34,274 bases of DNA from Chitinophaga pinensis (GTDB lineage: Bacteria; Bacteroidota; Bacteroidia; SXHM01): assembly GCA_945861685.1 (NCBI GenBank), contig CAMAVO010000010.1:1-34274 (forward strand), read 5' to 3'. A model generated the notes under the pieces. It saw only the letters and a list, made by a program, of their open reading frames with translations. It was not told where the DNA came from and did no database searches. Positions 1 through 34,274 of this stretch are shown one piece after another (the stretch's first letter is position 1; each line of letters opens with the position of its first letter). The position numbers and the translations under genes were made by a program.

Positions 1-60
1 CATCAATTAACCGGAAAACTAAACAAACAATGAAAAAACTACTATCACAAAAAATCAAAC

Positions 61-145
61 CCTGTAAACCTATTGCAGGATTAACTTATTATTGTAAACT
101 TATATCAGGATTTAATTACTAAACCGTAAACTTTTTTTAGGACGG
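61..145. repeat. Three imperfect direct repeats, TGTAAAC...CAGGA type
   Basis: Copies begin near 63, 93 and 125. The first two are 30 bp apart, the third 32 bp further on. Each has the form TGTAAAC(C/T)TAT(T)NCAGGATT; copy 3 is degenerate. CCTG and CAGG at the ends of copy 1 can pair, so each unit can form a small hairpin. This looks like an intergenic repeat. The 30-codon ORF that runs through it (30-122) is probably not a gene. Confidence 0.6.
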
Positions 146-283
146 GTCAACCCCCTCCTTGAAGGAAGGCGGGGGAAGACACCCGCGAGTAAACAAACGT
201 TCTATCGATTTACATTTTTGAAATTTAGTGTGATGGCTCTCTGTTCCCCCTCCTTTTTTCAAGGAGGGGGTTAGGGGGTGGTA
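146..283. repeat. Pair of C-rich/G-rich palindromic intergenic repeats
   Basis: Two elements of the CCCCCTCCTT...AAGGAGGGGG type lie at about 149-176 and 245-283. Each is itself near-palindromic. Such elements recur in environmental Bacteroidota genomes and are often near DUF559 gene fragments (recollection, not tested here). An open frame across both copies is explained by the repeats and was not called as a gene. Confidence 0.6.
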
Positions 284-325
284 AAATAGTGCGGCAGAAT
301 AATTTTTTCTTCTTATTTTTACATT

Positions 326-448
326 ATGAATCCTTACCAGCTTCATAATAAGCCTACCCTTAAAGACAAGCGCAAAGAATTACGGAACAATGCAACGCCC
401 GAAGAACAGAGAGGAATCTCATTGTTTCTTAACCCGAATTCAGGTTAA
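326..448 (+). pseudogene. Truncated DUF559-like endonuclease fragment
   Basis: A 40-codon ORF starts at ATG 326 and ends at TAA 446. Residues 10-28, with the core KDKRKELRNNATPEEQ, resemble the N-terminal helix of DUF559 (very-short-patch-repair-like) proteins. Intact members run to about 120 residues and carry the catalytic fold downstream. Here the frame ends right after this motif, so at best it is a remnant. Its 3' end overlaps the convergent E1 gene by a few bases, as if the E1 side of a rearrangement removed the rest. Recognition rests on one short motif. Confidence 0.4.
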
Positions 449-2538
449 TAATCAAACAAACCCTGCATCACCACCGCCACCTTTTCAGCCGATGGAATCA
501 TGGTTTGTTCCAGAACAGAGTTAAGCGGAATTGCCGGTAAATTCTCAGAGCCTATTACTTCAACAGGAGCATCTAAATATTCAAAACAGGTTTTGGATAT
601 GCGTCCTGCAATGCTCTGCGCGAAAGAATTATTTACGGGTTCTTCGGTTACTACTAAACATTTTCCGTGTTTTTTTACCGAGGCATAAATCGTTTCTTCG
701 TCCAATGGATTCAGCGTGCGCAGGTCAATTACTTCTACTTTGCCCGGAAAGTTTTTAGCGGCATTTTTAGCCCAGTAAACACCCATTCCGTAAGTGATTA
801 CAGTAATAGTATTTCCGTTTTGTAATTCTTCTGCTGATGCCTCTAATGCAATGCGTGCCTTGCCAAAGGGGATAATATAATCCTCATCGGGCTCAATGGT
901 TTTGGCATCTTCGGTGCCTTTTATTTTTGACCAGTACAAACCCTTGTGTTCAAGAATAAGAACCGGATTAGGGTCGTAATAAGCTGCCTTCAATAAACCT
1001 TTTAAATCCGCACCGGTGGAAGGATACGCGATTTTTATTCCTTTGATATTTGCCAATACAGATTCTACGCTGGATGAGTGGTAAGGGCCACCGCTTCCGT
1101 AAGCACCAATAGGTACACGGATGATGCAACTTGCCGGCCATTTGCCATTACTCAGATAGCACGAGCGGCTTACTTCTGTAAACAGTTGATTTAAGCCCGG
1201 CCAGATATAATCTGCAAACTGTACTTCAACAATAGGTTTGCAGCCTGCGGCACTCATACCCACGGTACTGCCAATAATAAATGCTTCCTGTATCGGAGTA
1301 TTGAATACTCTGTTATCACCAAACTGTTGTGCAAGCGTAGCTGCTTCACGAAACACTCCGCCTAATCTTCCTCCAACATCTTGTCCGTAAAGCAAACACT
1401 CAGGATGCTTTGCCATCAGCTCGCGGATAGCAAACAAAGCGGAGTCAACCATCACCGTTGGCTGTTTGCCTGCGGGACTGCGTTCTCCTTTTTCTTCGGT
1501 AACAGGGGTAGGGGCAAACTCATGTAAAAACAAATCCGATGGTTGCGGGTCTTCGGCCTGCAGTGCATTTTCAAAATCAGTTTCTACTATCTGCTGTGCG
1601 GTTTTATTCAGTTCGTCCAGTTCATTTTCTGTAACACCAATCTCTGTCAGCTGTTTTCTGAACTTAGGAAAGGGGTCACGCGCTTTATGTTTTGCCAGGT
1701 CTTCTTCACTGCGGTAAAACTCCATGCGCACCCCCGATGTATGGTGATTAAGCAAAGGAACTTTTGCATGAATAAGAAACGGTCTGCGCTCTTTGCGCAT
1801 GAGTTCAATGACTTCTGAAACGGTTTTATAACACTCTATAAAGTCAGTGCCGTCAATGCTGCGCACTTCCAGTCCTTTGAATCCTCTGGCATATTCAGTA
1901 GCATCCATTGCACGTATCTCTTTTGCCGTTGCTGAAATATCCCATTCATTGTCCTGGACTAAATACAATATGGGTAATTTTTTAAGCACTGCCATTTGAA
2001 AAGCTTCGGCTACTTCGCCTTCTGTTATAGAGGCATCACCTAACGAACAAACACTGATTGGTTTTTCTGCTGAAGATTTAATACCCATTAATTCCTGATA
2101 CTGCAATCCCATTGCCACTCCTGTTGCCGGTATAGCCTGCATCCCAGTTGCGGAACTTTGGTGCGGTATCTTAGGCATATCATCACGCTTAAGACTTGGG
2201 TGTGAGTAATAGGTTCTTCCACCTGAAAAAGGGTCATCGCGTTTTGCCAGCAGTTGAAGCATCAGTTCATAAGGCTGCATGCCTATAGCTAACAGAATAG
2301 AATCATCGCGGTAATAAGGCGCAACAAAATCCTGCGGCAATAATTGTAAACCTAATGCAAGTTGTATAGCCTCATGTCCGCGCGAAGTTGCGTGCACATA
2401 TTTGGATGTTACTTTAGAATTCTTCTCGTAAATATCTGACATCGCACGAGCCGTGCACATCAGTTGCCACGCCTTTAACAGCGTGTTTCCCGGCAAAACA
2501 GATCCGGTTTTCTTTTTCTCCGTTACGATTGCAGCCAT
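445..2538 (-). CDS. Fused alpha/beta E1 component of a 2-oxoacid dehydrogenase complex
   Basis: At 697 residues this is E1-alpha (about 1-345) joined to E1-beta (about 370-697) in one chain. The alpha half carries the thiamine diphosphate motif, starting GDAS at 167-170 and closing with DN at 196-197. The usual form is GDG...NN, so both ends are slightly relaxed. The beta half has the transketolase pyrimidine-binding and C-terminal domains (GQDVG near 387, EVIDLRTLNPLD late in the chain). The enzyme decarboxylates a 2-oxoacid and passes the acyl group to a lipoylated E2. Fused E1s of this kind in Bacteroidota are usually annotated as branched-chain 2-oxoacid (2-oxoisovalerate) dehydrogenase; pyruvate or acetoin as substrate cannot be excluded. 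E2 and E3 are not in the window. An enoyl-CoA hydratase homologue lies 142 bp upstream on the same strand, which fits branched-chain amino acid breakdown. Confidence 0.85.
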   Translation of the reverse strand: MAAIVTEKKKTGSVLPGNTLLKAWQLMCTARAMSDIYEKNSKVTSKYVHATSRGHEAIQLALGLQLLPQDFVAPYYRDDSILLAIGMQPYELMLQLLAKRDDPFSGGRTYYSHPSLKRDDMPKIPHQSSATGMQAIPATGVAMGLQYQELMGIKSSAEKPISVCSLGDASITEGEVAEAFQMAVLKKLPILYLVQDNEWDISATAKEIRAMDATEYARGFKGLEVRSIDGTDFIECYKTVSEVIELMRKERRPFLIHAKVPLLNHHTSGVRMEFYRSEEDLAKHKARDPFPKFRKQLTEIGVTENELDELNKTAQQIVETDFENALQAEDPQPSDLFLHEFAPTPVTEEKGERSPAGKQPTVMVDSALFAIRELMAKHPECLLYGQDVGGRLGGVFREAATLAQQFGDNRVFNTPIQEAFIIGSTVGMSAAGCKPIVEVQFADYIWPGLNQLFTEVSRSCYLSNGKWPASCIIRVPIGAYGSGGPYHSSSVESVLANIKGIKIAYPSTGADLKGLLKAAYYDPNPVLILEHKGLYWSKIKGTEDAKTIEPDEDYIIPFGKARIALEASAEELQNGNTITVITYGMGVYWAKNAAKNFPGKVEVIDLRTLNPLDEETIYASVKKHGKCLVVTEEPVNNSFAQSIAGRISKTCFEYLDAPVEVIGSENLPAIPLNSVLEQTMIPSAEKVAVVMQGLFDY

Positions 2539-2680
2539 ACCTTATTTGGATAGGTAATTTATACCGCAATATACGAATAATTCAAATTATTGTTCTTTTA
2601 ATAAAGTAATTCGACAAATAATATATCGTGAAAGACGAGTATTGGAATATAACAGTTGGTTTAAGTGCTTAGCCAATTAA

Positions 2681-3451
2681 TTAACGGCCTCCTGCTTTAA
2701 ATTTACTGATAGCCTCGCGTGTAAAATCCGAAAGCACCAGTCTTCCGCTTATGGCTGCTCTTTCTGCAAGAAGTGTATCCCAGTTCTCTGTTCCTTGCCA
2801 GGCTACTTTTTTTAGTTCTGCCATTGCTTCAGGGCTGCTGAATGAGAGTGTCATGGCCAGCAGTTTTACCGCTTCATCCATTTCTTCAACGGTAGAAAAT
2901 ACTTCGGCATACAATCCTTTTTCTTTTGCCCATGCAGCACTTTCCCATTTAGTAGCATTGATGGAAAGCTGCACGAATGCCGATGTTCCAACCTTGCGCT
3001 CTACCGCAGGACCAACCACAAACGGACCAATACCCACTGCGAGTTCACTTAGCTTTACCGAAGCAGAATCCAAAGCAAACGTATAATCAGCAGCAGAAGC
3101 AATACCAACACCACCGCCCACTGCTTTGCCCTGCACCCGTGCAATTACAAACTTGGGTGCTTTGCGGATAGCATTGATAACAGCTGCAAAACCTGAGAAA
3201 AAATAGTTGCCTGTTTCGGTGTCTTTAATTGAAATCAGTTCGTCAAATGATGCACCGGCACAAAAGGCTTTTTCGCCCAGACTTTTTAATACAATCACTT
3301 TTGCATCGGGGTTGTTTCCTGCTTTGGTAATTTCTTCGGCAAGCTGACGAAGTAAAACACCGGGCAACGAGTTGCTTTGCGGATGAAAAAAGCTGATGGT
3401 GGCTATTCCGTTTTCAGTTGCTGTGCTTACAATTCCTTTTTCTGATGACAT
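2681..3451 (-). CDS. Enoyl-CoA hydratase/isomerase (crotonase) family protein
   Basis: 256 residues, the usual length of a crotonase. The oxyanion-hole segments are CAGASFDEL (64-72) and GKAVGGGVGIASAADY (108-123). The first acid of hydratases (Glu144 of rat crotonase) corresponds to Glu136 in LSELAVG. The second (Glu164) appears to be Gln161 in AFVQLSINAT by hand alignment, so water addition to enoyl-CoA is not assured; an isomerase, lyase or single-acid hydratase (for example the methylglutaconyl-CoA type) is possible. It is encoded in the same direction as the fused E1 gene, so a role in branched-chain acyl-CoA degradation is plausible but unproven. Confidence 0.8.
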   Translation of the reverse strand: MSSEKGIVSTATENGIATISFFHPQSNSLPGVLLRQLAEEITKAGNNPDAKVIVLKSLGEKAFCAGASFDELISIKDTETGNYFFSGFAAVINAIRKAPKFVIARVQGKAVGGGVGIASAADYTFALDSASVKLSELAVGIGPFVVGPAVERKVGTSAFVQLSINATKWESAAWAKEKGLYAEVFSTVEEMDEAVKLLAMTLSFSSPEAMAELKKVAWQGTENWDTLLAERAAISGRLVLSDFTREAISKFKAGGR

Positions 3452-3562
3452 AGCTTATAATTTTATATACTGGCTAAAAGTAGAAGATATTTTTAGTCTA
3501 TAATTGCAAATCTCTCAAAGAACTTATATTTCCTCTTAATAACTTAATCAGTATATTATTTA

Positions 3563-4251
3563 ATGTATAAAATATTCTCTTAACCTTATTATTGCTTGCC
3601 TCACAAATCGGCTATTCACAGGATATCCGTTTTAACGATGAACTGGATAAATTTTGCAGACAGACTAAAAAAGAATTTGCTTCCATTCCGGCAGAAAGAA
3701 GGGCAGTACTCAACCGTATTGCAGAGCAACTCACTAAAAAAAAATACATCGGGTTTACCTGCCACACCAACTCAAGGCGCACTATGCTGCTGCAAACCTG
3801 GGCACAAACAGCATTTATTTATTATGGACTGAATGATAAATTCGCTTTTTCAATAGGCGATACTGTTTCAGAGGTTTATCCTGAAGTAGTGAATGTTCTT
3901 GAGCTATCAGGATTTTATTACACGGCCCTTGAAGAAGTTTCGCCAAAGGGATATGTTATTTATATCGGAAAAGATATTCCCCTTGATTATATGGTATCTA
4001 AATCAGATTTCGGCACCATTGATATTGCTAAAACCGTTGTGGTAAACATTTGTTCTTCGGGCGAACAATCAAGTATTGCTGCAAATACCCCTCACGTAAG
4101 CCTTGGCTACCAAAGCCCGATTGTATTTGAAAAAACTCCGCAGGAAAAACAAAAGTATGAAGAGCTTAACCGGCAGATAGCAATGGAAATGCTTTATTTG
4201 GCAAAGAAAACGAAAGACCATATTCTGGAGCAAAAGAATACCGGAGAATAA
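3563..4251 (+). CDS. Exported LMW protein-tyrosine-phosphatase-like protein, signal peptide out of frame
   Basis: The continuous frame runs from a TTG at 3592 to the TAA at 4251 (219 aa). It contains the low-molecular-weight phosphatase/arsenate-reductase loop C-X5-R as CHTNSRR (Cys57 to Arg63) followed by TMLLQTWAQ, which is typical of Bacteroidota proteins of this group. A Cys-rich ending of arsenate reductases is not evident. The first residues (LASQIGYSQD) look like the end of a signal peptide. The matching start, MYKIFS, is encoded from ATG 3563 but in a frame offset by one base; adding one T near 3580 joins the halves into MYKIFSLTLLLLASQIGYSQ. This is either a real frameshift or a sequencing/assembly error. 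Substrate unknown; export would put it in the periplasm. Confidence 0.65.
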
Positions 4252-4389
4252 TCCGGGATTAAGGCTTATACTTCCTGCCAATTCAATATTTTTACTCAAG
4301 TAACCGTTGTAACTTTTACAGCACTTCCCTTTCAGGACAGGTACCCCCTCTATTAAATACGCTGAGACAAAAACGCTGAACATTAAATC

Positions 4390-4429
4390 TGTTCACAATT
4401 TCTTAACATAGAGTTAAACTGTTCTTAAT
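4390..4429 (+). promoter_or_regulatory. Candidate Pho-box array, four 7-mers at exact 11-bp spacing
   Basis: TGTTCAC (4390), TCTTAAC (4401), AGTTAAA (4412) and TCTTAAT (4423) start exactly 11 bp apart. PhoB-family regulators are known to bind 7-bp repeats with 4-bp spacers, giving the same 11-bp period. A TTTG (4431-4434) and a CACTTTTG (4451-4458), one mismatch pair from the Bacteroidota -7 motif TAnnTTTG, follow directly, so the array sits where an activator would. The downstream operon is a phosphate-uptake operon with its own PhoR-like kinase. Confidence 0.5.
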
Positions 4430-4463
4430 TTTTGAACGGTTTTGATGGCTCACTTTTGCCCCG

Positions 4464-4492
4464 TTTTTAAAATTGCTTAACTATTACCTAAC
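4464..4492 (+). promoter_or_regulatory. Second 11-bp-spaced repeat set next to the porin start
   Basis: GCTTAAC (4475) and ACCTAAC (4486) are 11 bp apart, with a weaker TTTTTAA at 4464. They resemble the 7-mers of the array at 4390-4429 and lie 12-40 bp before the porin ATG. If the promoter is at about 4431-4458 this set would be downstream of the transcription start, so it may be a second operator or chance similarity. Confidence 0.35.
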
Positions 4493-4504
4493 ATTAAAAT
4501 TACA

Positions 4505-5728
4505 ATGAAGAAACAATTACTTTACATTTTGTTAACGTGTTTTGCAGCACTGGCAATTCAATTTGCTGCCTTTGCGCAGGCAAATACTGACACTACAAAA
4601 AAAGAGGAGCCTGCAAAGAAATGGTATGAGTATATCAGCATTCGTGGATATGCGCAGGTAAGGTATAATCGTTTATTGGAAACCAATCCGGATTTAAAGT
4701 GCGAGCAATGTGATAAATCATGGGGCGATGGAGGTGGCTTTTTTGTAAGACGTTTAAGGCTTATAATTTTTGGTCAGGTTCACAAGCAGGTTTATTTTTA
4801 TATACAACCTGACTTTGGCAGTGCCGCAAGTTCAACCGGTCTTAATTTCGGACAAATAAGAGATGCATACTTTGATATTGGAGTAGATAAGAATAATGAA
4901 TTCCGCTTTCGTATCGGACAAAGTAAAGTGCCTTTTGGATTTGAAAACCTTCAATCGAGCCAAAACCGTTTAGCGCTAGACCGTAACGATGCCCTTAACA
5001 GTGCCTTGTCCAATGAGCGCGATATTGGTATTTTCTTTTACTGGGCTCCGAAGAAAATACGTGAACGTTTTTCTATGTTGGTAAAAGACGGTTACAAAGG
5101 TTCGGGTGATTATGGTGTGTTTGGTATTGGTATCTATAACGGACAGGTTGCCAATAAACCTGAACTTAATAAAGAGCCTCACATGGTAGCGCGTTTAACT
5201 TACCCGTTTGTAATAGGCAGCCAGATAATTGAGCCTTCCATCCAGGGTTATTTCGGCAAATATGTAATGGCAGCAGACCAGCTTTCGTCTGGGGTAAAAA
5301 CCAATAACAGCCTTAATTACCTCGACCAGCGTGCAGCTCTTTCATTAGTTCTTTATCCGCGACCATTTGGTATTCAGGCAGAGTATAATATTGGACAAGG
5401 ACCTGAGTTTAATAATACGACTGATTCAATCGATACAAAAAACCTGACGGGCGGATATATTACATTAAACTACATGGCTAAAATCGGTAAACAGTTTATA
5501 TATCCCTTTGCCCGCGCTCAATATTATCAGGGAGGCAAAAAACACGAGAAAGATGCACGCAGCTATACCGTGCACGAATATGAATTTGGTATTGAATGGC
5601 AACCTGTTAAAAATTTCGAGTTCGTAGCCATGTATACTATTTCTGACCGAAGATTTGAAGATTTTTCAAAACAGGATAACAAACAGAGTGGAAGTCTGCT
5701 AAGACTTCAGGCGCAGCTAAATTTCTGA
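4505..5728 (+). CDS. Phosphate-selective porin, OprO/OprP family
   Basis: 407 residues with a clear Sec signal peptide (MKK then a hydrophobic stretch to AFAQA, cleavage near residue 25). The mature part opens with GYAQVRYN (near 50) and continues with the alternating strands of a 16-strand-type barrel, including RIGQSKVPFGFENLQSSQN, typical of OprP-like porins. It ends in phenylalanine (QLNF), the outer-membrane insertion signature. Family members pass phosphate or polyphosphate across the outer membrane. It is first in the operon with DUF47, Pit and PhoR genes and is preceded by the Pho-box-like repeats, which supports phosphate as substrate. Confidence 0.85.
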   Translation: MKKQLLYILLTCFAALAIQFAAFAQANTDTTKKEEPAKKWYEYISIRGYAQVRYNRLLETNPDLKCEQCDKSWGDGGGFFVRRLRLIIFGQVHKQVYFYIQPDFGSAASSTGLNFGQIRDAYFDIGVDKNNEFRFRIGQSKVPFGFENLQSSQNRLALDRNDALNSALSNERDIGIFFYWAPKKIRERFSMLVKDGYKGSGDYGVFGIGIYNGQVANKPELNKEPHMVARLTYPFVIGSQIIEPSIQGYFGKYVMAADQLSSGVKTNNSLNYLDQRAALSLVLYPRPFGIQAEYNIGQGPEFNNTTDSIDTKNLTGGYITLNYMAKIGKQFIYPFARAQYYQGGKKHEKDARSYTVHEYEFGIEWQPVKNFEFVAMYTISDRRFEDFSKQDNKQSGSLLRLQAQLNF

Positions 5729-5803
5729 AAAATTAACATTGCCGTAACATGAGCAATAAGTATTATCTATTCATTTGTACCGAAATTAAACACCACTAAA
5801 ACC

Positions 5804-6445
5804 ATGGCAAACCTTCTTCAATTCTTCATTCCGCAAGACAAAAAATTCTTCCCCCTTTTTGAAAAAGCAACCGACAACCTTTTAGTCATCTCCAACGTGC
5901 TGGTTGAAATGGTAGGTACTTCCAATCTCGAAAAAAGAAGGGAACTGATACGCGAAATTGAAAAACTGGAACACGTTGGCGATGCGGTAACGCACGAAAT
6001 TTTTCACGAGCTGAGTGCAAACTTCATCACCCCGTTTGACCGCGAGGATATTCATGCCCTTGTAACCTCTATTGACGATGTGGTTGATTTTATCCATGGT
6101 TCGGCAAAGCGCATTGAACTCTATGGCATTGTTGAAATGCCTACAGCATTTATAAAACTGTCGGAACTTATTCTTCAGGGTTCAGAGCAATTGAAGATTG
6201 CCGTTTCAGGGTTGAAAGACATCAAAAAGTCAGGAAAAATTCGTGAAGCCTGTGTTAAAATCAACAGCATTGAAAACCATGCCGATGATATTTTTGACAT
6301 GACCATTGCCCGCCTTTTTGAAGAAGAAACCAATGCCATCACCATTATCAAGCACAAAGAAATTCTGTATGCGCTGGAAGAAGCAACCGATAAATGCGAA
6401 GATGCTGCCAACGCCATTGAAAGTATAGTAATTAAATATTCTTAA
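5804..6445 (+). CDS. DUF47 (PhoU-like) phosphate transport accessory protein
   Basis: 213 residues, the normal size of DUF47/Pit-accessory proteins. All-helical, with the family hallmarks EKLEHVGDAVTHEI (about 50-63), TPFDREDIHAL and SIDDVVDFIHG (acid clusters expected to bind metal as in PhoU), and a closing ATDKCEDAANAIESIV. It lies 75 bp after the porin and 9 bp before the Pit gene. Proteins of this family pair with Pit transporters and are thought to control their activity. Cytoplasmic. ATG at 5804 is the only sensible start. Confidence 0.9.
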   Translation: MANLLQFFIPQDKKFFPLFEKATDNLLVISNVLVEMVGTSNLEKRRELIREIEKLEHVGDAVTHEIFHELSANFITPFDREDIHALVTSIDDVVDFIHGSAKRIELYGIVEMPTAFIKLSELILQGSEQLKIAVSGLKDIKKSGKIREACVKINSIENHADDIFDMTIARLFEEETNAITIIKHKEILYALEEATDKCEDAANAIESIVIKYS

Positions 6446-6454
6446 GAATTACAC

Positions 6455-7753
6455 ATGACCATTCTCCTTATTGTCATAGTTCTTGCGCTTGTATTTGACT
6501 ACATCAATGGTTTTCACGATGCTGCCAACTCAATTGCAACAGTTGTATCCACCAAAGTACTTTCGCCTTTTCAGGCGGTAGCATGGGCAGCATTTTTTAA
6601 TGCCATTGTATTGTTTCTTTGTCAGCACAACCTTTTAGGTTTTGAGTTTAAAGTTGCCGATACGGTTGCTAAAATTGTAAAGACCGATGCCATTACCATG
6701 ACCGTAATTCTGTCGGGTCTTATTGCAGCTATTACATGGAATTTACTTACCTGGTGGTTTGGTATTCCTTCCAGTTCATCACACACCTTGATGGGCGGAT
6801 TTGCAGGAGCAGCAATTGCAAAAGCAGGTTTTGGAGTGCTGGCCGATTTGACAAAGATTTACACCACCCTTGCTTTTATTTTTCTTGCCCCCATCATAGG
6901 TATGATTTTAGCCTATTTTATTACGGCACTCATCATGAATCTATTCCGAAATAGTAGTCACGCAAAGTCAGAGAAGTGGTTCAAGCGTTTGCAATTAGTT
7001 TCGTCTGCCGCCTTTAGTTTGGGACACGGTGCAAACGATGCACAAAAAGTAATGGGCATTATTGCTGCTGCCATGATGGTTTTTGCGAACACAGCATCCA
7101 AAGAAGACTATGAACAACACCCATGGACACATGTAAAAACTGTTTATAAAATTGATACAGCTTATTACGCCCTTGATTCAGCTAAGTGCGTGCTTGCAAC
7201 TTTTGACGGCAAAGAAGTGATGATGGCAGAGAAAAGTAACTTTGTTAAAAAAGGAAAAGCAAAAGATAAGAAGTTCATTGCAGTTAAAGGTTCAGACCTT
7301 TCAACCATATCACAGGATGGAAAAGAGTTTTGTGTTGCTCCTCAGGAAGCCTTTGTATCGGTTAGTACACTAAAACCTAAGAAAGACATCGCTGATATTC
7401 CATACTGGGTGCAATATGCCTGCTTTGCAGCAATTGCATTAGGCACACTTTCGGGTGGCTGGCGAATTATTAAAACAATGGGAACACGTATTACTAAAGT
7501 TACTCCTTTAGAAGGTGTAGCCGCAGAAACAGGTGGGGCAGTAACACTTTATCTGAGCCAGTATTTCGGTATTCCGGTAAGCACAACGCACACCATTACC
7601 GGAGCAATTGTTGGGGTAGGAATTACCAAACGTATTTCAGCTGTCCGCTGGGGTGTTACCGTAAGCCTGCTGTGGGCATGGATTTTAACCATTCCTGTTT
7701 CGGGAGGGTTGGCTGCTTTGGTTTATTATATCCTTAGCCCGATACTGGAATAA
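6455..7753 (+). CDS. pit: Inorganic phosphate transporter, Pit family
   Basis: 432 residues. Both inverted copies of the Pit signature are present: DYINGFHDAANSIATVVST at the N-terminus and SLGHGANDAQKVMG near residue 190, and the paired PSSSSHTLMGG and PVSTTHTITGA loops. About ten membrane segments are visible. A hydrophilic, lysine-rich loop of roughly 95 residues (about 215-310) lies between the halves. It imports phosphate, usually as a metal-phosphate complex driven by the proton gradient. It starts 9 bp after DUF47, so the two are almost certainly co-translated. Confidence 0.92.
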   Translation: MTILLIVIVLALVFDYINGFHDAANSIATVVSTKVLSPFQAVAWAAFFNAIVLFLCQHNLLGFEFKVADTVAKIVKTDAITMTVILSGLIAAITWNLLTWWFGIPSSSSHTLMGGFAGAAIAKAGFGVLADLTKIYTTLAFIFLAPIIGMILAYFITALIMNLFRNSSHAKSEKWFKRLQLVSSAAFSLGHGANDAQKVMGIIAAAMMVFANTASKEDYEQHPWTHVKTVYKIDTAYYALDSAKCVLATFDGKEVMMAEKSNFVKKGKAKDKKFIAVKGSDLSTISQDGKEFCVAPQEAFVSVSTLKPKKDIADIPYWVQYACFAAIALGTLSGGWRIIKTMGTRITKVTPLEGVAAETGGAVTLYLSQYFGIPVSTTHTITGAIVGVGITKRISAVRWGVTVSLLWAWILTIPVSGGLAALVYYILSPILE

Positions 7754-7796
7754 CTCCTGTTTTCGTAAGTTAGCTGTCTGAAACACAATCCTGATC

Positions 7797-8810
7797 TTGA
7801 AAAAATCACTGCAACTTTCATTCGGTATAGCATTTTGTGCATCTGCATTAGTAAGCCTGTTCATCTGGCTTTCGGGCGATTATGTTAAAACCGTTTCACC
7901 CAGCTACAGCCTTACGGCATTAGTTTTTCTGATGACGTTTATACCAACGTATGTGGTGCTTGAGTTTTTGGTATTCCGTAAAATTCAGCAGATCTATTTA
8001 ATGTTCACTGACGGAAAAAAGCCAACTACCACCGATGAAATTGCTGAGCTGGAGAAAAGTGCCAATAACTGGATAGCTGAGCGAAGTGAGGAGATTGAAC
8101 AGTTGAAGAAGTTGGAAACGTATCGTAAAGAATTTTTGGGCAATGTTTCGCACGAATTGAAAACACCCATTTTCAATATTCAGGGTTATATCTCTACCTT
8201 GTTAGAGGGCGGATTGGAAGATCCGAAAATAAACCGCTCCTTTCTTGGTAAAGCTGAGAAAAGTGTGGAACGCATGATTACCATTGTTGACGATTTGCAG
8301 TCCATAAGTCAGTTGGAACGTGGAGTTCTGGAATTGAATGAAGAGAATTTTGATGTAGTTGCTTTGGCAAAAGATGTTTTCGAGTCACTCGAGATAAGGG
8401 CGAAAGAAAAAAATATCAGTTTCGAACTTTTCAATGACAGTACTCAGCCGGTTTTTGTTACAGCAGATAAATTCAGGATACGGCAGGTATTTGTGAACCT
8501 TGTTATGAATTCGGTGCGCTACGGAAAAGAAGGTGGGGTAACACAAATAAGAGTAAACGATATTGGTGATAGAGTAATGGTAGAAATCACCGACAACGGA
8601 ATTGGTATTGCAAAAGAACATGTAAGCAGGATTTTTGAGCGCTTTTACCGCGCAGACAAAAGCCGTTCACGCGAACTGGGTGGCACTGGACTTGGACTTG
8701 CCATTGTAAAACACATTATTGAAGCGCACAATCAAAAAATAAGTGTGCTCAGTACCGAAGGTGCCGGGTCGGTGTTTTCGTTTACACTGAAAAAAACAGT
8801 TGCAGCCTAA
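7797..8810 (+). CDS. phoR: PhoR-like sensor histidine kinase
   Basis: 337 residues from a TTG start at 7797; no ATG lies near enough upstream. Two membrane segments (about 8-27 and 38-60) are followed by a short linker and the kinase core: H-box FLGNVSHELKTP with phospho-acceptor His119, N-box NLVMNSVRYG, G1 DNGIGI, G2 GTGLGL. No PAS domain is visible, unlike E. coli PhoR. It follows the Pit gene by 43 bp, which fits phosphate sensing, but no partner response regulator is in the window. Its 3' end overlaps the convergent yqgE gene by 4 bp. The PhoR name is inferred from context and the short two-TM layout. Confidence 0.75.
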   Translation: MKKSLQLSFGIAFCASALVSLFIWLSGDYVKTVSPSYSLTALVFLMTFIPTYVVLEFLVFRKIQQIYLMFTDGKKPTTTDEIAELEKSANNWIAERSEEIEQLKKLETYRKEFLGNVSHELKTPIFNIQGYISTLLEGGLEDPKINRSFLGKAEKSVERMITIVDDLQSISQLERGVLELNEENFDVVALAKDVFESLEIRAKEKNISFELFNDSTQPVFVTADKFRIRQVFVNLVMNSVRYGKEGGVTQIRVNDIGDRVMVEITDNGIGIAKEHVSRIFERFYRADKSRSRELGGTGLGLAIVKHIIEAHNQKISVLSTEGAGSVFSFTLKKTVAA

Positions 8811-9385
8811 TTCATATTGGGGTCTTCCGGGAAATCAGCAATAACACCAAACTCCTTTCCTTTTTCTTTCAGAATATCCTTCCACAGGTTAGTTGTGTTG
8901 CGTTTCATAATGTCATTAAGATTTCCATCCAGAACAATCCAGCTGTTTAGCTCCAGCTCTTTGTTTAATTGTTTGGGTTCCCATCCCGAGTAGCCTACAA
9001 AAAATTTAACAGCTTCGGGTTTTATCTTATCCTGCTCAATCAGTTTTTTCAGCGTTTCAAAATTACCGCCCCAGAACAGACCTTTCATTATTTCAAGACT
9101 GCCGTTAATCAAATCGCCTTCGGTATGCAGGAAGTGCAGCGTTTCGCGCGCAACAGGTCCGCCAAGGTGAATATTGGAATCAATAGGAGGTAATTCGCCC
9201 ACTGCATCTTTAAGTTTTATTTCAATGGGTTTATTCAGGATAAAACCGATGCTTCCGTTTTCGTTGTGCTCAGTCAATAAAACAACACTGCGCTTGAAAT
9301 AGGGATCGTCCAGAAAAGGCTCTGCAATCAGCAGTTTTCCGGGTTCAGGTTTTATATTGGTAAAAGGAATTTTCAGTTCGCTCAT
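8807..9385 (-). CDS. yqgE: YqgE/AlgH family protein
   Basis: 192 residues matching the conserved DUF179 fold: GKLLIAEPFLDDPYFKRSVVLLTEH at the start (lengthy conserved segment about 16-40), then GFILNKP, LGGPVARETLHFLH, FVGYSGWEPKQL and the ending DFPEDPN. The family is widespread and its biochemical role is unsettled. The start ATG overlaps the stop codon of the fumarylacetoacetase gene upstream by one base, so the two are translationally coupled. The stop overlaps the convergent phoR gene. Confidence 0.9.
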   Translation of the reverse strand: MSELKIPFTNIKPEPGKLLIAEPFLDDPYFKRSVVLLTEHNENGSIGFILNKPIEIKLKDAVGELPPIDSNIHLGGPVARETLHFLHTEGDLINGSLEIMKGLFWGGNFETLKKLIEQDKIKPEAVKFFVGYSGWEPKQLNKELELNSWIVLDGNLNDIMKRNTTNLWKDILKEKGKEFGVIADFPEDPNMN

Positions 9386-10695
9386 CAGGTTGCGGGCAAT
9401 ACTTTTGATTTCACTTCTCCGAACCCCACACGCACACCATTTTTTTCTGCAAAACCTTTCATAATAACAGTGTCCCCGTCTGCAATAAATTTGCGTTCGC
9501 TTCCGTCAGGCATTGCAATTGGTTTGGTCCCTTTCCAGCAAAGTTCCAGCATGCTGCCATACGAATCAGGTGCTGCACCGCTTATGGTTCCAGATGCATA
9601 TAAATCGCCCACGCAGATATTGCAACCGTTGGATGTGTGATGCGTCAGTTGCTGCGCCATGTTCCAATACATGTATCTGAAATTACTGGTGCAGACTTTT
9701 TTTGCTTCTGAATTTTCGGGCTGAATAAATACTTCAAGATTAATGTCATAATTTTTTTCTCCGCTGTATTTCAGATAAGGCAATACTTCCGGATTTTGTT
9801 CCGGCCCTTTTACTTTAAAGGCTTGCAGCGCATCTAATGTTACAATCCATGGCGATGCTGACGATGCAAAATTCTTGGCAAGAAATGGTCCCAGCGGAAC
9901 ATATTCCCACTTCTGAATATCGCGCGCGCTCCAGTCGTTGAATAACACCATTCCGAAAATATAATCTTCTGCTTCTGCAGTGCTGATGCTGCTTCCGAGC
10001 GCAGTATTTTGGTTTGTGATAAAAGCCATTTCCAGTTCAAAGTCCAGTTGTTTGGTTGGTCCGAATGATGGCGCAGGCGCATCATCTGCTTTTGTTTGTC
10101 CTTTCGGGCGGTGAATATTTACGCCCGAAATAACTATGGAAGAAGCACGCCCGTGATAACCAACAGGTATATGTTTCCAGTTTGGTAACAATGCATTTGC
10201 AGGATCACGGAACATGGTGCCCACATTGGTGGCGTGTTCCATGCTGGAATAAAAATCGGTGTAGTTGCCAACTTTTACGGGCATGCACATTTCTATTTCT
10301 GCAAGCGTAAAGAGAGCTTTTTCTCTTAGGTTGGCATCATCGCGAAACTCCGGATTATCTGCATTCAATACATCAGAAATGCGCTGACGCACTGCGCTGG
10401 TTGCTTCTTTCCCGAGCGCGATAAAATCATTCAGGAAATCTTTTTCAAAAATTCCAACGGGTAAGGTGGTCTGCTTTTCGGTTGAATGAATTGGCGATGG
10501 AAGGCTTAGTTCTCCAAAAATTCCGTAATGATGCAGCACAGCTAAATCAACAAGGTAATCGCCAATAGCAGTAGCAGCGCGGTGCTGACCATATTTGTTT
10601 TTATAGATTCCGAAAGGGATATTTTGTATCGGAAAATCTGAGTTGGGTTTTACATCAATCCAGCTTTTCAGATTAGTGTCATTAGCTTTTATCAT
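9385..10695 (-). CDS. fahA: Fumarylacetoacetase
   Basis: 436 residues, the normal length for this enzyme. It splits fumarylacetoacetate to fumarate and acetoacetate, the last step of tyrosine/homogentisate breakdown. Metal ligands and catalytic residues align with mouse FAH by spacing: Asp147 (YTDFYSS), His154 (HATNVG), Glu220 and Glu222 (FELEM), Asp254 (FNDWSARDIQ). HIPVGYHGRASS and DLYASGTISG are also typical. Other tyrosine-degradation genes are not nearby. TATTTTTG, a match to the Bacteroidota -7 motif, lies on this strand at 10700-10707, but so close to the ATG that the message would be nearly leaderless. Confidence 0.93.
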   Translation of the reverse strand: MIKANDTNLKSWIDVKPNSDFPIQNIPFGIYKNKYGQHRAATAIGDYLVDLAVLHHYGIFGELSLPSPIHSTEKQTTLPVGIFEKDFLNDFIALGKEATSAVRQRISDVLNADNPEFRDDANLREKALFTLAEIEMCMPVKVGNYTDFYSSMEHATNVGTMFRDPANALLPNWKHIPVGYHGRASSIVISGVNIHRPKGQTKADDAPAPSFGPTKQLDFELEMAFITNQNTALGSSISTAEAEDYIFGMVLFNDWSARDIQKWEYVPLGPFLAKNFASSASPWIVTLDALQAFKVKGPEQNPEVLPYLKYSGEKNYDINLEVFIQPENSEAKKVCTSNFRYMYWNMAQQLTHHTSNGCNICVGDLYASGTISGAAPDSYGSMLELCWKGTKPIAMPDGSERKFIADGDTVIMKGFAEKNGVRVGFGEVKSKVLPAT

Positions 10696-10722
10696 GGAAC
10701 AAAAATAGAAATCGTTGCAAGA

Positions 10723-10833
10723 ATATTAACCGCAAAGAACGCAAAGTTTTTTCGCAAAGAACGCAAAGAAAGAAATCTAAAACCTTTACTCCCTTTGCGG
10801 TTTCTTTTTCTTTGTGAACTTTGCGGTTAATAT
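10723..10833. repeat. Long inverted intergenic repeat, CCGCAAAGAACGCAAAG family
   Basis: ATATTAACCGCAAAG at 10723-10737 is exactly complementary to 10819-10833, and the pairing continues imperfectly inwards to about 10746 and 10810. The interior is made of further CGCAAAG / CTTTGCGG copies. The right end stops 3 bp before the selU start codon, so this element forms the whole selU leader. It sits between the divergent fahA and selU genes. Confidence 0.75.
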
Positions 10834-10836
10834 AGT

Positions 10837-11871
10837 ATGCCCGAATCGATAGATATTCATAAGTTTCTTGAATTACGAAATAAACTTCCTGTGCTGGACA
10901 CACGCAGTGAAGGTGAATGTGCTCATGCCCATGTGCCGGGAGCAATTAATTTGCCTTTGCTTAATAATCAGGAGCGCGAAAAAGTTGGAACCTGTTACAA
11001 GCAAAAGGGTAGGGAAGAAGCGGTTTTGCTCGGTTTTGATCTGGTAGGGTCTAAGTTTGGTGATTACATCCGTAAGTCGAAAGAGATAGCACATTCAGAA
11101 ATTATTGTTTACTGCTGGCGTGGTGGCATGCGCAGCAATATAATGGCCTGGCTTTTAGAAAAAGCAGGTTTGAAAGTTTATCTTTTAGAAGGCGGCTATA
11201 AAACCTTTCGTCATTGGGCATTAAATGAATTTGAGCAACCATTCAAACTAATTGTGCTTGGCGGCAAAACAGGTTCAGGAAAAACGGATGTATTACACGA
11301 AATGAAAAAAGCAGGTGAACAGTTGATTGATCTTGAAGGCTTGGCGCATCATCGTGGTTCTGCCTTTGGCGCACTGGGACAGTCTGTTCAGCCCACTTCT
11401 GAACAGTTTGAAAATAATCTTGCTTTGGAGTTTTTGAAGATTGATAGAAAGAAAACACTCTGGCTTGAAAATGAGAGCAGCAAAATAGGTGGCGTTAAAA
11501 TTCCTGACGGAATTTATAATCAAATGCGCGCTACTAGTGTGGTTGAAATTGAAGTGCCGTTAGATAGAAGAATTGAAAACATTGCCCGAGATTATGCATC
11601 ATTTCCAAAGGATAAACTGGCAGAAGCCACCAGACGGATAGAGAAAAAACTGGGGAATAAAAATATGAATGACGGTATCAATTACCTCAATGAAAATGAT
11701 TTCTATAACTGGATAAAAATACTGCTCGATTATTATGATAAAGCTTATACCTTCAGCAAATCACAACGTGCACCCGGAACTATTTTAAATGTTCCGATCA
11801 CTTCTGAAAATCATTCTGAAATAGCTGCTGCTGTTATTAGTTTTGCAAAACAAAAAATAACGTCACCCTGA
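10837..11871 (+). CDS. selU: tRNA 2-selenouridine synthase
   Basis: 344 residues, also called MnmH/YbbB. The N-terminal rhodanese domain (about 1-130) has the active-site loop YCWRGGMRS with Cys93. The second half has a P-loop GGKTGSGKT (142-150). The enzyme replaces the sulfur of wobble 2-thiouridine in Lys, Glu and Gln tRNAs with selenium, using selenophosphate and a geranylated intermediate. selD, which makes selenophosphate, follows 73 bp downstream. The last codons and the TGA stop (11869) lie inside a palindromic repeat, so the ending ITSP is supplied by the repeat. Confidence 0.93.
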   Translation: MPESIDIHKFLELRNKLPVLDTRSEGECAHAHVPGAINLPLLNNQEREKVGTCYKQKGREEAVLLGFDLVGSKFGDYIRKSKEIAHSEIIVYCWRGGMRSNIMAWLLEKAGLKVYLLEGGYKTFRHWALNEFEQPFKLIVLGGKTGSGKTDVLHEMKKAGEQLIDLEGLAHHRGSAFGALGQSVQPTSEQFENNLALEFLKIDRKKTLWLENESSKIGGVKIPDGIYNQMRATSVVEIEVPLDRRIENIARDYASFPKDKLAEATRRIEKKLGNKNMNDGINYLNENDFYNWIKILLDYYDKAYTFSKSQRAPGTILNVPITSENHSEIAAAVISFAKQKITSP

Positions 11872-11920
11872 ACTTGTTTCAGGGTCTCTTTATATGATGC
11901 TGAAATAAATTCAGCATGAT
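11862..11920. repeat. Double-hairpin repeat at the selU stop codon
   Basis: Hairpin 1: ACCCTGAA (11865-11872) pairs with TTCAGGGT (11878-11885), 5-base loop. Hairpin 2: ATGCTGAA (11897-11904) pairs with TTCAGCAT (11910-11917), 5-base loop. The left end overlaps the selU 3' end and provides its stop codon. A fragment starting with the same GTCACCCTGA(A/G)CTT is found at 31927-31950. There is no U-tract, so it is better seen as a mobile repeat than as an intrinsic terminator. Confidence 0.7.
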
Positions 11921-11944
11921 GATTTACATTAAACACAAGAACAC

Positions 11945-13000
11945 ATGAATACACAAACTGAAGAAATAAAACTCACTCAATACAGTCATGGCGCAGGTTG
12001 CGGCTGCAAGATTTCACCGGCAACGCTCAGTATTATTTTAAAGACGAATGAAATTCAGAAAGAATTTGCTGGCTTATTGGTAGGCAACTCCTCCCGCGAT
12101 GATGCTGCTGTTTTGGATTTAGGAAATGGCACTGCGCTCATAAGCACTACAGATTTTTTTATGCCGATTGTTGACAATGCTTTTGATTTTGGTCGCATTG
12201 CTGCTACCAATGCTATCAGCGATGTATATGCAATGGGTGGAAAACCTGTTTTGGCTATTGCTATTCTTGGTTGGCCTATTGATAAACTTGCTCCCGAAAT
12301 TGCGGGACAGGTTGTTGCAGGAGGAAGAGCAGCTTGCGAAGCAGCGGGTATTCCCTTGGCAGGCGGACACAGCATTGATTGTCCCGAGCCGGTTTTTGGT
12401 CTGGCAGTAAACGGAATTGTCGACATTGTAAACCTGAAACAAAATAACACAGCACAGGTTGGTGATATACTTTTCCTCACTAAGCCCATTGGTGTTGGCA
12501 TTCTCAGCACAGCCTCTAAAAAAGGTTTTCTGGAAGAAGCCGACAGAGAAGTTTCTGTCAAGAGTATGACCACCTTGAATAAAGTGGGTTACGAATTAGG
12601 CAAGTTAAAATGTGTTCATGCGTTAACAGATGTTACAGGTTTTGGTTTGCTTGGTCACGCAATTGAAATGGCTGAAGGCAGCGGCTTGACAGCAGAGATT
12701 GACGTAAGCGCTGTTCCTCTGATTCCTGGATTGGATAAATACTTAGAGAAGAAATCTGTGCCTGGTGGAACCAACCGCAACTGGGCAAGCTACGGAACAA
12801 AAGTTTCGGAAATAACAGAGCGTACCCGTCACTTGCTTTGCGATCCGCAAACAAGTGGTGGGTTGTTGGTTGCTGTTGCACCTGATGCTGTTGATGAATA
12901 TCTTGCTGTTGCCAAAGCAGCAGGGTTGCATGATAGTGCAATGAAGCCAGTAGGAAGAATGAAAGCCAACGCAGAAAACCTTGTTAGAGTAATTGAATAA
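11945..13000 (+). CDS. selD: Selenide, water dikinase (selenophosphate synthetase)
   Basis: 351 residues. It makes selenophosphate from selenide and ATP. The N-terminus LTQYSHGAGCGCKISP has Cys19 and Lys22 at the positions of catalytic Cys17 and Lys20 of the E. coli enzyme, so this is the cysteine, not the selenocysteine, form. The glycine-rich GNGTALISTTDFF, GGKPVLAIAILGWP and CDPQTSGGLLVAV segments are family hallmarks. It follows selU. With no selA, selB or selC in view, the local pair supports tRNA selenation only; selenoprotein synthesis could be encoded elsewhere. Confidence 0.95.
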   Translation: MNTQTEEIKLTQYSHGAGCGCKISPATLSIILKTNEIQKEFAGLLVGNSSRDDAAVLDLGNGTALISTTDFFMPIVDNAFDFGRIAATNAISDVYAMGGKPVLAIAILGWPIDKLAPEIAGQVVAGGRAACEAAGIPLAGGHSIDCPEPVFGLAVNGIVDIVNLKQNNTAQVGDILFLTKPIGVGILSTASKKGFLEEADREVSVKSMTTLNKVGYELGKLKCVHALTDVTGFGLLGHAIEMAEGSGLTAEIDVSAVPLIPGLDKYLEKKSVPGGTNRNWASYGTKVSEITERTRHLLCDPQTSGGLLVAVAPDAVDEYLAVAKAAGLHDSAMKPVGRMKANAENLVRVIE

Positions 13001-13033
13001 ACCTATTTTTGTTTATCCATATAAAACTAATTT

Positions 13034-14053
13034 ATGCACGCAGGTAAAAATTTCGGGTTGGGTGAAGCCATCCTCTGGACACGACATGATATTTACAAAT
13101 ATGTCATCATTGCTACTGTTCCAACAGTAATTTTTGAAGCATTTCATTTTCAATGGCTGGCATTGCCATGGTTGCCAATTGCTCTTATTGGCACAGCAGT
13201 AGCTTTTCTTATCGGTTTTAAAAACAATGCTACTTATGATCGTCTGTGGGAGGCTCGCATGATTTACGGAGCCATTGTAAACTCAAGTCGCACCTGGGGA
13301 ATGATGGTGAAAACTTACATCACCAACAAGCATGTTCAACAGCCCTTAACGGCAAGTGAATTGAAAGCTGTTCACCAGCGCCTTATATACCGACATATTG
13401 GTTGGCTTACAGCCATGCGCCACCAATTGCGCCAACCCAGGGCTTGGGAAACAATGGAGAATAAAAACAATGTGGAATACAAACAGTTTTTCACCGTTCC
13501 TGAACATGAAATAAGTCTGGAAGATGACATTACACCGTTTTTATCAGCTGCAGATAAAGCATATGTTTTAAGTAAGAAAAACCGCGCAACTCATCTCATT
13601 ACACAGCAGGCTGAAGATTTAAAAGAATTGCTGAATAAGGGATTGATAGAAGACTTTCGTCATATTGAATTGCAAGGTGTGCTTGCTGATTTATATGACC
13701 ATCAGGGAAAATGTGAGCGCATTAAAAACTTCCCGTACCCGCGACAGTTTGCTACACTTAATCTATATTTTGTTTGGTTATTTGTTATTCTGCTGCCATT
13801 TGGTATGATGCAGGAGTTTGAAAAAATGGGTCATCATCTTACCTGGCTTACTATTCCTTTCAGCGTTTTGGTTGCATGGGTATTTCACACGATGGATAAA
13901 ATTGGAGAGTCGAGTGAAAATCCTTTTCAGGCAGGAGCAAATGATGTTCCTATCAGTGCGTTGAGCAGAACTATTGAAATTGATTTGCGCGAAATGCTGG
14001 ATGAAACGGATTTACCGAAACCTGTTGAAGCGAAGAATAATATTCTGATGTAA
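13034..14053 (+). CDS. Bestrophin family anion channel
   Basis: 339 residues of the bestrophin/UPF0187 family. Conserved features: an N-terminal membrane helix (IIATVPTVIFEAF), the segment GFKNNATYDRLWEAR (about 66-80, a strong family signature), RTWGMMVKTYI, and a C-terminal pair of membrane helices (FVWLFVILLPFGMM, WLTIPFSVLVAWVFHTMD) followed by GESSENPFQ. Bacterial homologues form pentameric ion channels in the inner membrane; ion selectivity varies. It starts 33 bp after selD but shares no obvious function with it. Confidence 0.88.
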   Translation: MHAGKNFGLGEAILWTRHDIYKYVIIATVPTVIFEAFHFQWLALPWLPIALIGTAVAFLIGFKNNATYDRLWEARMIYGAIVNSSRTWGMMVKTYITNKHVQQPLTASELKAVHQRLIYRHIGWLTAMRHQLRQPRAWETMENKNNVEYKQFFTVPEHEISLEDDITPFLSAADKAYVLSKKNRATHLITQQAEDLKELLNKGLIEDFRHIELQGVLADLYDHQGKCERIKNFPYPRQFATLNLYFVWLFVILLPFGMMQEFEKMGHHLTWLTIPFSVLVAWVFHTMDKIGESSENPFQAGANDVPISALSRTIEIDLREMLDETDLPKPVEAKNNILM

Positions 14054-14067
14054 GCTGTTTAGCTTAC
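14050..14067. terminator. Hairpin between convergent genes containing both stop codons
   Basis: GTAAGCT (14050-14056) pairs perfectly with AGCTTAC (14061-14067) around the loop GTTT. The TAA of the bestrophin (14051-14053) and the TAA of the permease on the other strand (14059-14061) both lie within it. It may end transcription in both directions, but the stem is short and there is no clear U-tract. Confidence 0.4.
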
Positions 14068-15498
14068 AACTTTCCTTTTAGCGAAAAAATAAACCGGAAT
14101 ACCCAGCGCTACCCACACCAATGCAAAGCCTGTGTTACGACCATCGTAAATAATCAGGATAACGCAAATGGCTACTGCGGCAAGAATATACAGCGCAGGA
14201 ATTAACGGATAACCGAATGCTTTGTACGGGCGCTCTGCATCCGGTTCTTTTTTGCGCAGCACAAAAATTCCGGCAATGGTTACAATGTAAAAAATCATAG
14301 AAGCAAACGTTGCATAGCTAACCAAGTCTTTATATGTGCCCGTTAAACAAAGTGCACATGCCCATGCACATTGTGCCCACAGAGCAATAGCAGGAACAGA
14401 AAACTTATTGAGTTCACCTGCTTTGGCAAAGAATAATTTCTCTTTTGCCATGGCATAATACACACGTGAACCGGCAAGAATTAATCCGTTGTTACAACCA
14501 AAGGTGGAAACCATAATCAGCGCAGCCATCAGGTAAAGACCGATGTCGCCAAATATCATAGAAGCTGCTGCAGCACCTACGCGATCCTTCACGGCAAACT
14601 GCATTCCCAGCCCTGAAACTTCAGTAGCAGTTGGACTTCCATGTAAAGGCAATAAAGAAAGATAGGCGATATTGGCCAACACATAAACAATGGTAACAAT
14701 CAGTGTTCCCAGAAAAAGACTGCGCGGAATATTTTTCTTCGGGTCTTTAATTTCACCGGCAATGAAGGTAACGTTGTTCCATGCGTCAGCAGAGAATAGA
14801 GAATTAATAATGGTAGCACCCGCTGCACCAACTAAGGCAAAACCGGCAATGGGAACAACAGTAAGAACTCCGTCTTTGTATGTAGTAGTTGATGCTTCCC
14901 ATGCATTAGTGAAATTAGCAGCAAGTGTATCGCTGTTGATGCCGATATAAATTCCGATAATGATTAACGCAAAGAGCGCCATCAATTTTGCAGAAGTAAA
15001 AAGAACCTGTATCACTTTTCCGCTGTTGATTCCTCGGGTATTGATATACGTGAGCAGCAAAATAATTACAATAGCACAAAGCTGCCCGTAATTAATGATG
15101 AATGAACCATTGGAAATATTCACCACTTCATTATTCAGTTCGGGAACAAAGACCGCAAAATATTTGGTGAAGGCAACGGCAACGGCTGCAATGGTTCCGG
15201 TCTGTATTACCGTGAAAACTGTCCAGCCATAAATAAAGGAAGTAAAATCACCGAAGGCACGTTGGATGTAAACAAACTGTCCGCCTGCTTTGGGCATCAT
15301 GCCCGCCAGCTCACCATAGCTGAGTGCAGCCATAACGGTAATTACTCCGGTAATAACCCACAGCAGAATTAAATATCCTGATGAACCGACTGCCCGCGCC
15401 ATATCGGAACTGACAATAAAAATTCCGGAACCGATCATGGAACCTGCCACAATCATTGTGGCATCAAGGAGGGAGAGCGAGCGCTTTAGTTCAGACAT
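14059..15498 (-). CDS. APC-superfamily amino acid permease (LAT/SteT-like)
   Basis: 479 residues with about twelve membrane helices. The unwound first helix carries GSMIGSGIFIVSSDMA (about 18-33), and the conserved GGQFVYIQRAFGDFTSFIYGW follows. KNIPRSLFLGTLIV is the conserved loop before helix 7. It belongs to the APC family, probably on the neutral amino acid exchanger side. Substrate cannot be read from sequence. It starts 3 bp after the stop of the second permease upstream, so the two form an operon. Confidence 0.85.
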   Translation of the reverse strand: MSELKRSLSLLDATMIVAGSMIGSGIFIVSSDMARAVGSSGYLILLWVITGVITVMAALSYGELAGMMPKAGGQFVYIQRAFGDFTSFIYGWTVFTVIQTGTIAAVAVAFTKYFAVFVPELNNEVVNISNGSFIINYGQLCAIVIILLLTYINTRGINSGKVIQVLFTSAKLMALFALIIIGIYIGINSDTLAANFTNAWEASTTTYKDGVLTVVPIAGFALVGAAGATIINSLFSADAWNNVTFIAGEIKDPKKNIPRSLFLGTLIVTIVYVLANIAYLSLLPLHGSPTATEVSGLGMQFAVKDRVGAAAASMIFGDIGLYLMAALIMVSTFGCNNGLILAGSRVYYAMAKEKLFFAKAGELNKFSVPAIALWAQCAWACALCLTGTYKDLVSYATFASMIFYIVTIAGIFVLRKKEPDAERPYKAFGYPLIPALYILAAVAICVILIIYDGRNTGFALVWVALGIPVYFFAKRKVVS

Positions 15499-15501
15499 AG
15501 T

Positions 15502-16977
15502 TTACTTGTCTTCCTTATTCAGTTTGCTGTTTCTTTTGCTGTAGCCGAAATAAATTACAAATCCAATCAGCAGCCAAACACCAAGTCTCGCCCAGTTTGT
15601 CCAGCCGAGACCGTAGATCATAGCACCACAAACGATGATACCAAGAATAGGAACCAATGGAACAAACGGTGTTTTAAACTGACGTTTTAAATCAGGACGT
15701 TTAACACGCATGATCCAAACACCTGCACAAACAAGCATGAAGGCAAACAGTGTTCCTATGCTGGTCATGTCACCAACAATATCTCCGGGAACAAAGGCTG
15801 CAAAGGCTCCAACGAAAACGAAGAATATCCAGTTTGATTTGTAAGGTGTATGAAATTTAGGATGCACTTCAGAGAAAACTTTAGGCACCAATCCATCGCG
15901 GCTCATGGAATAGAATACACGCGATTGTCCCATCAGCATTACCAGAATAACGGAAGAGAAACCTGCAAGAATAGCAACGGTTACCAACTTAGCAAGCCAG
16001 TCATATCCTGTCATGTAGGTTTGAATAGCAAAGGCAACCGAGGCTTCTTTTCCGGTGCTTCTGAAATCTTCAACGCTGGCTATTCCCGTTAATACATAGG
16101 CAAACAAAATATATAACACGGTGCAGATTACCAGCGAACCAAGAATACCAATAGGCATATCTTTCTTAGGATTTTTCGCTTCTTGCGCGGCAGTAGAAAC
16201 AGCATCAAAACCTATAAAGGCAAAGAACACAACTCCTGCTGCACCCAGAATTCCCATGATGCCGCCATAGTTATGGTCAACGCCCTGACTGTCGGTAAAA
16301 ACAGAAGCCTCAGGAATAAAAGGTGTGTGGTTAACAGGGTTGATATAACCCCATCCCAGAATAATTACCAAAATCACAATAGCTACCTTGGTAATAACAA
16401 TAATCCCGTTTACAAAAGCAGACTCTTTCATTCCGCGGATAAGCAGCAGCGTTAATACAAACACAATAAACAGCGCGGGAATATTCATCATTCCTCCAAC
16501 TCCCGTAATCGGGTCTGTTTCAAAAGGTGAGTGGCTCCACTCATACGGTATTCGCATATCAATGTAGGCTAAGAGCTTGTTCAGATATTCGCTCCACGCG
16601 ATACTAACCGTGGCAGCACCAATGGCATATTCCAATACTAAATCCCAACCAATAATCCAGGCGATGGCTTCACCCATGGTAGCATAACTATAGGTATAAG
16701 CACTTCCTGCAATGGGTATCATAGAAGCAAACTCGGCATAACATAAACCTGCCAGCGCACAACCAATACCTGCAACAACAAAGGCCAGCGTAACCGAAGG
16801 ACCTGCATTGTTAGCAGCAGCAGCAGCTGTGCGCACAAATAATCCGGCACCTATAATAGCACCGATACCCAAGGCAATCAACGCACCCGCTGTAAGCGTG
16901 CGCTTTAATCCTTTTTCAGTGTCATCGGCTTCAAGAATTAGTTTGTCTAATGATTTTTTTCTCCAGAGGTAAGACAT
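15502..16977 (-). CDS. APC-superfamily amino acid permease (cationic amino acid transporter-like)
   Basis: 491 residues. The N-terminal tail LKRTLTAGALIALGIGAIIGAG leads into the substrate-binding GAIIGAGLFVRT motif (about 38-49). GSAYTYSYATMGEAIAWIIGWDLVLEY and FFAFIGFDAVSTAAQEAKNP are hallmarks of the CAT/YfnA group within APC. Twelve or more membrane helices are visible. Probable role: proton-driven uptake of amino acids. First gene of the two-gene permease operon. The 208 bp before the minisatellite hold no gene I can support. Confidence 0.85.
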   Translation of the reverse strand: MSYLWRKKSLDKLILEADDTEKGLKRTLTAGALIALGIGAIIGAGLFVRTAAAAANNAGPSVTLAFVVAGIGCALAGLCYAEFASMIPIAGSAYTYSYATMGEAIAWIIGWDLVLEYAIGAATVSIAWSEYLNKLLAYIDMRIPYEWSHSPFETDPITGVGGMMNIPALFIVFVLTLLLIRGMKESAFVNGIIVITKVAIVILVIILGWGYINPVNHTPFIPEASVFTDSQGVDHNYGGIMGILGAAGVVFFAFIGFDAVSTAAQEAKNPKKDMPIGILGSLVICTVLYILFAYVLTGIASVEDFRSTGKEASVAFAIQTYMTGYDWLAKLVTVAILAGFSSVILVMLMGQSRVFYSMSRDGLVPKVFSEVHPKFHTPYKSNWIFFVFVGAFAAFVPGDIVGDMTSIGTLFAFMLVCAGVWIMRVKRPDLKRQFKTPFVPLVPILGIIVCGAMIYGLGWTNWARLGVWLLIGFVIYFGYSKRNSKLNKEDK

Positions 16978-17185
16978 GGGTTATGTGTTATTAGGTTATA
17001 AGTGATATGATATTAATGACGGTTTTGCGAATAACAATTAACCAATAACGATTAACGGTTATATAGAAGGCAAATGTGACAAAAAAAACTTAGGAAGCAA
17101 GAAAAAAAATGGTAGCGGCAAAAAGCTTAGAATAAGATGCCATGCTTGGTATAGTAGAACTGAGTTTATTAATGCCCTCAGCGAT

Positions 17186-17458
17186 TTCTTTTTTGGGAGG
17201 AAACAAATTCTTTTTGTCGCCAGTGAGTTCATTCTTGCTAGGAAACAAATTCTTCTTGCTAGGAATAATTTCTTTTTTGCCGGGAAACAAATTCTTCCTG
17301 ACGGCAATGAGTTCTTTCCTGTCAGGAAACAAATTCTTCCTGATGTCAGTGAGTTCTTTCTTGTCAGGAAACAAATTCTTCTTGCCAGGAATAATTTCTT
17401 TTTTGCCGGGAAACAAATTCTTTATACCGCCAATGGGTTCTTTTTTAGTAAAAAGAAG
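17186..17458. repeat. Minisatellite A: 13 tandem units of 21 bp with 42-bp and 126-bp higher order
   Basis: Thirteen contiguous 21-bp units can be laid out without any indel. Odd units follow TTCTTNNTGNCNGGAAACAA plus one base; even units follow ATTCTTNNTGN and end in NNAATNAN or NAGTGAG. The alternation gives a 42-bp period, and units 3-5 (17228-17290) recur almost unchanged as units 9-11 (17354-17416), a 126-bp period. Because 21 is a multiple of three and stops are absent, several frames stay open on both strands (14-residue repeats such as KNLFPDKKELTDIR on the minus strand). None has a convincing ATG start and ribosome-binding context, so I do not call a gene. Confidence 0.85.
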
Positions 17459-17491
17459 CTCAGGAAGGTATCAAAATGTTGTTTTTTGCCT

Positions 17492-17516
17492 TTTTTATGC
17501 CAGAACGGCATAAAAA
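17492..17516. other. 10-bp perfect hairpin abutting the darA stop codon
   Basis: TTTTTATGCC (17492-17501) pairs with GGCATAAAAA (17507-17516) around AGAAC. It begins at the base next to the stop of the DarA-like gene. On the minus strand the U-rich side is the 5' arm, the opposite of a standard intrinsic terminator, so termination is uncertain; RNA 3'-end protection is another option. Confidence 0.45.
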
Positions 17517-18437
17517 CTACTTCAACTCCACCCCCTCAAAATACTCCCGCTGCTTCTTTGCCTTTTTGGGCATCAGCAGCATAATCAGGTTAGAGAGCGT
17601 GAAGGCAATAGGGGAGAGCACCAGCAAACCAATGGGCAGGTACCACGCAAATATTTTGGTCCGCACTCTTCGTTTAGGGTCGCCCGGGCCGCCTTTGGTA
17701 GAAATAAATTGTGCCCACTTGCGGAAAATAAACTTGGCACGCAGTTCAAGATTTACTAAGGTCTTAACCATCGATACTCCGCCCTGCGCCACTAATTTTT
17801 CTTGTAAACGCTGAAACTCATTTTTGTTCAACGCTTCCAAAATAGTGGTTCCAAAACGCGATGCTTCTGCTATTTCTTTTTCAGAAATACCCGATGGCGG
17901 TAAAATGCCGAAGTAGTTTTCTTTTTTGTTGTAGAACAGCCAGCCGACAATGGTTGCCACACTTACTAAGTTGGGTGCGCGGTCTATCAACGCAATGTTG
18001 CCTGCTAATTTTGCGCCTGCGTTTTTCAACATCAGCTTCACACTTTCCTGTGCGTTGAGCCACATGTTGCGCGATGCGCTTACGGTAATTACATTTTTTC
18101 CGTTCAGCAATTGCGCCCCTTCTTTGCTTTTTAAAAAACCTGTCAGCGGTTGCGAAGGCGAGAGAAACCAAACCTGACAACCCAGAATAATTAAATCAAA
18201 CTGCTCTGAAGGATTTACTTTCAGAGTCTGCATCTCAATCGGCTTTTCTAAAACCGATTCAGGGAAAGCATCAAAAAACTCTTTGCTTGTCCACGGAAAA
18301 GGAAAAGGCTTTGCCGGCTTCAGTTCTTCGTAGGTAATAGAAACCGCGGGGTCGGCTTTCAGCGGAGTAAGTATTGAATCTAAAACCCTTGTCAACTGAC
18401 CGGTTTGCGAATAGTGAAGGACAAGGATTTTTTTCAT
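17517..18437 (-). CDS. darA: DarA-like dialkylresorcinol condensing enzyme
   Basis: 306 residues. The N-terminus KILVLHYSQTGQLTRVLD is the FMN-phosphate loop of a flavodoxin-like fold. KPFPFPWTSKEFFDAFPESVLE (about 44-64) and LGCQVWFLSPSQPLTGFL (85-102) are features I recall from Bacteroidota proteins annotated as dialkylresorcinol condensing enzyme. A hydrophobic C-terminal segment (about 265-290) would anchor it in the membrane. In flexirubin synthesis DarA works with DarB to make the dialkylresorcinol esterified to the aryl polyene; DarB is not in this window. It overlaps the acyltransferase gene by 4 bp (ATGA), so the two are translationally coupled. A generic NAD(P)H-dependent flavin oxidoreductase is the alternative. 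Confidence 0.75.
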   Translation of the reverse strand: MKKILVLHYSQTGQLTRVLDSILTPLKADPAVSITYEELKPAKPFPFPWTSKEFFDAFPESVLEKPIEMQTLKVNPSEQFDLIILGCQVWFLSPSQPLTGFLKSKEGAQLLNGKNVITVSASRNMWLNAQESVKLMLKNAGAKLAGNIALIDRAPNLVSVATIVGWLFYNKKENYFGILPPSGISEKEIAEASRFGTTILEALNKNEFQRLQEKLVAQGGVSMVKTLVNLELRAKFIFRKWAQFISTKGGPGDPKRRVRTKIFAWYLPIGLLVLSPIAFTLSNLIMLLMPKKAKKQREYFEGVELK

Positions 18438-19303
18438 GATGTTTTCTCCCAGAAATCATAATAATTAAACCACTGCAGCGGATATTTCCGCACCAACTTC
18501 TCCATCGAAGATACATATTCTTTCAGTAAATCTTCATAACCATTTTTACACATACTTGGTTTTGTTGCCGATAAAGCATAATGTCTTTTGCTTGCTTTAA
18601 AGGCGTAAACAAAGGAATACGGCACTTTAAAATATGCCGCAAGATGAAAAGGTCCGTAAGGAAACAGCGCATCTTCGCCCAGAAAATTGGCCGAAACAGT
18701 TTTACTACCTTTTACAAAGCGGTCGCCATGCAGGCAAATAAGTTCATTATCGCTCAGGCGCTTTTTGATTTCAAAAATATGGCTCAGGTCGTTGGGCTTT
18801 ATCACAATAATATTTACGCTTCGTTTGCCGGTTACACTTTCCAGTGTCTTTTTTATTTTTTCGTGTTCCTCATCAAACATCACAATATTAATGGGCATGC
18901 TCAGTCGCTTGAAAAGATAACCCGCCACTTCCCAGTTGCCGATATGTGAACTGATAAGAATGCCACCTTTACCGCCTTTGCCTATTTCAACAATGTTTTC
19001 TTCGCCAATAAATTCGTAGGTGAATTTATTGCTGAAACCGGCCATCACACAAACCTTATCAATAATGGTTTGCCCGAAAACGTAATAGTTACGGTAAACA
19101 TTCAATCCTGATTTTACCGGACTATATCCCAGTTTGCGGAAATACTTATAAATATAAGGAGTTGCTTTTGGTGTGAAGAAAACAAAGTAAAGCGCTACAA
19201 AACGTAGCAGCGAATAAGCAGGAGTTACACCAAAATTTTTAAGAAGAAAAATAAAAATGCTGTAGCCGAGAACGTTGCCGCGGGTTTTTCCGTCCCAAGC
19301 CAT
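18434..19303 (-). CDS. LpxL/HtrB-like lysophospholipid acyltransferase family protein
   Basis: 289 residues of the lipid A acyltransferase family. The catalytic HX4(D/E) motif is HIGNWE (His120, Glu125) in ILISSHIGNWEVAG, followed by LICLHGDRFVKGS and the acceptor-side PYGPFHLA. An N-terminal hydrophobic segment (about 12-45) ties it to the inner membrane. Homologues occur in aryl polyene and flexirubin clusters, where they are thought to join the ACP-bound polyene to its lipid or resorcinol partner. Here it lies between the ACP (5 bp upstream) and darA (4 bp overlap), so that role is more likely than lipid A acylation. Confidence 0.8.
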   Translation of the reverse strand: MAWDGKTRGNVLGYSIFIFLLKNFGVTPAYSLLRFVALYFVFFTPKATPYIYKYFRKLGYSPVKSGLNVYRNYYVFGQTIIDKVCVMAGFSNKFTYEFIGEENIVEIGKGGKGGILISSHIGNWEVAGYLFKRLSMPINIVMFDEEHEKIKKTLESVTGKRSVNIIVIKPNDLSHIFEIKKRLSDNELICLHGDRFVKGSKTVSANFLGEDALFPYGPFHLAAYFKVPYSFVYAFKASKRHYALSATKPSMCKNGYEDLLKEYVSSMEKLVRKYPLQWFNYYDFWEKTS

Positions 19304-19308
19304 TTTAC

Positions 19309-19560
19309 TTAAGCAGGCTGGTTTACCTTTTGAATAATGTAATCGTAAAAATCCTGAAAGGTTTTGATGTTTACAAAATCCTCGCCTTTTGCTTTAAAGC
19401 CGAAATTATTTTCAATCACCACCACTAAGTCAACAAAATCCAAACTATCTAAGTCTAATGTTTCTTTCAGGCTGGCTTCCGGTGTTATTAAATTAATGTC
19501 TGCTTCAAATTCATCTACTAAAAAACCGTTTATTTTTTCAATGATTTCCTCGTTGCTCAT
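19309..19560 (-). CDS. Acyl carrier protein of the polyene pathway
   Basis: 83 residues, acidic, with the phosphopantetheine site LDLDSLDFVDLVV (Ser39). It carries the growing polyketide/fatty chain as a thioester. It is distinct in sequence from housekeeping AcpP (DFVDLVVVIEN rather than DTVELVMALEE) and sits between the ketosynthase and acyltransferase genes, so it is likely dedicated to this cluster. 9 bp separate it from the ketosynthase gene. Confidence 0.9.
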   Translation of the reverse strand: MSNEEIIEKINGFLVDEFEADINLITPEASLKETLDLDSLDFVDLVVVIENNFGFKAKGEDFVNIKTFQDFYDYIIQKVNQPA

Positions 19561-19569
19561 ATCTTCTTT

Positions 19570-20790
19570 TTACTTTACTTTCTTAACTATCAGTGATGAG
19601 TTTGTTCCGCCAAACCCAAAAGAGTTCGACAAAAATACATCAATATTCTTTTCAATTGTTTTAGAAACAATATTCAGTTTTGCTGAATCTTCATCAGGTG
19701 TTTCAAAATTGATGTTGGGTGCTACAAATGAATTTTGCATCATCAGCAATGAATACACAATTTCACTTGCTCCTGCCATCCAGCACTCATGCCCTGTCAT
19801 TGATTTTGTTGATGTAACAGGACATTTTGCATCACCAAAAACTTCGTGAATGGCGCGTGCTTCAAACATATCACCGATAGGAGTGGAGGTAGCATGTGCA
19901 TTAATGTAATCCACATCTTTCACGGAAATGCCTGCATCTTTCAGCGACATCTTCAGTGAGCGTGCAGAACCTTCAACACTGGGTTGTGAAATATGTCCGC
20001 CATTGCTGGAGAATCCATAGCCTATAACTTCACCCAGAATAGTTGCACCACGTTTTACAGCATTCTCATAACTTTCTAAAATCACCGTTGCAGCACCTCC
20101 GCTTGGAACCAGTCCGTCACGGTTTTTATCAAATGGGCGTGAAGCTTTTGTCGGCTGATTTTCACGAACAGAAAATGCACTGATACCATCAAACGCTCCC
20201 ATGCTGTAGGGGTTTACTTCCTGACCGCCTCCGCAGATAACAGTTTCCTGCATTCCGTGTTTGATTAAAAAATAACCCATGCCAATAGAGTGCGAGCCGC
20301 TTGCACAAGCACCACTCACCGTAAAGTTGATTCCTTTCAGCCTGAAAATGGTGGAAAGGTTCATGGTTATTGTTGAATTCATGCTCTGAAAAATAGAGCC
20401 TGAGCCCATCAATGTTGTATCTTTTTTCTGGCGCATCACATCAACGCCTTCTATTACTGCTCTTGCTGTACTGTCGTTTCCGTAAAGAATACCTACAATG
20501 TTATTGTCCAGAAATGCATCGTCAATCTTTGCCATTTTCAGCGCTTCATCCGTTGCGAGAAAAGCATACTCTGCTTCTTCGGGCATGGAGTTGCGGAAGC
20601 GTCTGTGCAGTTTGTCTTTCAGATTTGGAACAGGCAGAATTCCGGTCAACGCTGAACGGAATCCCATTTCTTTACGAATGGCATCAAACCCAATTCCTGA
20701 TTTGCCTTTGAAAAGCGAATCGCGCACCTCGTCCACATTCTGCCCGATGCAGGAATAAACGCCAATGCCTGTAATTACTACTCTGTTCAT
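19570..20790 (-). CDS. Beta-ketoacyl-ACP synthase (FabF-like) of the polyene cluster
   Basis: 406 residues, full-length KAS I/II fold. The catalytic triad is Cys162 (SGACASGSH), His299 (NAHATSTPIGD) and His334 (KSMTGHECWMAG), with the conserved Lys329. The FGFGGTNSSL loop is at the C-terminus. It extends the ACP-bound chain by two carbons from malonyl-ACP. Flexirubin and aryl polyene clusters usually carry two or more ketosynthases; only this one is in view. Its ATG directly follows the TAG of the ketoreductase with no bases between. Confidence 0.9.
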   Translation of the reverse strand: MNRVVITGIGVYSCIGQNVDEVRDSLFKGKSGIGFDAIRKEMGFRSALTGILPVPNLKDKLHRRFRNSMPEEAEYAFLATDEALKMAKIDDAFLDNNIVGILYGNDSTARAVIEGVDVMRQKKDTTLMGSGSIFQSMNSTITMNLSTIFRLKGINFTVSGACASGSHSIGMGYFLIKHGMQETVICGGGQEVNPYSMGAFDGISAFSVRENQPTKASRPFDKNRDGLVPSGGAATVILESYENAVKRGATILGEVIGYGFSSNGGHISQPSVEGSARSLKMSLKDAGISVKDVDYINAHATSTPIGDMFEARAIHEVFGDAKCPVTSTKSMTGHECWMAGASEIVYSLLMMQNSFVAPNINFETPDEDSAKLNIVSKTIEKNIDVFLSNSFGFGGTNSSLIVKKVK

Positions 20791-21519
20791 CTAGGTATAA
20801 AGTCCTCCGTTCACATGCAACACTTCTCCTGTAATGTATGATGCTTTTGGTGAAGCCAGGAAAGCCACTGCTTCTGCCACTTCTTCCGGTGTTCCGAAGC
20901 GTTGAGCAGGAATAATTTGTTTGTAATCTTTTTCATCAAACCCTTCTGTCATGTCGGTTTTAATAAAGCCGGGAGCAACTGCGTTTACAGTGATGTTTCT
21001 TCTTCCCAGTTCTTGTGCCAGCGCTTTGGTAGCACCAATAACACCTGCTTTTGCAGCAGAGTAATTTGTTTGTCCGGGCAAACCTTTTACACCTGAAAGT
21101 GAAACCACATTTACAATGCGTCCATAGCGTTTTGCTACCATGCCTTTAATAACGGTTCTGGTTACAAAGAAGAAACTGTCGAGGTTGGTTTTTATAACGC
21201 TGTCCCATTCTTCATCTTTCATAAAAGGAAGCAGTTGGTCTTTGCGGATGCCGGCATTGTTAATCAGAACTTCAACAACTTTGTCTTTGTTCTCGTCCAC
21301 CCATTTACCAAGAACAGCTTCAATTTCTTCTCGTTTTGAAACATCAAATTTCAGCAGTTCACCTGTTGTTCCTTTTTCAATAACACTTTGTAAAGTCTCG
21401 TTGGCAGCGGTTTCGTTGCTTTGAAAATTGATAATGATGTGATAACCCTGTTCAGCAAGTTTCAGGCAAATGGCTTTGCCAATACCACGCGAACCACCTG
21501 TTACCAATGCACATTTCAT
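20791..21519 (-). CDS. 3-oxoacyl-ACP reductase (FabG-like) of the polyene cluster
   Basis: 242 residues, a classical short-chain dehydrogenase. Cofactor loop GGSRGIG (8-14), NNAG (87-90), catalytic Ser140, Tyr153 and Lys157 (YSAAK), and the NAVAPGFIKTDMT segment. The arginine in the first loop points to NADPH. It reduces 3-oxoacyl-ACP after each ketosynthase step. It sits directly before the ketosynthase gene, so it serves the same pathway. A dehydratase, needed next to make double bonds, is not in the window. Confidence 0.9.
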   Translation of the reverse strand: MKCALVTGGSRGIGKAICLKLAEQGYHIIINFQSNETAANETLQSVIEKGTTGELLKFDVSKREEIEAVLGKWVDENKDKVVEVLINNAGIRKDQLLPFMKDEEWDSVIKTNLDSFFFVTRTVIKGMVAKRYGRIVNVVSLSGVKGLPGQTNYSAAKAGVIGATKALAQELGRRNITVNAVAPGFIKTDMTEGFDEKDYKQIIPAQRFGTPEEVAEAVAFLASPKASYITGEVLHVNGGLYT

Positions 21520-21522
21520 AAT

Positions 21523-22383
21523 TTAGAACTTATAAAAAACGCCTGCATCAATTGCAGGGTAGGTATTGGTTTTAGGACTTGGAGGTCCGCTACCTCCATT
21601 ACCCTCAACACCTGTAAATGGAAAGGATACTCCGCCTGCAATATTTAAACCTATGTGTTTTCCGAAAATATAATCGCAGCCTGTAAGTAAGGCCGGACCG
21701 AAGAGCACATCGCTGAAATCACTTCTGTCGCCTGTATTATATAAGTAATATTCTTGATCTCGGCCCACCATGCCCAATTGAAAATCAACATACACCCATT
21801 TGTAAACAAATAATTTTACTCCGAAATCAAATTGTATTCTTTTTGCAAACGAGCCTGTGCTAACATAATAAAACGGATTTGGATAAACACCCAGCCCCAC
21901 ATGCAAACCAAAACCAACAACTCCACCTGTTCTAAATTGAAAACGTGTTCCCGCGCCACCGTAGCTGTTTCCGTAACCAGCGCCAAGTGAAACATATTTA
22001 TCGTGCCCGTTCAGTTGAAATTTTGATTTGGGCTTTTCGGGTTGTTCTTTCTCTTTTTTATCTCCCTCAAATGAATAAACGTATTGATCTTCTTCCGTTG
22101 TTTTTTCCGGTGTTTGCTCCTGAACTTTGGTAAAGGCTTCTTCTGTTCCGTCCTGGTATCTTATGGAAATAACATCCTCAACTTTTACTGTGCGCACAGG
22201 TCCTTCCGGCTGGTCAAACTTCTTAAATTTGATAATTTCCGGAGTGATTTCTTCAACCTTGGCGCGATACTCTGAACCATCTTTCATATAGATGTAATCC
22301 TGTGCCTGCGCAGCAATTGTAATGAAAAAGAAAAGCACAACAGCACTTAGCTTACGAGAAAACATTTTTGAGTGGGTTTTCAT
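21523..22383 (-). CDS. Secreted outer-membrane-barrel-like protein of unknown function
   Basis: 286 residues from the first ATG; a second ATG (22365) gives 280. A signal peptide (hydrophobic to AAQAQD, about residue 29) is followed by a small beta domain (about 30-85; YIYMKDGSEYRAKVEEITPE, VEDVISIRYQDGT) that I recall in many secreted Bacteroidota proteins. A charged Lys/Glu/Pro linker (about 88-122) follows. The C-terminal half is rich in glycine and aromatics with alternating strands, and ends in YKF, so a small outer-membrane barrel is likely. It overlaps the tyrosine ammonia lyase gene by 14-32 bp and is 3 bp before the ketoreductase, so it is part of the pigment operon. A role in placing or exporting the pigment at the outer membrane is my inference. 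Confidence 0.7.
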   Translation of the reverse strand: MKTHSKMFSRKLSAVVLFFFITIAAQAQDYIYMKDGSEYRAKVEEITPEIIKFKKFDQPEGPVRTVKVEDVISIRYQDGTEEAFTKVQEQTPEKTTEEDQYVYSFEGDKKEKEQPEKPKSKFQLNGHDKYVSLGAGYGNSYGGAGTRFQFRTGGVVGFGLHVGLGVYPNPFYYVSTGSFAKRIQFDFGVKLFVYKWVYVDFQLGMVGRDQEYYLYNTGDRSDFSDVLFGPALLTGCDYIFGKHIGLNIAGGVSFPFTGVEGNGGSGPPSPKTNTYPAIDAGVFYKF

Positions 22384-23899
22384 TAAGAATTAGGTTTTTT
22401 AATTTGGTTAATTCTTCGTTGCGGGGCTTATCGTCTGTAAACTTAGGCGCAATTTTTCTCAGGTTTTTGAAAATCTTTTGTGTTGCAGGCGAAAGATTGG
22501 TTTCAAAACCAAGATAATCCACTGCCTGCAAGATGGTCATGAATTCAATTGCCAGAATTTCTGCCGTATTATCCACCACTTTTTTTGTAATCAGTGCAGC
22601 GTTTGTTCCCATGCTTACAATATCCTGATTGTCGTTATTATTAGGGATACTATGCAAATACATTGGATAAGCAAGCGTTTGATTTTCTGCAGTGGTTGAA
22701 GTTGCCGTAAACTGAATTCCCTGCATTCCGAAGTTCAGACCGAGTTTGCCAAGGTTTACAAAAGGAGGAAGTTTTCCGTTCAGCTTGTCATTGAGCAGAT
22801 AATTCAGCTGACGTTCGCACATCATACTCATTTTAGCAACGGCAATTTTCAGCTTATCCATTTCAAACGAAACATAATCACCATGGAAGTTACCGCCATG
22901 ATAAACGTTTTCGTTTTTGTGGTCAATGATCGGGTTGTCGTTGGCTGAGTTTACTTCATTCAGCAATACGTTTTCTGCATTTAAAATTGTGTCGTAAACA
23001 GGGCCAAGTATTTGCGGAACGCAGCGCAGCGAGTAATATTCCTGAACTTTATCTTTCAATACTTCAACTTCCACCTTTTTGCTGTACAGGTGATCTGGAC
23101 GGTGACGAATGAGTTTGCTTCCCTTTAAAGCATGGCGCATGGTTTCAGCTATTTTCTTCTGTCCGCTATGGATTTTAGCATTGTTCAGTCCTTCCGAAAA
23201 ATGGTCGTCAAAGGCTTCAACAATCTCGTTAATCATGGAAGAGGCAATAATGCTCCACGACAACAGGTTTTGTGATTTCAGAATGTTGATTAATCCAATT
23301 CCGGTCATTGCTGCTGTTCCGTTCATCAGCGCAATTCCTTCGCGGATATGGATTTGCAGTGGTTTAATTTTCGCTGCTTTCAACGCAACAGATGCTTTTA
23401 CTTTTTTACCTTTGTAAAACACATCACCTTCACCAATCAGGTTAAGCGCAAACTGAGCAAGCTGCACCAAATCACCACTGGCTCCCACGCTTCCGTGTTC
23501 AGGTATGTAAGGGTAAATATCGTTATTGATAAAAGCTACAATGGTTTCAGCAAGGCTTTTGTGAATGCCGGAAAGCCCAAGCATCAAGGTATTTAAACGC
23601 GCCAGCATTACTGCCTTTGCATATTCTTCAGGCAATGGGTTTCCAAGTCCTGAGCAATGGCTGCGGATTAAATTGTATTGCAATGCCAGTTTATCCTTCT
23701 CACTGATGCGGTATTGCGCCATCGGTCCGAAGCTGGTGTTGATTCCGTAAATCAATTTATTATGTGAAAAATCATCAAGGAACTTGTGGTTTTCTTCCAC
23801 ATTTTTCAATGCAGACTTATCGAGGGCGATTTTGTCACCATCAAATAAAATCGTTTTAAAGTTTCCGAGATTTAAATACCTGTTACCTATTACTACCAT
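22352..23899 (-). CDS. Tyrosine (aromatic amino acid) ammonia lyase
   Basis: 515 residues of the HAL/PAL/TAL family. The MIO cofactor forms from Ala140-Ser141-Gly142 (SVGASGDLVQLAQ). Tyr51 (YGINTSFGPM) is the catalytic tyrosine, and His81 in LIRSHCSG is at the position that favours tyrosine or histidine over phenylalanine. QFTATSTTAENQ and HSIPNNNDNQDIVSMG complete the site. Along its length it reads very like the flavobacterial TAL used in flexirubin synthesis, which gives 4-coumarate as starter unit. Histidine ammonia lyase is less likely because no hut genes are nearby and pigment genes are. First gene of the seven-gene operon. Confidence 0.85.
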   Translation of the reverse strand: MVVIGNRYLNLGNFKTILFDGDKIALDKSALKNVEENHKFLDDFSHNKLIYGINTSFGPMAQYRISEKDKLALQYNLIRSHCSGLGNPLPEEYAKAVMLARLNTLMLGLSGIHKSLAETIVAFINNDIYPYIPEHGSVGASGDLVQLAQFALNLIGEGDVFYKGKKVKASVALKAAKIKPLQIHIREGIALMNGTAAMTGIGLINILKSQNLLSWSIIASSMINEIVEAFDDHFSEGLNNAKIHSGQKKIAETMRHALKGSKLIRHRPDHLYSKKVEVEVLKDKVQEYYSLRCVPQILGPVYDTILNAENVLLNEVNSANDNPIIDHKNENVYHGGNFHGDYVSFEMDKLKIAVAKMSMMCERQLNYLLNDKLNGKLPPFVNLGKLGLNFGMQGIQFTATSTTAENQTLAYPMYLHSIPNNNDNQDIVSMGTNAALITKKVVDNTAEILAIEFMTILQAVDYLGFETNLSPATQKIFKNLRKIAPKFTDDKPRNEELTKLKNLILNENPLKNVFS

Positions 23900-23921
23900 C
23901 CTGTTTTTTCGAAAAAGGATG
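23897..23921 (-). promoter_or_regulatory. Hairpin over the start codon of the ammonia lyase gene
   Basis: On the mRNA, CATCCTTTTTCG can pair with CGAAAAAACAGGATG with a single bulge. The last ATG is the start codon itself, so folding would hide it. A weak -7-like TAAACTTG lies just upstream on this strand (23922-23929). Whether it regulates translation or is a chance palindrome cannot be told from one sequence. Confidence 0.4.
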
Positions 23922-24017
23922 CAAGTTTAATGAATTGTTCCTTTGTTTGTAATCGTAAATTAACAATTACAAGGAAAATGATTTTAATCAATTAGTCTGT
24001 TTGTGGTTGTTAAAATT

Positions 24018-24025
24018 TAATTTTG
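24018..24025 (+). promoter_or_regulatory. Bacteroidota -7 promoter element for the halogenase gene
   Basis: TAATTTTG matches TAnnTTTG exactly and lies 16 bp before the ATG at 24042. A TTTG at 24000-24003 is closer than the usual -33 spacing, so only the -7 element is called. Confidence 0.45.
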
Positions 24026-24041
24026 TACAAAATTTAATGGA

Positions 24042-25280
24042 ATGCAAATAGAAAAGACGGATGTTTTGGTGATTGGTGCAGGTCCTTCGGGAACTGTAGC
24101 CGCCTCTTTAGTAAAGAAAAACGGACTGAATGCGATTATAGTTGAGAAACAGAAATTCCCCCGCTTTGTTATAGGTGAAAGTTTACTGCCCCGCTGCATG
24201 GTTCATCTTGAAGATGCGGGTTTGCTGGATGCTGTTAAAGCGCAGGGATTTCAGGAAAAGTTTGGCGCGAAGTTTTTGAAAGGTGATAAAATGTGCGATT
24301 TTAACTTTTCGGAACAGTTTACAGAAGGTTGGAAATGGACCTGGCAGGTGCCGCGTGCTCAGTTTGATAAAGCGCTGGCTGATGAAACAGAGAAAAAAGG
24401 AGTTCCGGTTTATTACGAAACAGGTGTTGTGGATGTGCAGATGAACGGAAGCGAATCGCTTACCACAGTTGAAGATGCTAACGGAAACAAAAGACAGATT
24501 GAAGCAAAATTTATTATTGACTCAAGTGGTTACGGACGCGTGTTGCCTAATCTGTTTGATTTGAATAAGCCATCGAATTTTCCTGCGCGCAAAACATTGT
24601 TTGCGCATGTAAAAGATGTAAGGCGTCCAAATAATATTGACGGAAACCGTATCACCATCATTGCGCATCATACCGATGTTTGGATCTGGGTAATTCCATT
24701 TTCAAACGGAAATACTTCACTGGGTTTTGTTGGCAACAACTGGTATTTTGAAAATTTTTCGGGAAGCCCTGAAAAGCAATTCAGGGAAATGGTGGAAGAA
24801 GTTCCGCATATCAATGAGCGTTTTCGTGATATTGAGTTAGTATTTGAGCCCCGCACCATTGAGGGCTGGAGTATTTCGGTAAAACAGTTTTATGGCGATG
24901 GTTATGCCTTGACCGGAAACAGCAGTGAGTTTCTTGACCCCGTATTTTCATCAGGTGTAACATTTGCTACCGAATCAGGAGCAGTAGCTGCAAAACTTGC
25001 CTGCCGCCAGATTAAAGGAGAAATAGTGGATTGGGAAAAAGACTTTACCCAACACATGAAACAGGGTGTTGATACTTTCCGCTCTTATGTGACGGGCTGG
25101 TATGACGGCACCTTGCAGGATATTTTCTTCTCGCCTAAAGTGGATTTGAATATTAAAAAGCAGATTTGCTCGGTGCTTGCGGGTTATGTGTGGGATCTTG
25201 ATAATCCGTTTGTGAAGAAACACAGCCGCGTTATTGGCAACCTTGCTAATCTGGTTAAGATGGAAGCCGGAGCACTTTAA
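24042..25280 (+). CDS. Flavin-dependent halogenase homologue
   Basis: 412 residues. FAD-binding GAGPSG (12-17) and GESLLP (45-50). Three halogenase signatures are visible: FxxKxGxxF at 70-78 with candidate catalytic Lys73, WxWxIP as WIWVIP (214-219), and FxxPxxSxG as FLDPVFSSG (297-305). This combination separates halogenases from related monooxygenases. It would oxidise chloride to a lysine-bound chloramine and chlorinate an aromatic ring, with reduced FAD supplied in trans. It is divergent from the aryl polyene operon with a 142-bp shared control region; known flexirubins are often chlorinated on the aryl ring, so this is the likely substrate. A flavin monooxygenase or dehydrogenase remains possible until tested. 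Confidence 0.75.
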   Translation: MQIEKTDVLVIGAGPSGTVAASLVKKNGLNAIIVEKQKFPRFVIGESLLPRCMVHLEDAGLLDAVKAQGFQEKFGAKFLKGDKMCDFNFSEQFTEGWKWTWQVPRAQFDKALADETEKKGVPVYYETGVVDVQMNGSESLTTVEDANGNKRQIEAKFIIDSSGYGRVLPNLFDLNKPSNFPARKTLFAHVKDVRRPNNIDGNRITIIAHHTDVWIWVIPFSNGNTSLGFVGNNWYFENFSGSPEKQFREMVEEVPHINERFRDIELVFEPRTIEGWSISVKQFYGDGYALTGNSSEFLDPVFSSGVTFATESGAVAAKLACRQIKGEIVDWEKDFTQHMKQGVDTFRSYVTGWYDGTLQDIFFSPKVDLNIKKQICSVLAGYVWDLDNPFVKKHSRVIGNLANLVKMEAGAL

Positions 25281-25366
25281 AATATCGAATATCGAACAAG
25301 GAATTTAGAATTACGAAGTACACCTAACGTTCTAAATTCAGTGTTCCTTGTTCAATATTCAATATT
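25281..25366. repeat. Inverted intergenic repeat, AATATCGAATATCGAACAAGG family
   Basis: Left arm at 25281-25310 pairs with the right arm 25330-25366 over the core GAACAAGGAA / TTCCTTGTTC and the outer AATAT(C/T)GAATAT; the right arm has about seven extra bases. It fills the gap between the convergent halogenase and FAD-protein genes. Elements of this sort are common between genes in Bacteroidota. It could act as a bidirectional terminator by folding. Confidence 0.7.
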
Positions 25367-25368
25367 CA

Positions 25369-26919
25369 TTATTCACTTACTTTTTCCGCGCAGCGCTCGC
25401 CATCCATAGCGGCCGACACAATTCCTCCGGCATAACCACCACCTTCACCGCATGGATATAAACCTTTGATTTGAGGGTGTTGTAACGTCTGATTATCTCT
25501 TGGAATGCGCACAGGTGATGATGTTCTGGATTCGATGGCTACTATTACCGCTTCATTGGTTAAATAGCCACGCATCTTTTTGCCGAATTCAATAAAACCT
25601 TCCCGCAAGCGGTCTGAGATTGCTGCCGGCAAAACATCTTTTATCATCACTGACTTTACTCCCGGTTGGTATGAGGTTTCGGGTAGGGCAGGAGAGAGTA
25701 TATTTTTTGTGAAGTCAACTAAACGCTGTGCGGGTGCGGTCTGTGTTCCACCTGCCGAGGCGCAAATTGCCTGCTCCAATGCCTGCTGGTATTTCATTCC
25801 GGCAAGCGGACCATATTTTTCAAATGCTTTGTAATCTTCAGGTTCAACGGAAACCACAATGCCTGAATTTGCAAAGGGGTTATTGCGCTTAGAGGGCGAC
25901 CAGCCGTTGGTTACCACCTCGCCAGGTGCTGTGGCGCAAGGTGCAATAATTCCGCCCGGACACATACAGAACGAGTAAACGCCACGCCCCTGCACTTGTT
26001 GAACTACATTGTAAGGTGCGGCAGGCAAATACGGATGCCGCACATCGCAGTGGTATTGTATTTTGTCAATCAGTTGTTGGGGGTGTTCTACACGCACACC
26101 CATGGCAAAGGGTTTTGCTTCCAACAGAATTCCTTTGCTGTGGAGCAGTTCATAAATATCACGGGCCGAGTGGCCGGTGGCAAGGATGAGTGAATCGGCT
26201 TCTATTTTATCACCATTCTGAAGGGTAACGCCTTTTACTGTGTTGTCTTTTATCAGAATATCGGTCACCCGTTTTTCGAAATGAATTTCACCGCCTGCGT
26301 TTAAGATAGTTTCGCGGATAGACTCGATAATTCCGGGCAACTTATTGGTGCCGATGTGGGGATGCGCATCAATCAGTATTTCTTCGGTGGCACCGTGTTG
26401 AACAAATACGGAGAGGATGCTGCGGATATCGCCCCGCTTGTTGCTGCGGGTATAGAGCTTGCCATCGGAATAGGTGCCGGCACCACCTTCACCAAAGCAG
26501 TAATTGCTGTCGGGGCTTACGATGTGTTCTTTGTGGATAGCCGCTAAATCTCTTCTGCGGTCGCGCACATTTTTGCCGCGTTCGATGATGATAGGTTTTA
26601 TGCCTTTTTCAATTAATCTAAGTGCCGCAAACAATCCGGCAGGACCTGCGCCTACAATGATTACCGGCTTGCCCTTGCTTACGTCAGAATACTCCTTTCG
26701 CTGTATAAAATCATCTTCAATTACTGCTTCGCCTTTGGCAAACACTTCAAAACTAAGGTTGACTTTTACCTGTTTGGAGCGACCATCAAACGATCTGCGT
26801 ATTAATCTTGAAAATCCGATTTCATTTACATGAACTCCTGATTTTTCGGCAATGGCTTTTGCCAGCGCTTCATCGGAGGCGGCTGTTTCGGGGGGTACTA
26901 CAAGGTCAATTCTTTTCAT
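25369..26919 (-). CDS. NAD(P)/FAD-dependent oxidoreductase, COG2509 family
   Basis: 516 residues from ATG 26919 (MKRIDLVVPPETAA). A longer frame begins at a TTG at 26940, but those codons lie in a palindromic repeat and look spurious. An N-terminal domain of about 90 residues typical of COG2509 precedes the FAD dinucleotide-binding IVGAGPAGLFAALRL. SNYCFGEGGAGTYSDGKLYTRS and the C-terminal GEGGGYAGGIVSAAMDG are strong family signatures. The reaction is not established. Not obviously part of the pigment operon, being convergent with the halogenase. Confidence 0.85.
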   Translation of the reverse strand: MKRIDLVVPPETAASDEALAKAIAEKSGVHVNEIGFSRLIRRSFDGRSKQVKVNLSFEVFAKGEAVIEDDFIQRKEYSDVSKGKPVIIVGAGPAGLFAALRLIEKGIKPIIIERGKNVRDRRRDLAAIHKEHIVSPDSNYCFGEGGAGTYSDGKLYTRSNKRGDIRSILSVFVQHGATEEILIDAHPHIGTNKLPGIIESIRETILNAGGEIHFEKRVTDILIKDNTVKGVTLQNGDKIEADSLILATGHSARDIYELLHSKGILLEAKPFAMGVRVEHPQQLIDKIQYHCDVRHPYLPAAPYNVVQQVQGRGVYSFCMCPGGIIAPCATAPGEVVTNGWSPSKRNNPFANSGIVVSVEPEDYKAFEKYGPLAGMKYQQALEQAICASAGGTQTAPAQRLVDFTKNILSPALPETSYQPGVKSVMIKDVLPAAISDRLREGFIEFGKKMRGYLTNEAVIVAIESRTSSPVRIPRDNQTLQHPQIKGLYPCGEGGGYAGGIVSAAMDGERCAEKVSE

Positions 26920-26932
26920 GGGTTTTAGGCAA

Positions 26933-26983
26933 ATAGCCAATTAGCCAATTAGTTCCTATGTGGCTAATTTACTATTTGGCTAT
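26933..26983. repeat. Nested inverted repeat between FAD-protein and LOG genes
   Basis: Outer arms ATAGCCAA (26933-26940) and TTGGCTAT (26976-26983); inner arms TTAGCCA (26941-26947) and TGGCTAA (26961-26967). It belongs to a type of intergenic TAGCCAAT repeat. It lies in the leader of the FAD-protein gene and could influence its translation start. Confidence 0.65.
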
Positions 26984-26993
26984 GTGGCTTTTC

Positions 26994-27713
26994 TTAGAAA
27001 TTCGGTTTCAGTCTGTATTTGGCGTAGAAGTTATTGATGTGTTCTACGGCTTCTTCGGGGGTGTCTACCAGGCGAAAGAGGTTCAGGTCATCAGCGTTGA
27101 TGTTGTGCTCTTCTTCCAGCATGGTGGTTTTTATCCATTCCAGCAATCCAGACCAGAATTTTTTGCCTACCAGTACAATGGGAAATTGTCCTACCTTATT
27201 GGTTTGTATCAGGGTCATGGCTTCAAAGAGTTCGTCAAGCGTGCCGAAGCCACCGGGCAGCACAATGAAGCCTTGCGAGTATTTCATGAACATGACTTTG
27301 CGCACAAAAAAGTAATCGAACTCCATCCTTTTATCGTGGTCAATAAAATCATTTCCTCGTTGCTCAAACTCCAGTTCAATATTCAACCCTACTGATTTAC
27401 CGGCACCACGGTGTGCGCCTTTGTTGGCGGCTTCCATAATGCCGGGTCCGCCTCCGGTAATAACTCCAAAGCCTGATTGTGTAAGTTTAAAGGCTATTTC
27501 TTCGGCTAAGGTATAGTGGGGGCTATCGGGTTTGGTGCGGGCCGAGCCAAAGATGGATACGCAGGGACCTATGCGGGCAAGTTTTTCAAATCCATCTACA
27601 AACTCGCTCATGACTTTGAATATCATCCATGAGTCGTTGCCCTTTATTTCGCTCCAGTCTTTTTCGCCAAAGGCTGAGCGTATTTTTTCTTCGCGTTCTT
27701 CTTCGTTGGTCAT
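26994..27713 (-). CDS. LOG-family nucleoside 5'-monophosphate phosphoribohydrolase (TIGR00730)
   Basis: 239 residues, Rossmann-like. The two hallmarks are GGGPGIMEAANKGA (87-100) and PGGFGTLDE (153-161), the nucleotide-binding and catalytic motif with Glu161. The family hydrolyses the base-ribose bond of nucleotides; plant members make free cytokinins, while many bacterial ones act as general AMP/IMP nucleosidases. The N-terminal extension of about 50 residues puts it with the longer bacterial group. Confidence 0.85.
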   Translation of the reverse strand: MTNEEEREEKIRSAFGEKDWSEIKGNDSWMIFKVMSEFVDGFEKLARIGPCVSIFGSARTKPDSPHYTLAEEIAFKLTQSGFGVITGGGPGIMEAANKGAHRGAGKSVGLNIELEFEQRGNDFIDHDKRMEFDYFFVRKVMFMKYSQGFIVLPGGFGTLDELFEAMTLIQTNKVGQFPIVLVGKKFWSGLLEWIKTTMLEEEHNINADDLNLFRLVDTPEEAVEHINNFYAKYRLKPNF

Positions 27714-27810
27714 AGGTGGTTGTTTAGTGGGGTAAAGGTAGGGGAAAGTTTAGTGATTTTCATTTTGACACAGTTTATTGAGCAGTCTCTGGACACTCGC
27801 CAGTAAAGAT

Positions 27811-27972
27811 TCGAAGGCTCCTTGATACCGCGTGAAGGTTCCTTGTCACCGCGTGAAGGTTCCTTGTCACTGCGTGAAGGTTCCTTGACACTGCGTGAAG
27901 GTTCCTTGACACTACGTGAAGGTTCCTTGACACTGCGTGAAGGTTCCTTGACACTGCGTGAAGGTCCCTTGG
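27811..27972. repeat. Minisatellite B: seven and a half tandem units of 21 bp
   Basis: A degenerate first unit (27811-27829) is followed by near-identical 21-bp units starting at 27830, 27851, 27872, 27893, 27914, 27935 and a partial at 27956. Each reads GCGTGAAGGTTCCTTG followed by (A/T)CACT or TCACC. Differences are only a few point changes, so the array is younger or better homogenised than minisatellite A. The minus strand is open (heptapeptide RNLHAVS repeated), but start and ending are poor and I do not call a gene. It lies between the BamA-like and LOG genes. Confidence 0.85.
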
Positions 27973-27986
27973 CAACTAATTAACCC

Positions 27987-29750
27987 CTAAAACCTGCTCA
28001 CTATCCCAAAGTGTATTTTGCCCGAGCGAAACTCAATAGGATTATTAAACTGTTTGCCCAGCGCATAGGTAAGTGAGAAAATACCGATTTTGGTTTCAAA
28101 GGTAATACCCGCGCCAAAGCCAAAGGGCCTATCGAAGACACGCTTGCCGCGACTGGTATTCTCGTAATACGCCCCGTCAAAAAAGGTAAAGAGGTAAGAG
28201 TTCTGCTCTAGCAAAAAGCGGTACTCCACCGTGGCAATGCTGTAGAGCGAAGCAAAAATACTTTCCTCGTCAAAGCCCCGCAGGGTTTTCAGACCGCCAA
28301 TGCGGGGCAGCTCATTCTGAAAAAGGTTTTGGTTAATGAGTGTAGCCGCCTGCAAACCCGTTTTTACCGTGCTGCGGTTGCCGATGGGTATGTAGTATTC
28401 TGCAATCAGGTCGGCATTAATTTGCAGGGATTTCAGTTTAATGTTTTCATAGGCCTCGGGATTTATTTTGGCGTTCTGCCGGATGGTTTTATTTCCCGCC
28501 CTGATGTTGGCATTCAGGCGCACACCTTTGCGGGGATTAAAGCGATAGTCCAGCTTCTCAAACTTGCCCCCGATACCATAGAGCAAGGTCTTGACATCGG
28601 CATACTGAGGCAGGGTAGTAATATTATCCAAACCATAAGTGCTCAGTAGGTTAGAGGTCCGGCTGTCGATAAACACTTTAAGGTAGTTTCCCCCGCTGAA
28701 AAGGTATTGCAAGCCACCCGCCATGTTGATATTGATGAAGGTAGTATCGCGCTTGTAGAGGTCAAATTTAAGGTCAACTCCAAATGGCGTATTGAACAGA
28801 AAAGGATATACAATCTGGGTTCGTAAATCCTGTGTTTGGGCTTGAAGTTTTCGCCAATTAATAGAAACCGTTTCGCCCCTGCCGAATGAGTTAAGTAGGT
28901 TCAGTTTCAAATCTCCCGTAAGCAAAACCTTGCCCGTTTCGGCATTGTTGGGCATAACACCAATAATGCCGTCAAACTGACTGGCACCTTTTTTATCTAA
29001 GTAAACAAACAGCTTAGCTTTATCTTTGCTGAACACCGCCTGCGGGCTTTGGGTTTCGCGCACAAAAGCCAGTTCCTTGCTGCGGATAGAAATTTTGCGC
29101 ACCTGGCTCTCGTCATACAAATCGCCCGGCTTTATCCCGAAATAGTTGAAGAGGTAAACGGGGCGCACCTTGGCGTTGCCTTTTATTACCACGCTGTCAA
29201 TCAAAAACAGTCCGTTCTTTTTTAGGTTCAACGAAGCTTGAAGTTTGCCATCCGTTATCCTCAAACTGTCTAACTTAACCGCAGCAAAGGGATAGCCGTT
29301 GTTTTCGCACCACGCAATAATGCGCTTCTGCAAACGGGTAACACTTCGGAAAAAGATTGGCTCACCAAAAAACACTTTCTCACGGAAGTTGGAACGGCTC
29401 AATATATCTTCCGTCACGTTTCCGGCTTTAATCGTAGCCCAGCGAAACACCTCGCCCGTAGTAATCCATGCCTTTAAATGCAGTGAATCAATCTTCACAG
29501 AACTGTCCACCTTTGCACTCAGGTAGCCGTTATCATTCAGGCGGAGGATTATGTTTTGCAGCTCACGCTTCTGGGCGCTGTCGCTTACAAACTCATTTTT
29601 AAAGCCGGTTATCTTCCTGAATTGTTTTTGCGGAAGAATGCTATCGTTGCGCACCAGTTCCAGTTCAAAGAAGCGGTATTGCGCTGAGGAGGTAAAGCTT
29701 AGGAAGCAGGAAAGAACAATTAAAAAAACAGAATGTTGCCACAGATTCAC
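27987..29750 (-). CDS. BamA/TamA-like outer membrane protein with POTRA domain
   Basis: The barrel ends FGIVSRF, with the terminal Phe expected of outer-membrane proteins. One or more POTRA-like domains come first (about 60-285 of the longest frame; FLIDSVVIKGNAKVRPVYLFNYFGIKPGDLYDESQV is a good POTRA start), then the Omp85 barrel with the RGFDEESIF loop. The frame extends to ATG 29822 (611 aa), but residues 1-26 of that version are encoded by a perfect palindromic repeat. The GTG at 29750 gives MNLWQHSVFLIVLSCFLSFTSSAQ, cleanly signal-like, so I prefer it; ATG 29804 is the other option. Probable role: assembly or secretion of surface proteins. Translationally near ung (4-bp overlap if the first ATG is used). 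Confidence 0.75.
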   Translation of the reverse strand: MNLWQHSVFLIVLSCFLSFTSSAQYRFFELELVRNDSILPQKQFRKITGFKNEFVSDSAQKRELQNIILRLNDNGYLSAKVDSSVKIDSLHLKAWITTGEVFRWATIKAGNVTEDILSRSNFREKVFFGEPIFFRSVTRLQKRIIAWCENNGYPFAAVKLDSLRITDGKLQASLNLKKNGLFLIDSVVIKGNAKVRPVYLFNYFGIKPGDLYDESQVRKISIRSKELAFVRETQSPQAVFSKDKAKLFVYLDKKGASQFDGIIGVMPNNAETGKVLLTGDLKLNLLNSFGRGETVSINWRKLQAQTQDLRTQIVYPFLFNTPFGVDLKFDLYKRDTTFININMAGGLQYLFSGGNYLKVFIDSRTSNLLSTYGLDNITTLPQYADVKTLLYGIGGKFEKLDYRFNPRKGVRLNANIRAGNKTIRQNAKINPEAYENIKLKSLQINADLIAEYYIPIGNRSTVKTGLQAATLINQNLFQNELPRIGGLKTLRGFDEESIFASLYSIATVEYRFLLEQNSYLFTFFDGAYYENTSRGKRVFDRPFGFGAGITFETKIGIFSLTYALGKQFNNPIEFRSGKIHFGIVSRF

Positions 29751-29800
29751 AGATTTTAGTTCTGTGCTTTTAACGTTTTTAATCTGTGAATCTGTGGCAA
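29736..29800. repeat. Perfect 20-bp inverted repeat, CCACAGATTCACAGATT family
   Basis: 29736-29755 is exactly complementary to 29781-29800, with a 25-base loop. The element overlaps the 5' end of the BamA-like reading frame, where it keeps the frame open. This type of CACAGATTCACAGATT palindrome occurs repeatedly in many Bacteroidota genomes (recollection). Confidence 0.85.
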
Positions 29801-29818
29801 CCATTTTTTCTTTACAAT

Positions 29819-30496
29819 TCAAACCATCCAGTCAATCTCCCCAATTCCTTTACTGCGAAGATATTCATTCGTTTTTGAAAAATGCCTGCACCCGAAAAAA
29901 CCATTGTAAGCCGAAAAAGGGGAGGGGTGTGCCGCTTTCAGAATAAGGTGCTTGTCAGCATCAATAAGCACTTCTTTGTTTTGCGCAAATCTGCCCCAGA
30001 GAATAAACACAAGGTTTTCTCTCTTGTCCGAAAGCTTTTTTATGGCGGCATCTGTGAAATTCTCCCAACCCTGTTTCTGATGCGATCCGGGAGTATTGGC
30101 GCGAACCGTAAGCGTTGCGTTAAGGAGCAATACGCCTTGGTCGGCCCACATCTCCAGATTTCCTGTTTGCGGAATGGGTAAACCCAAATCAGCATTTATT
30201 TCTTTAAAGATATTAACCAGTGATGGTGGTTTGGCAATTCCTTCGGGTACAGAAAAACTTAATCCGTGTGCCTGTCCATCGCCATGATAAGGATCCTGTC
30301 CCAGTATTACCACCTTCACCTTTTCAAAAGGTGTGTGGTTAAAAGCCGAGAAAATCTTGTCACCGGGTGGGAATACCTTCTGAGTTTGCTTTTCCAGTAT
30401 TAAAAAATCTTTAAGTTTTGTAAAATAATCAGCATTGAATTCACCGGAAAGTTGTGTTTTCCAGCTTTCGTCAATTGAAGGATTAACGCTACTCAT
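29819..30496 (-). CDS. ung: Uracil-DNA glycosylase, family 1
   Basis: 225 residues, normal length. All family-1 motifs are present: GQDPYHGDGQAHGLSFSVP (66-84) with catalytic Asp68, LLNATLTVR (124-132) with the uracil-recognising Asn126, and HPSPFSAYNGFFGCRHF (190-206) with catalytic His190. It removes uracil from DNA to start base excision repair. ATG at 30496 gives the usual N-terminus. The following BamA-like frame overlaps it by 4 bp. Confidence 0.96.
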   Translation of the reverse strand: MSSVNPSIDESWKTQLSGEFNADYFTKLKDFLILEKQTQKVFPPGDKIFSAFNHTPFEKVKVVILGQDPYHGDGQAHGLSFSVPEGIAKPPSLVNIFKEINADLGLPIPQTGNLEMWADQGVLLLNATLTVRANTPGSHQKQGWENFTDAAIKKLSDKRENLVFILWGRFAQNKEVLIDADKHLILKAAHPSPFSAYNGFFGCRHFSKTNEYLRSKGIGEIDWMV

Positions 30497-30571
30497 GTTA
30501 AGAAATTGTTTTTTTTGAAAAAATGTTAATAACCTTTAGTTCATTAAATGCGTATAAACATACAATAAATT

Positions 30572-30579
30572 TACTTTTG
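30572..30579 (+). promoter_or_regulatory. Bacteroidota -7 promoter element for the small lipoprotein
   Basis: TACTTTTG matches TAnnTTTG exactly, 16 bp before the ATG at 30596. No clean TTG is seen at the -33 spacing. Confidence 0.5.
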
Positions 30580-30595
30580 CACCCGTTATAATTAC

Positions 30596-30748
30596 ATGAA
30601 TACTCACACACAAAACACCTCACCCTTGAAAAAAGTTGCAATCATTCTTGTTGTATTAGTTAGCTCAGCAATGATTTTCGCATCCTGCAAAACTCACGAA
30701 AGTTGCCCTGCATACGGTAGCATTGAGAAACAGAATGTGAAAGGGTAA
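30596..30748 (+). CDS. Small lipoprotein, 50 aa
   Basis: ATG 30596 to TAA 30746. A positively charged start (LKKVA, residues 11-15) leads into a hydrophobic stretch (IILVVLVSSAMIF) and a lipobox FASC with Cys33, so the mature peptide has only about 18 residues: CKTHESCPAYGSIEKQ plus a short tail. It has an exact -7 promoter element and a strong hairpin after it, so it is a free-standing gene. Similar tiny lipoproteins ending in C-PAYG occur in Bacteroidota as far as I recall; function unknown. Confidence 0.65.
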   Translation: MNTHTQNTSPLKKVAIILVVLVSSAMIFASCKTHESCPAYGSIEKQNVKG

Positions 30749-30776
30749 GGCGTCATCGCTTTAAATTGCTTTCTAC

Positions 30777-30799
30777 AAGTCACGCTCATAGCGTGACTT
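30777..30799 (+). terminator. Intrinsic terminator of the small lipoprotein gene
   Basis: AAGTCACGCT (30777-30786) pairs perfectly with AGCGTGACTT (30790-30799), loop CAT, followed by TATTTGTTTTATG. It lies 29 bp after the stop codon. Confidence 0.75.
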
Positions 30800-30826
30800 T
30801 ATTTGTTTTATGTTTTGGCCTAAAAA

Positions 30827-30849
30827 ATGTTGACTAAAAAAGTCAACAT
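30827..30849. other. 9-bp perfect hairpin
   Basis: ATGTTGACT (30827-30835) pairs with AGTCAACAT (30841-30849) around AAAAA. It lies just beyond the terminator hairpin. The following stretch to about 31029 shows no gene I can support. Confidence 0.5.
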
Positions 30850-31029
30850 AATGAAAGAACAACGCATTAGTGTTACTATCACAATCTCTGCTATAACCTA
30901 GAACAACTCCACTTTATAATGCAGTTCATGCATAATTAGGTTTACTGCCGTTAAAAAGCAGTGTGTACCATAATAGCTGATGACAAAGGCGGATGCTGTA
31001 TTTTATGTTTTGCCTGATTTGCGACAACA

Positions 31030-31796
31030 AATAAGGGTGTGATGTCGATTCGCCAAGGGTGGTAGCAAGGTAAAAGGCTGACTGTGTGTTGGCGACACTG
31101 TTTCGCTGTTGTTTATCAAAATATATTTCTCATCGGCTACAAAGCTGTGAAACAATACGGGCTCGTTTTCATTTGTATCCAATGTTCCGGTAAAGATGAC
31201 CTGATTTTATTCGCGCAGCACCTGCAACTCAAAGAAGGGGCTATGCGGTAGGGATCTTCTGCGCCTTTGTTTATGTGAAAGCCCAGGTCGCGGTATTCTT
31301 CGGTCATAACGGATACGCGCTTGTTTTCCACATCTTTGCTTTTTTGTTTGATGCCGCCTTTGGTACCTTCCAGTGTATCGCGTGAAGCGTGGTGTAAAAC
31401 AAATCTACTTCCATTTATGTTACTGGTATAGTGGGGTTTGCCTATGCAAAGGGAGCAAGCGGTTTCGCCCAATACTTTTACTACATTTACCCGTGCAGTT
31501 TTTGCTCCATTATTAAAGGCTTGTGTACCTACGGAAAAATGGTAATGTAGTTTGGTGTTTTTTTCAAATCCGGCAACAATTTGTATTTGCGAATCTCATT
31601 TATTTAGTTTGGATATAATCAACACCAGTATTTGATCAAGGTTAAGGGTTTGCCCTCTGCGCTTTTTCATTTGGTGTATTCATCTTCATTCGCAATATGA
31701 AAGGGATGGAAACGGTAATAGAGCATAGTCCAATCGGAGATCATCGAATTGTTGGTCATCATTTTAAGCAGGCACGCATGGCGGTAGTTGCTTAGT
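31030..31796 (-). pseudogene. Decayed gene of unknown function
   Basis: Reading the minus strand from 31796, one frame runs for about 185 codons with in-frame TGA codons at 31670-31668 and 31598-31596. A one-base loss near 31238 then shifts it, and the new frame carries a TAA at 31209-31207 and runs on past 31100 with sensible composition (TGTLDTNENEPVLFHSF, then VADEKYILINN). Segments such as DWTMLYYRFHPFHIANEDEY, HYHFSVGTQAFNNG, FVLHHASRDTLEG and EEYRDLGFHINKGAEDPYR look protein-like. The longest uninterrupted stretch is 31137-31472. I do not recognise the family. The ends are approximate. Confidence 0.5.
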
Positions 31797-31833
31797 TAAA
31801 GTGCCTTTTTATAATTCTCTTTCGTGAAATATT

Positions 31834-31869
31834 AACTAGGTGAGATTAAATTAGTGATTTAACCTAGTT
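31834..31869. other. 8-bp inverted repeat in AT-rich gap
   Basis: AACTAGGT (31834-31841) pairs with ACCTAGTT (31862-31869); the interior holds a second small palindrome around TAAATTAGTGATTTA. It lies between the decayed gene and the ABC exporter. No function can be assigned. Confidence 0.4.
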
Positions 31870-31926
31870 TCAACCAAGTTTTATAACTATATCTAAATGC
31901 CTGATTATAAAATATTTAATATATAT

Positions 31927-31950
31927 TGTTCGACTAAGCTCAGGGTGACA
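31927..31950. repeat. Repeat fragment of the GTCACCCTGA family
   Basis: The minus strand reads TGTCACCCTGAGCTTAGTCG and continues a few bases. It shares GTCACCCTGA(A/G)CTT with the repeat at the selU stop codon. It ends one base after the stop codon of the ABC exporter gene. Confidence 0.6.
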
Positions 31951-31951
31951 A

Positions 31952-33760
31952 CTAAGCAGCTTCTGTTTTCTCTTCTTCCAGCAGTTGTTTCTGGTAAAGT
32001 TCGTAATAAGCACCTTTGGATTGCATCAGGTCTTGATGCGTTCCGCGCTCAATAATTTCTCCGCCATCCAATACAATAATAGTATCAGCATCTTTTACCG
32101 ATGAAACACGGTGACTGATGATCACCGAAGTTTTGCCTTTCATGATCCTGCGCAGATTGCCCAGTATTACTTCTTCAGTTTCGGTATCCACAGCACTCAA
32201 ACAATCATCAAAAATAAGGATGCGAGGGTTTTGGATAATGGCGCGGGCAATGGAAACCCGTTGCTTCTGTCCTCCCGAAAGGGTGATGCCTCTTTCGCCC
32301 AGCATGGTGTCAAACTTTGAAGGAAAATCTATGATGTTGTCATATACCGCAGCATCTTTTGCTGCCTGCTCTACTACTTCTTTCAGGCTGCCCGAAAAAC
32401 TTTCTTTCTTAATGCCAAAGGCAATGTTGTTAAATACATTATCCGAGAAGAGGAAAACCTCCTGCGGAACATATCCTGTTTGTTTGCGCAATTGATAGAG
32501 GTTACTCTCGCGTATGTTTTTGCCGTCAATAAAAATGCTGCCTTGCGTGGTATCATAAAGGCGGGTGATCAAGGCGGCAATGGTTGATTTTCCTGAGCCG
32601 GTGCGCCCGATAACGGCTAATGATTTTCCGGGCTCTACCTTAAACGACACATTCTTCAACGCCTGTATTCCCGAGTCGGGATAAACGAAACTCACGTTAT
32701 CAAAAAAAATTTCGCCTTTAACCTCGGTTGGTTGTGACGAAGGGTTTTCTATTTCAGGTTTCAATAACATAAATTCGTTTATCCTGCGTTGCGATGCAGC
32801 AGCACGTTGGATAATGGATGTTACCCACCCCACTGCGGTAAAAGGCCAGGTAAGCATGTTGATGTAGATGATGAATTCGGCAATGTTTCCTGAAGTTATC
32901 TTCCCTGCAATAACCTGTTTCCCGCCAATGTAAATGGTAAGCAGTGTGCTCAGCCCAATAAGCAAAAGCATAATAGGGAAGAAGAGCGAGTTGATGCGCA
33001 CCAGTTCCATGCTCTTGTCTTTATACTCGTTGGTTTCCTTAATAAACTCCTGCTCCATTTCCTTTTCGCGGGTGTAGGCTTTTATTACCCGTATGCCCGA
33101 AAACGTTTCCTGCACAAAGGTGGAAAGACGCGACAGCTGCGCCTGAACCTGTTCGCTTTTTTGGTCTATCATGGTGCTTACATAATAGATAGCGATGGAA
33201 AGAAAGGGGAGTGGCAGCAGCACAAATAAAGTCAGTTCCACATTTACGCTCAGCATGGCCCAAATACACAGCACAGCAAGCACCACCAGGTTAATGGAAT
33301 ACATAACTGCCGGACCCACATACATACGCGCACGGCTTACATCTTCGCTGATGCGCGCCATCAGGTCGCCCGTATTGTTGCGCTTGAAAAAGGCGAGGCT
33401 CAGGCGCTGGTATTGCTCATAAATATCGTTCTTCAGGTCGTACTCGATGTGGCGCGACATGACGATAATCGTTTGGCGCATAAAGAACATGAACACTCCT
33501 TTCAGCAAGGCAAGCGAAATAACCACCATCCCAAAAATCAACAGCGTTTTATCCAGCAAATCGCCTAAGGGACTTTGCATTTTAAAACCATAGAAAAGAT
33601 TATAAACGCTGATGGTTTGCACCACCACATCCAGCGCATGACGAATAATCTGTGCCGGAAAAATGGCAAACAGATTAGAGATGGTTACAAACAGAATGCC
33701 CATGATGAGCAGTCCTTTATAACGAATAAAATATTTATTGAGGTAGAAGAGGTGTTTCAT
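31952..33760 (-). CDS. ABC exporter, fused membrane and ATPase domains
   Basis: 602 residues: six membrane helices (about 15-320) then the ATPase. Walker A GRTGSGKST (385-393), Q-loop Gln433, signature LSGGQKQR (494-501), Walker B ILIFDD (514-519), D-loop SAVD, switch His550. The residue after the Walker B Asp518 is Asp519 where most half-transporters have the catalytic Glu, so ATP hydrolysis may be slow or depend on a partner, as in MdlA-type subunits. It is of the multidrug/lipid flippase type (MsbA/MdlB-like); substrate unknown. Its start is 13 bp after the end of the ancestral toxin frame, so it may be co-transcribed with that locus. Confidence 0.88.
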   Translation of the reverse strand: MKHLFYLNKYFIRYKGLLIMGILFVTISNLFAIFPAQIIRHALDVVVQTISVYNLFYGFKMQSPLGDLLDKTLLIFGMVVISLALLKGVFMFFMRQTIIVMSRHIEYDLKNDIYEQYQRLSLAFFKRNNTGDLMARISEDVSRARMYVGPAVMYSINLVVLAVLCIWAMLSVNVELTLFVLLPLPFLSIAIYYVSTMIDQKSEQVQAQLSRLSTFVQETFSGIRVIKAYTREKEMEQEFIKETNEYKDKSMELVRINSLFFPIMLLLIGLSTLLTIYIGGKQVIAGKITSGNIAEFIIYINMLTWPFTAVGWVTSIIQRAAASQRRINEFMLLKPEIENPSSQPTEVKGEIFFDNVSFVYPDSGIQALKNVSFKVEPGKSLAVIGRTGSGKSTIAALITRLYDTTQGSIFIDGKNIRESNLYQLRKQTGYVPQEVFLFSDNVFNNIAFGIKKESFSGSLKEVVEQAAKDAAVYDNIIDFPSKFDTMLGERGITLSGGQKQRVSIARAIIQNPRILIFDDCLSAVDTETEEVILGNLRRIMKGKTSVIISHRVSSVKDADTIIVLDGGEIIERGTHQDLMQSKGAYYELYQKQLLEEEKTEAA

Positions 33761-33773
33761 TCAGGCAGAAGAA

Positions 33774-34064
33774 TTAAACTTCTTTCAATAGTCTTGATGA
33801 ATGATGCACACGTAAAATTGCAACTTCTTGTTTTGATTTTATTTTGTACACTATTCTGTAATTTCCTTCAATCAGTTAACGGATAGTTTCATTCTCAAAT
33901 TCAGGGACTATTCTTCCACTTACCGGAAAGGTTTCGAGTTGACCTGCGCGTTCGGTAATTTTCTCAACAACCCTCCATGCATATTGTTCTGAGTCGATTG
34001 AGATATGCTCGTAAATGGATTTTAAATCTTCAATGGCTAATTTAGTCCAACTTACTTGCGCCAT
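33774..34064 (-). pseudogene. ParE/RelE-family toxin with premature stop
   Basis: From ATG 34064 the frame reads a typical ParE/RelE start (VSWTKLAIEDLKSIYEHI) to PEFENETIR and stops at TAA 33878-33876, codon 63. Translation in the same frame continues perfectly after the stop with LIEGNYRIVYKI, then EVAILRVHHSSRLL and KEV, ending at TAA 33776-33774. That is exactly the conserved second half of this fold, where members usually have RELIEGNYRI. So a single GAA to TAA change explains the break. The 62-residue product lacks the last strands and catalytic residues and should be inactive. It overlaps the antitoxin gene by 13 bp. Confidence 0.85.
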
Positions 34065-34231
34065 TCTTTAATTGTTGCTTTTACTTTGCTGTGTGGTATT
34101 GTATTTCCTTCTTCAGCCTGCTTCAACCCTTTCTCCACTTTATCAATAAAAACAAGTTTTTCCATTAACTCTTCCAGATCAAACTCTTTTGGAAACTCGT
34201 TAATGGTTTCCAATACTTTATCACGTTTCAT
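34052..34231 (-). CDS. Antitoxin of the ParE/RelE pair
   Basis: 59 residues from ATG 34231 (MKRDKVLETINEFPKEFDLEELMEKLVFIDKVEKGLKQAEEG is the N-terminal part). A longer frame from TTG 34255 exists, but the promoter element at 34253-34260 puts transcription start after it. Helical, charged, with the FPKEFDLEELMEKL and KVEKGLKQ pattern of small antitoxins paired with ParE-like toxins. Its end overlaps the toxin start by 13 bp, the usual arrangement. It is intact although the toxin is broken. Confidence 0.8.
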   Translation of the reverse strand: MKRDKVLETINEFPKEFDLEELMEKLVFIDKVEKGLKQAEEGNTIPHSKVKATIKEWRK

Positions 34232-34252
34232 GTTTGTATTATTTTGTTTGCA

Positions 34253-34260
34253 CAAATATA
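34253..34260 (-). promoter_or_regulatory. Bacteroidota -7 element of the toxin-antitoxin operon
   Basis: The minus strand reads TATATTTG, an exact TAnnTTTG match, 21 bp before the antitoxin ATG. The -33 element would fall beyond the window. Confidence 0.5.
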
Positions 34261-34274
34261 CGCCTTTATAAAAA

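Follow-up and report, generated by a model that had tools for sequence, protein, structure and literature searches.

A probable flexirubin halogenase encoded divergently from flxA in Chitinophaga pinensis

The open reading frame (ORF) at positions 24042 to 25280 of contig CAMAVO010000010.1 (assembly GCA_945861685.1; the window analyzed here is the whole stretch of 34,274 nucleotides) probably encodes the halogenase of flexirubin biosynthesis in Chitinophaga pinensis. In every sequence test made, its product comes out as a flavin-dependent halogenase of the non-tryptophan type (variant B). Through its linkage to, and co-occurrence with, FlxA, the gene belongs to the flexirubin cluster.

Flexirubins are yellow-orange membrane pigments of many Bacteroidota, in which an omega-(4-hydroxyphenyl)-polyene acid is esterified to a dialkylresorcinol. 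Flexibacter elegans makes 5-chloroflexirubin as a minor pigment. Flexirubins bearing chlorine had been described by 1982 (Achenbach et al., cited in PMC3992019). A search of the open-access literature, outside which subscription journals mostly lie, found no paper assigning an enzyme to flexirubin halogenation and none on chlorinated flexirubin by name. The role is an expected one, yet apparently no enzyme has been assigned to it before.

The flexirubin gene cluster

The halogenase ORF starts with ATG and is divergent from seven minus-strand ORFs that begin with flxA. The cluster is composed as follows:

24042..25280, plus strand, halogenase ORF, 412 aa
23900..24041, no strand, gap of 142 bp between flxA and the halogenase gene, putative shared promoter region (from ORF coordinates)
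22352..23899, minus strand, FlxA, tyrosine ammonia-lyase of flexirubin biosynthesis (NF053541, 827.7 bits, cut-off 700)
21523..22383, minus strand, 286-aa ORF between flxA and flxB, no match in Pfam and NCBIfam scans
20791..21519, minus strand, FlxB, SDR ketoreductase (NF053542, 397.7 bits, cut-off 340)
19570..20790, minus strand, beta-ketoacyl synthase in the FlxC position (Pfam and NCBIfam scans)
19309..19560, minus strand, acyl carrier protein (ACP), candidate substrate carrier (PF00550; NF003757, 65.4 bits, cut-off 65)
18434..19303, minus strand, lipid A type acyltransferase (PF03279)
17517..18437, minus strand, 306-aa ORF, no match in Pfam and NCBIfam scans

Relatives of the 306-aa ORF adjoin the acyltransferase gene in loci of Flavobacterium, Sphingobacterium, and Aquimarina. 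Those of the 286-aa ORF are found in the five closest loci only (L004 to L008). A WG-repeat family is present in 14 other loci, two of which (L041 and L066) have it between flxA and flxB.

The flexirubin genes of this genome are scattered. Contig C10 carries flxA, flxB, and the ketosynthase, ACP, and acyltransferase genes together with the halogenase gene, FlxJ is present as two fragments, at contig ends on C95 and C80, and C83 and C188 each carry a DarB gene (607.9 and 590.3 bits, cut-off 550). A second flavoprotein is encoded on C188 (L003:3-1634, minus strand, a 548-aa frame) beside the second DarB-type gene (L137). It has the aligned lysine, WLWVIP, and FLDPFYSPG, shares 26% identity with the halogenase family over 400 aa, and finds its best NCBIfam match in the geranylgeranyl reductase (GG-red) model at 58.8 bits. 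This protein is a candidate for a second halogenase-like enzyme, located in a dialkylresorcinol locus.

Sequence motifs

The sequence-only reading had named three halogenase motifs in this protein, and a pattern scan finds each of them once in the 412 residues, at exactly the positions claimed. Together with the flavin-binding box, they map as follows:

24075..24092, plus strand, GxGxxG flavin-binding box, GAGPSG, residues 12 to 17 (motif table)
24249..24275, plus strand, FQEKFGAKF, residues 70 to 78, including Lys73 (pattern scan and alignment)
24681..24698, plus strand, WIWVIP, residues 214 to 219, the WxWxIP motif (pattern scan and alignment)
24930..24956, plus strand, FLDPVFSSG, residues 297 to 305, the Fx.Px.Sx.G motif (pattern scan and alignment)

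The three patterns never occur together in 200,000 shuffles of the protein, where they appear in 2487 (FxxKxGxxF), 107 (WxWxIP), and 1053 (FxxPxxSxG) shuffles. The same positions are conserved among 83 relatives, which come from the 78 counted loci described below and five further ones, with L004 100% identical to the query. Gly12, Gly14, and Gly17 are kept in all 83, as are Lys73, Gly75, Phe78, both Trp residues, Ile218, and Pro219 and, in the last motif, Phe297, Pro300, Ser303, Ser304, and Gly305. Residue 70 is Phe in 79 relatives and Tyr in 4.

The published recognition motifs of halogenases, as given in PMC7336383, are GxGxxG, WxWxIP, and Fx.Px.Sx.G, along with an active-site lysine. All eight aligned PDB halogenases have Lys in the Lys73 column (K74 in RadH) and contain both WxWxIP and FxxPxxSxG; the strict FxxKxGxxF pattern is present in only two of them, CndH and RadH. 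The general marks are the lysine, WxWxIP, and FxxPxxSxG only, and the strict FxxKxGxxF is not general. The lysine and both motifs are combined in none of nine controls, i.e., four geranylgeranyl reductase (GGR)-family proteins, two GoxB-like proteins, PobA, L104, and L132. Neither the lysine nor WxWxIP is diagnostic alone, since the PrnC-like rows L122 and L133 have no Lys aligned at position 73 and L132, a non-halogenase by other marks, also has WxWxIP.

Profile and fold comparisons

Pfam assigns the ORF to Trp_halogenase (1.5e-22). This is a broad label, as the model also gives above-threshold matches in 5 of 14 control genomes, including E. coli, and a GoxB-like maturase that adjoins a LodA/GoxA oxidase (L131) is annotated "tryptophan 7-halogenase"; the halogenase class was therefore tested separately. 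The best NCBIfam match is the CmlS equivalog (NF033113) at 169.5 bits against a cut-off of 900, which makes the protein a relative of CmlS and not CmlS itself.

Among solved structures, the chain most similar in sequence is 3nix (626 bits, full length), followed by thirteen halogenase chains and then by the first non-halogenase, 3oz2. A family profile (A1) built from 30 relatives scores PltA at 202 bits, CmlS and Mpy16 at 199, ChlB4 at 196, CndH at 194, two Bmp2 chains at 192 and 190, FasV at 187, RadH at 136, CtcP at 98, and PltM at 84 to 85; the best non-halogenase, again 3oz2, reaches 71. The variant A tryptophan halogenases were rejected as a class, PrnA and Thal matching in the profile search only over approximately residues 2 to 56, at 31 to 34 bits.

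The AlphaFold2 model of the protein, which is a confident one (mean pLDDT 91.2, pTM 0.91), superimposes on 3nix with a Z score of 61.4 and 1.0 A over 405 residues at 64% identity. Nine halogenase entries come next (Z scores of 45.2 to 36.1), followed by PnpA (35.4), HspB (35.2), and p-hydroxybenzoate hydroxylase (34.8). The ninth halogenase entry, CmlS, is only tied with the monooxygenase PnpA, and the 50 fold matches listed include many monooxygenases and neither PltM nor CtcP. Thus, fold rank alone cannot separate the classes; it supports the halogenase class but is no proof of it. In Foldseek E-value order, PltM and most CtcP chains are ahead of the first hydroxylase. QhpG (7CTQ) is absent among the matches listed in both the profile and the fold comparisons, which is uninformative on its kinship.

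Fold order, profile scores, motifs, and the tree described below all support the halogenase class that the sequence-only reading had claimed. That reading had also named the outcome that would speak against it, clustering with geranylgeranyl reductases or monooxygenases, and such clustering was looked for and not found. The classes of geranylgeranyl reductases, GoxB/LodB/QhpG-type maturases, and PobA-type hydroxylases were rejected on cut-offs, motifs, tree, and fold.

Phylogeny and known relatives

Two trees were built. The first has 34 rows, with long branches for L104, PobA, the PrnC-like L122, L003, and Bmp2. The second, a maximum likelihood tree of 39 rows, drops L104, L122, and L003 and adds the four GGR and two GoxB-like rows, L132, and L133; the motif table keeps all 42 rows, and QhpG (7CTQ) is not a row of the tree. 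In the 39-row tree, the 14 flexirubin-type rows form one clade (100/99), which is joined by four rows from proteobacterial aryl-polyene clusters (100/100). Both groups lie inside a 31-row halogenase branch whose support, 94/97, is just under the tool's star. Set apart are the four GGR-family rows (97/99), the two GoxB-like rows (100/99), L132, and PobA. The 34-row tree agrees on the flexirubin-type and proteobacterial aryl-polyene clades. Support for the sister halogenase of the combined group is only 84/93 in the 39-row tree, and both trees carry long-branch warnings; in the 39-row tree, PobA meets the GoxB-like rows and L132 meets GGR. On these alignments, the protein is placed among the variant B halogenases, apart from GGRs, GoxB-like maturases, and PobA.

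The closest structure, 3nix from Cytophaga hutchinsonii, shares the 64% identity noted above, the lysine, WxWxIP, and FxxPxxSxG with the C. pinensis protein but was deposited by structural genomics (released 2010) only as a "flavoprotein/dehydrogenase," with no function given. A search of the open-access literature for 3NIX returned matches only on materials science. In a 2016 survey (PMC4859513), C. hutchinsonii ChR43 is listed among oxidoreductases that resemble halogenases; ChR43 is presumably 3nix.

The variant B enzymes PltA, Mpy16, ChlB4, and Bmp2 have the lysine and both motifs and match the fold with Z scores of 43.6 to 45.2; their identity in the structural alignment, however, is only 24 to 25%. 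Their substrates are carrier-bound pyrrole and others. CndH and L116, from the C-1027 enediyne locus of Streptomyces globisporus, likewise have the lysine, WxWxIP, and FxxPxxSxG (L116 at 31.6% identity) but form a separate, well-supported clade (100/99) and have a longer C terminus. We take L116 to be SgcC3, an enzyme that adds chlorine to the phenol ring of a tyrosine-derived substrate tethered to a carrier protein.

The proteobacterial genes, which lie among the aryl-polyene genes of Pseudoalteromonas, Cupriavidus, Acinetobacter, and Caballeronia, encode proteins with the motifs and 41 to 46% identity that form the sister clade (100/100). They differ in phylum and in cluster layout, and one of them is annotated "tryptophan 7-halogenase." We found no report of halogenated pigments from these aryl-polyene clusters. 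A parallel, drawn from description and not from a comparison of sequences, is the xanthomonadin system. According to PMC3691225, aryl-polyene clusters of Xanthomonas have a halogenase gene, whereas a Lysobacter cluster lacks one and its pigment is non-brominated.

Two of the loci retrieved deserve separate mention. L131:2908-4005, on a plasmid of Azospirillum ramasamyi, follows a LodA/GoxA oxidase gene, and its best match is GoxB (248.9 bits, cut-off 400). As it is also without the lysine and WxWxIP, its "tryptophan 7-halogenase" name is probably wrong. L117:8930-10138, in Neisseria gonorrhoeae NZ_CP119140.1, is a homologue broken into pieces in different reading frames. When 17 proteins of the Pseudoalteromonas cluster were used as queries against this 19-kb stretch, only this homologue was matched; it looks like a decayed remnant. 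NZ_CP119140.1 itself, listed as a 2.17-Mb plasmid, looks like a chromosome.

Co-occurrence with FlxA

The relatives search yielded 107 relatives, of which 80 loci were kept. FlxA is encoded within the fetched stretch in 67 of these, and three of the other 13 (L024, L025, and L075) hold other flexirubin genes. Adjacency was counted in 78 loci, leaving out L072 and L083, where the ORF picker missed the family gene. The halogenase gene adjoins FlxA in 62 loci, FlxJ in 7, and either of them in 68. Flavobacterium cauense (L057) has it beside flxA, and Niabella pedocola (L025) has it beside flxJ.

Across 296 evenly sampled Bacteroidota genomes, the present one included, FlxA scores over its cut-off in 25, and a halogenase (E <= 1e-80) is found in 23 of these and in none of the other 271. 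The two FlxA-positive exceptions, G099 and G238, have no halogenase even when searched with the family profile at 1e-15. A sample of 147 genomes from one family contains FlxA in 47, the halogenase in 39, and both in 38, i.e., the halogenase in 38 of 47 FlxA genomes versus 1 of 100 others. The sole halogenase genome without FlxA in this sample, G398, is 69% complete, and its halogenase gene sits in a gene cluster that also encodes FlxB, ketosynthases, and ACPs. Fisher values for such tables count related genomes as if they were independent, and we do not read them as probabilities. Within the same family, FlxA and the halogenase gene lie more than 60 kb apart or on separate contigs in 20 of 38 genomes.

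Pairing with the FlxJ methyltransferase

In many clusters, a methyltransferase of the FlxJ family is encoded just upstream of the halogenase (NF053543, 546.8 bits against a cut-off of 560; Methyltransf_2). The FlxJ name is tentative, as the FlxJ cut-off is reached by a single genome among the 296 and by none of the 147. The METHYLTRANSFERASE pairing is close in the one-family sample, with FlxJ in 38 of the 39 halogenase genomes and FlxJ without halogenase in 2 of the 147 genomes. In 35 of 38 genomes, FlxJ precedes the halogenase on the same strand at a distance of 15 to 551 bp, and FlxJ still adjoins the halogenase gene in 18 of the 20 genomes where the latter is not near FlxA. Among the 47 FlxA genomes of the family, 38 have both genes, none the halogenase only, 1 FlxJ only, and 8 neither. 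Phylum-wide, the 25 FlxA genomes comprise 7 with both, 16 with the halogenase only, 1 (G238) with FlxJ only, and 1 (G099) with neither. Thus, the pairing does not hold across the phylum, where 16 of the 23 halogenase genomes have no FlxJ match.

Several Chitinophagaceae-type clusters encode, after the halogenase, a conserved protein of approximately 208 aa with no Pfam or NCBIfam match (family F28; e.g., L025:11281-11904, plus strand). By gene order, this protein might be FlxL. If the gene letters follow the order in L096 and L025, the halogenase would be the flxK of C. pinensis; this match of letters is weak, as it would make F28, which is unmatched in Pfam, the ketosynthase that bears the name FlxL.

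Proposed function and alternative explanations

Electrophilic halogenation of phenols favors the position ortho to the hydroxyl group. In the proposed mechanism, reduced FAD in the Rossmann domain would react with O2 and halide to give HOX, which would travel through a tunnel, bordered by the WxWxIP strand, as far as Lys73. Lys73 would then direct an electrophilic substitution ortho to the OH on the phenol ring that derives from tyrosine. As substrate, an intermediate held as a thioester on a cluster ACP, either 4-hydroxycinnamoyl or aryl-polyenyl, is most likely. Variant B halogenases use thioester-bound substrates (PMC4859513), and the ACP in the window and the AMP-binding ligase of related clusters such as L026 make it likely that the 4-hydroxycinnamoyl or polyenyl substrate is bound to a carrier or to CoA. 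Since the halogenase often travels with the methyltransferase in flexirubin clusters, it most likely acts on the ring, ortho to OH. PMC3992019 places both the published variation in chlorination and the methionine-derived methyl of flexirubin on the polyene ring. From these comparisons we infer the halogenation itself, the halide (chloride or bromide), the position, timing, and carrier, and the location of Lys73.

The sequence-only reading had proposed that the protein chlorinates the aryl head group or a carrier-bound intermediate, arguing from the divergent orientation of its gene. The enzyme class it relied on is well supported; divergence alone would not establish the target, and many genomes have the gene away from flxA. 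Action on the aryl head group, as presumed here, fits the near-exclusive occurrence in flexirubin genomes, the pairing with FlxJ in one family, and the published polyene-ring chlorination. The purified C. pinensis pigment is C43H54O4, with no chlorine (PMC3992019), so that, if the type-strain cluster has the gene, as only the gene letters suggest, chlorination there would be absent, partial, or conditional. The main text of that paper contains no word beginning with "halogen."

A flavin monooxygenase built on the halogenase fold, similar to QhpG or GoxB/LodB and hydroxylating the ring or the polyene, is a rather unlikely alternative. The nearest structure of QhpG is CmlS (PMC7876137), PnpA and p-hydroxybenzoate hydroxylase share the fold with Z scores of about 35, and the NCBIfam models of QhpG, LodB, and GoxB do match the protein, at 86.6, 78.8, and 64.5 bits; these scores, however, are far under the cut-offs of 240, 400, and 400. 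Neither Lys73 nor WxWxIP is present in the two GoxB-like proteins whose genes adjoin those of LodA/GoxA oxidases, and these proteins stand apart in the tree. A hydroxylation step does not appear to be called for, since the ring OH is already tyrosine-derived (our reading of PMC3992019). Reduction of a polyene double bond by a geranylgeranyl-reductase-like enzyme is extremely improbable. The protein matches the NCBIfam GG-red superfamily at 98.8 bits, and the 2016 survey groups ChR43 with halogenase-resembling oxidoreductases that include GGRs (PMC4859513), but the match is under the family cut-off of 158.8 (TIGR02032), and 3oz2 scores 71 in the family profile versus 187 to 202 for the eight best halogenase chains. 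Moreover, the four GGR-family proteins that exceed the cut-off have no lysine, replace WxWxIP with GYGWIFP, and form their own clade (97/99).

With a halogenase thus favored, its substrate might still be the dialkylresorcinol half or the finished ester rather than the aryl ring, which we consider quite improbable. The separation of the halogenase gene from flxA in many genomes and the second halogenase-like flavoprotein beside a DarB gene in this genome would suit such a target. However, the published variation in chlorination and the methyl whose transferase family pairs with the halogenase are both on the ring (PMC3992019), and the proteobacterial relatives lie among the polyene genes of aryl-polyene clusters.

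Implications

Halogenation of the aryl head group by this enzyme would give a function to the orphan crystal structure 3nix, make pigment head groups predictable from genomes across Bacteroidota, and predict unreported halogenated aryl polyenes in some Proteobacteria. A wider reading combines a dedicated aryl-polyene halogenase clade, a FlxJ/halogenase cassette, a head-group code, halogenation as the rule, and 3nix as the structure of this enzyme; taken jointly, we see these as about evenly poised between right and wrong. If they are right, the clade would span the flexirubin clusters of Bacteroidota and the aryl-polyene clusters of Proteobacteria, and FlxJ plus halogenase would be a ring-tailoring cassette of many Bacteroidota, mobile independently of the polyene operon. 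The presence or absence of these two genes would then tell whether the head group bears a halogen alone, a methyl alone, both, or neither, halogenation would be the rule in a very common pigment class, and 3nix would be its unrecognized structure.
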